A stretch of 41,752 nt of DNA from Planctomycetota bacterium. GTDB taxonomy: Bacteria > Planctomycetota > Planctomycetia > Pirellulales > UBA1268. The stretch spans positions 1-41,752 of the forward strand of contig JAPOIM010000040.1 of assembly GCA_029978905.1 (NCBI GenBank). Direction: 5' to 3'. Below, piece after piece: positions 1 through 41,752 of the stretch (position 1 is the stretch's first letter; each line of letters begins with the position of its first letter). The position numbers and the translations under genes were made by a program. The notes below the pieces were generated by a model, which was not told the DNA's origin, did no database searches, and saw only the letters and a list, made by a program, of their open reading frames with translations.

Positions 1-130
1 CCGCACGCGTTGCTCGGGCACCATCTTGCAGACCTGGTAGGTCCGCACGCGCTGCTCGGGCACCATCTTGCAGACCTTGTAGGTGCAGGTCTTCACCCGC
101 TGCTCCGGGACCATCTTGCAGACCTTGTAC
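1..130 (-). repeat. Tandem VCKMVPEQRV-coding repeats
   Basis: Three copies of a unit coding for VCKMVPEQRV lie head to tail. The first two are spaced by exactly 42 bases (starting at 1 and 43) and are almost identical in DNA. The third is offset by about 48-50 bases and has more silent changes. The DNA identity of the first two suggests recent duplication or gene conversion. The array continues beyond the left edge. Confidence 0.8.
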
Positions 131-951
131 GGCCGCTTTTCGATCACGGTTTCCCGCTCGTAGCGAACGCACTGGATCTCCTTTTCGCAGACTTCAGGAA
201 CCCAGACCTTCTTGCAGACGGTCTTCGAAGGGCACTGAACCTGAACCTTCTTCATTTCGCCAGGAACGTAGCAGCGGTCGCCCGTGCAACCATTGTTCAC
301 CCAGCAGCCCGGCTCGCGGACGCACTTGGTGATCACCTTGCCCGGAATCTCGCAGGTCTGCGTCTCCCAGTGGCCACCGCAGACCTTCACGGTCTTCGTG
401 TAGTGGACTGGCTTGCAGACCGTCTTGCAGACCTCACGCTCGCGCGTTTCGTAGACCGGCTTGCAGACCGTGTAGGGGATTTCCTTGGTCACGGTTTCCC
501 ACACCGGCTTGCAGACGGTGCGGCAGACTTCGCGGGTCTTCGTTTCGTAGACCGGCTTCATCACCGTGTAGGGGATTTCCTTGGTCCGCGTTTCCCACAC
601 CGGCTTGCAGACGGTGTAGTTGACGGTCTTGGAGTGGGTTTCCCACACCGGTTTGGAGACGGTGTACTCGACCTCTTTGAAGGAATGCTCCTTCTCGTAC
701 CGAACGCAATCGACCTGCTTCTGCTCGACGACCTTCTCGCAGACGGTCTTGTAGCAGGTGAACTCTTTCTTCTCGTAAATCACGTCTTTGACCAGACGCG
801 GGCCGCATGGGGCGGCGCACGACGGTTCGCACGACGTGTCACAACTTGTACAGTTGCTGCTGGCGAGGCCTCGAAACGCTGCATCGGCGGTCGATACCGA
901 TGTGACGCTCGTGACCAAGGCCAACAGACAACTCAACCACAGGGTTTTCAT
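1..951 (-). CDS. Secreted Cys-rich 'VCKPVWET'-repeat protein, C-terminus cut by window edge
   Basis: The reading frame is open from the ATG at 951 down to base 1, so the protein is at least 317 residues and its end lies outside the window. It begins with a signal peptide (MKTLWLSCLLALVTSVTSVS, then an Ala-rich cleavage region), followed by a Cys-rich segment (CTSCDTSCEPSCAAPCGP). Six or so degenerate repeats of the form YTVCKPVWETxTKEIP follow at about residues 95-190, with a CGGHWETQTCEIPGK segment after them. The visible end carries three near-identical VCKMVPEQRV repeats. A GAGG ribosome-binding site lies 8 bases before the ATG. Proteins of this pattern are typical of Pirellulales planctomycetes; they are presumably exported and possibly disulfide-linked structural or surface proteins, but no function is established. 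The opposite strand also stays open here as an artefact of the repeats. Confidence 0.85.
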   Translation of the reverse strand, partial: MKTLWLSCLLALVTSVTSVSTADAAFRGLASSNCTSCDTSCEPSCAAPCGPRLVKDVIYEKKEFTCYKTVCEKVVEQKQVDCVRYEKEHSFKEVEYTVSKPVWETHSKTVNYTVCKPVWETRTKEIPYTVMKPVYETKTREVCRTVCKPVWETVTKEIPYTVCKPVYETREREVCKTVCKPVHYTKTVKVCGGHWETQTCEIPGKVITKCVREPGCWVNNGCTGDRCYVPGEMKKVQVQCPSKTVCKKVWVPEVCEKEIQCVRYERETVIEKRPYKVCKMVPEQRVKTCTYKVCKMVPEQRVRTYQVCKMVPEQRVR

Positions 952-1313
952 GTCTGATGCCTCTTCTGAGGACGGCTCCTCTCGCACGTGGGGGACAAAA
1001 CGATTGGGTGGCGGGCAAACAATGGCCCACCGTCTCCTTCAAGAATCGGCCATAAAGTCACCGCAGGTTGACCACAACACGTATGCATTGCGTCTTTTCC
1101 ATGCTTCCTGCGACGCTACAAACCGCACAGATTGACAATCCGGACTCCGCAAAATCGACAAGAGTTCCCCCAGAGCGACGTCTCTATTTTTCGCACCCGG
1201 AAAAATCGCCCCAGGCCCCCCATTTGCCTTGTGTTGCGCTTGTGTTGCGAGTGTGCGGGTGAGTCCGGTACAAACACACCCGCGTTTTTTGGGGTTTGTG
1301 CCAGGGCTCTCCA
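952..1313. other. Divergent intergenic region upstream of rex
   Basis: These 362 bases separate two divergent genes and hold no convincing ORF. A TTGACA hexamer sits at 1132-1137 without a matching -10 at normal spacing, so I do not call a promoter. An 11-base tandem repeat, TTGTGTTGCGC/A, occupies 1229-1250. No full TTGTGA-N6-TCACAA Rex palindrome is visible. Confidence 0.5.
1229..1250. repeat. Tandem 11-base repeat upstream of rex
   Basis: TTGTGTTGCGC (1229-1239) is followed directly by TTGTGTTGCGA (1240-1250), with one mismatch. The 11-base period places both copies on the same face of the helix. Each copy begins with TTGTG, the half-site of the known Rex operator, but in direct rather than inverted orientation. 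An operator role, perhaps autoregulation of rex, is only a guess. Confidence 0.4.
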
Positions 1314-2045
1314 ATGACCGACCAGCGTCCAATCCCGGGGGAGATCCCGTCCGATGCCACCGTGCCGAAGGTGGTGGTGAATCGGTTGAGTCTGTACCTG
1401 CGCGAGCTGCAGCGGCTGGAGTCTGCTGGGCAGGCGACGATTTCGTCGGGCCAACTCGGGGCGTTGCTGGGGTTTAGCGACGCTCAGGTGCGGAAAGACC
1501 TGGGGTTTTTTGGCCAGTTTGGCTATCCCGGTGTCGGCTACCGCTGCGATGAGCTCATTAAGGCGATGCGTGACATTCTGGGGACCAACCAGCTTTGGCC
1601 GGTGGTCATGGTTGGCGTCGGTAACCTGGGGCAGGCCTTGCTTGGCTACCGTGGCTTCGTGCGGCAGAACTTCCAGATTGTGGCCGCGTTTGACGCGGAT
1701 CCGGCGAAAGTCGGGCAGTCGTATGACGGGATCACGGTCCGGGCCGTGGAGGACCTGCCTGCGTTTGTCAAAGAGCACGCGGTGCGTCTGGGGATGATCG
1801 TCGTGCCGGCGGACAGGGCCCAGGAAGTGGCTGACAGGCTCGTGGCAGCCGGTGTCGACGGCATCGTCAATTTCGCCCCTGTCACGCTCACGCTGCCCCC
1901 TCAGATTCAGGTCGTCGCGGTCGACCTGGCGATCGAACTGGAGCAGTTGTCGTTCGCCGTCACCAGCCGGCTGCAGATGGCCGCCGGAGCCGAGCCTTCG
2001 ACGGCCTCCGACGAGTCTGGCCCCGAAACGGCGCCCCCCGCCTGA
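1314..2045 (+). CDS. rex: Redox-sensing transcriptional repressor Rex
   Basis: Rex proteins are dimeric repressors that bind NADH or NAD+ through a Rossmann domain and leave DNA when NADH rises, derepressing fermentative or respiratory genes. The 243-residue product has the winged-helix N-terminus (KVVVNRLSLYLRELQRLE, then SSGQLGALLGFSDAQVRKDL, about residues 15-65). The signature FGQFGYPGVGY follows, then the nucleotide-binding glycine motif VMVGVGNLGQALL at about residues 100-112. The C-terminal domain-swap helix (VDLAIELEQLSFAV) is present. The chosen start is the ATG at 1314; an in-frame TTG at 1296 would add six residues, and neither has a strong ribosome-binding site. A short acidic tail follows the last helix. 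The gene stands alone, divergent from the Cys-repeat gene and just ahead of tRNA-Gln. Its targets cannot be read from this window. Confidence 0.93.
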   Translation: MTDQRPIPGEIPSDATVPKVVVNRLSLYLRELQRLESAGQATISSGQLGALLGFSDAQVRKDLGFFGQFGYPGVGYRCDELIKAMRDILGTNQLWPVVMVGVGNLGQALLGYRGFVRQNFQIVAAFDADPAKVGQSYDGITVRAVEDLPAFVKEHAVRLGMIVVPADRAQEVADRLVAAGVDGIVNFAPVTLTLPPQIQVVAVDLAIELEQLSFAVTSRLQMAAGAEPSTASDESGPETAPPA

Positions 2046-2070
2046 CCATGCCCTGTTTGCTCGTTATGAT
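2042..2070 (+). promoter_or_regulatory. Sigma70-type promoter for tRNA-Gln
   Basis: A -35 element CTGACC (2042-2047) and a -10 element TATGAT (2065-2070) are separated by 17 bases. The -10 matches the consensus at five of six positions and the -35 at four of six. It overlaps the rex stop codon and would start transcription near 2077, about 50 bases before the tRNA. Confidence 0.5.
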
Positions 2071-2125
2071 GGGAGACTAGACAGAAGCGGGCTTCGCGAC
2101 CGCCTGTCGCATGCCTTCTGACGCA

Positions 2126-2196
2126 TGCCCGATGGTGTAACGGTAGCACAAGGGATTTTGGTTCCCTTTGTCTAGGTTCGAATCCTAGTCGGGCAG
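2126..2196 (+). tRNA. tRNA-Gln (anticodon UUG)
   Basis: A full cloverleaf can be folded. The acceptor stem TGCCCGA pairs with TCGGGCA, the D arm contains GGTGTAACGGTAGCAC, and the anticodon stem AGGGA/TCCCT closes the loop TTTTGGT, giving anticodon TTG. The T arm is TAGG-TTCGAAT-CCTA, and the discriminator base is G. CCA is not encoded. No terminator is visible, and the cysteine desulfurase frame begins within 40 bases. Confidence 0.95.
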
Positions 2197-2233
2197 TTCT
2201 CTGCGTTCCTCGGTGCGGCTTCGTTCGACTGCT

Positions 2234-3397
2234 GTGTCTTACCTTGACCACAACGCGACCGCGCCGCTTCACCCGGCCGCCCGTGAGGCCTGGCTGGAAT
2301 GCGTGAGCATCTGCTGGCACAACCCGTCGGGACTCTATCCCGAGGCGACTTGGGCTCGCGAACGCTTGGAAGATGCCCGCGAACGGTTGGGCGATCTGCT
2401 CAGCATTGATCCGGAGCGGATCGTGTTCACCAGTGGGGCGACGGCTTCGGCCAATCTCGTAGCGCGTTTCGTGGCGAAGCAGGCGGCCCCCCAGGCCACG
2501 GTCGTGACCTCTGGTGTCGAGCATCCCTGTGTCGACGACTCGTTGGCGGCGGCCTTTGGCGGACGAGTCGAGCCGCTGGCGGTGGATGCCAGCGGCGTGG
2601 TGAGCCTGGCGGCGGTCGAAGAGGTGTGCGCGAGGTCGATGGCACCGTCACTCGTGGCCGTGATGGCAGCCAGCAACGAAACCGGCGTCCTCCAGCCTTG
2701 GGCGGAGGTTGCTGCGCTCTGTGCTGCCCAGGCGATCCCCTTTCTGTGCGATGCGTCGCAGTGGTTTGGCAAGCTGCCCGCCGCAGGCTTTGGCGGGTGC
2801 TCCTGGGTGATTGGGAGCAGCCATAAGTTTGGTGGGCCTCGAGGCACGGGGTTTTTGGTTGTGCCAGCGAAGGCCGCTTTCCGTGGAGACCTCGGTGGGC
2901 CACAGGAGCGGAGTCGGCATGCGGGCACCGAAGACACGGCCTCGATCGTGGCGATGGTGGCGGCGCTCGAAGCCCGCGACGCCGAGTGTGCTCGCTGCGG
3001 TGAGAGTCGGGCGAGCTGGCGGACAGATGCTCAGCAGCGGCTTCTCGAACTCCTGCCCACAGCGGTGATTGTTGGCGATGCGGCGCCGAGGCTCTGGAAC
3101 ACACTCGCCGCCGTGATTCCGGGGCATGATGGCAAGCGGTTGGTGGGAGCCCTGGGGCGAGCCGGCATTGCCGCGTCAACGGGATCTGCCTGCAGCACCG
3201 GCACGGGAGCCTTGTCCTCCACGCTTGCTGCGATCGGTGCCGAGCGGTTGGGGCTCTCGCCTGCCGACCTGCGGGGGATGGTGCGGCTCTCCGGCGGCCT
3301 CGACACGTCCGCTGAGGAGTGGCTTGAGGCGGTGGAGAACCTCGCCGCGATCGCCAAGGGAGACGCAGGCCCACCCACAGTGTCGCTTACGTCGTGA
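2234..3397 (+). CDS. Cysteine desulfurase (NifS/IscS-like class V aminotransferase)
   Basis: The enzyme removes sulfur from L-cysteine as a persulfide for Fe-S cluster or tRNA thiolation. The family N-terminus SYLDHNATAPLHP is present. The PLP-binding lysine lies in GSSHKFGGPRGTGF (about K198) and the acceptor cysteine in ASTGSACSTGTGALS (about C320). Cofactor-contacting segments SGATASAN, HPCVDD and NETG are also visible. The 387-residue length is normal. I start at the GTG at 2234, just before YLDHNAT as in relatives; the frame extends to a GTG at 2213, and neither has a good ribosome-binding site. The short loop around the catalytic Cys resembles group I enzymes (IscS/NifS). No iscU or other Fe-S assembly gene is adjacent, but many Fe-S proteins are encoded just downstream on the other strand. 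The 3' end overlaps the convergent cyclase gene by 11 bases. Confidence 0.9.
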   Translation: MSYLDHNATAPLHPAAREAWLECVSICWHNPSGLYPEATWARERLEDARERLGDLLSIDPERIVFTSGATASANLVARFVAKQAAPQATVVTSGVEHPCVDDSLAAAFGGRVEPLAVDASGVVSLAAVEEVCARSMAPSLVAVMAASNETGVLQPWAEVAALCAAQAIPFLCDASQWFGKLPAAGFGGCSWVIGSSHKFGGPRGTGFLVVPAKAAFRGDLGGPQERSRHAGTEDTASIVAMVAALEARDAECARCGESRASWRTDAQQRLLELLPTAVIVGDAAPRLWNTLAAVIPGHDGKRLVGALGRAGIAASTGSACSTGTGALSSTLAAIGAERLGLSPADLRGMVRLSGGLDTSAEEWLEAVENLAAIAKGDAGPPTVSLTS

Positions 3398-5231
3398 CCG
3401 AATCGTCGGCTACCTGTTCCAAGGCAGCCACCGTGAAGGTCAACGGGTAGAGCTTCTCGAAGTACCAGAGTTTGGCGAAGTAGAGGCCGATCGGTGCGGC
3501 TGGGAAGAAGCGGCCCTCGTCGGTGGTTTCAATCAGCCACCGCACGCTTCGCTCCACGGCAGGCGAAAGCTCGGCCGACAGCGTGCGGCCCTGGGGGCTG
3601 GCGAGCACCCGACCAAGCGCCTCGACCGTGAGGGCGGTCTCTTCCACCGACGGCGTCAGACCAGGGGCTCCGCCGACGCCGCCATCGCTGCCGACCGCCG
3701 AGGCCAACCAACTGGCGCCTCGTCGGTCGCCGGTCGCCATCACGACTTTTGCTGTTCCATAGACGGGATTCTCTTGGAGCGGATGGTGTTCGTTTCCAAA
3801 CCACAACGGGGACCAGCATCCTTCCCGTCGTTGGGTCCGGCTGAGGTAGCGTGTGGCAGCCCGCTGGGCCGCTGCGAGGCCGGGAAGGTCACCACCGCCG
3901 AGAGTCTTCCAGGCCTCGGCCGCGCGGAGGAAGTGGGCGGTGATGTCTGGGCAGGACGTGTCAAACGGCAAGCGGCCCCAGCCCTTGCAGAAGGTGGGGA
4001 TCCCACCGTTGCGATTGGCGAGGTTTGCGAGCCATGTCAGGCCGGCCGCTGCGGCTTCCCGGACCTCACCTGAAACGGGGCGGCTCTCCGCAGCCTCGAG
4101 TGCCGCGAGCGCCACAATCGCCCCCGACGTGTCGTCGGCATCGGGAACACCGCCTGGCAGGTCGGTCCATGCCCAGCCGCCAGGTTCGGCTCCGGTGTAA
4201 GGGTGTGTCTCTTTCCACTGCTGGGCAAGGAGCCAGCGGCGGATCGCCTCACGATCAGCATCGCTCAGGTGGGCCGCGAGGTGCCCACCTGTGGCCAGCG
4301 CTCCGACAGAGAGCGTGGTGCCCCACGTGGCGAGGTTCGTGTCGATCGGCCACGAGCCGTCGGGTCGCTGGGCAGCTCGCAGGAAGGCCACGCCTCGTCG
4401 AGCGACCGGATGTTCCGCGAGGCCCATCGCGGCGAGGCTCATCGTCACAAACGAGGTCAACGGTGTGGCTTCGAGGAACCCACCGTTGGCTGGTTGAATG
4501 GCCTCGAGTTTTTCGAGCGTCTCGTCTACCGAGCGGTCACGCATCCAACTTCGTGGTCCCCACTTAGGAGCGATCTTGTGCCGCACCTGGCCCATGGCAA
4601 TCAATGCAGGCAGGGCGTAGCTCACCACCTGCATGTTGACGAGCCGGAACCACTTCTGCGGAAGGGCGGCGAGTTCGAAGGGGAGTTGCGGAACGATCTT
4701 CCAGGTCTTCGCGTCCTGAGGATCCCCGAACGCGCCGCACAGCACCGCGTGCGTGAGGATCGGGACGCTAAAGGTGCGGTCGCGACCGTAGATGTCGGCG
4801 AGGGCAGCGGCGATGCTGCGACCATCAAGCCCGCCGGCTCGAGTTTCGATCCAGGCCCCAGCCGCCCCGATCGCCTCGCTCGCGTTGTGCATCGAGCCGA
4901 TGCTTTCAGGGGAGGCGTCGCACACGGCCGTGAGAACCGACCAGCACAGGAGCGTGGTGGAAAGGTTGCCGCGGCTGGCCGTCGTGTCTCCCCAGGAGCC
5001 ATCAGCGAGCTGGTTGCCAATCAGCCAGGAGGCTCCACGCGAAATCGCCCGCACGTCAAATGTGTGGCCCACCTGCAGCAGCGCGTTGACGGCGGTGGCC
5101 GTGGAAAGGGCGCTCGTGGAGAGTTTGCCCGTCCACCAGCCGTCGGCTTCTCGCGCAGCCAACAAGGCCTCAACGCCTCGTTGGCGAGTCGCGTGGAAGG
5201 AAGCCGATTGAAGGATAGACGAGTTCACCAT
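3387..5231 (-). CDS. Squalene-hopene-cyclase-like class II terpenoid cyclase
   Basis: The 614-residue protein has the alpha/alpha-barrel repeats of squalene-hopene and diterpene cyclases. QW-type motifs occur at LADGSWGD (about 76), QRPDGSWPID (about 289) and QRREGCWSPLWFGN in the C-terminal third. The proton-donating acid motif appears as GVPDADDTSGA (D364, D366, D367), directly after GGWAWTDLPG, as in squalene-hopene cyclases where GGWAF precedes the DxDDT site. Further family blocks are NPVYGTAKV and PSVEETALTVEAL. No signal peptide is visible; a monotopic membrane location would be expected for the family. The gene is last in the minus-strand cluster, 25 bases after a second cyclase-fold gene, with a prenyl diphosphate synthase upstream. 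This suggests cyclization of a locally made polyprenyl chain, but the substrate (squalene or a C20-C35 diphosphate) cannot be read from sequence. Confidence 0.82.
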   Translation of the reverse strand: MVNSSILQSASFHATRQRGVEALLAAREADGWWTGKLSTSALSTATAVNALLQVGHTFDVRAISRGASWLIGNQLADGSWGDTTASRGNLSTTLLCWSVLTAVCDASPESIGSMHNASEAIGAAGAWIETRAGGLDGRSIAAALADIYGRDRTFSVPILTHAVLCGAFGDPQDAKTWKIVPQLPFELAALPQKWFRLVNMQVVSYALPALIAMGQVRHKIAPKWGPRSWMRDRSVDETLEKLEAIQPANGGFLEATPLTSFVTMSLAAMGLAEHPVARRGVAFLRAAQRPDGSWPIDTNLATWGTTLSVGALATGGHLAAHLSDADREAIRRWLLAQQWKETHPYTGAEPGGWAWTDLPGGVPDADDTSGAIVALAALEAAESRPVSGEVREAAAAGLTWLANLANRNGGIPTFCKGWGRLPFDTSCPDITAHFLRAAEAWKTLGGGDLPGLAAAQRAATRYLSRTQRREGCWSPLWFGNEHHPLQENPVYGTAKVVMATGDRRGASWLASAVGSDGGVGGAPGLTPSVEETALTVEALGRVLASPQGRTLSAELSPAVERSVRWLIETTDEGRFFPAAPIGLYFAKLWYFEKLYPLTFTVAALEQVADDSVTT

Positions 5232-5256
5232 GGGCGTTCAAAAGATAGCCGACAAA

Positions 5257-6171
5257 TCAGACGCTGGCATGCCCAAGCGCCACAAGCCCGTAGTAGGTGT
5301 ACTCGGCGTCGATCACGTCGTCGGCCCACGATCCGTGAAAGCCCCCCTCGGCAGACCAGAGCGAATCGAGGTAATCGAGCACAAGATCACGTTGTTTTCG
5401 CCAGTCGATCTCGACCGCATCGAGGGCATGCAAGGCGACGGCCGTCGATAGCAGGTCGGGCAGCGGAGTGTCGGGGGTGGCGAGAAATCCGCCGGTGGGA
5501 TGCTGCTGGGAACGCAGGAAGATACCCGCTTCGGCAGGCACCGTCGCATCGAGTGAGCGGAGGGTGGCGATGGCTGCGGCAGTGGCTGTGGTTGAGCCAA
5601 GAGGTTGGCCGGGGGCGTTTGCCCAGCCACCGTCGTCACTGCGAAGCCGGTGGAGGCACGCCGTGATCGCCTGCCGCTGGTCCTCGGTGTGGATCGGTTG
5701 CCCGAGATCTTCGAAGGCGTTCACCGCCAAAAAACATCCGTAGGCGGTGCCGTGGCTCACGCTGGCTCGTGTTGCGTAGCCACCGTCGGCCGCGCGGTTG
5801 TCTGCCATACGGTGGGCGAGAGCCGCTGCGTGGCCCTCGGGTCGAGCGTTTGCCGGTTGCGATGCCCATGCTCGCGCCAGGCAGCACCGATGGACAAAGT
5901 CGAGGGAGGCTCCGTCGTCAAACGAGGTCAGCCAGCGGCGGGTGCGGCTGGCCATAACGGCATGGTGCTGGTCGTCCGGCAGCCGGTCTACCGCCGCGAG
6001 CGCATCGAGCGCAAAGGACGTGTAGTAAAGGTCAGGCTTCCCGTCGCGGTTGGCGTAGCTTCCGTCGGGCAGGGCCAGCCCCGAGAGAAAATCCGCCACC
6101 AGGTCGGTCGCATCGCCAAGCACGCGCTGTGCGAGGCGAGCCACCTGGAGCATCTGGAGCCGTCGGCTCAT
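5257..6171 (-). CDS. Prenyltransferase/squalene-oxidase-repeat protein (cyclase fold)
   Basis: The 304-residue protein consists of repeated alpha/alpha-barrel units. These resemble protein prenyltransferase beta subunits and single domains of class II terpene cyclases: ALPDGSYANRDGKPDLYYTS, NRAADGGYATRAS, LRSDDGGWANAPG, HPTGGFLATPD and SAEGGFHGSWADD. No DxDD acid motif is visible, so it probably does not start a protonation-type cyclization by itself. Protein prenyltransferases need an alpha subunit, and none is nearby. Its ATG overlaps the stop of the upstream polyprenyl synthase by 4 bases (ATGA), and the DxDD-bearing cyclase follows 25 bases later. It could be a partner subunit of that cyclase, a substrate-binding protein, or a divergent enzyme. 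Function is uncertain; the fold assignment is firm. Confidence 0.8.
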   Translation of the reverse strand: MSRRLQMLQVARLAQRVLGDATDLVADFLSGLALPDGSYANRDGKPDLYYTSFALDALAAVDRLPDDQHHAVMASRTRRWLTSFDDGASLDFVHRCCLARAWASQPANARPEGHAAALAHRMADNRAADGGYATRASVSHGTAYGCFLAVNAFEDLGQPIHTEDQRQAITACLHRLRSDDGGWANAPGQPLGSTTATAAAIATLRSLDATVPAEAGIFLRSQQHPTGGFLATPDTPLPDLLSTAVALHALDAVEIDWRKQRDLVLDYLDSLWSAEGGFHGSWADDVIDAEYTYYGLVALGHASV

Positions 6172-7937
6172 GCCGGGCCCACCTGCGCGGTTTCGTTGGT
6201 GTCGGCGGCTTCACGAGCCTGGGCCTTCATCTCCTGCTCGCGGCAGTAGCCGTCGAAGGCGAGTTCGTTGAAGATTCGCGCCACGATCCTCCGCAGCAGA
6301 CCCTTGAGCGTCGGGTCGTCAAGGCCGTCGAGCGCCCGCACCGCCTCTTCCTTGTAGGCCTCGAGGAGGAGAGCGGCCTTCTCATCCGCTTTGGCTTCGG
6401 AGATGGCTGTCCGCAGCTGTTCGGCAGTCAGGCTTTCCGCAGGAATCCCTGAGGCAAGATTGCTGAGCATCGTGCGGTCGTCTCCGCGAGCTCGCTCGGC
6501 GCCGAGTGCGATCAGCACACTCGGCCGTGAGGCCGCGTCTCGTACGAAGCCTGCGTCTTCGACGAGATCTTCGAGATCGTCCTTGATCTGATAGGCGATG
6601 CCGATGGCGTTGCTGTAGGCACGCAGCACCTCGCGGCATTCTTCGCTGCGCCCAGCGGCAATGGCCGCAAGTTGAAGCGCCACATCAAACGCGGGGGCCG
6701 TCTTCAGACGAAAGATTTCAAGCACCTGCCGACTGGAGAGACGCGATGGCGTGCGGCTCCACGCAAGCTCAGCCCCCTGGCCTTGGCAGAGCAATCGCTG
6801 TGCGGTCGCGGCTTCCCGTACGGCTTCGGTCACCCGCTCTGGTGCCAGGCCAGACTCCGCGAGCATCCGGTAGCCCTCACCGATGAGCACATCGCCAACG
6901 TTCAGGGCGATCGGAATGCCGTGGGCGCCGCACAGGGTGGGCTCACCGTATCGTTCGTCATCGCCATCTTCGATGTCGTCATGGACGAGCGAGGCCTTGT
7001 GGAAGCACTCCACCGCGATGGCGACCTTCCGGATCGCCTCGCTCGACGTCGTGGTTTCAGGATTGCCCTCTTCGAGGGCTGCGTGCACAGCTGCGGCCAG
7101 GAAGGGCCGCCACCGTCGGCCGCCGACGGCGAGCCATTCGCGAGCAACTTGTTCGGCGTGTCCCTCGGCAGGCCCCATCAAGGCCTCGAGGGCTGCAGGC
7201 TCAAACCACTCCTTCACTTCGTCGTGCAGGCCGCCGAGGTCGAGGCGACGCGAGCGATCCGAAGCCTGAAGGTGGATGTAGTCCCAGACCCAGTCGACAT
7301 CGACGGCGGTGTCGATGCAGTCGTCCTGCAAAAGCGGAACGGCAACCGCAGGCACCGCGGCCGCCTGCACGTGTGGGAAGGTTTTCTCCAAAACGGGCAT
7401 GCAGCTGATACCCACGATGGCTTCGATCTGGCCTGTCTGGATCATGGCCATCACCAAGGCCGAGCCCTCGGCTACCAGCACGGCATAGCCCAGTCTTTCG
7501 GCTTCGGCCTGGAAGTCTTGGATGGAGCACAAGCCGCACTGCTTGCAGAGCAGCCCAAACTCATCGAAGGGTGCCGGACACCGGTTCTCTTCGCGAAGGC
7601 ACTTTGGCATCAACAGCAGCCGCTTCTCGAAGGGAACGGTCGCCAGCGAATCACGCCACGACTCATTGTTGACGAGCACGACGGCGTAATCGAAGTAGGT
7701 GTCGGCGAGGCCCACTTCGTTGAGAGCGGCGGTGGCCCGTGCCCCGAGTTCTTCCATGCTCAGAGGGGGCACGGCCTTTTCGCTGGCCATGCCTCGCCGG
7801 ATCGCGTCGAGCAACTGGTCGCGCTCGGACTTCGTCTGGGGAATCGAAGGCTGCGGCGGGCGGGAGCGGATCAGCGCAGGGGGGACCGGCGACGGAAGCA
7901 CCGCCAGGGAGATGCTGGATGGATCGACCGTCGACAT
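6168..7937 (-). CDS. DUF116-polyprenyl diphosphate synthase fusion
   Basis: This 589-residue protein joins two domains. Residues about 75-225 resemble DUF116: LLLMPKCLREENRCPAP, then LLCKQCGLCSIQDF (cysteines about 113, 120, 131, 134, 137), and ISCMPVLEKTF (about C179); the cysteines suggest a metal or Fe-S site. Residues about 265-589 form a trans-isoprenyl diphosphate synthase with GGRRWRP, the first Asp-rich motif LVHDDIED (about 320-324) and the second QIKDDLED (about 453-457). Both motifs are intact, so it should make polyprenyl diphosphate by head-to-tail condensation of IPP; chain length is not predictable. I start at the ATG at 7937, preceded at good spacing by GGAGGAG; the frame continues to a TTG at 7970. 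The stop overlaps the next gene by 4 bases, and the ferredoxin gene lies 78 bases upstream. Confidence 0.85.
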   Translation of the reverse strand: MSTVDPSSISLAVLPSPVPPALIRSRPPQPSIPQTKSERDQLLDAIRRGMASEKAVPPLSMEELGARATAALNEVGLADTYFDYAVVLVNNESWRDSLATVPFEKRLLLMPKCLREENRCPAPFDEFGLLCKQCGLCSIQDFQAEAERLGYAVLVAEGSALVMAMIQTGQIEAIVGISCMPVLEKTFPHVQAAAVPAVAVPLLQDDCIDTAVDVDWVWDYIHLQASDRSRRLDLGGLHDEVKEWFEPAALEALMGPAEGHAEQVAREWLAVGGRRWRPFLAAAVHAALEEGNPETTTSSEAIRKVAIAVECFHKASLVHDDIEDGDDERYGEPTLCGAHGIPIALNVGDVLIGEGYRMLAESGLAPERVTEAVREAATAQRLLCQGQGAELAWSRTPSRLSSRQVLEIFRLKTAPAFDVALQLAAIAAGRSEECREVLRAYSNAIGIAYQIKDDLEDLVEDAGFVRDAASRPSVLIALGAERARGDDRTMLSNLASGIPAESLTAEQLRTAISEAKADEKAALLLEAYKEEAVRALDGLDDPTLKGLLRRIVARIFNELAFDGYCREQEMKAQAREAADTNETAQVGPA

Positions 7938-8015
7938 GGTGCTCTCCTCCGGGTGAACCCGCACTTGCACTTTGTTGCACAGAACTCGTAAGTATGCCCG
8001 AGCGAGGCCTGTTCG

Positions 8016-8888
8016 TCAGGTCGCGGCCTCTGCGGCCGCACGTGCCGCCTCTGCTCGGGCCGCCGCCTCGGCCGCACGCCGCTGGATCTCCTCCGGCGAA
8101 GGGAGGGCATCGAGCACCTCTTGGGGGATGGCAGCCGCGTCGGCCAGTTTTTTCAGGCATCGCCGCCGCTCCGCCAGGGCCTGGTCTGCCGACCGCTCCC
8201 GCGAGAAGCGAGACTTGGCCTCGGCACTGCGTTCGCGGAGTTTGGCGTAGATGTCACCCCCGAGCAGTGCGGAGATGTCGACTTTCATCTTTTCCCGCGT
8301 CACATCCGACTCGGAGACGGGGGCTCCGTCGATGGGGCCCGCGTGGTACTTGGGAAACATGATCGCGACGTCGGGGCAGACGCGCGAGCAGGCTGGGCAG
8401 TTCACCTTGCAGTTGGCCGGGTTCTCCACCTGAAGGTGGTGTGTCTCCGACACCCCATACACATCGAACAGGCAGAAACTCAGGCACTGCATGCAGTTGG
8501 TGCAACGGTCCATGTCGATCACTGGAAACCAGGGTTTCCAGGTTTCACCCCCCGTGGCGGCCGCGGCGGCCGGCGGGCGGTTCATCTGCCGCGTGCCACG
8601 GGCGGCTTCGACGGCCTCCACCGTCTGTTCCACCGCCTCGCCTGTAATGTCGCGCACGCAGACGGCGCCCTCGGCCGATTCGACTGCGGGCGGGGCGCCG
8701 TGGAAGCGTCCCAACACGATCACCGTCGCGAGTGGCGGCGTCGCCGAACTGCCTTGGCCGGCCAGTGTCACGGCGTAGCCGCGATCGAGCAGCCGCGCGA
8801 AAAGTTCACGACGGTTGGCTGCTTCCATCGGCTCTGCGCCAGGCCCTTCGTAGAGCACCACGCGTGGAGGGGTCGGGGTGGCAATCAC
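8016..8888 (-). CDS. Two-cluster ferredoxin-type protein with novel N-terminal domain
   Basis: The 290-residue product has a ferredoxin module at about residues 120-180 with two cysteine sets. C129, C132, C135 and C139 form CxxCxxCxxxC; C160, C164, C167 and C171 form CxxxCxxCxxxC. Both look fit for [4Fe-4S] clusters. The preceding 110 residues (RVVLYEGPGAEPMEAANRRE, ATVIVLGRF) are not recognised and resemble a small alpha/beta domain. The C-terminal 100 residues are charged and end in an Ala/Glu-rich helix (RAAEAAARAEAARAAAEAAT). It is probably cytoplasmic and transfers electrons to the neighbouring radical SAM or cyclase-associated enzymes. The start is a GTG at 8888 that overlaps the upstream stop codon as GTGA; the frame continues further upstream without homology-like sequence, so the short form is preferred. 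Confidence 0.82.
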   Translation of the reverse strand: MIATPTPPRVVLYEGPGAEPMEAANRRELFARLLDRGYAVTLAGQGSSATPPLATVIVLGRFHGAPPAVESAEGAVCVRDITGEAVEQTVEAVEAARGTRQMNRPPAAAAATGGETWKPWFPVIDMDRCTNCMQCLSFCLFDVYGVSETHHLQVENPANCKVNCPACSRVCPDVAIMFPKYHAGPIDGAPVSESDVTREKMKVDISALLGGDIYAKLRERSAEAKSRFSRERSADQALAERRRCLKKLADAAAIPQEVLDALPSPEEIQRRAAEAAARAEAARAAAEAAT

Positions 8889-9277
8889 GGCGTGTCTCCA
8901 CTCGGTGATGAAGCGGGGCTCGCAGCCTGCATGCCGGCGAGGACGTCTGCAGCGGCATCGGTGCGCATGTTGTGGATCTCGACACCTTCCTTGGGGAGGG
9001 CCGCACCTGCCTGAGAGAACAGTCCGCGAACCGCCCGAGGCCAGCACGCGGCAATCCGCAGCGGTCCTGCTTCGCTGGCAAGTTGCTGCAGCTGTGGGTC
9101 GCGTCGAGCGGCCATTTCGCAGAGGTCGGGAACCGCCTCAAAAGCACGGCCCGACTCCGCAAGCCCGGCGAGCACCTCATCCTTGACGTCCTCTGGAACC
9201 ACCTGCGCGTAGGCACAGCGGCAGTAGAGGAGCCGGGGCTGGGGATCGTGCGTGGTGTTGGGAGGAAGGTCAGTCAT
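8885..9277 (-). CDS. Small Fe-S protein resembling the HdrA N-terminal domain
   Basis: The 130-residue protein has four spaced cysteines: YCRC (C19, C21), DLCEMA (C53) and IAACWPRAV (C78). This order resembles the N-terminal cluster-binding domain of heterodisulfide reductase subunit A, where CHCG, a central Cys and an AACSPR segment occur in that order. The similarity is in pattern and spacing only; I cannot run an alignment. The gene is locked into the operon at both ends: its ATG overlaps the radical SAM stop (ATGA at 9274-9277) and its stop overlaps the ferredoxin start (GTGA at 8885-8888). It is therefore likely made in fixed ratio with those proteins and may form an electron-transfer complex with the ferredoxin. 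No signal peptide or membrane segment is visible. Confidence 0.75.
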   Translation of the reverse strand: MTDLPPNTTHDPQPRLLYCRCAYAQVVPEDVKDEVLAGLAESGRAFEAVPDLCEMAARRDPQLQQLASEAGPLRIAACWPRAVRGLFSQAGAALPKEGVEIHNMRTDAAADVLAGMQAASPASSPSGDTP

Positions 9278-10542
9278 GCGGTGCTGTTGCTTGAGGTGCC
9301 GACCATCTCGGGCTGTGACGGTGGGGGCGTCCGCTGGCCGTTGGGAAGAGTCGGATAGCTGCCGAAGTCATTGAACCAGTACCGCTTGGCAAAACGATAC
9401 ATCCAGTGCTTTTCTGGAATCTCCCGACCGGGAAGATCCTGGCTGGAGCGGGGTGTCATCGCGAGCAGTTCTTCGCGAGCGGTGCCACGCTGGGTGGTGT
9501 CACGGGCACCGTGCCGATCGGCGATTTCGAGCACCAGCCGGGGGTTTTCCAGGACCACGCAACCACGGCTGTGCTCGGCTGCCGCCGCCCGCATGTCAGC
9601 CAGAAACGCCGACCCCGTGACCTTGTCGTAGAACGACCCACCGTTCACGTTTTCGACCGCGAGTTGAATGATCGGGCAGGGCTCGATGTCGCCTGAGGGA
9701 CCCACGTGGTGCGTGAGGCCGATTGCCATCGGACAGAGGGCAGAACCCTTGCCATCGTAGTAGGCATCGACAATCACAATCGGCAGCCGTGCCCGCGTTT
9801 CCACCACAAAGCGACGCACACGCACCAACTCTTCCGGCGAGAGGGCCAGCTCGGGTGACGAATCGGGGCCGACGGGGCGATAGCCGTGGAACCACGCGTA
9901 GTGCACGCCCATGTCGATCAGTTTCTTCAGCCACGTTTCCGTTAAGAGCGTGTCGAGATTCGACCGGCAGAGGCTTGTGGCCACTCCCGTGACCAGACCG
10001 GCATCGAGGCAGGCCTTGAGCCCGCGCAACGAACGGTCGAGCACCTGCCGCGACCCACGACGCTCGTCACTAACGACCGAATCTCCCTCGATGCTCACCA
10101 GCGGTGTCGCGTTGCCGAGCTTTCGGAGACGCTGGGCGATCTCCGGTGTGATCAGTTGGCCGTTGGTGAAGATCTGGAAGTAGCAGTCGGGATGCCGCTC
10201 GAGCAGGTCGAGCAGGTTGGGATGCAGAAACGGCTCGCCTCCGAGCAGGCCAAAGAAGGCGTTTCCGTGTGACTTGGCATCGCGGACGATGCTGTCGAGT
10301 TCGCCGAGGGAGACCATCTCACGTGGCGACTGCACATCGACCCAGCAGCCTTGGCAGCGGAGATTGCACGAGTTGATCACCGAGAGGTGCAAGAACGGAG
10401 GAAAGATCACCCCCTTTTTGCGACGCGACTTAAATCTCTCGACCGAGAGCATGCCCTTGAGCCCAAAGTTCCAGCCGAACTTCCAGAGGCAGTTGGGGGC
10501 GACCGTAGTCGCCATGCGGTAGGCAAGTTGTGGCAGGATCAT
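9274..10542 (-). CDS. Radical SAM enzyme with C-terminal extra-cluster-type region
   Basis: The 422-residue protein carries the radical SAM cluster motif CNLRCQGC (C59, C63, C66), spaced CxxxCxxC. The glycine-rich SAM-binding strand FFGLLGGEPFLHPN and the later strands QIFTNGQL and LVSIEGD follow. C-terminal cysteines in ALCPMAIG, IEPCPI and SRGCVV suggest a SPASM-like auxiliary cluster. The N-terminal 45 residues are hydrophobic and basic (ILPQLAYRMATTVAPN, then KSRRKK), which could place the enzyme at the membrane. The nearest well-known lipid analogue is HpnH, which adenosylates diploptene, but the N-terminal region differs and I do not claim orthology. Its place in an operon with a polyprenyl synthase and cyclase suggests that it modifies an isoprenoid or lipid. 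A GGAAG site about 8 bases upstream supports the ATG at 10542. The stop overlaps the next ATG. Confidence 0.85.
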   Translation of the reverse strand: MILPQLAYRMATTVAPNCLWKFGWNFGLKGMLSVERFKSRRKKGVIFPPFLHLSVINSCNLRCQGCWVDVQSPREMVSLGELDSIVRDAKSHGNAFFGLLGGEPFLHPNLLDLLERHPDCYFQIFTNGQLITPEIAQRLRKLGNATPLVSIEGDSVVSDERRGSRQVLDRSLRGLKACLDAGLVTGVATSLCRSNLDTLLTETWLKKLIDMGVHYAWFHGYRPVGPDSSPELALSPEELVRVRRFVVETRARLPIVIVDAYYDGKGSALCPMAIGLTHHVGPSGDIEPCPIIQLAVENVNGGSFYDKVTGSAFLADMRAAAAEHSRGCVVLENPRLVLEIADRHGARDTTQRGTAREELLAMTPRSSQDLPGREIPEKHWMYRFAKRYWFNDFGSYPTLPNGQRTPPPSQPEMVGTSSNSTA

Positions 10543-10583
10543 GGCGGGTGCTTCCGGAGGGCTGTTCCGGGACTAGGGAGTGC

Positions 10584-11711
10584 TTACGAGCGGGCGGCGA
10601 TCCGGTGGGTTGGCACAGGCTTGCCCGGCCGGAAGTGCTCGAGGTGAATGATGTCACATGGTCGTTCGCGGCGAATCGACTCGAGCGCCTTTTCGACGGC
10701 AGCCTTGAGCGACTCGGGGGGGGCTTCGGCACGCAGGTTGAGCAGGGTGCGGCCAATGTCGACTGGTTCCGCGAGGCGATGCGACACGGCTGGAGCCTCG
10801 TCAGACCGCACGAGGTTGGCTGCAGCGAGTTCGTATGGATCGCCCTCCACGCTGAGGGTGGCTTTCATATGGGCGATTTCGTGTCCCTCGGCGGCAAGCG
10901 ACTGGCGGATCTGCTGCATCAGGTCAACCAGCAAGGCCGTGCCGTCGTATTCGTCTGAGTCGGCAGAGCCAATCACGAGTTCTGCGTTGAGCCACCCGAG
11001 CAGCGACTCACCGTAGGCGTATTCGTCGTAGTCGATGTTGGCGATCGCGGAAGCCTGCGAGGTGCGTGTGAGCATCTGCTCGAACCAAGGATCGAGCCCC
11101 GTGTTGTCGCGGGCTGAGCAGACCTCGATCGACGCCCTCGGTGCGACCGCGGCCAACGCCTCCTGCAGCCGCTGCAGCCGCGCTGTGTCCACAAGGTCAG
11201 ACTTGTTGATCACGATGATTTCCGCTTCTTCCAGCTGCTTGCGGTAGATGTAGCAGACGTGCTCCGAGAGGCTCGCGGTGGCGAGGCCGAGCACACGCTC
11301 GGCGCGGAGCGGGTCCACCACCACGCTCACTGGGGCGACGGCAAAGCGATCCCCGTAAATCTGTTCAAGCGGCAAACTCACCGTCGCGACGAGGTCGGTA
11401 CAACTGCCGACGGGTTCTGCGATGAGGACATCCGGCGCGGCGGCCCCCACGAGTGCATCGGCGGCTTCGACGAGCGAGTTGAAACGGCAACAGAAGCAAC
11501 CGCCCACAATCTCCTCAACCGGCAGTCGCTTGTTGGCGGCGAGGGCGGTGTCGACCAGGCTGCCACCCTGATCGTTGGTGACGAGGCCGACTTTCAGTCC
11601 GCGATCGGTCAGCCACTCAGCAAAACGCAGGATCGATGTGGTTTTGCCCGCGCCCAGAAAGCCGCCGATCATCACGTAGCGAGCTTGGCCGCTGCCATCA
11701 CCTGTCTGCAT
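10584..11711 (-). CDS. COG0523 (CobW/UreG-like) GTPase
   Basis: This is a G3E-family GTPase of 375 residues. The Walker A is GGFLGAGKTT (about residues 16-25) and the metal-binding CxCC motif is GGCFCC (C72, C74, C75). The guanine-specificity motif INKSD follows, and DVLIAEPVGS lies between them. COG0523 proteins are GTP-driven metal chaperones or insertases, often for Zn, Co or Fe-containing enzymes. The C-terminal domain (about residues 230-375) is longer than in minimal CobW and contains EIAHMKATLSVEG. In this operon it could supply metal to the DUF116, radical SAM or cyclase proteins. The ATG at 11711 is chosen because AGAGAAG lies 7 bases upstream; a TTG at 11732 would cover that site. 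The radical SAM gene starts 41 bases downstream. Confidence 0.88.
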   Translation of the reverse strand: MQTGDGSGQARYVMIGGFLGAGKTTSILRFAEWLTDRGLKVGLVTNDQGGSLVDTALAANKRLPVEEIVGGCFCCRFNSLVEAADALVGAAAPDVLIAEPVGSCTDLVATVSLPLEQIYGDRFAVAPVSVVVDPLRAERVLGLATASLSEHVCYIYRKQLEEAEIIVINKSDLVDTARLQRLQEALAAVAPRASIEVCSARDNTGLDPWFEQMLTRTSQASAIANIDYDEYAYGESLLGWLNAELVIGSADSDEYDGTALLVDLMQQIRQSLAAEGHEIAHMKATLSVEGDPYELAAANLVRSDEAPAVSHRLAEPVDIGRTLLNLRAEAPPESLKAAVEKALESIRRERPCDIIHLEHFRPGKPVPTHRIAARS

Positions 11712-11780
11712 GCTGCCGCTTCTCTCTGTCAAAAGCCAAGGCGAATGAAGGCCGGCGAGGGCGCTGCGAACAGTTCGCGG

Positions 11781-12275
11781 TCACGCGGGCCCCCCATCAT
11801 ACCGTGATGCTTGCAGCCGATCGATCGTCTCTTGCAGAAGGGCGATGTATTCGTGGACGTCGAGCGTTTCGGCCTGCGGAATGCCCTCAACCTCATAGAG
11901 CCAACCCTCTCCGTAGGGGGCGGAGTGGGTGAGGCAGGCTTCCGCGGTGAGGGCGGGATTCGTTCCAAGAAAGGTTCCCTCGGCGACACAGAACAGGTCG
12001 CTGACCGCTTTGAAACCCTCCACGCTCCCCAGCGGCTGGCCAGCCTGCACCGTCTCCCCCGACGCGACAGTGAGGTGCATTTCCACCAGCTCACCGAGCA
12101 TGCGGGTGGCGAACTTGGTGAAGCCCACGCGCCATCGACCGCTGCAGGTGGGGTCGGCTGGGGGATTCGATTCCTCCCATTCGGCCGGCAGGAGCCAGAA
12201 ATGTGACGGTGCGTAGCGGTAGCCCACCGGAAAACGCGCGGAGAAATGAGCGTGGCGAAAGCGGACCGTTTCCAT
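11781..12275 (-). CDS. Glycine-cleavage H-like lipoyl carrier protein
   Basis: The 164-residue protein has the lipoyl fold of GcvH: VGFTKFATRMLGELVEMHL, ETVQAGQPLGSVEGFKAVSDL with the lipoylation lysine at about K89, and APYGEGWLYEVEG. H-proteins carry an aminomethyl or other group on lipoyl-lysine between enzymes. The N-terminal 45 residues (FRHAHFSARFPVGYRYAPSH, then a Trp-rich stretch) are unlike standard GcvH and make it longer than the usual ~125 residues. No gcvT, gcvP, lipoyl synthase or ligase gene is nearby. It sits directly after aquaporin (one base between stop and ATG) and 69 bases before the GTPase. It could be a dedicated carrier for the downstream Fe-S enzymes, as lipoate-binding proteins serve Hdr-like sulfur oxidation, or simply an orphan GcvH. 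An alternative start lies upstream at 12302, inside the aquaporin gene. Confidence 0.82.
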   Translation of the reverse strand: METVRFRHAHFSARFPVGYRYAPSHFWLLPAEWEESNPPADPTCSGRWRVGFTKFATRMLGELVEMHLTVASGETVQAGQPLGSVEGFKAVSDLFCVAEGTFLGTNPALTAEACLTHSAPYGEGWLYEVEGIPQAETLDVHEYIALLQETIDRLQASRYDGGPA

Positions 12276-12276
12276 C

Positions 12277-12936
12277 TCAAAGATCCTCGCCGTCGTGATC
12301 ACGAAGGAGCGGGAACGTTGCTACCGCGAGCAAGCTCCCGACGAGCGGCGCAGCGATGTAGACCCAGAGCGAGTCGACGTTGCCGGAGGTGACGGCCGGG
12401 GTGATCGAACGAGCTGGGTTCATGGACGCTCCACAGATCGGCCCGGCAAACATCGCTTCCACCGCGATCACGCTTCCCACAGTGATCCCTGCAAACATGC
12501 CACGCTCTTTCGGGCCACTCGACACACGCAGCACCACGACCATCAGGATCCAGGTCAGCACCACTTCAAGCACGAACGACTGCCAGTCTGACCCGGCGGG
12601 GAGAGTGCTCCCGAGCGTGGGATGCTCGGGGAAGAGAAGCCGCAAGAGGCCACTGGCGGCAAAGCCACCCGCCAGCTGGGCGAGCACGTAGGGCACCACG
12701 ATCGCGGCCGGCAGCCGTTTGGCCACCCACATGCCAACCGTGACGGCGGGGTTCATGTGGGCGCCAGAGACGTCGCCGATCGCATGGATCATCGCCATCA
12801 CCACAAGCCCAAATACAAGGGCGATGCCCACGTGGGTGATCGATCCTCCCGACACGTCGTTGATCACGATGGCCCCGGTGCCTGCAAACATGAGGCAGAA
12901 GGTGCCAAACACTTCGGCGGAAAGTTTTCGCAGCAT
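12277..12936 (-). CDS. Aquaporin (MIP family channel)
   Basis: The 219-residue product has the two NPA half-helix motifs of major intrinsic proteins, SGAHMNPAVTVG (about residues 60-71) and GASMNPARSITPAV (about 180-193). Six predicted membrane helices surround them, beginning with EVFGTFCLMFAGTGAIVI. The NPARS form is usual for water-selective AqpZ types, although the pore-lining Arg alone does not exclude glycerol or other small solutes. The start at 12936 (MLRKLSAEVFGTF) matches the family; the frame reads farther upstream into the pseudouridine synthase gene. It begins 4 bases after that gene's stop and ends one base before the lipoyl-carrier ATG, so these three genes are likely cotranscribed. 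Confidence 0.92.
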   Translation of the reverse strand: MLRKLSAEVFGTFCLMFAGTGAIVINDVSGGSITHVGIALVFGLVVMAMIHAIGDVSGAHMNPAVTVGMWVAKRLPAAIVVPYVLAQLAGGFAASGLLRLLFPEHPTLGSTLPAGSDWQSFVLEVVLTWILMVVVLRVSSGPKERGMFAGITVGSVIAVEAMFAGPICGASMNPARSITPAVTSGNVDSLWVYIAAPLVGSLLAVATFPLLRDHDGEDL

Positions 12937-12940
12937 CGGG

Positions 12941-13975
12941 CTATTTTCTGTGGGTCGTTTCGCGGAGGCGGGCCAGCAGCCGCTTGAAGTCGTCGGGCAT
13001 TGGGCTGTTGAACCGCATCTCTTCTCCACTCACTGGATGCACAAACCCCAGCTCGGCCGCGTGGAGCATCACTCGCCTCGCGCGGGAATGGTCCGGAATC
13101 CGGCGGCCGCGTGGCGACGTGTAGACCCGCTCGCCGCACACAGGGTTGCCCTGTTCGGAAAGATGAATGCGGATCTGGTGGGTGCGGCCGGTTTCGAGGC
13201 GGCATTCCACAAGGGTGAAGTCGTTTCCGAAGTGTTCGAGCGGTTGCACGTGCGTGATTGCTTCTTTGCCGCTGTCACTCTCGGTCGAACCGCGTCGGCC
13301 ATCGCCTCGGTCGCGGATGAGCTGCGTACGAATAGTGCGGGCGGTGATCCGCCCCACGCAGATCGCGATGTAGCGACGATGGGTCGCGTGCAGGCGGAAC
13401 TGCTCAGCGAGAATCCGGCCGGCAGGAACGGTGCGAGCAAATACCAGCAGGCCGCTGGTCTCCCGGTCAATCCGGTGCACGGCCTTGACCGGGCCAACTC
13501 GCGGTTGCTGTTGCCGGGCTGCCTGGCCGCTGCGCCGGCCACTCCGGGCAAGGGTGCGGGCGATGACGCCAGGGAGCATTTCATCAAGTGTGGGCTGAAG
13601 CTGGCGGCGACGGGCGGGCCAGGAGAGTTCCTCGTGGTGCCGTGTGGTCGTCAGGCCACTTGGCTTGTCGACCACCGTCAGGGCGTCGTCGAGGTAGACG
13701 ATTTCCACGTCTTCCGGCTTGGGTGGGGCCGGAGCAGCGGTCTCCAAAACCTTGATCACCTCTCCGCCTTTGAGCCGACGGGCCTGATCGGTGCAGATGT
13801 TGCCATCGATCATCACTTTTCGTGACTGGGCGAGTTTGCCGGCCGCCGCCCAGCTCAGCGGGGCGAGGCAATGACGCAGAAAGGCGGCGACGGTGGCACC
13901 AGCGGCTTCAGCCGGCACGTGGTGCGTGGAGGAGGAATCGGGGCGGCTGTCGCGGGGCTTTGGTGGGTTGGGCAT
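12941..13975 (-). CDS. RluA-family RNA pseudouridine synthase
   Basis: The 344-residue enzyme should isomerise uridines in rRNA. It has an N-terminal S4 RNA-binding domain (AAFLRHCLAPLSWAAAGKL, SRKVMIDGN, about residues 25-75). The catalytic domain follows, with the active-site aspartate in AVHRIDRETSGLLVFA, preceded by VVDKPSGLTT and followed by ECRLETGRTHQIRIHL. A basic insertion rich in Arg and Gln (RSGRRSGQAARQQQPR) lies between the DKPSG strand and the HRID motif. It may contact RNA and makes subfamily assignment (RluC, RluD or other) unsafe. The gene is first in the minus-strand series and is divergent from purA. I see no strong ribosome-binding site at the ATG at 13975. Confidence 0.9.
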   Translation of the reverse strand: MPNPPKPRDSRPDSSSTHHVPAEAAGATVAAFLRHCLAPLSWAAAGKLAQSRKVMIDGNICTDQARRLKGGEVIKVLETAAPAPPKPEDVEIVYLDDALTVVDKPSGLTTTRHHEELSWPARRRQLQPTLDEMLPGVIARTLARSGRRSGQAARQQQPRVGPVKAVHRIDRETSGLLVFARTVPAGRILAEQFRLHATHRRYIAICVGRITARTIRTQLIRDRGDGRRGSTESDSGKEAITHVQPLEHFGNDFTLVECRLETGRTHQIRIHLSEQGNPVCGERVYTSPRGRRIPDHSRARRVMLHAAELGFVHPVSGEEMRFNSPMPDDFKRLLARLRETTHRK

Positions 13976-14064
13976 GGAGTGCTGTAGGGAGGGCGGGAGC
14001 CTGGCGAAAAGGAGGCGTCTGGCTCAGCGAGTATCCATCAATCTGGTGCGGAAACCAACGATCC

Positions 14065-14092
14065 TTGACCCAGGCCGCCCCCCATCTAGACT
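14065..14092 (+). promoter_or_regulatory. Sigma70-type promoter for purA
   Basis: TTGACC (14065-14070) and TAGACT (14087-14092) are separated by 16 bases. They match the -35 and -10 consensus at five and four positions respectively. Transcription would begin near 14099, leaving a leader of about 35 bases before the purA GTG. Confidence 0.45.
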
Positions 14093-14133
14093 CAAAACTC
14101 ACAGAAACGTTCTTTTTGGCGAGGAATTCTGAC

Positions 14134-15402
14134 GTGCCCGGCACCTGCGTCGTAGGTCTTCAGTGGGGCGACGAGGCCAAGGGCAAGCTCGTTGACATCC
14201 TCACGGAAAGCCATGAAATCGTTGTTCGTTATCAGGGTGGAGCCAATGCTGGCCACACCGTCGTCTCTGGCGGCGAGACCTGGAAGCTCTCTCTGATCCC
14301 CAGCGGCATTCTCCGTGACGACGTGACCTGCGTGGTCACCGGCGGGGTGGTGCTCGATCCGGCCAACGTGATCCGCGAGATCGACGGCCTCGAGGCACGG
14401 GGCGTGCGTGTGGCTGGCAAGTTGCTCTTCAGCGACCGGGCCCACGTCGTTTTTCCCTGGCACATGGCCGAAGACAAGACCCTCGACGGCAGCGTGTCGG
14501 ACGGGGAAGCGATCGGGACGACAGGCCGCGGCATCGGCCCCTGCTACCGCGACAAAGTGGGCCGCTCACTCGCAATTCGCCTGGGCGATCTCTACCGCAG
14601 TGAGTTCAAGCAGAAGTTCGACCACGTCGTGGCGATCAAACAGCAACTCGTGGGCGATCTCGACGCGGCCTCGATTTTTGAGCAGTACCTGGCCTACGCC
14701 GAGCGGCTCCGCCCGCTGGTGGCCGACACCACGGCCTACCTGCTTGATGCGGTCGAGGAAGGAAAGCCGGTGCTGTTTGAGGGGGCCCAAGGGGCTCTTC
14801 TCGACATCGACCACGGCACGTTCCCCTACGTCACGAGCAGCAACTCCTCGGGCGTGGGTGTTTCGAGCGGATCGGGCGTGCCAGGTCGCTGGATCGACCG
14901 CGTGATCGGTGTGGTGAAAGCCTATTCCACCCGCGTGGGTGGCGGGCCGATGCCAACCGAGCAGGACAACGAGGTGGGAGCCCATCTCCGCGAGCGCGGC
15001 CGCGAGTACGGCACGGTCACGCAGCGTCCGCGGCGTTGCGGCTGGTTTGATGCCGTCGCGGCCCGGTACACCGCACGCCTTTCGGGCGCCGATGAACTGG
15101 CGGTGATGCTGCTCGACGTGCTTGGTGGCCTCGACGAGCTGAAGATCTGCTCGGCCTATCGCATCAACGGCAAGCGGGTGACACAGTTCCCTGCCCACGT
15201 CGATGACTTGCGAATTGCCGAGCCGGAGTTTGAGGCCCTTCCGGGTTGGAAAGAGGAGATCAGCGGCGTTCGCACCGAAGCGGACCTGCCAGAAGCGGCC
15301 AAGCGATACATTGCCCGTATTGGCGAACTTCTGGGCCGACCGGTGTCGATTGTGTCGGTGGGGCCGGATCGGGAAGAGACCATCCGCTGCAGCGGACGTT
15401 GA
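14134..15402 (+). CDS. purA: Adenylosuccinate synthase
   Basis: PurA condenses IMP with aspartate using GTP, the first committed step to AMP. All major motifs are present in the 422-residue protein: the phosphate-binding GLQWGDEAKGK near the N-terminus, GANAGHTVV, the IMP loop GTTGRGIGPCYRDKVGR, FEGAQGALLDIDHGT, and the guanine-site region near the C-terminus (SVGPDREETI). The start is the GTG at 14134, preceded by GAGGAA at 7-base spacing and matching the family N-terminus; the open frame runs much farther upstream without homology. The gene is divergent from the pseudouridine synthase gene and precedes uppS by 84 bases. Confidence 0.97.
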   Translation: MPGTCVVGLQWGDEAKGKLVDILTESHEIVVRYQGGANAGHTVVSGGETWKLSLIPSGILRDDVTCVVTGGVVLDPANVIREIDGLEARGVRVAGKLLFSDRAHVVFPWHMAEDKTLDGSVSDGEAIGTTGRGIGPCYRDKVGRSLAIRLGDLYRSEFKQKFDHVVAIKQQLVGDLDAASIFEQYLAYAERLRPLVADTTAYLLDAVEEGKPVLFEGAQGALLDIDHGTFPYVTSSNSSGVGVSSGSGVPGRWIDRVIGVVKAYSTRVGGGPMPTEQDNEVGAHLRERGREYGTVTQRPRRCGWFDAVAARYTARLSGADELAVMLLDVLGGLDELKICSAYRINGKRVTQFPAHVDDLRIAEPEFEALPGWKEEISGVRTEADLPEAAKRYIARIGELLGRPVSIVSVGPDREETIRCSGR

Positions 15403-15486
15403 TCTGGCCTTCAAAACATGGGCCGCGGGCATGTGATCGAAATCGGCCTTGTTGATTCGCCTCTTTTTCGGGGGAGAATGCCCGGT

Positions 15487-16278
15487 ATGGCGACAACTGA
15501 CCAATCCCGGTGTTCGAACGCAGGCGATGCGGCCCAGCCGGCGGTGGCTGTGGTGGCGGACCTCCCGCGCGAGGCGCTCCCGCGGCACGTGGCCATCATC
15601 ATGGATGGCAACGGTCGTTGGGCTCAGGCCCAAGGGCTCCCCCGCGTTGAAGGGCACCGGCAGGGCGTCTCGAGCGTTCGCCGCACCACTGAGCATGCGG
15701 CTCGGATCGGGCTTGAGCAACTCACGCTGTACTGTCTTTCCAGTGAGAACTGGCGTCGGCCTGCAGCCGAGCTTGAGTTCCTGATGTGCCTCCTTGAGAA
15801 GTACATGATCGAGGAACGTGACCTGATCATGCGGGAGAACATCCGGGTAAGGATGATCGGGCGCCGCGAGGGGCTGCCTGCTTCCACGTTGGCAGAACTC
15901 GACCGCACGGTCGAACTCTCGCGTGGCAACACCGGCATGACGCTCTGCTTAGCGATCAACTACGGTGCCCGGGACGAGATCGCTGCGGCCGCCCGGCAAC
16001 TGGCCGAGGACGTGGGCAGCGGCACGCTCGAGCCCGCAGCCATCGACGAAGCCTGCTTCGCCTCGAAGTTGTCGACTGCCGGCATGCCGGACCCTGATCT
16101 CCTGATCCGGACCGCGGGGGAAATGCGGGTCAGTAACTTTCTCCTGTGGCAAATCAGCTACGCAGAGATCTGGGTCACCCAGGCCTGCTGGCCCGAATTT
16201 GATGAGGCGCTCTTAGAAGAGGCGTTGGTGGATTTTGCCCGCCGCGATCGCCGCTTCGGAGGACTTTCGACAACGTGA
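15487..16278 (+). CDS. uppS: Isoprenyl transferase (undecaprenyl diphosphate synthase)
   Basis: This cis-prenyltransferase extends farnesyl diphosphate with IPP to the C55 lipid carrier used for cell-wall and surface glycan synthesis. Signature blocks are HVAIIMDGNGRWAQAQGL with the catalytic Asp, GHRQGVSSVRR, LTLYCLSSENWRRP, LAINYGARDEI and PDLLIRTAGEMRVSNFLLWQ. Length is 263 residues from the ATG at 15487, which has GGGGAGA at 9-base spacing; ATG 15478 lies too close to that site. The N-terminal 30 residues before the core are low in homology. The stop overlaps the cdsA start (GTGA), the usual uppS-cdsA pairing. Planctomycetes were long said to lack peptidoglycan, so a full uppS is worth noting but is normal for the group. 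Confidence 0.96.
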   Translation: MATTDQSRCSNAGDAAQPAVAVVADLPREALPRHVAIIMDGNGRWAQAQGLPRVEGHRQGVSSVRRTTEHAARIGLEQLTLYCLSSENWRRPAAELEFLMCLLEKYMIEERDLIMRENIRVRMIGRREGLPASTLAELDRTVELSRGNTGMTLCLAINYGARDEIAAAARQLAEDVGSGTLEPAAIDEACFASKLSTAGMPDPDLLIRTAGEMRVSNFLLWQISYAEIWVTQACWPEFDEALLEEALVDFARRDRRFGGLSTT

Positions 16279-17207
16279 CCGACACCCGTTCTTCCGCCGA
16301 CAGCAGGCCCTCTGACGAGCGGACGGGCTCGAAGTTCAGGAATCGACTGGCCGTGGCGTCGGCGGTCGTCGCGGTGTTTGCATCCCTTTCGGCCGCCGAT
16401 GCGGTTGGGTTTGCCGGGATGCCCGTCGGTTGGTGGCTGCTGCCGGTGGCGGTCGGACTGGCCGTGGCTGCGACCGACGAGTTGATTCGGCTGTTTGCCG
16501 CCCGTGGGCTGCTGCTGCCTGGAATGGTGCTGCGACCTGGGGTGGCGTTGGTGGTGCTGGCGGGGATTGTCCGCCCGCCGCAACCAGATGCGTGGCCGGC
16601 GGCCGCCTTTGCCATGCCAGCCCTGGCCCACGTCGCCTGTTTGCTGGTGATCCTCGCCGTCGCCGTGATCGACTACCGTCCTGAGCGGCAGGCCCTGCAG
16701 CGGCTGACGTCTGCTTTTTTTGTGGCCAGTTCCATCGGCATCTGCCTCGCGTTCATCGTCGCTCTTCGGTTTGTGCTGCAGCCAGCGGAAGGGCGGCCGA
16801 GCATTCTGCCCTTGGCCAGCGTCGTGGCGGTCGTGAAGGGGGGAGACATCGCCGCATATGTCGTGGGGGTGCTGTTTGGAAAGTCCAAAATGGCCCCGCT
16901 GCTTTCTCCCGGAAAGACCTGGGAAGGCGCGATCGCCTCGCTGGTGGGCTCGACCACGATCAGTTGGTTGGTGCTGGAGCAGTTTGCCCCTGGTGGGCTC
17001 GAGGGGCCGTGGGGGGGCTGGGTCCTGTTTGGGCCGCTCGTGGGGCTGGCTGGAATCCTCGGAGATCTCAGCGAATCGCTGGTAAAGCGGGAGCTTGGGG
17101 CAAAAGATTCCGGCAGCGTGCTCGGGGGCCTCGGCGGTGTGCTCGACATGATCGACTCGATGCTGGTGGCGGCGCCGGTGGCCTGGATGCTCTGGGCTTT
17201 TCGCTGA
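16275..17207 (+). CDS. cdsA: Phosphatidate cytidylyltransferase
   Basis: CdsA makes CDP-diacylglycerol from phosphatidic acid and CTP, the branch point of phospholipid synthesis. The 310-residue protein is highly hydrophobic with about seven to eight predicted membrane helices. It carries the family signature near the C-terminus in the form SESLVKRELGAKDSGSVL, then GGVLDMIDSMLVAAP (usual form S-KR-KD-G-PGHGG-DR-DS). Here LGGLGG replaces PGHGG and DMIDS replaces DRxDS, both modest departures. SPGKTWEGA, another conserved block, is intact. The GTG start overlaps the uppS stop by 4 bases. A hydrophilic N-terminal tail of 25 residues precedes the first helix. Confidence 0.92.
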   Translation: MTDTRSSADSRPSDERTGSKFRNRLAVASAVVAVFASLSAADAVGFAGMPVGWWLLPVAVGLAVAATDELIRLFAARGLLLPGMVLRPGVALVVLAGIVRPPQPDAWPAAAFAMPALAHVACLLVILAVAVIDYRPERQALQRLTSAFFVASSIGICLAFIVALRFVLQPAEGRPSILPLASVVAVVKGGDIAAYVVGVLFGKSKMAPLLSPGKTWEGAIASLVGSTTISWLVLEQFAPGGLEGPWGGWVLFGPLVGLAGILGDLSESLVKRELGAKDSGSVLGGLGGVLDMIDSMLVAAPVAWMLWAFR

Positions 17208-17235
17208 ACCAGTTCCCGGAACGTGGGTTGCGTGC

Positions 17236-17244
17236 TGCTATACT
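17236..17244 (+). promoter_or_regulatory. Extended -10 promoter candidate for phoH
   Basis: TGCTATACT fits an extended -10 element (TGn followed by TATACT at 17239-17244). No good -35 is seen, which extended -10 promoters can tolerate. Transcription would start near 17250, giving an 80-base leader with the hairpin at 17304-17323. Confidence 0.4.
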
Positions 17245-17303
17245 TCTGGCGGCGGGGTGAGCGGCTTCGGGCTGCACCGTTCCGTCCAACCACCTCGGTT
17301 TCA

Positions 17304-17323
17304 CCGCCGGCTTGAGCCGGCGG
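17304..17323. repeat. Perfect palindromic hairpin just before phoH
   Basis: CCGCCGGC-TTGA-GCCGGCGG forms an 8-base stem with a 4-base loop. It ends 6 bases before the ATG at 17330, so in RNA it would occupy the ribosome-binding region. There is no T-run, so it is not a standard terminator. It may restrain phoH translation or be a copy of a dispersed palindrome. Confidence 0.6.
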
Positions 17324-17329
17324 CACTCA

Positions 17330-18283
17330 ATGCCCCGCTCGACAGTTCCGGTCGTCGATACCAAGCGGCTGCTCACCATTTTTGGACCGCGTGATCAGCA
17401 CCTCAGGCAGATTCGCTCCACGCTCGGAGTTGGAGTTTCTGCACGCGATGACACGATCCACATCGATGGGGACGGTCCTGCCGTGAAACAGGCCACCGAA
17501 GTATTTGAGCAGCTCGCGCGGATCGCTGCCGAGCGTGGTGCTGTGGAGTCGGTCGATGTGGCCAATGTGCTCTCCGCGGCCACTGGCTCTGGGCCCTCCA
17601 TGCCTCGTGAGCCCATTGAACTGAGAAACCCTGGGAAGCAAGTACTTCCGCGCTCCGATGGGCAGGCGGCGTTTGTGAAGGCGATCCGCGAGCACGACGT
17701 CGTGCTCTGCGCGGGGCCGGCTGGCTGCGGCAAGACCTTTCTTGCGGTCGCGATGGCGGTGTCGATGCTGCGGTCTGAGCAGGTGCGGAAGATCGTACTT
17801 GTGCGGCCGGCGGTGGAGGCGGGTGAGAGCCTTGGTTTTCTCCCGGGCGACCTGCAGGCCAAGATCAATCCCTACTTGCGACCGCTGCTCGATGCGCTAC
17901 GAGAACTTCTCGACTACGAAGTGCTCAAGCGACTCACCGAGCAAGACGTGATCGAGATGATCCCGTTGGCCTACATGCGCGGCCGCACGCTGAACAACGC
18001 CTTTATCATTCTCGATGAGGCCCAAAACACCACCATCTCGCAGATGAAGATGTTCCTCACCCGCTTGGGAATGGGATCGCGAATGGTGATCTCGGGCGAC
18101 ACCACGCAGATTGACTTGCCGTCGCATCTCCAAAGTGGACTGCTCGACGCGATGCAGCGGCTGCACAACATTCCCGGATGTGCCCGTGTGAGGATGGGCG
18201 GGAAAGACATCGTGCGTCATCCGCTCGTGCAGCGGATCGTAGACGCTTACGACGACACAGGAGCCGAGCCTCGCCACCCGTAG
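17330..18283 (+). CDS. PhoH-family ATPase
   Basis: The 317-residue protein has an N-terminal KH-like nucleic-acid-binding region (TIFGPRDQHLRQIRSTLGV). The PhoH ATPase domain follows, with Walker A LCAGPAGCGKTFLAV (about residues 127-141) and Walker B AFIILDEAQN. The conserved PLAYMRGRTLNNAF and VISGDTTQIDLP blocks are present. PhoH proteins of this kind are predicted RNA-linked ATPases; in many bacteria they sit beside ybeY and act with it in rRNA maturation or quality control. The order phoH-7TM-HD-ybeY here is the common one. The ATG at 17330 is chosen; a TTG at 17312 lies inside the upstream hairpin. Confidence 0.92.
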   Translation: MPRSTVPVVDTKRLLTIFGPRDQHLRQIRSTLGVGVSARDDTIHIDGDGPAVKQATEVFEQLARIAAERGAVESVDVANVLSAATGSGPSMPREPIELRNPGKQVLPRSDGQAAFVKAIREHDVVLCAGPAGCGKTFLAVAMAVSMLRSEQVRKIVLVRPAVEAGESLGFLPGDLQAKINPYLRPLLDALRELLDYEVLKRLTEQDVIEMIPLAYMRGRTLNNAFIILDEAQNTTISQMKMFLTRLGMGSRMVISGDTTQIDLPSHLQSGLLDAMQRLHNIPGCARVRMGGKDIVRHPLVQRIVDAYDDTGAEPRHP

Positions 18284-18312
18284 CAGACGCTGCTGATGCG
18301 CTCAGAGTCCCC

Positions 18313-20763
18313 ATGCCCGTAGCCCCTTCTTCGTATCGACGCCGCCTGAAACGCGGAGCCTCCATTGAAGCCCCCACAGGCTTTTGGGGCAGACTGGTCG
18401 ATCAGCTCGTGCGGTCGGAAACGATCTTCCGGCTGTCGATGTGCGGGCTCGCGGCGCTGGTGATGCTGGTGGTGCTGCGAGGCTGGCGGCCGCCGTTGTC
18501 GGTCCGTCCTGGCATGGTCGTGTCCTACGGCGTGGTGTCGCGTGTTCCCTTTGAAATGCCCGACCCGGAGCGGACACGCGAGGCTGAGGAGCGGGCGAAG
18601 AGCCTCGTGCGGGTGGTTTATGCCCAAGACAAAGCCCCGATTGTGCGGGTTCGCGATGGGCTCAAGAACCGTGTGGCGCAGATTGCGTCGGCGGAAAGTC
18701 TGACCACCGAGTCGCACGATGCCTGGAGCGACTTTGCGGCGGACGATGCCGACCTTGTGCGTTACCTTCCAGCGCCTCCCGGCCCCGACGTGGCCCCTGC
18801 GGTGACGCCGCCTGTGGCATCCGCACCCGCGCTTGAGCCCGAAGGCGATGCCGAGGGAGAGGCACCCGCAGCTCCCGAAGGAAGCACCGAGCCGCCACCG
18901 CAACTTGTGACCGACGTCGCGGACATCCCCGAGGAGGTGGCCGCACGGGTAGCCCAGGCCCAAGAGGCCTACCTCGCCTTCCGCAGCCATGTCGACACCA
19001 AGGAAAAACTTCTTGCCTTTGAAAAGGCAGTCGAGCGGGCCTTCGCAGAGATCGAACAGACGGGCGTGCTCGACAAGATTCAGCACGGGATCGATGAGGG
19101 GAGCCAAACGGAAATCGATGTGCACCCCATCGGGAATCCGCAGGAGATGGTTCGGGAGCAGGTCGCGACTGTGCTCGTTGGCGAGGCGAAGTTGCGACTC
19201 AAGCGGCGGCTCCTTGAAGAACTTGGCGAGGGAAGTTTTGCCGACACGCTCTTCGCCTACATCGAGCCAAATCTCAAGGGCACGCTCGAACTCGACCGCG
19301 AGTCGACCGATCGGGCCAAGCAGGAAGCGAAGGAGAAGACACCGGAGCAGTTTGTGCGGTATGCCACCGGCGAGGTGCTCATCGAGGCGGGCGTGCCGAT
19401 CACCACGGAAGACATGCCGCTGCTCAAAGAAGAGCATCGAGCCTATCTCGAGCAGGCCGATGTGCAGCAGTTCATTGGCAGGGCGGCGGCGATCTACGGG
19501 CTGTTCTTGGCGATGATCGCACTCGCGGGCTTCTATCTTCATCTGCATCACCCCGACATGCTGGAGGACCTCGGGCATGTCGCGACGCTGCTGGGCCTCA
19601 CGATGGTGACCATCGTCGCATGCTTGATCGGAAGCGTGGACGGCTGGCATGCAGAGATCGTGCCGCTGCTCCTCTTCGCCATGATCGTGGCGATCGCCTA
19701 CGACGAAGACGTGGCGCTGCTGCTGGCCGCGGAGGCCGCGCTGATTGTGGTCGTTGGTCTCGGACTGGGGCTTGCAGACTACGTCACGCTCACGGCTGCG
19801 GCTGCCGCCACGGTGTTTTGGATGGGCCGCATTCGGAGCCGCAGCAAACTGATTTATGTCGGTCTGTGGGCTGGGGCCGTGGCCCTCGCCACGCACATCG
19901 GGGCAAGCCTCCTTGAGGATCGGCCCCTGAATGGGCAGTTGTTCTACGAAGCGGCACGAACCGGTGGTTGGACCGTTTTGACGGGCTTTCTGATGACCGG
20001 GCTTCTGCCCTTCATCGAGCGGAGTTTTGGGGTGCTCACCGATCTGTCGTTGCTCGAAGTCGGCGACATCGCCCACCCGCTTCTGCAAGAACTCGTCCGT
20101 CGGGCGCCCGGCACCTACAACCATTCGATCAACGTGGCGAGTATTGCCGAGGCCGCCGCGGAGTCGATCGGCGCTCGCGGGCTTTTGGTTCGGGTGGGCG
20201 CTTACTTTCACGACATCGGCAAGATGCTCAAGCCCGCCTACTTCATTGAGAACCAAGGCCCGCATGGCAACCGGCATGAAACGCTGGTGCCTGCGATGAG
20301 CACGCTGATCATTGTGGCGCACGTCAAGGAAGGTGCCGAACTGGCACGCCAGTACAACCTGCCTAAGCCGATCATCGATCTGATCATGGAGCACCACGGC
20401 ACCACGCTCGTGGAGTACTTCTATCACCGCGCTTCGGAGCAATCGCTTTCGGACCCGTCGAAGCCTGGTGTGGATGAGCAGACCTACCGCTACCCGGGGC
20501 CCAAGCCAAGCACCCGAGAGAGTGCAGTGATGATGCTGGCGGATGCTGTGGAGAGTGCAAGCCGTTCGCTGACGGAACCAACGCCGGCACGGATCAAGAG
20601 CCTCGTGCACGATCTGGCGATGAAGCGACTTCTCGACGGCCAGTTTGACGAGTGTGGGCTGACGCTTGAAGAACTGAAGGAGATTGAGCGGAGCCTCGTG
20701 AAGAGCCTGAACGCGGTGTATCACGGGCGGGTCAAGTATCCGGATCAGAGGACAGCGTCGTGA
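18313..20763 (+). CDS. PgpH-like 7TM-HD phosphohydrolase (predicted c-di-AMP phosphodiesterase)
   Basis: This is an 816-residue membrane protein of the 7TMR-HD family, whose characterised member PgpH degrades c-di-AMP. After one N-terminal membrane helix (about residues 35-58) comes a large extracytoplasmic domain with SYGVVSRVPFEMPD. A cluster of seven membrane helices at about 410-610 follows, then the cytoplasmic HD domain. The metal-binding residues are in GTYNHSINVA, AYFHDIGKML, HETLVPAMST, EHHGTTL and MLADAVESASR. The extracytoplasmic domain contains a Pro/Ala/Glu-rich insertion at about residues 150-200. The ATG at 18313 is the family-consistent start. The stop overlaps the ybeY GTG by 4 bases. 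Whether this organism makes c-di-AMP cannot be seen in this window. Confidence 0.9.
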   Translation: MPVAPSSYRRRLKRGASIEAPTGFWGRLVDQLVRSETIFRLSMCGLAALVMLVVLRGWRPPLSVRPGMVVSYGVVSRVPFEMPDPERTREAEERAKSLVRVVYAQDKAPIVRVRDGLKNRVAQIASAESLTTESHDAWSDFAADDADLVRYLPAPPGPDVAPAVTPPVASAPALEPEGDAEGEAPAAPEGSTEPPPQLVTDVADIPEEVAARVAQAQEAYLAFRSHVDTKEKLLAFEKAVERAFAEIEQTGVLDKIQHGIDEGSQTEIDVHPIGNPQEMVREQVATVLVGEAKLRLKRRLLEELGEGSFADTLFAYIEPNLKGTLELDRESTDRAKQEAKEKTPEQFVRYATGEVLIEAGVPITTEDMPLLKEEHRAYLEQADVQQFIGRAAAIYGLFLAMIALAGFYLHLHHPDMLEDLGHVATLLGLTMVTIVACLIGSVDGWHAEIVPLLLFAMIVAIAYDEDVALLLAAEAALIVVVGLGLGLADYVTLTAAAAATVFWMGRIRSRSKLIYVGLWAGAVALATHIGASLLEDRPLNGQLFYEAARTGGWTVLTGFLMTGLLPFIERSFGVLTDLSLLEVGDIAHPLLQELVRRAPGTYNHSINVASIAEAAAESIGARGLLVRVGAYFHDIGKMLKPAYFIENQGPHGNRHETLVPAMSTLIIVAHVKEGAELARQYNLPKPIIDLIMEHHGTTLVEYFYHRASEQSLSDPSKPGVDEQTYRYPGPKPSTRESAVMMLADAVESASRSLTEPTPARIKSLVHDLAMKRLLDGQFDECGLTLEELKEIERSLVKSLNAVYHGRVKYPDQRTAS

Positions 20764-21272
20764 GCAAGGAAGGCGTTGTCGTCGAAGTCTCCAATCGCCA
20801 GCGTCGCCTCAAAGCCAGCGTGGCGTGGGTCAGGCAGTTGGTGCGTGGGGCCTGCGGCTCTCTTGGTATTGCAGAGGCAGAGATCTCCGTCGTGCTGCTG
20901 GGGGATGCTGCGATGGCTGAGGTCAACCAAGAGTGGTTGGAGCATGAAGGCCCAACTGATGTGATCACCTTTGGGCTCTCGGAGGCCACCGACGAGGTGG
21001 CCGCGTGGCCGGGAGGGCTTTCCGGCGATATCGCCGTGAGCACGGAGACGGCGTGTCGGGTTGCGGAGGAACTGGGCTGGGCAGCAGAGCATGAACTGGC
21101 CTACTACATCATCCACGGCGTGCTGCACCTCGCAGGGTATGACGACACGACCTCGGCAGCCCGTGTGAAAATGCGGCGGGCTGAGCGGCGTGTGATGGCC
21201 GCCATCGGCCTGCCTGCCCCGCCTCGTCGGCCCGTCACCAAGGCCCGTCCTCGCCCCACTCGATCCCGTTGA
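20760..21272 (+). CDS. ybeY: Endoribonuclease YbeY, with altered zinc motif
   Basis: YbeY is a metal-dependent endoribonuclease for 16S rRNA 3' maturation and ribosome quality control. The 170-residue protein has the conserved EHEGPTDVITFGL and GDIAVSTE segments. The metal site reads IIHGVLHLAGYDDTT: the first two histidines (about H119 and H123) are kept, but the expected third histidine is Asp (about D129). Asp can bind zinc, and related lineages also vary here, so the enzyme may still work. The rest of the length and spacing is normal. The GTG start overlaps the upstream stop. Its neighbours phoH and the 7TM-HD gene are the usual ones. Confidence 0.9.
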   Translation: MSKEGVVVEVSNRQRRLKASVAWVRQLVRGACGSLGIAEAEISVVLLGDAAMAEVNQEWLEHEGPTDVITFGLSEATDEVAAWPGGLSGDIAVSTETACRVAEELGWAAEHELAYYIIHGVLHLAGYDDTTSAARVKMRRAERRVMAAIGLPAPPRRPVTKARPRPTRSR

Positions 21273-21283
21273 AAACGCCCTGC

Positions 21284-22597
21284 ATGCCAAGCCTTTTGCT
21301 GCCTTCTGTCGCCGTGATCACCGCCGATCCACCCGCGGCCACTGCCGCGGGTGCGGTGGGCCTGCTTGCGATCGCTGCGGCCGCCGCGATTCAGGCGCGG
21401 GCGGTGCGCGGAGCAAGGCGTCATCGGCTGCAGGAGATCTGTCGCGAGCAAGGGATGCCAGAACGCTACGACGAAATCGTCGATGCGAGTGAAACGGTGG
21501 CCTTTTTTGCCGCCTCTGTTGTGACCATGGCAACCGCGGGCGCCACGATTCTGGCGGCGCTGCGGTGGATTGTTCCCTCGGCATCACCGGCGCGGGCCGC
21601 AGCGGTGGCCGCAGGCTTCACCGGGGTGCTCTGGCTCCTGCTCGTCGTGATGCCGATGGTGGTCACCAGGCTTGCGGGGCCGGTGATTGCGGTCCGTTCC
21701 TGGTGGTTTTGGAGGGGCGTGATCGGTGTCGGGCGTCCCGTGATGGCGATCATCGGACGGCTGGCGACCCTGGTGGGCCGCGTGACCGGTCATCGCGAAG
21801 TGCCACCGACCGATGAACAACTGCAGGACGAACTGCGGCTGGTGGTGGACGAAGCGCACCGTGACGGGCGGTTGCAGTCATCGGCCCGTGACATGATCGA
21901 GGGCGTGATCGATCTTGGCGAGGTCAAGGTGTCCCAGATCATGACCAACCGCACCGACATGATCACCCTCTCGGTTGGGCTTTCCTTTGACGAAGTGGTG
22001 CGGCACGCGGCCGAATGCGGCCACTCGCGGATCCCGATGTGGGAAGACTCACCGGACAACATCATTGGCATGCTGCACACTCGCGAACTGCTCACTGAGC
22101 TTTCACGAAAGGACGCAGAGCGCCCAGATCTCCGCACGCTCCTCAGGGCCCCCTTCTTCGTGCCAGAGAGCAAGAGCGTGCAGAAGTTGCTTCGTGAGTT
22201 TCAGCAGACCCACACGCATATGGCCCTGGTGACCAACGAGTTTGGTGGGGTGGCCGGGCTGGTCACGATTGAGGATGTCTTGGAAGAGATCGTTGGTGAG
22301 ATCGCCGACGAGCACGACGAAGACACCACGGATGGTTTTCGCATTATCGATGAGGGAGTTGCGGAAGCGCGGGCCCAGGTGCGTCTGGAAGAAGTCAACG
22401 AGCGGCTCAATCTGCAGCTTCCCGAGGAAGCCGACTTTGAGACGATCGGCGGGCTTGTCTTTCATCTCGCCGGCCGCATTCCCTCGATCGGCGAGGCGTT
22501 TGAGTCGGATGGGGTGCGGCTGCAGGTGCTCGGAGCGACCCGCCGCCGTATCGATTGGGTGCGTATCGAACGACTTCCCGAGCCCGCGGCAGGCTAA
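21284..22597 (+). CDS. CorC/HlyC-type CBS-domain membrane protein
   Basis: The protein (437 residues) combines a membrane region, two CBS domains and a C-terminal CorC/HlyC domain. Membrane helices lie at about 20-40, 60-85 and 100-130. The CBS pair follows (about 200-330; VKVSQIMTNRTDMITLS and HMALVTNEFGGVAGLVTIED), then the CorC domain (EADFETIGGLVFHLAGRIP). Proteins of this architecture are linked to magnesium/cobalt resistance or ion efflux; the CBS domains likely sense adenine nucleotides. The membrane region is less conserved than the rest and carries only part of the usual DUF21/CNNM pattern. A TTG at 21269 overlapping the ybeY stop is an alternative start, and the ATG at 21284 the conservative one. 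The gene is followed after 2 bases by recO. Confidence 0.87.
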   Translation: MPSLLLPSVAVITADPPAATAAGAVGLLAIAAAAAIQARAVRGARRHRLQEICREQGMPERYDEIVDASETVAFFAASVVTMATAGATILAALRWIVPSASPARAAAVAAGFTGVLWLLLVVMPMVVTRLAGPVIAVRSWWFWRGVIGVGRPVMAIIGRLATLVGRVTGHREVPPTDEQLQDELRLVVDEAHRDGRLQSSARDMIEGVIDLGEVKVSQIMTNRTDMITLSVGLSFDEVVRHAAECGHSRIPMWEDSPDNIIGMLHTRELLTELSRKDAERPDLRTLLRAPFFVPESKSVQKLLREFQQTHTHMALVTNEFGGVAGLVTIEDVLEEIVGEIADEHDEDTTDGFRIIDEGVAEARAQVRLEEVNERLNLQLPEEADFETIGGLVFHLAGRIPSIGEAFESDGVRLQVLGATRRRIDWVRIERLPEPAAG

Positions 22598-22599
22598 CC

Positions 22600-23382
22600 A
22601 TGGTGCCCGAGAAGGCCCAGGGGATCGTTGTCCGGACCTATCCGTACAGCGAGACCAGTTGCATCGCCACGATTTTCACCCGCGAGTTCGGCAAGCTGCG
22701 GGCTCTGGCGAAGGGAGCGTGGCGGCCGAAGAACGCTTTTGACTCCGCCCTTGACCTGCTTTCGATCTGTCAGGTACTCGTCCTCCGTCGTTCGTCCGGA
22801 GGCCTCGATCTTTTGACCGAGGCGTCGCTTGAGCGGCGGTTCCGCGTGGGCCGATCTCTCGCGGGATTTCATGGCGGGATGTATCTCGCCGAACTCCTCG
22901 ACGCCCTGACCGCAGAAGCCGACCCTCAACCGGAGATGTTTGATGCTGTTGAGACAGCACTCATCACGCTCTCAGCCGATTCCGACGAGTGGTCGTCGGC
23001 GTCTGCACCCGTTGCGGTGTTGGCTGCCGAGCTTGCGCTCCTGCAGGCGGGTGGACACGGCCCGGCGGTCGGTCGCTGCGGGGCCTGCGGCGTTCGTCTT
23101 GAGCCAACGGGCCGCACCGCATTCGGGATGCTCGATGGGGGGGCGCTCTGCACAAACTGCCGTCGAGGCAAGCGAGGCTTGGTCTCGGTCTCCGTGGCAG
23201 GCACGGCCGCGCTGCGGGCAGCCGCAGCCCGTGCGGTCGGGAGAAAAGATCGCGACATCACGATCGAAGGTCGTGTTTTGGGGGAGCTGCGGGCTGTGAT
23301 GAATACCTACGTTTCCCACACGTTGGGGAGGCGGCTGAACTCAGCCCGCCACCTCTCCAACGGCACGAGCCAACACCTATGA
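22600..23382 (+). CDS. recO: DNA repair protein RecO
   Basis: RecO helps load RecA on SSB-coated DNA together with RecR in the RecFOR pathway. The 260-residue protein has the N-terminal OB-fold (KAQGIVVRTYPYSETSCIATIFTREFGKLRALAKG), the central helical domain, and a zinc site with RCGACGVRLEP and CTNCRRG. The C-terminal helix region ends in a short polar tail. Length and motifs are as expected. The ATG at 22600 lies 2 bases after the upstream stop; its own stop overlaps the next ATG (ATGA). Confidence 0.92.
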   Translation: MVPEKAQGIVVRTYPYSETSCIATIFTREFGKLRALAKGAWRPKNAFDSALDLLSICQVLVLRRSSGGLDLLTEASLERRFRVGRSLAGFHGGMYLAELLDALTAEADPQPEMFDAVETALITLSADSDEWSSASAPVAVLAAELALLQAGGHGPAVGRCGACGVRLEPTGRTAFGMLDGGALCTNCRRGKRGLVSVSVAGTAALRAAAARAVGRKDRDITIEGRVLGELRAVMNTYVSHTLGRRLNSARHLSNGTSQHL

Positions 23383-24713
23383 ACGAACGCAAAGACATCA
23401 TGAAGCTTTACAGCACATTTGCGATCTCCAGCTGTCTGGCTGTTGTGATGACCGCATCGACTGGCTGCGTGACCCTGCCGTCGCCAAGTTGGCCGTGGGC
23501 CAAGCCAGAGCAGACGGCGGCGACGGAAGCCGACATCGACGCAGAACTTGGTGAAGATGCCGAAGGGGATGTGATCTCCTCGGAATACCTCTCAGCCGAC
23601 CAGGGCACTCCCTGGGAGTTTTTCAAAGGCGAGAACATCAAGAAGCGATGGAAAAAGATGACCGGTCGTGGCCCCAATGAGCAGGTGGCTCGGCGGGCGT
23701 TGGCCGAAGCCGACACCTTCTACCGCAAGGGTGACTACGCATCGGCCACTCCGCAGTACAAGAAAGTGATCGACCGCTGGCCCGATTCGGCCATCGAAGA
23801 AGATGCCATGTGGCAGCTGGCAGAGTGCTACTTTTTCACTGACCAGTATCCCAAGGCAGAAGATGCGTACGACGAGTTGGTCCGCAAGTATGCGAATACG
23901 CGCTACCTCGACCGCATCGCACAGCGGCAGTTTGTGATTGGCGACTACTGGCTCAAACTCGACCAGCGGAATGGCTACTGGACCCTCGTGCCGAATGTGG
24001 CCGATCGCTCACGCCCCCTGTTTGACACACGTGGCCGGGCGCTCAAAACCTTCGATCACGTGCGGATGAACTCACCGCGTGGGCCACTTGCCGACGACAG
24101 TTTGATGGCCCAGGGCAACGCCCACTTCATGGATCGGCAGTGGCTCGATGCCGACTACTTTTACGGGCTTCTGCGGAGCGAGTATCCCGACAGCGACTTT
24201 CTGCTCGAGGCCCACCTTCTCGGACTGCAGTCGAAGATTCGAAGTTACCAAGGGGCTGGCTACGAAGGTGGCGTGCTCGACGAAGCCGAGATTCTCGCAG
24301 ACCAAACCCTGGTGCAGTTCCCTGACCAGCTCGATTCTGAAGAAGAGCGACGGCTGATGGAGACTCGTGCGCGGATCGCCGAGCAGCAGGCAAAGCGGCA
24401 CTTCAACCGGGCCGCGTTTTATGAGAAGGGGGAGCACTACGCCGCCGCGAGGATCTACTACGGCTTGGTCGCTCGCGACTACTCCAACACGTCGATGGCG
24501 ACCCAGGCACTCGCAAAACTCGACGGCATCAAAGGTCTTGAAGACGTCTCTGACAATCCTTTTCCAATGCTGACGGCGTTTTTAAACCCAGACTCGCTCA
24601 AGGAAGCAGAGCTTGACGCGATGGCAGAAGCCGATGTGATCGAGGTCGCCGCCGATGGGAATGACGGCGGCATCACCACGGCGGGTTTGCCTGGAGGCAT
24701 GTCGCCACGATGA
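23379..24713 (+). CDS. BamD-like outer-membrane lipoprotein with TPR repeats
   Basis: The 444-residue protein has a lipoprotein signal peptide (MKLYSTFAISSCLAVVMTAS, then lipobox TGC at about residue 30). Tetratricopeptide-type helices follow: ALAEADTFYRKGDYASATPQ, DAMWQLAECYFFTDQYPKAEDAYDELV, and a later set ending in AARIYYGLVARDY. BamD/YfiO lipoproteins use such repeats in the outer-membrane beta-barrel assembly machine. This protein is longer than typical BamD (~245 residues), with an extended linker before and an acidic tail after the repeats, so 'BamD-like' is safer than orthology. The ATG at 23379 overlaps the recO stop; ATG 23400 would start the signal peptide directly. The next gene, overlapping its stop, is also a lipoprotein for outer-membrane biogenesis. 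Confidence 0.82.
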   Translation: MNERKDIMKLYSTFAISSCLAVVMTASTGCVTLPSPSWPWAKPEQTAATEADIDAELGEDAEGDVISSEYLSADQGTPWEFFKGENIKKRWKKMTGRGPNEQVARRALAEADTFYRKGDYASATPQYKKVIDRWPDSAIEEDAMWQLAECYFFTDQYPKAEDAYDELVRKYANTRYLDRIAQRQFVIGDYWLKLDQRNGYWTLVPNVADRSRPLFDTRGRALKTFDHVRMNSPRGPLADDSLMAQGNAHFMDRQWLDADYFYGLLRSEYPDSDFLLEAHLLGLQSKIRSYQGAGYEGGVLDEAEILADQTLVQFPDQLDSEEERRLMETRARIAEQQAKRHFNRAAFYEKGEHYAAARIYYGLVARDYSNTSMATQALAKLDGIKGLEDVSDNPFPMLTAFLNPDSLKEAELDAMAEADVIEVAADGNDGGITTAGLPGGMSPR

Positions 24714-24736
24714 TCCTGTTATGTCGGGGTGAGGAC

Positions 24737-25348
24737 ATGTCCCCGACGGGATGCCGGGCCGTGTCGTCGCAGACGTGCGAGCCGAAGTTGAGGCGACAGC
24801 GATCGTCTTCGTGGAAGGCGTGTGCCGTTGCTGCCGCCGCCGTCATCGGCCTGATGGCGACAGGCTGTGCGGGTTACCGCGTTGGCAACAACACCCTCTA
24901 CGCCGCCAACGTGCGCACGGTCTACGTGCCACTCTTTCAGTCCGACAGCTATCGTACGACGCCATCAATCGATATCGGCGAACGAATCACCGAGGCCGTC
25001 TGCAAAGAAATCGAGCGACGGACGCCATTCAAGGTGGTGGGGACGGCGGAAGACGCCGACAGCGTGCTCACGGGGCGCGTGGTGGCCGACACCAAACGCA
25101 TGGTGGTGGAGAGCCCCACAGACCAGTCGCGGATGGTGCAGGTGAACTATCAGGTGCTCGTGACCTGGGCAGATCGCGGTGGTGCGGTCCTTGCCAAAGG
25201 TGACGTACCGCTGCCTGCTGCCAGTGTGGATGTGGGTCAGGCTGCTGCGCTCGTACCGGAGTATGGCCGTTCGGTCGCGAGCACACAGCAGGAGGCGATC
25301 ATCAAGATTGCCCAGCAGGTGGTCGGCCTGATGGAAGAACCTTGGTGA
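24737..25348 (+). CDS. LptE-like LPS-assembly lipoprotein
   Basis: The protein (203 residues) has a lipoprotein signal with basic N-region (KLRRQRSSSWK), hydrophobic core (AVAAAAVIGLMAT) and lipobox ATGC. The LptE-type domain then begins GYRVGNNTLYAANVRTVYVPLF and contains ERITEAVCKEIERRTPF and a long beta segment. LptE plugs the LptD barrel in the LPS transport machine. The N-terminal region before the hydrophobic core is longer than usual. GGTGAGG just upstream favours the ATG at 24737; the frame also opens at an ATG at 24710 that overlaps the previous stop, giving nine more residues. Its stop overlaps the folP GTG. Confidence 0.85.
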   Translation: MSPTGCRAVSSQTCEPKLRRQRSSSWKACAVAAAAVIGLMATGCAGYRVGNNTLYAANVRTVYVPLFQSDSYRTTPSIDIGERITEAVCKEIERRTPFKVVGTAEDADSVLTGRVVADTKRMVVESPTDQSRMVQVNYQVLVTWADRGGAVLAKGDVPLPAASVDVGQAAALVPEYGRSVASTQQEAIIKIAQQVVGLMEEPW

Positions 25349-26229
25349 TCCCGCTCCCTACGCATTGGCAGCTGCGTTCGCGCACCCTTGCCGTTCCGCA
25401 CCCTGGCGGCAGTCGACGTCCGTTGGTGATGGGCATCGTGAACGTCACGCCCGACAGCTTCTCGGACGGCGGTCGGCATGATTCGGTGGACGCGGCGGTC
25501 TGCCACGGCTTACGACTGGCCGCCGAGGGAGCCGACATCCTCGACGTGGGAGGGGAGAGCACGCGGCCCTTCTCAGAGCCGGTGGACACCGCCGAGGAGT
25601 TGCGGCGGATCGAGCCGGTGGTCGCGGCGCTCGCGGAACGCTCTGGACTGCCTGTGTCGATCGACACGTCCAAGGCTGAGGTGGCTGAGCGGGCGGTCGC
25701 CCTGGGAGCCGAGATCATCAACGATGTGACCGGTCTTGAGGGTGACCCTCGCATGCTTGAGGTGGCCGCGCTCAGCGGGGTTGGGGTGTGCTGCATGCAT
25801 ATGCAGGGCACGCCGCAGACCATGCAGATCGAGCCGCAGTACGACGATGTCGTCGCCGAGATCCACGCCTATCTGGCCGCTCGCCGCGATGCTTTGCTGG
25901 CGGCGGGGATTTCCCAGCCGCGGATCTGCCTCGACCCGGGGATCGGATTCGGCAAGACGCACGAACACAACCTTGAGCTCATCCGACGAGCGGACGCCTT
26001 TCTCGATCTGGGTGTGCCGATTCTCGTCGGGCACTCGCGGAAGGGCTTTCTCGGCAAGGCACTCCGCACGGCCCTGGCCGTTGAGGAGCTGCCTGCCGAG
26101 TTCGATCTGCTCTGGCGCGACGGCGGAACCGCTGGTGTGGCCTGCCGCCTCGCCGGGGCTGGCGTGCAAATCGTCCGCGTCCACGCCGTGGGCCTGGTGC
26201 GATCCGCTCTCGAACTGTTCAACCCGTGA
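25345..26229 (+). CDS. folP: Dihydropteroate synthase
   Basis: FolP joins p-aminobenzoate and dihydropterin diphosphate in folate synthesis and is the sulfonamide target. Family motifs are MGIVNVTPDSFSDGGR (pterin/diphosphate site), GADILDVGGESTRP, SIDTSKAEVAERA, AEIINDVTG, MHMQGTPQTMQ, DPGIGFGKTHEHNL and VGHSRKGFLG. All are intact in the 294-residue product, and IVRVHAVGLVRSAL ends the fold. The GTG start overlaps the upstream lipoprotein stop (GTGA), so translation is likely coupled. The linkage of folP to outer-membrane lipoprotein genes may simply reflect operon packing. The convergent transporter gene begins its 3' end 16 bases after the folP stop. Confidence 0.96.
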   Translation: MIPLPTHWQLRSRTLAVPHPGGSRRPLVMGIVNVTPDSFSDGGRHDSVDAAVCHGLRLAAEGADILDVGGESTRPFSEPVDTAEELRRIEPVVAALAERSGLPVSIDTSKAEVAERAVALGAEIINDVTGLEGDPRMLEVAALSGVGVCCMHMQGTPQTMQIEPQYDDVVAEIHAYLAARRDALLAAGISQPRICLDPGIGFGKTHEHNLELIRRADAFLDLGVPILVGHSRKGFLGKALRTALAVEELPAEFDLLWRDGGTAGVACRLAGAGVQIVRVHAVGLVRSALELFNP

Positions 26230-26237
26230 GACCCTAC

Positions 26238-26258
26238 CGCGGGCGTTACGCACCCGCG
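26238..26258. terminator. Hairpin between folP and the convergent transporter
   Basis: CGCGGG (26238-26243) pairs with CCCGCG (26253-26258), with a further CGT/ACG pairing inside the loop. It lies in the gap and the last codons of the minus-strand gene. No clear T-run follows on either strand, so a bidirectional terminator role is tentative. Confidence 0.35.
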
Positions 26259-27631
26259 TTGCCAGACATCACGGAGTACCAAAAGAGCCCGGCCGAAATG
26301 CCCACGATGACTGCGGGCACGAGCCAGAAAAGCCCCCAGCGCGTGGTGGCGACTTCGTTGCCATCCGCATCGAGCTCGACGGTGGTGAATCGCTCGTTCA
26401 GCCATCCGGCTCCCAGCGATCCCAAGAACATTCCCAGGCCATAGACCAAGAAGCCGTAGAGCTGCTGGGCGGTGGCCGTGAGGCCGGCCGGGGCGATGCT
26501 GTTGGCATTGATGAAGCCAGCCGCAAAGAAGAAGTCGAAGCAGATGCCGTGGATCGCCACGCCGAGCAGGATCAGAGCCAACGGTCGTCCGATCGCGAAA
26601 AACAGGAAGCGAGCTGCCCAGGCCGAGATGCCCGCCATCAGCACGAAGTTCATGTTTTTGTTGTCTGCTCCCAGGAACCACGGAAGTGAGAGCATGAAGA
26701 AGATTTCAATCCACTGACCGATGGTCATCACGGGGCCGACCGTTCGCCCGGAAATCCCCGACTTCTCCACGTAGAGTGCTGCGAAGGCGAAGTAGAGGCC
26801 CATCGCCATCGCCGCGACGAACGTCACGCCGAAGAAGACGGGATTGTTCTTCAGCATTTCGATGGAGCCCGACACGATCGACTGCTCCGCGGCGGGAGCC
26901 GCCGCCACGGCCTCACCTGCTGTGTCGTCGGCAGTTGCCTCGGCTGCAGCCACCTCCCCGTTGCTGGCCGCACCGGCGGGCGCCGTTGCGGGAAGTGTGA
27001 AGGCAAAGCCACCGAGGATCAGCGAGAGCACCCCGGCCAAAACCATCGGCCGTGCGCTGACCGGCTCACCCTTCTTGAGAATCAACGTGTGCGAGAGGCC
27101 CGCCACGATCCAGCCAAGCGTTCCAAACACGCGAATCCAGGGGAAGCCAGCCTCTGCAGCACCGCCGAAGATGTCGTCGTTGTGGGCAAAGACGATTGAG
27201 TTCACCAGGCTCAAGGTTGGCGAGAAGAGCACCGCGTAGAACAGGGCCATCCAGAAGAAGGGCCAGGCTTTGTTGGTGCGGGACATCATGAACAGCAGGA
27301 TGCCGCCCACGATGTGACACACGGCGATCAGGACTTCGGTGTTGAAGTACTTGTCTGCCAGCACCGCCATAAACAGCGGGGCGATCATCGAACCAATCGG
27401 CATCGTGCTGTAGATGCGACCGATTTCGCTGCGGGAGAAGCCACGGGCGTTGAGCATGTTGCCCAACACAACAAACCAGGCTCCCCACACAGCAAACTCG
27501 AGGAAGTGCAGCAGGCAGAACCGCCAGTGGGTCGTGGCAAAACTGACAAACTCTTTTGCCGATCCCACGATGTCGACGGAGGAGGCGACGGCGTCGGCCT
27601 GTCCAAACAGCGTCAAGCTTGCCAAGTCCAT
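26246..27631 (-). CDS. MFS nucleoside/H+ symporter-type transporter
   Basis: The 461-residue inner-membrane protein has about twelve hydrophobic helices arranged as two six-helix bundles, typical of the major facilitator superfamily. The first helix block CLLHFLEFAVWGAWFVVLGN and MPIGSMIAPLFMAVLADKYF resemble the nucleoside:H+ symporter (NupG/XapB) branch. The central cytoplasmic loop carries an Ala/Gly/Asp-rich insertion (about residues 215-250; GEVAAAEATADDTAGEAVAA), which is low complexity and probably a flexible linker. Substrate cannot be assigned beyond nucleoside-type. The N-terminal 30 residues are polar, and the ATG at 27631 is the only good start. It is divergent from proA and convergent with folP. 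Confidence 0.85.
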   Translation of the reverse strand: MDLASLTLFGQADAVASSVDIVGSAKEFVSFATTHWRFCLLHFLEFAVWGAWFVVLGNMLNARGFSRSEIGRIYSTMPIGSMIAPLFMAVLADKYFNTEVLIAVCHIVGGILLFMMSRTNKAWPFFWMALFYAVLFSPTLSLVNSIVFAHNDDIFGGAAEAGFPWIRVFGTLGWIVAGLSHTLILKKGEPVSARPMVLAGVLSLILGGFAFTLPATAPAGAASNGEVAAAEATADDTAGEAVAAAPAAEQSIVSGSIEMLKNNPVFFGVTFVAAMAMGLYFAFAALYVEKSGISGRTVGPVMTIGQWIEIFFMLSLPWFLGADNKNMNFVLMAGISAWAARFLFFAIGRPLALILLGVAIHGICFDFFFAAGFINANSIAPAGLTATAQQLYGFLVYGLGMFLGSLGAGWLNERFTTVELDADGNEVATTRWGLFWLVPAVIVGISAGLFWYSVMSGNAGA

Positions 27632-27813
27632 GGGAACTCCCGTGTGCGCGTGTGCGTGATTCCTGGGAGCGATCCATGAGCCTAACGGCTCCCCGCTCCT
27701 CCCCCACCGAGGCTGGCGTCACGATCGGACCACTTTCTCAGGGCTCGCCCGACCTCGCGACGTTCGGCATATGATACTGTCACAGCGTCCCGCCCCAAGA
27801 GTCTTTCCAGGTG
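27632..27813. other. Divergent intergenic region with proA promoter candidate
   Basis: This 182-base region separates the divergent transporter and proA. TATGAT at 27770-27775 matches a -10 element at five of six positions, but no good -35 is seen at 16-18 bases. Nothing else stands out. Confidence 0.35.
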
Positions 27814-29106
27814 ATGGCCAAGAATTCACTCCCCACGGATCCCGCCGACGGTGCCCTCCTGGCGCACTGCCGAGGGATCGCCGAGCGAGCCCGCCAGGCA
27901 GCGGTCGAACTGGCCGATGCGCAGACCAACACGAAAATCGCATGCCTTGCCGCGATTGCGGCTGAAATCAGGGCTCACGTGCCTGCGATTCTCAAGGCGA
28001 ATGCGGTCGATCTCGCGGCGGCGCCCGGCTTTGGGCTGACCGATGCGGCGGTTGATCGACTGCGGCTTGATCAGGCGCGGATCGAGGGGATAGCGGCCGG
28101 CGTCGAGGCGGTGGCGAGGCTCGCCGATCCGGTTGGCGAGGTCATCGAGCGGCGTGCACTGCCCAACGGCCTCGAGGTGCAAAAGGTGCGCGTGCCTTTG
28201 GGCGTGGTCTTCTTCATTTACGAATCCAGGCCAAACGTCACCGCCGACGCGGCGGCCGTGGCGGTGGCTTCCGGCAATGCGATCATTCTCCGCGGCGGCA
28301 AAGAGGCGGCCGCGAGTTCGCGAGCGATTGTCGACTGCGTGCGGGTCGTGCTCCCGCAGCACGGATTGCCTGCCGACGCGGTGCAACTTGTCGACACCGC
28401 CGACCGCACTGCCGTCGGGCATTTTCTTGCCATGGACGACCTCATCGATCTGGCAATCCCACGTGGTGGTGAGTCGCTGATCCGCCGCGTCGCGTCAGAG
28501 GCACGCATGCCGGTGCTGAAGCACTTCTCTGGCAACTGCCATGTTTACGTGGACCGCGCGGCGGATCTCGAGATGGCCCGCGACATCACCGTGAATGCAA
28601 AGTGTCAGCGGATGGGCGTGTGCAACGCGGCCGAATCGTTGCTCGTGCACGCGGATGTGGCGGCCGAATTTCTGCCGAAGGTGGCACGTGAGTTGACGGC
28701 GCGCGGTGTGGAGCTCGTCGGGGATGTCGCGGCACAGCAACTGGTGCCTGAGATGGGCGAGGCGAGCGACGACGATTTTCGCACGGAGTATCTCGGCCCC
28801 AAGATGTCGGTTGCGGTGGTCGACTCGCTCGACGCGGCCGTGGCCCACATCAATCGCTACGGATCTCGTCATACCGACGCGATTATCACCAGTGATCACT
28901 CTGCGAGCGAAAGGTTTGCCACCCGGGTTGATACGGCCGTGGTCATGGTGAACGCGAGCACCCGCTTCAATGACGGTGGAGAACTTGGCATCGGTGCGGA
29001 GATTGGGATCTCGACCGATAAGCTGCACGCCCGAGGACCCTGCGGCACCCGTGAGTTGACCACCTACAAGTACATCGTCAGTGGCAGCGGCCAGGTGCGT
29101 GGCTAG
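27814..29106 (+). CDS. proA: Glutamate-5-semialdehyde dehydrogenase (gamma-glutamyl phosphate reductase)
   Basis: ProA reduces gamma-glutamyl phosphate with NADPH in proline synthesis. The 430-residue protein is an aldehyde dehydrogenase relative with PLGVVFFIYESRPNVTADAAA, SGNAIILRGGKEA, the catalytic-cysteine segment CQRMGVCNAAESLLVH, and the C-terminal GEIGISTDKLHARGP. All match ProA. The chosen start is the ATG at 27814; a GTG directly before it is also possible. No proB is in the window, so the kinase gene must lie elsewhere. The convergent epimerase gene ends 50 bases downstream and no clear terminator is visible in that gap. Confidence 0.96.
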   Translation: MAKNSLPTDPADGALLAHCRGIAERARQAAVELADAQTNTKIACLAAIAAEIRAHVPAILKANAVDLAAAPGFGLTDAAVDRLRLDQARIEGIAAGVEAVARLADPVGEVIERRALPNGLEVQKVRVPLGVVFFIYESRPNVTADAAAVAVASGNAIILRGGKEAAASSRAIVDCVRVVLPQHGLPADAVQLVDTADRTAVGHFLAMDDLIDLAIPRGGESLIRRVASEARMPVLKHFSGNCHVYVDRAADLEMARDITVNAKCQRMGVCNAAESLLVHADVAAEFLPKVARELTARGVELVGDVAAQQLVPEMGEASDDDFRTEYLGPKMSVAVVDSLDAAVAHINRYGSRHTDAIITSDHSASERFATRVDTAVVMVNASTRFNDGGELGIGAEIGISTDKLHARGPCGTRELTTYKYIVSGSGQVRG

Positions 29107-29155
29107 CGCACTCACCGACCGCTGCTGTGTGGGGGTGGCCAACGCTCGCGTCGTG

Positions 29156-30151
29156 TCAGGCGAGCATGGATCGCAGCGTCTCGAGGCTTGAGTACTCGAA
29201 GGCAAAGTTGAGTTCGTTGACGAGCCGCTGCGGGGTCACCACCCATGGATAGCGGGCGAACGCGAGAAAGCCTGCGGGCGCCTCGTGCAGTCGTGTGCGA
29301 ACATGCCAGCCCACCGTGTGAATCGCCTTGCCGAGCCAAAATGGCATCGAGATCGTGGCCCGCCCCGTCTCGCGTGCAATGTCGCTGACCATCGTCCAGT
29401 TTGGCGGGGCGAGGTTGTAGGCACCCCGACCTCCGGCCGCCAACACGGCGATGATGCCGCGCACCACATCCCGTTCATGCACAAACTGGAGCGGTTGGTC
29501 GACACCGTCAAACCGGGCGAGGACGGGGGCATGCAAGATGAACCGCGTAACAAAACTGCTGCCGCAGGGCCCACCAATGATGGCCGGCCGCACCCAACTG
29601 ACGGCGATCTCGGGGTGCGAGTGCGAAAACGCTTCCAGCAGTCCTTCCACGGTCTGCTTGTCGGTGGCATACCGGAAGGCCTGACACGGTCGCCTCGGAA
29701 AGGACTCGTCCATCGGAACGGGGTTGTCGGCCCACGCACCGTACGCCGTCGCACTCGACACCGCGAGCACCCTCTGGGCCCGCACCGCTGCGGCAATGTT
29801 GAGCACATTCGTGGTGCCCCCCACGTTCACTTCCTGCATCAGCCGTTCGTTACGCAAGGGCTGGACCGCGTAGGCGGCGTGGAGGATCGTGTCGGGTGAA
29901 AAATCACCGATGGGCTTGGCGAGGTTTGGGTCGCGAATGTCGCTGGCCACGAAACTCTTCGGCTTGGCAGAGGCTGCCACCCTGCGGCTCGCAGGTCGAT
30001 GGTCGATTCCAAGCACGGCGATCCCGGCCTGCTGAAGCGTTGCCACGAGCCGGCTGCCGAGATAGCCCGAGCTGCCGGTCACCACACAGCGGCGGAACGT
30101 GTCGGGGAGCGGTGGGCAGGCGAAAGTGGGCATAGAACAGGATTCTGACAC
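29156..30151 (-). CDS. NAD-dependent epimerase/dehydratase (extended SDR)
   Basis: The 331-residue protein has the extended short-chain dehydrogenase fold. The Rossmann glycine motif is VTGSSGYLGSRL (about residues 25-36), the acidic cofactor residue lies in LGIDHRPAS, and the catalytic serine region is VSSATAYG. The Tyr-Lys pair is in FRYATDKQTVE (YxxxK). The C-terminal substrate domain ends with a helical tail. Related enzymes act on nucleotide sugars or other small molecules, but no adjacent gene suggests a substrate. GGAG six bases upstream favours the GTG at 30151; ATG at 30133 is the alternative. Confidence 0.87.
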   Translation of the reverse strand: MSESCSMPTFACPPLPDTFRRCVVTGSSGYLGSRLVATLQQAGIAVLGIDHRPASRRVAASAKPKSFVASDIRDPNLAKPIGDFSPDTILHAAYAVQPLRNERLMQEVNVGGTTNVLNIAAAVRAQRVLAVSSATAYGAWADNPVPMDESFPRRPCQAFRYATDKQTVEGLLEAFSHSHPEIAVSWVRPAIIGGPCGSSFVTRFILHAPVLARFDGVDQPLQFVHERDVVRGIIAVLAAGGRGAYNLAPPNWTMVSDIARETGRATISMPFWLGKAIHTVGWHVRTRLHEAPAGFLAFARYPWVVTPQRLVNELNFAFEYSSLETLRSMLA

Positions 30152-30524
30152 GTGTCGCTCCGGGCGGAAGAGGTGTCGCTGCTAACTGCGGGCTTCTCGT
30201 AGGGGCGCTCGGGCTGAGCCCGGTGCTGCCTCGCCGGACGTTCTCTGCGGGCCCTCCTGGCCCTCGCTCACTCGAAGATCCGCTTCGCTTGCGCCCTCCG
30301 GGCGTCGCTCGCTCCTCTACGCCGTCGAGTCAGCACCGGGCTCAGCCCTCGCTGGGTGGTTGGGCGGGCGGAGTCAGCGAGGCTTTGATGCGGGGCTGCG
30401 GCGTCCTTCGCGTGTCTGCGGTTGAGCCGTGGGGGGGGATCGGAGAAGATGCTGCCCTTGGCTACGGCGGGCTTTTTGTCGTGGCTGGTAACCGTCTGCA
30501 TGTTGTCACGGAGTGAGAGCCCTG
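30152..30524. other. Long intergenic region before trxB
   Basis: This 373-base region separates the divergent epimerase and trxB genes. No open frame here has a plausible ribosome-binding site or family-like sequence. It contains the inverted-repeat element at 30211-30348, dense small hairpins, and a G-run at about 30430-30437. No convincing trxB promoter is visible. Confidence 0.5.
30211..30348. repeat. 138-base element with perfect 18-base inverted ends (MITE- or ncRNA-like)
   Basis: GGGCTGAGCCCGGTGCTG (30211-30228) is repeated as its exact reverse complement at 30331-30348. The 102 bases between hold further foldable parts, including CGAAG-ATCCG-CTTCG (about 30271-30286) and CGCCC-TCC-GGGCG (about 30293-30305). 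There is no transposase frame and no clear target-site duplication. It could be a miniature inverted-repeat element, a dispersed genomic repeat, or a structured RNA. Confidence 0.6.
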
Positions 30525-31580
30525 ATGTCAGAAACGCCTCTGGAAAATGTCGTCATCATTGGCAGTGGCCCCGCGGGCTGGTCGTCGGCGATTTATGCCG
30601 CACGGGCTCAGCTGAACCCGGTCGTCTACGAAGGAGCGATCACCGAGGAAAACCGCATGGCGGGCACGCTGCCGCTGGGGCAACTCGCCCTGACGAGCGA
30701 GGTGGAAAATTTTGCGGGCTTTCCTGCCGGCAACCTCGGCGGCTATCTCGACTCGGCGCTTCCTGCGAGCCGACGCGGGATGATGGCGCCACACGGTGGC
30801 GAGGGGGTGACCGGTCCGGAGTTGATGGAACTGATGCGGCAGCAGGCGGTGAACTTCGGCACCCGTGTGATCACCGATGACATCGCCCGGGTCGATTTTT
30901 CGCAGCGCCCATTCCGCCTCTTCCCTTCGGAAGGTGGTGAGCTGCAGGCCAAGTGCGTGATTGTGGCCACTGGGGCGAGTGCCAACTGGCTCGGCCTCGA
31001 GAGTGAGCATCGGTTCAAGAACCGCGGCGTGAGCGCCTGTGCGGTGTGCGACGGTGCCCTGCCGCGTTTTCGCAATCAGGAACTGGTGGTGGTAGGCGGC
31101 GGTGACTCGGCCGTCGAGGAGGCGACGTATCTCACGAAGTTTGCCAGCCGCGTGCATCTCATTCATCGCCGTGATGAACTGCGGGCGAGCAAGATCATGG
31201 CGCAGCGGGCGATCGACGACCCGAAGGTCATGATCCACTTCAACGCGACGCTTGAGGAAGTGCTTGGGGACGATGCGAAGGGGGTCACGGGCGTGCGGCT
31301 CGGGAGCACCGTGGCTGGGGGTGGTGAGACAACGCTCGAGGTGGCGGGTGTGTTTCTGGCGATTGGTCACACCCCCAACACAGCCTTCCTCAACGGCCAG
31401 CTCGAGACCAATGAGAAGGGCTATCTCGTGTGGAAGAAGCACTTCCGAACCAACACGAGTGTGGAAGGCGTGTTTGCCGCAGGTGACGTTGCTGACGACT
31501 ACTACCGGCAGGCGATCTCGGCCGCTGGCACCGGCTGCATGGCGGGGCTCGATGCCGAGCGGTTCCTCGCTCACGGGTAG
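30525..31580 (+). CDS. trxB: Thioredoxin reductase
   Basis: TrxB passes electrons from NADPH through FAD to thioredoxin. The 351-residue protein has the FAD motif [17 protein letters not shown] (about residues 9-25), the redox-active CAVC in [13 protein letters not shown] (C172 and C175), the NADPH motif [16 protein letters not shown], and the C-terminal FAD-contact [17 protein letters not shown]. Compared with the usual ~315 residues it has an insertion of about 25 residues ([20 protein letters not shown]) in the first FAD half-domain. I believe this is common in planctomycete enzymes. The ATG at 30525 is used; GTG 30513 is an alternative, with GGAGTGAGAG between them and just ahead. The gene is not next to a thioredoxin gene. 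Confidence 0.95.
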
Positions 31581-31599
31581 CGATCGCTTTGATCTTTCA

Positions 31600-31636
31600 A
31601 AAGAAAAACCCGGCCGGGGATCAACCCCGGCCGGGC
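31600..31636 (-). terminator. Strong Rho-independent terminator of the Cys-rich gene
   Basis: An 11-base GC stem (CCCGGCCGGGG at 31609-31619 with its complement at 31625-31635) closes a 5-base loop. On the minus strand it is followed by TTTTTCTTTT. It lies 53 bases after the stop of the minus-strand Cys-rich gene. It may also help end trxB transcription from the other side, although there is no T-run in that direction. Confidence 0.85.
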
Positions 31637-31688
31637 ATCTTCTCGCAGCGAACGCTCGCCACGTCGGGCGAAAGCGGTTCAAGCGTTC

Positions 31689-32234
31689 TTAGGCACCAAC
31701 GTAGGTGACGCAGATGTCACCGGAGTGCTTGAAGCGGACGATCACCGACACGCCGCAGCACCAGTCGTAGCGAACCTGACCCTTGCCGATCAGCGTGCAA
31801 CGGGCCTTCTCAGCGGGGCAGCCTTCGCAGCAGCAGGGGAGGCAAACCGGCACGCACACGGTGCAGCAGGTCTCGGGGCTCGTCACGTGGAGGACCGTCT
31901 CGTAGGTCGCCTTCTCGCAGCAGCCACGGTTGCGGTGGTGACCGCAGCGGTGGTGATACGTGATGCAGGGATTCGTCGGGCAGCACGAAGCAGCTGCACA
32001 GCAGGTCGGCTCAGCGGCACAGCACGTGGGCTCTGCGGCACAGACTGGCTCTGCGGCACAGCAGGTTGGCTCAGCAGGAGCACAGCAGCTGGGCTCGACG
32101 GCACAACAGGTGGGCTCAGCAGCACAGCTTGGCTCGCAGCTGCGCTTGTGGTGGAAAAGGCCGGCGGTGGCGCTGGTGGCCATGACGGCGGTGAGAACAA
32201 GAGCAGCAATGCTGCTGGTCACGAAACGGGACAT
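31689..32234 (-). CDS. Secreted Cys-rich 'CCAAEPTCC'-repeat protein
   Basis: The 181-residue protein has a signal peptide (MSRFVTSSIAALVLTAVMAT, cut near SATAG). A cysteine-rich repeat region follows, built of 6-8 residue units EPTCCAAEP with variants (about residues 30-80). After a His-rich stretch (YHHRCGHHRNRGCC) come CTVCVPVCLPCCCEGCP and a C-terminal segment of beta character (VSVIVRFKHSGDICVTYVGA). About a quarter of the central residues are Cys. Such proteins recur in Pirellulales and are presumed exported, perhaps cross-linked by disulfides or metal-binding; no function is established. An excellent AGGAGG site 6 bases before the ATG at 32234 and a strong terminator suggest high expression. 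Confidence 0.88.
   Translation of the reverse strand: MSRFVTSSIAALVLTAVMATSATAGLFHHKRSCEPSCAAEPTCCAVEPSCCAPAEPTCCAAEPVCAAEPTCCAAEPTCCAAASCCPTNPCITYHHRCGHHRNRGCCEKATYETVLHVTSPETCCTVCVPVCLPCCCEGCPAEKARCTLIGKGQVRYDWCCGVSVIVRFKHSGDICVTYVGA
31997..32142 (-). repeat. Tandem ~21-base repeats coding CCAAEPT units
   Basis: About seven degenerate copies of a 21-base unit (CACAGCAGGTTGGCTCAGCGG on the plus strand) lie head to tail, with some copies shortened or with 3-6 added bases. They code for the CCAAEPT repeats of the Cys-rich protein. Such arrays can expand or contract by slippage. Confidence 0.8.
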
Positions 32235-32429
32235 GAACTGCCTCCTTGGCAAAGAACTGACATGGGAACGCAAACGTGGCGAGCGTTTGGGGCTGGAGGC
32301 ATCGTGCCTCCTCGCCACGCAACTCTGGCACACGTCGTGCGCATGTCAAAACGTGCCGGTCGCGAGTTCTTGTCTGAAGGCGGTAAAGAAACCTGCGGCG
32401 TAGAACGGAGCGACTGCGTCAGCGTGCCG

Positions 32430-32450
32430 GTCACGGCCCTAGGCCGTGAC
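32430..32450. terminator. Hairpin just after carA stop
   Basis: GTCACGGCC (32430-32438) and GGCCGTGAC (32442-32450) form a perfect 9-base stem with a 3-base loop, 8 bases beyond the carA stop on the minus strand. There is no T-run, so it may be a weak terminator or an mRNA-end stabilising hairpin. Confidence 0.45.
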
Positions 32451-32458
32451 GAGTGGGC

Positions 32459-33643
32459 TCAGACCGCGTCGAGCATGCTGCGAAAGCGGTCGAAGAGATA
32501 CGCCGAGTCGTGAGGGCCAGCAGCGGCCTCGGGATGGTATTGCACGCTCGCGGCAGGCAGTGTGCGGTGCCGCAGCCCTTCGATCGTGCCATCGTTGAGA
32601 TTGCGATGGGTGACTTCGAGGTCTGCCGGGAGGGTCTCTTCGTCGACGGCAAAGCCGTGGTTTTGCGAGGTGATCTCCACCGTTCCGGTGGTGAGGTCCA
32701 TCACCGGCTGGTTGCCACCGCGATGCCCAAACTTCAACTTGAAGGTCTTTGCACCACAGGCCTGAGCGAGGAGTTGGTGCCCGAGGCAGATGCCGAAGAT
32801 CGGAAGTTTACCCACGAGACCACGGACGGTCTCGACCGCGTACGTGAGCGGTTCCGGGTCGCCCGGACCGTTGGAGAGAAACACGCCATCGGGAGACAGA
32901 GCGAGCACCTCCTCGGCGGAGGCACTGCCGGGAAGCACGGTGACACGGCAGTTCTGGCTCGCCAGGTGGCGGGCAATGTTCCACTTCATGCCGTAATCGA
33001 GAGCAACGACATGCTTGAGCGGTTTGTCGGCGCGAGCAGGGGGGAGGTCGCCTCCGACGCTCGGTTGCGGAAGTGGTTCTGCCCACGCATCAAGCCGCTC
33101 TTCCCACTCGCGTGCGGCGTCGGGCATCACTTCTTGCACCATGTCGCGACCAACAAGCGATTCCGCCTTGGCGGCCATGGCGACGAGTTGCTCGTGGTCC
33201 AGAATCTCGCTCGAGAGCACGCCAGTCATCACGCCCTGGGACCGAAGCTTGCGGACGAGGGCACGCGTGTCGATTCCTTGGATGCCAACCACGCCCGCAG
33301 CCGCGAGGTAGTCGTGGAGTGTCCCGGTCGCGGTAAAGTTGCTGGCAATCCGGCTTGCTGAGCGAACAACAAAGCCCGACATCTGCAGCCGGCCGCTCTC
33401 CACGTCGTCCTGATTGATGCCGTAGTTGCCGATCTCCGCGGCGGTCATCGTGAGGATCTGGCCGCGATAACTCGGATCGGTGAGGATCTCCTGATACCCG
33501 GTCATCGAGGTGTTGAAACAGACCTCTCCTGAGACCGTGCCGGTGGCACCGAATGCTTCACCGACGTACACCGTGCCGTCTTCGAGGGCGAGGGCCGCTG
33601 CTGCCACCTTGGTTGCAACCTCCGGGGAAGGGGATCTCATCAT
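32459..33643 (-). CDS. carA: Carbamoyl-phosphate synthase small subunit
   Basis: CarA is the glutamine amidotransferase subunit that feeds ammonia to CarB for arginine and pyrimidine synthesis. The N-terminal domain starts [19 protein letters not shown] and contains [20 protein letters not shown]. The class I amidotransferase domain contains the nucleophile in [13 protein letters not shown], preceded by SNGPGDP, and the His-Glu pair near [14 protein letters not shown]. Length is 394 residues from the ATG at 33643; the frame extends farther upstream without homology, and an ATG directly after it is equally possible. GGTGG lies just upstream. carB is not in the window. The serpin gene precedes it by 103 bases. 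Confidence 0.95.
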
Positions 33644-33689
33644 CCACCGCGAAACCCCATCGTATCGAAACCGGCTCTGCTCGGTAGGG

Positions 33690-33710
33690 TGCCCCAGCGA
33701 ATGCGGGGCA
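33690..33710. terminator. Weak hairpin between serpin and carA
   Basis: TGCCCC (33690-33695) pairs with GGGGCA (33705-33710) around a 9-base loop, 37 bases after the serpin stop on the minus strand. There is no T-run. A terminator or a carA leader structure are both possible. Confidence 0.25.
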
Positions 33711-33746
33711 GGCGGGCCTTCTGGCGTCGGCCGATCCGCCGATGCC

Positions 33747-35003
33747 TTAGCCCCGGGGGTCGGCCACCACGCCCGCAAAGAGCATGCTGCCGGTGCGGGT
33801 GTCGATGACGGTCCACAGGAAGGGGCGGTCGGCCTTGATCTCCAGCGGCTCGGAGGGGGGCAGGGCGCTCCGCACGCCGATCACGACTCCGGTCGCGGCG
33901 GCAGCTTCAGTGCCCTCTTCGCTGACCTCCACGAAGCCTTCATGAACCACGTCGGACACAAAGAGGTCGCGCGTGCCGTCGATCCCTGAAAAGTCGGCCT
34001 GCGAGGCATCGAAGGCTTGCTGCATGCCGAGTTCTGAGAGAGCCTTCTTGAGTGAGAGCGGCTTGCGTGCCGTCCATTTCGGGAGCGCCAGCCGCACCGA
34101 CTGCCGCCGCAAGCCGCCGCCTGTCCGCAGCGACGAGAGCCAGTCGCCGTCAAGCTGGGCGAGCACGTTCTCCACGCCGTCACTCGCGTCTGGGTCAGGA
34201 GCATCCGGCACGAGGATCACCATCGCCAGCCGCCCCCCGGCGTATGGGATTTCGCAGGCCAGCATCTCCGAGCCCTCGCTGCCGGCCCGTCCGGCTCGCA
34301 AGGTGTCGGCACGGTGCATGAAAGGCACTTTGATCTGGACGCCCTCGCCAAGATCGAAGTGTTCGTCGCGTGTCAGCGATTCGTCAAAGGGAGCCTGCCA
34401 GTCAGCCTTCATAAACACGGCGTTGGTCAACACGAGCCGCGTCAGGGGCGTGATCGATCCTGAGGGGAGGAGGTCGGTGATCCGGTCGTTGGTATGGTCG
34501 GCAATCCAGCCGTTGATCTTTCCTCTCGCGGCTTCAGGGGCGGCCGCAAAGTCGAGAACTCCCGCATTGGCGGCATGCTTTGTTTCGAGCAGCGAGGTGA
34601 AGGTGTTGGCAACAGACTTGCCTTGCTGAAGCCAGAGTCGATTGGCGATCGCCAGGCGGATCTGGTCGCTGCGAAGCTCGTCAAACGCCTTCCGCATTTC
34701 CGCGGAGGCGTCACCTATCAGTTGGGGATCGTTCGGCATCCCCAGCACACCGGCGATTTCGGCGGCGGTGGTGCTCGAGGCACCTGCATGGGTCATGGCG
34801 AGGGCTTGCCAGACGCTCACTGGCGACACAATCGCATTCCCGTCGCCCGAGCGAGCCACGAGTTGCCAGCCGAGATGGCTGACGGCTTGAGCGGCGGTCT
34901 CGGTTGTGATCACGTTGTCGGCTCGTTCGCTCGCGGCACCCACACTCACCATGCTTCCCAGCATGGTCGCACAGAACAGTCGACAAAGGAAAGCAACTCG
35001 CAT
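33747..35003 (-). CDS. Secreted serpin (serine protease inhibitor)
   Basis: Serpins trap serine or cysteine proteases by cleavage of a reactive loop and a large conformational change. The 418-residue protein has a signal peptide ([20 protein letters not shown], cut near GAASE). The serpin core follows, with [51 protein letters not shown] and the C-terminal [20 protein letters not shown]. The hinge is inhibitor-like: [15 protein letters not shown] with small residues at P12-P9. Counting from the P17 Glu gives Arg as P1 and Ser as P1' (GVRSALPP), so a trypsin-like protease is the predicted target. The ATG at 35003 is preceded by GAGGGAC. Probably exported and protective against external proteases. 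Confidence 0.92.
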
Positions 35004-35072
35004 GGCATGTCCCTCGCGGATCAAGAGAGGCGGCTTCGTTTGGTCGGCAGAACGTCGCAGGAGAGCTCGGGC

Positions 35073-37262
35073 TCACTCGATCTCAATCGAGATGAGGTAG
35101 GCATCGAGAGCCATCTGGGCCTCGTGCTCCTGCTCCATCCGCATCGCAATCTGCTCGCGAAGGTCTTCGATGCGAGTTTCCTGCTCATCGAACTTCTGCA
35201 CGTAGCGCGTGTAGAGGTCGCTGTTGCGGTCGATGCGTCCCATGTTGTCGCGGATCCGCGTCTGCTCTTCGCCGATGGCAGCGATCTCGCGTTCGCGGTC
35301 CTGTCGCTCACGGGCGAGCAAGGCGATGGCCTGTTTCTTGGCCACGACCTCCTGGAGAGCCTCCTTCACTGCGGGGCTCACTTCTTCGGCGCGGATGTAG
35401 AGGGCGATCGCATCATCGTTGAAGTTGGTGATTGCGAAGCTGCGGTGAACGATCTGTTCTTCCGCGACCGTCAGGCTGGCGGGTTCCCCAGGCTTTGCGT
35501 TCACGATGAAGCGGTAGCGGTCGCGGGTGGTTTCATCGGGCTTGGCAGGGGCTGTCAGCGCCCAGGCGGGTTCGAGGGGATGCTCAACGAGCACGTTGAC
35601 GTCGTCGTCACTGGAGTTGCGGACGTCGTACACCTTTTTTCGCGTGAGTTTGCGGGTCTCAATCAGTGTGCCCTTGGAAAGTTTGACCGCCGTGAGCAGC
35701 TCAGGGGCAAACTCACTCCGCGGAGCGACTTCGACATCGAGTTCCACCGCATAGGTCATCAGCCGTGAACTCTCCGGCGGAAGGTCTTCGATGCGGGCGT
35801 CGCCGGCGTAGGCGTCTGCCTCAAAAACGGTCAGCGGGCCCTGCATCAGGTTGAGCCCTGTTGTGTTCTTCAGACGCACGCCCGAGAGGGGGTGCTTGGC
35901 GAGGACCTGCTCGTCGTAGACCGCGAGTTTTTCAACCTCGGCGGCTCCCGAAACGATCGGAAGCATGGCAGACTGTTGGCGTGCGAGGGTCACCGGTTCG
36001 GTGATCGCGTAGCGGAAGAGTTCGCCCAGGTCGCCCCCTTCAGCGAGGCTCCGCGTGGCCGCCGCGGCTTCGCTCAGCGAGAGTCCTCGCCCGCGTGCCA
36101 TCGCCTTGCCCGCAACGACGCCTGGGGCCGCTGCAGAAGGAGGAGGCATGCCGCCCATTCCTCCTCCCATGCCCCCCATGCCGGCGGCGTCCATCGCGAG
36201 CATCGCCTCGGCTTGGGGTTCTCCGCGGGCCATCCGCCGCGCGAGAAACTCTTCTTCGCTGGCCAGCATGTCCTGCCCGTAGACCTGGGGCAGGAGCGAC
36301 GCGTAGACCTCGGGCTGCACCTCAGGCCGGGGCACATACAGCGGCTGATAGAGATCCATCACAAAGGAGATTGGTCGTCCGCTCACGAGCGTGAGGTCGA
36401 CGCCATCCCAGTCGTGATCGGTGGTGTTTTCCACGATGGCCCAGCCTTGCAAAAAGGCCTTCCCATCCTCGTCGATCACAAGCCGATAGCTCGTCTTCCA
36501 GAGCGGCATTTCCTGCACGTAGCCAATGCGAACATCGCGTCGACCCTCGCCAGGGAAGCGGATCGTGACCTGCTTCTTGTCGCTGTCGTGCGCCGAGGCC
36601 AAGACGGCGAGCGCCTTCTCAAGCTCCTTTTGCAGTTCCGCATCGACGAGTCGAATGCGGGTGACTGTTTCAAGAGCGATGGTGCGGAGCCCATCGTCGG
36701 CGAGGACGGTGATGTATTCCTTTTCCACGGGGGGGCGGTCGTCGGCCGTGGGCACGAGCCGCTTCTCCACACCGAGGATCGTGCCCGTCACGGGGCTCGC
36801 GGCCTGGAGTTCGACCCGCTCCCCGCGAAGCCGTCCCAAGAGCGTGCCGATCGACGGGTCGTCGGTCAGGTCGATCGCGAACGAGGCGAGTGTTTTGGTG
36901 ATGGGATCACGTGAGGCATAACTCACGGTTGGTGCCGACGCTCCACCACCAAGGTCCTGCACCACCATGCTCTTGAGGAGGTCGTTGATCTCGTCGGTCT
37001 GGAAGTCGAGTTGCACCGTCGTGGAGCCGTCGACTTCGCCACCATGCTGGAAGTAGCCCACACCGGAGGTGAAGATCACCACCTTCTCGAGCGGAACGGC
37101 GTCCCGGCCGATTTCCGCTGCGACCAGGGGAGTCGCCCCCATGCCGACGGCCTGGGCAAGGGGCAGGGCGATCGCGAGGGCCATCGACGACATGCCTGTG
37201 GCCAACTCCCAAGCTCGTAGGGCCGAGAAACGCGGCGAAAGACGGGCAATCAACGGCATCAT
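35073..37262 (-). CDS. Exported DUF4139-domain protein with C-terminal coiled coil
   Basis: The 729-residue protein begins with an N-terminal hydrophobic segment (MSSMALAIALPLAQAVGMG), probably a signal peptide or anchor. The mucoidy-type DUF4139 region then starts VPLEKVVIFTSGVGYFQHGG and continues through LWKTSYRLVIDEDGKAFLQGWAIVENTT. A Gly/Met/Pro-rich linker (about residues 375-395, GMGGMGGGMGGMPPP) interrupts the middle. The C-terminal ~130 residues are helical and charged (ALLARERQDREREIAAIGEE, RIDRNSDLYTRYVQKFDEQE), a likely coiled coil. No biochemical role is known for the family. A GAGGAG site 5 bases before the ATG at 37262 supports the start. It lies between the serpin and mutY genes on the same strand. 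Confidence 0.85.
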   Translation of the reverse strand: MMPLIARLSPRFSALRAWELATGMSSMALAIALPLAQAVGMGATPLVAAEIGRDAVPLEKVVIFTSGVGYFQHGGEVDGSTTVQLDFQTDEINDLLKSMVVQDLGGGASAPTVSYASRDPITKTLASFAIDLTDDPSIGTLLGRLRGERVELQAASPVTGTILGVEKRLVPTADDRPPVEKEYITVLADDGLRTIALETVTRIRLVDAELQKELEKALAVLASAHDSDKKQVTIRFPGEGRRDVRIGYVQEMPLWKTSYRLVIDEDGKAFLQGWAIVENTTDHDWDGVDLTLVSGRPISFVMDLYQPLYVPRPEVQPEVYASLLPQVYGQDMLASEEEFLARRMARGEPQAEAMLAMDAAGMGGMGGGMGGMPPPSAAAPGVVAGKAMARGRGLSLSEAAAATRSLAEGGDLGELFRYAITEPVTLARQQSAMLPIVSGAAEVEKLAVYDEQVLAKHPLSGVRLKNTTGLNLMQGPLTVFEADAYAGDARIEDLPPESSRLMTYAVELDVEVAPRSEFAPELLTAVKLSKGTLIETRKLTRKKVYDVRNSSDDDVNVLVEHPLEPAWALTAPAKPDETTRDRYRFIVNAKPGEPASLTVAEEQIVHRSFAITNFNDDAIALYIRAEEVSPAVKEALQEVVAKKQAIALLARERQDREREIAAIGEEQTRIRDNMGRIDRNSDLYTRYVQKFDEQETRIEDLREQIAMRMEQEHEAQMALDAYLISIEIE

Positions 37263-37388
37263 CAGAACTCCTCGGCAGGATCACGTGCGGCGGGCAGACG
37301 CGGAAACGGGTTCGACCCGGACTGGCAGGTAAGACGCACCTCACCAGAGAAAGGTTCCCTCCGAAGCTCGTCGCACGCAAATCGGGCC

Positions 37389-38528
37389 TCAGGACTGCCG
37401 AGCCCGCAACGGCACCACCAGCTCGGCGATCCGGCGGGCCGGAGAGGGCATTGCAAGCTGCGCGAGGCGAGAAAGAGGGTGCCACTTCACTGCCGCCGGC
37501 TCCTTCGCAAAGGCCGGAAATGCTCGGTCGACCACAGTGGGGCGCTCGGTCGCCACCTGCACCACGTCCACCCGGACCCGGTGGTGGGTCACGCCATAGC
37601 GGACCTCGCCCAGCAACCGACCTTCCCGTCGAGCAACGCGGAGCAGCGGGCCCAGCGGGGGGGCCGCACGCGGAAAATCCCAGAGGCCCGTCCACCACTC
37701 GCCGTCGCCACGCTGCACCAGGAGCACCCGTGTGCCATCGGTGATCACGAGCGCGACCTCGTCGAGGGCCACGCTCGCACGGGGTTTGGCCATGCGCGGC
37801 AGTTCGTCGGTGCGGCCGTCGTGAAACGCGGTGCAGGCGGTGGCCAGCGGACAGGCGTGACAGGATGGGGCGGTAGGCCGGCAGACCATCGCCCCCAGGT
37901 CCATCAGCGCCTGGTTGAACAGGCCCGCACCCTGTTTGGGGACGAGGTTCCGCGCAATCTCCCACAGAGGGAGATCTGTGCTCGAGCCTGAGAGCGGTTG
38001 GTCGTAGCCGACGAGCCGCGCGAGGACCCGCCGTGAGTTCGCCTCGATGATCGGCTCCGAACGCTCGAACGCGATGGAGGCAATCGCCGACGCGGTGTAG
38101 CGACCGATGCCGGGCAGGGCCGAGAGCTCGTCCACCGTGTTGGGAAAATGCCCTGCGTGCTGCGAGACGATCTGCTTGGCACATGCGTGCAGTTGACGGG
38201 CCCGCCGGTAGTAGCCAAGACCCTGCCAGGCCGAGAGTACCTCCGCTTCGGTGGCCGCCGCGAGGGCATGCACATCTGGGAACGTGGCCAGGAACCGCAC
38301 GAAGTAGTCGCACACACGTTCCACCTGTGTCTGCTGAAGCATCACTTCGCTGAGCCAGACGCGGTAGGGCTCACGGTTCCTTCGCCATGGCAGGTCCCGT
38401 CCGTGACGATCGAACCAGGCGAGGAGCCGCCGAGTGACCGTGCGCTGCCGCGTCGCGGCCAGCACGAAGCCTTCTACGGAAGCCGTGCGAGCGGCGTCGC
38501 TTGGGGCCGCCTTTGTCTTTTTCGCCAC
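37389..38528 (-). CDS. mutY: A/G-specific adenine glycosylase
   Basis: MutY removes adenine mispaired with 8-oxoguanine. The 379-residue protein has the HhH-GPD glycosylase domain: DLPWRRNREPYRVWLSEVMLQQTQVERV contains the catalytic Glu, and the helix-hairpin-helix with the catalytic Asp region is ALPGIGRYTASAIASI. The Fe-S loop is CRPTAPSCHACPLATAC (Cx6Cx2Cx5C). The C-terminal NUDIX-like 8-oxoG recognition domain (ALVITDGTRVLLVQRGDGEWWTGLWDFPR) is present. I start at the GTG at 38528, with GGAG 8 bases upstream; the open frame continues beyond this over the start of the divergent TPR gene. Confidence 0.93.
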   Translation of the reverse strand: MAKKTKAAPSDAARTASVEGFVLAATRQRTVTRRLLAWFDRHGRDLPWRRNREPYRVWLSEVMLQQTQVERVCDYFVRFLATFPDVHALAAATEAEVLSAWQGLGYYRRARQLHACAKQIVSQHAGHFPNTVDELSALPGIGRYTASAIASIAFERSEPIIEANSRRVLARLVGYDQPLSGSSTDLPLWEIARNLVPKQGAGLFNQALMDLGAMVCRPTAPSCHACPLATACTAFHDGRTDELPRMAKPRASVALDEVALVITDGTRVLLVQRGDGEWWTGLWDFPRAAPPLGPLLRVARREGRLLGEVRYGVTHHRVRVDVVQVATERPTVVDRAFPAFAKEPAAVKWHPLSRLAQLAMPSPARRIAELVVPLRARQS

Positions 38529-38643
38529 GCCGCCCACTCCTGTCACCGGTCCGTTTCCGCAGGAATCTGCATCAAGGGAAGCGGCAAAACTCAGCCCACC
38601 CCTTGCAATCGGCGGGCATGTCGGGTCCAAAACCAAGGAGTTT

Positions 38644-38660
38644 ACCGGCCTGACGCCGGT
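38644..38660. repeat. Small palindrome upstream of the TPR-like gene
   Basis: ACCGGC-CTGAC-GCCGGT forms a perfect 6-base stem with a 5-base loop, 19 bases before the ATG at 38680. It shares the CCGGC-nTGAn-GCCGG layout with the palindrome before phoH, also just upstream of a start codon. Confidence 0.45.
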
Positions 38661-38679
38661 GCCCAACGAGGCTTGCCCC

Positions 38680-39312
38680 ATGCCGGACCAACCGCAGAAA
38701 TCCCACTCCGCTCGAGACCAGGCCCGTGGCCCGGCCGCGAAGCCGTCAGCGTCTTCAGGGAAAAAGTCGCCCAAGGGGAAGAAAGCGATGCCAGGGCGTC
38801 GTGGGGATCGGCTCAGCCTCTGCCGCCGTGAGCAGCCTGGAACGGGTCCTGTGTGGGAACTGATTCCGCCGCGGTGTAGCCGTCAGCGAAAGGAAGATCT
38901 CGAAGAGGTCGAGGCGATGTTGGCGGGAGGCGAGGCGGAGATTGCTCGCGAAGAGCTGATCTGGCTTCTCTCGGAGTGCCCCGACTTTTTGGAAGCCCAT
39001 GTGCAGTTGGGGCTGATTGCGCTTGAGGAGGATGACGCCAAACTCGCACGCGGGCACTTCGGTCGCGCCTACGAACTTGTGCTGCGAACCCTGGAAGCGG
39101 CAGGAGCCTCCGGCCTCATGCCGTACGCCTTGGAGGCGAATCGGGTGTTTTTCGAAGCCGCCAAGGGGCTCGCCCACACGCTCCTGGCAACTGGTAAGCG
39201 AAAGATGGCCCTTGATGTGCTGCGTCGCACGACCCAACTCGATCCGGCCGATACACTGGGGATTCGCGGGATGATGGAGTCGCCGGGCTCGGATGGCGGC
39301 TGCGGCGGGTGA
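38680..39312 (+). CDS. Small TPR-like protein
   Basis: The 210-residue protein has a Lys/Pro/Ser-rich N-terminus (KSHSARDQARGPAAKPSASS, GKKSPKGKK). A conserved-looking WELIPPRC segment follows, then about three helical TPR-type repeats: DLEEVEAMLAGGEAEIAREE, HVQLGLIALEEDDAKLARGH, ANRVFFEAAKGLAHTLLATG and KRKMALDVLRRTTQLDPADT. TPR units usually bind protein partners. A tail of Gly/Asp (GSDGGCGG) ends it. The ATG at 38680 has a GAGG site 8 bases upstream. No specific function can be assigned. It precedes tmk by 55 bases. Confidence 0.78.
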   Translation: MPDQPQKSHSARDQARGPAAKPSASSGKKSPKGKKAMPGRRGDRLSLCRREQPGTGPVWELIPPRCSRQRKEDLEEVEAMLAGGEAEIAREELIWLLSECPDFLEAHVQLGLIALEEDDAKLARGHFGRAYELVLRTLEAAGASGLMPYALEANRVFFEAAKGLAHTLLATGKRKMALDVLRRTTQLDPADTLGIRGMMESPGSDGGCGG

Positions 39313-39367
39313 TCGCTGCGGCGGACACTGTCCTACCGGTGTTGTGAAACGTTTTCTCGCCCCCGTC

Positions 39368-40039
39368 ATGCTGCTCGCTGAGGACCATCCCGTGGCTGCC
39401 AGGTTTCTCACGCTTGAGGGCATCGATGGGTCGGGCAAGTCGTCGCAGCTTTCCTTGCTGGCAGACTGGCTGCGAAGCCTCGGCCTGGATGTGGTGACCT
39501 GCCGAGATCCCGGAGCAACTGCTGCAGGCGATGCGGTGCGCAACATCCTGCTGCATCGAGAAGAGATTCCTCTCGCCGCGACCACCGAAATGTTTCTCTA
39601 CATGGCCGCCCGTGCACAGCTGGTCGCGGAGGTTATCCGGCCAGCACTGAGCCGAGGGGCGTGGGTGGTGAGCGATCGCTTCCTGCTCTCGAACATCGTG
39701 TATCAGGGGTATGCCGGAGGACTCGATCCTGAGGTGGTTCGGCAGATCGGAGCCACGGCGACAGGCGGGCTCGCGCCGGATCTTGTGCTCTGGCTCGATG
39801 TCGACCTGGTGACCGCTGCGGCGCGGATGCAGCGAGACCTCGATCGCCTGGAGAGTCGTGGGGATTTGTTCCGCGAGCGGCTCCGCGCGGGCTACCGTGC
39901 GGAAGCGGCGGCCTCTCCGCAGCGGATCCGTGAGGTCGATGCCGTCGGAGAGCCTGGCGACGTGGCCCGCCGGCTGCAGGCTGCGGTACGGGCTGCGTTT
40001 GACGACCTTCCTTTAGAGGCCACCGGGTCAGAAGGGTGA
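39368..40039 (+). CDS. tmk: Thymidylate kinase
   Basis: Tmk phosphorylates dTMP to dTDP. The 223-residue product has the P-loop FLTLEGIDGSGKSSQ (about residues 13-27), the DR[FY] motif in VVSDRFLLSNIVYQGYAGGLD, and the nucleotide region LVLWLDVDLVTAAARM. The LID-type segment is RDLDRLESRGDLFRERLR. The start at 39368 matches family length; GTG 39344 or ATG 39293 (overlapping the upstream gene) are alternatives, none with a clear ribosome-binding site. It is followed 6 bases later by holB, the common tmk-holB pairing. Confidence 0.93.
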   Translation: MLLAEDHPVAARFLTLEGIDGSGKSSQLSLLADWLRSLGLDVVTCRDPGATAAGDAVRNILLHREEIPLAATTEMFLYMAARAQLVAEVIRPALSRGAWVVSDRFLLSNIVYQGYAGGLDPEVVRQIGATATGGLAPDLVLWLDVDLVTAAARMQRDLDRLESRGDLFRERLRAGYRAEAAASPQRIREVDAVGEPGDVARRLQAAVRAAFDDLPLEATGSEG

Positions 40040-40045
40040 GCGAAC

Positions 40046-41101
40046 ATGGCCTGGGAAGGGATCGAAGGGCACGATGAGATTGTCGCCGGCTTTGTCCGCG
40101 CGGCGGCCCGAGGGAGGGTGGCAGGGGCCTACCTCTTTCTTGGTGACGAGGGGGTTGGGAAGTCCACCTTCGCCCTGCGACTTGCTCGCGTGCTGACGTG
40201 TGAAGCTCCGGGCGAGGGGCTGACCGCCTGCGGTCGTTGTTCGTCCTGCATCCAGGCCATGGCAGGCAGCCATCCGGATATTGATGTGGTGGCCAAGCCC
40301 GAAGAGCGGGCCACGATCCCCCTCGAGGCTTTCATCGGCACGCCAGAGCATCGCATGCGGGAGGGGCTGTGCTGGCGGATTCTGCTACGCCCTGCGGTTG
40401 GCCAGCGAAAGGTCGCCATCATTCTCGATGCCGACGCCATCTCCGAAGAGGGCGCGAACTGCTTACTCAAGACCCTGGAAGAACCGCCCGACGCGGCGGT
40501 GCTGATCCTGGTGGGCACGGCCCTTGAGCGGCAGCTGCCAACGATTCGTTCCCGCTGCAAAGTGGTGCGGTTTCGTCCGTTGTCGCCGGAGGTGATTGCC
40601 CGCGTGTTGGACGCCGAGGGTTTGGGCGATCCGGCAACCCGCTCGCACGCAGCCGCTGCGGCGGCAGGCAGCCTTGCTCGAGCCAGGTTGCTCGTCGACG
40701 CGGAGGTGGCTGCGTTTCGACGCTCGCTCTTCAGCCTGCTTGCCAAACGGCCTTGCCGAGGCGTGGAGTTGGGGAGCGAAGTCACGGCCATGATGGAGGC
40801 GGCCGGCAAGGAGGCCGCGCGGCGAAGGCCGCGGTTCAAACTCGCACTCGAGTTGGCGATTGATTTCTACCGGGCAGGTCTCCGGTTCGCTGCCACAGGT
40901 CTCGAGGCGGATGACCCCACGCTTGCCAGCAGCGTGGCGTCCTGGCTTCGCACGGGCGGCACCTGGGAGCAAGCGAACGTCCATCTCCAGCACACCCTCG
41001 AGGCCCTTGAGGCGGTTGACCGCAATGCGCATCTCGGCATGCTGATCGACGCTTGGACGGCGTGCCTCGAGCAGCCACGCTTCGGGCTGACAACCACCTG
41101 A
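40046..41101 (+). CDS. holB: DNA polymerase III delta' subunit
   Basis: The delta' subunit is part of the clamp-loader complex. The 351-residue protein begins with MAWEGIEGHDEIVAGFVRAA, then Walker A LFLGDEGVGKSTFALR (about residues 30-45). The zinc-binding cysteines follow in LTCEA and ACGRCSSC (about C52, C62, C65, C68), then VAIILDADAISEEGANCLLKTLEEPP, and the arginine-finger region PTIRSRCKVVRFRPL. Walker A is intact, whereas delta' often lacks ATPase activity, so the name rests on genome context and the short C-terminus. It could also be called a DnaX-like small subunit. A standard ATG lies 6 bases after tmk. Confidence 0.9.
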   Translation: MAWEGIEGHDEIVAGFVRAAARGRVAGAYLFLGDEGVGKSTFALRLARVLTCEAPGEGLTACGRCSSCIQAMAGSHPDIDVVAKPEERATIPLEAFIGTPEHRMREGLCWRILLRPAVGQRKVAIILDADAISEEGANCLLKTLEEPPDAAVLILVGTALERQLPTIRSRCKVVRFRPLSPEVIARVLDAEGLGDPATRSHAAAAAAGSLARARLLVDAEVAAFRRSLFSLLAKRPCRGVELGSEVTAMMEAAGKEAARRRPRFKLALELAIDFYRAGLRFAATGLEADDPTLASSVASWLRTGGTWEQANVHLQHTLEALEAVDRNAHLGMLIDAWTACLEQPRFGLTTT

Positions 41102-41207
41102 GTCGCCCTGCAGCGTCTGGAGAGACGGCGTCAGCAGCCAAAAGATTCGCCGTATTCTTCCCGGCTTTCCACGGTTCGGGAAACCCTGACGGCAACCGGT
41201 GGCCTCA

Positions 41208-41241
41208 GTCGATTTTCTTGCGGCCGGTGGTCGATTTTCTT
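41208..41241. repeat. Pair of 12-base direct repeats upstream of the last gene
   Basis: GTCGATTTTCTT occurs at 41208-41219 and 41230-41241, a 22-base period (about two helix turns). It lies 45-78 bases before the next gene and could be a regulator-binding pair; nothing identifies the factor. Confidence 0.35.
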
Positions 41242-41286
41242 TCGACGGACGGGTCCGAGTGAGCTGCGTCGATTGGGCGGATGTGC

Positions 41287-41752
41287 ATGGCTGCTGCGAA
41301 GACAAAAAGCGTTTTTGTCATCTCATTTGCAGCCGGACTGTTGGCATCTGCCGCGGTGCTCGTTTCTTCGGAAGGATCCGCTGAGCCCCAGACCTACTTT
41401 GGCTTTCCCGGCGCTGAAGAACCTCAGGGCGTGCGCGATGCGGACGCCGAAGCTGTCGGGTCGAAAGGAGACGTGTCGACGTCGTCTCCAAGGGCTGCGT
41501 CGACAGCGAGGATGCACCTCGGGGCCCACGCGCGGAGCGAGGCATCCCCGTTTCAGTTGGCGATCGCCAATGAGCAGACAACGGCACCCTCGGCGATTGT
41601 GCTCGTGGCTTCGGAAGAGGTAGCACCGCGACGACGCGTGGCTGCGGAGGCCCCGTCTCCTCCGCAACGCGTGTCACGGGTGTCGGATGACGTGGAGGCA
41701 CGGAACTGGTCTGAGGTGCCTCCCTCGGATCGAAACGTCGGGGTGCGTGTTG
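41287..41752 (+). CDS. Start of a secreted protein of unknown function (partial)
   Basis: The frame is open from the ATG at 41287 to the window end, at least 155 residues. It begins with an N-terminal signal-like segment (KTKSVFVISFAAGLLASAAV, then VSSEGSAEP), followed by a polar, Ser/Ala/Pro-rich region with no recognised domain. An alternative ATG lies 6 bases upstream at 41281. GGGCGG precedes the start at 7-base spacing. I do not recognise the family. Confidence 0.55.
   Translation, partial: MAAAKTKSVFVISFAAGLLASAAVLVSSEGSAEPQTYFGFPGAEEPQGVRDADAEAVGSKGDVSTSSPRAASTARMHLGAHARSEASPFQLAIANEQTTAPSAIVLVASEEVAPRRRVAAEAPSPPQRVSRVSDDVEARNWSEVPPSDRNVGVRV

Follow-up and report, generated by a model that had tools for sequence, protein, structure and literature searches.

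The 41,752-nucleotide contig from a Planctomycetota bacterium that was analyzed here as a whole (the window) includes a gene that joins a DUF116 domain to a trans-polyprenyl diphosphate synthase, located in a conserved operon that also codes for cyclase-like, radical-SAM and ferredoxin-like proteins. A contig scan found at least 567 relatives of the fusion protein, the best 80 of which are all fused, so that conservation of this architecture goes far beyond chance. The gene occurs together with the cyclase-like gene of the operon, and cysteines that are invariant in DUF116 have been lost in copies found where that pathway is absent. These observations suggest that DUF116 contributes a redox function to the pathway and not to the chain-building enzyme. 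We propose, with a probability of about 0.5, that it serves as an iron-sulfur redox module, tethered to a synthase whose product enters a pathway to cyclised terpenoids. The fusion and its two domains are located as follows.

6168-7937, minus strand: DUF116::polyprenyl diphosphate synthase fusion, 589 amino acids from the ATG at 7937; alternative start GTG at 7970
7278-7721, minus strand: DUF116 domain with seven invariant cysteines, from the PF01976 match and alignments
6552-7154, minus strand: trans-polyprenyl diphosphate synthase core (PF00348) with GGRRWRP, DDIED, RYG, GQGAEL, KT and DDLED

The complete open reading frame (6168-7970, minus strand) codes for 600 amino acids from the GTG or 589 from the ATG, and the alignment of relatives with the fusion protein begins at the methionine of the latter. 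Pfam analysis identified PF01976 (DUF116) in the N-terminal half, at residues 84-231 of the 600-amino acid form or 73-220 of the 589-amino acid form (E 6.5e-36, 123.6 bits, cut-off 25), and PF00348 in the C-terminal half, at residues 273-473 (E 7.8e-38, 130.5 bits). The fusion claimed in the initial annotation, which was made from the sequence alone, is thus confirmed; instead of being separate genes in close relatives, the two halves form a single gene there and across three phyla. In the genome that includes the window the fusion is the sole DUF116 match above the cut-off.

The synthase half has both DDxxD motifs that had been described as intact, the FARM (DDIED) at residue 320 and the SARM (DDLED, inside YQIKDDLED) at residue 449. 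The AlphaFold model of the whole protein has a mean pLDDT of 84.6, and the best PDB matches of its synthase part are GGPP and polyprenyl synthases, with E values down to 2.7e-11. Because an Ala-Ser pair is found at positions -5/-4 ahead of the FARM, as in medium- and long-chain synthases, the product would be a medium or long polyprenyl diphosphate. The canonical RRG after the FARM is RYG in this protein (window positions 6942-6956), with the first arginine kept and the second replaced by tyrosine, and the same is true of nearly all members. RRG is typical of the Pfam family and is not required by it, and because the protein agrees with the family in profile, remaining motifs and fold, RYG was regarded as a variant; the change may reflect an unusual substrate. 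Fusions of a second type, type B (the window's fusion being of type A), also carry NDxxD as the second aspartate motif.

The seven invariant cysteines of DUF116 are C113, C120, C131, C134, C137, C179 and C207 (589-residue numbering). The CxxxxxxC and CxxCxxC elements are those that had been noticed initially, and the one later cysteine reported with them turned out to be two, C179 and C207. All seven are present in an alignment of 25 fused sequences from several families, and they are invariant in 34 aligned DUF116 domains, four of them stand-alone proteins about 25% identical to the window's domain. Invariance in these 34 domains extends to glycine, proline and further residues, more than a simple ferredoxin motif would comprise. 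The AlphaFold model of DUF116 alone (pLDDT 91.4) shows an alternating beta/alpha core, a search of the PDB for similar folds returned nothing at E <= 0.001, and the DUF116 profile matched none of the sequences of solved structures. In other Planctomycetota a stand-alone DUF116 gene that keeps the seven cysteines is found at the two loci with a clearly legible context (L098:8340-8789 and L099:8477-8920) in the order def-fmt-DUF116-rsmB, with gene names taken from reading the translations and not from a family search, and no redox or isoprenoid genes were found among its neighbors there.

DUF116 (arCOG02078) was predicted in a 2015 comparative-genomics paper to be metal-binding and flavodoxin-like, with a likely role in electron transfer, and the same paper notes in one sentence that some bacteria have it fused to polyprenyl synthetase, with Psta_0175 of Pirellula staleyi as the named case (PMC5898192). 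The statement that the domain is without an assigned function therefore needs to be qualified: a prediction exists, and it is as a tested function that none was found. While the fusion itself was already known, the operon, its spread over three phyla and the paralogue with lost cysteines are absent from that account and, together with the link of cysteine loss to the pathway, appear to be undescribed; word searches of open-licence papers found no description of the operon. Its genes follow one another on the minus strand from position 12302 to 3387, with the fusion placed between the ferredoxin and cyc304, and a further gene converges on them.

11781-12302, minus strand: GcvH-like carrier with a lipoyl-type lysine (EGFKA)
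10584-11732, minus strand: CobW/G3E-type GTPase with a GCFCC motif
9274-10542, minus strand: radical-SAM enzyme with CxxxCxxC and further conserved cysteines
8885-9277, minus strand: p130, a small protein with a CxC...DLC...AC(W/Y)PRA pattern and no family match
8016-8888, minus strand: 2x[4Fe-4S] ferredoxin-like protein; its GTG at 8888 overlaps the stop codon of the previous gene, and the frame is open to 9047
5257-6171, minus strand: cyc304, an alpha-alpha toroid protein (PF00432); its ATG overlaps the stop codon of the fusion
3387-5231, minus strand: cyc614, squalene-hopene-cyclase-like, with a conserved DxDDT acid motif
2213-3397, plus strand: NifS-like cysteine desulfurase, convergent with the operon

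According to the coordinates, 4-nucleotide overlaps occur at three joints, radical SAM/p130, p130/ferredoxin and fusion/cyc304, the ferredoxin start at the second of these having been deduced from the gene overlap and from relatives. The putative functional residues are well conserved: the lipoyl-type lysine of the carrier is invariant in 17 of 17 aligned sequences, the CxxxCxxC and further cysteines of the radical-SAM enzyme and the GCFCC of the GTPase are kept in aligned orthologues, and DxDDT is conserved in 40 aligned cyc614 orthologues, where it corresponds to the DxDD acid motif of class II terpene cyclases and makes cyc614 a candidate member of that class. The scores against the hopanoid enzymes fell far below the cut-offs, with 62.4 bits for cyc614 against squalene-hopene cyclase (TIGR01507, cut-off 431.1) and 32.4 bits for the radical-SAM enzyme against HpnH (TIGR03470, cut-off 225). 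Promoter and terminator scans gave nothing above chance, and a tRNA was the sole match in an Rfam scan. The idea that p130 is the N-terminal part of HdrA found no support and was dropped. In-frame TGA or TAG codons in many radical-SAM matches were considered as selenocysteine, and at the two loci that were read they proved to be an ordinary terminal stop codon.

Two other genes of the window can be recorded here. A serpin gene, of a family more familiar from eukaryotes, lies at 33747-35024 on the minus strand (PF00079, E 2.5e-90), and positions 1-987, also on the minus strand, code for a cysteine-rich protein with five YTV repeats (PF07639) whose gene reaches the contig edge.

The occurrence of the fusion was compared with that of the pathway genes in 294 genomes of the phylum, where open frames of about 480 amino acids or more were scored as fused. 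Fusion and cyc614 were both present in 61 genomes and both absent from 226, with 7 discordant; for the fusion and the radical-SAM gene the numbers were 56 with both and 11 discordant. The Fisher p values of these pairings, 3e-54 and 1.5e-47 respectively, ignore shared ancestry and are descriptive. Within the class, one family has a radical-SAM gene that is distant from the fusion yet co-occurs with it (for example in genome G106, positions 1,784,194 and 2,026,242). Among 59 nearer relatives, a high-scoring DUF116 and cyc614 were found together in 29 and were both missing from 27 (3 discordant), and cyc614 was present in none of the 12 genomes of this set that had a low-scoring DUF116 alone.

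Fusions occur across the order and the phylum, and the best 80 loci belong to Planctomycetota, Verrucomicrobiota and three records labeled Acidobacteriota, a label taken from titles of metagenome-assembled genomes, which can be wrong. A near-identical operon order was found in Acidobacteriota (L154, L164 and L180), Verrucomicrobiota (L160, L168 and others) and Planctomycetota (L087, L092 and L093), and in Acidobacteriota and in several Verrucomicrobiota this operon is accompanied by a homolog of the cysteine desulfurase. Many Verrucomicrobiales have the fusion located away from the other operon genes; one such genome (G353, locus L146) has a full cyc614 on another contig. Around the Acidobacteriota record the distribution is patchy, as a clear fusion was found in 2 of 119 sampled genomes. 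In a tree of the synthase half, whose outgroup branch is very long and whose root is unsure, type A forms one group, with sequences of the three phyla interspersed, and a grouping of the window's family with Verrucomicrobiota has support of 100/98, which suggests horizontal transfer. Fusions of types B and C are adjoined by a conserved protein of about 180-200 amino acids (L042:10030-10572, L032:8311-8919 and nine other loci). It weakly resembles Rv2949c-like chorismate lyase (best E 0.0051, two of 11 members; 0.12 for a PDB entry), a match that is a lead only.

A second, divergent DUF116::synthase is present in the window's genome and in nearly all members of its family that were sampled. At about 6 kb or less from this copy, the window's genome has a true squalene-hopene cyclase (639 bits) and HpnH (510 bits); many relatives likewise have the divergent copy and the hopanoid genes on one contig at a similar distance. 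At locus L032 the second copy (L032:9022-10884, G000:C88), which has degenerate cysteines, is separated from the SHC/HpnH region (L032:2430-5701) by genes for a histidine kinase and a response regulator, and it is likely to be the prenyl synthase of the hopanoid locus. Seven degenerate copies that were aligned retain 0, 3, 4, 4, 4, 4 and 5 of the seven cysteines and keep the synthase motifs, as compared to seven of seven in 25 of 25 type A and type B sequences. Since the degenerate copies are scattered inside type B, in more than one place in the tree, the cysteines were probably lost more than once. Because the cysteine-poor copies keep the synthase motifs and no genome with such copies alone has cyc614, the metal site would be dispensable for chain synthesis as such and would follow the cyc614 pathway instead. 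The suggestion in the initial annotation that DUF116 directs or senses isoprenoid synthesis holds insofar as the operon and the co-occurrence with a class II cyclase-like protein tie the domain to such synthesis. A general role is made less likely by cysteine-poor copies that keep an apparently functional synthase, several of them beside hopanoid genes. The metal site appears rather to belong to a single pathway in which a radical-SAM enzyme and a ferredoxin are its partners.

In the pathway that we propose, the C-terminal half of the fusion would act as a trans-prenyl diphosphate synthase making a polyprenyl diphosphate of medium or long chain length. Cyclisation of this chain by protonation would fall to the class II cyclase-like protein with its DxDDT motif, and the radical-SAM enzyme would modify the product. 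The DUF116 half would be a redox domain whose seven cysteines hold an iron-sulfur or other metal center, and electrons could pass along a path formed by the 2x[4Fe-4S] ferredoxin, p130, DUF116 and perhaps the lipoyl-type carrier, with the cysteine desulfurase and the CobW-like GTPase equipping the metal centers. Tethering would put the redox module beside the step that commits the isoprenoid to the pathway. The cluster, the electron flow, the chain length, the order of the steps and the cyclised-terpenoid product are what we infer here. The presence of a radical-SAM enzyme, a ferredoxin and a carrier with a lipoyl-type lysine in one operon and the electron-transfer prediction of 2015 argue for this model, as do the gene set shared by three phyla, the co-occurrence counts, the pattern of cysteine loss, the DxDDT of cyc614 and the fold of the synthase half. 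Counted against it are that DUF116 resembles no solved structure by sequence, or convincingly by fold; that stand-alone genes, which keep the seven cysteines, lie beside def, fmt and rsmB and away from redox or isoprenoid genes; and that the fusion is apart from the operon in many Verrucomicrobiales, with co-occurrence counts that take no account of ancestry.

Cysteine-rich metal domains can sense redox state, and DUF116 could be a sensor of redox state or iron by which the attached synthase is switched on or off, so that isoprenoid enters the cyclase pathway under suitable conditions only. DUF116 is physically fused to the committing enzyme, and loss of the cysteines where the pathway is absent also fits the loss of a pathway-specific switch. 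We consider such a sensor unlikely, as the same seven cysteines are found in the def/fmt/rsmB context with no synthase and the operon already contains redox enzymes that need an electron partner. More doubtful still is a metalloenzyme that acts before or after elongation to alter the prenyl diphosphate or the extender, by reduction for instance: the invariant residues that exceed a simple ferredoxin motif and the tyrosine of RYG, which hints at an unusual substrate or product, would suit it, but stand-alone DUF116 lies beside genes other than those of isoprenoid synthesis, methanogen DUF116 is reported in other contexts (PMC5898192), and the domain matched no known-enzyme fold. Just as improbable is a domain that provides structure or docking for the synthase or its partners, with cysteines that hold a structural metal only. 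Retention of the fused domain despite cysteine loss at hopanoid genes does leave it some non-metal role, but seven cysteines kept with the pathway and eroded otherwise indicate a function that belongs to the pathway instead of the synthase.

Returning to the iron-sulfur module tethered to the synthase, the natural loss of cysteines links the seven-cysteine site to a defined gene set, so that the function of the domain can be put to the test. With its occurrence in three bacterial phyla, the operon also hints at a cyclised isoprenoid product that is as yet uncharacterised there, and lipids of this kind matter for membrane biology and as biomarkers. As a tentative extension, which we hold with less confidence than the module itself, the pathway might make a new class of cyclised isoprenoid lipids parallel to the hopanoids, with DUF116 as the tethered Fe-S partner and the lipoyl-type carrier taking part in the redox chemistry.

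Compared to known systems, the window's domain belongs to the arCOG02078/COG1852/DUF116 family (PF01976), far above the cut-off and with seven cysteines in common with stand-alone members; for archaeal members two N-terminal membrane helices have been described, whereas no such helices are visible in the sequence of the fusion and a synthase follows the domain. With the trans-polyprenyl diphosphate synthases (PF00348; GGPP, octaprenyl and heptaprenyl) the C-terminal half shares the FARM, the SARM, GG(K/R)R.RP, KT and the fold, and differs from them in RYG, in the N-terminal DUF116 and in scoring under every NCBIfam equivalog cut-off. A lipoate-carrier-like GcvH relative beside Fe-S and radical-SAM genes recalls the sHdr/LbpA sulfur-oxidation system, in which a role of LbpA is described (PMC6067878), but the operon genes match no Hdr subunits and code among other things for cyclase-like proteins and a prenyl synthase. 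Among known pathways hopanoid synthesis (SHC and HpnH) comes nearest: the operon likewise codes for a radical-SAM enzyme and, with DxDDT, a cyclase-like protein of class II, both scoring far below the HpnH and SHC cut-offs, and it adds the ferredoxin, the carrier, the CobW-like GTPase and p130.
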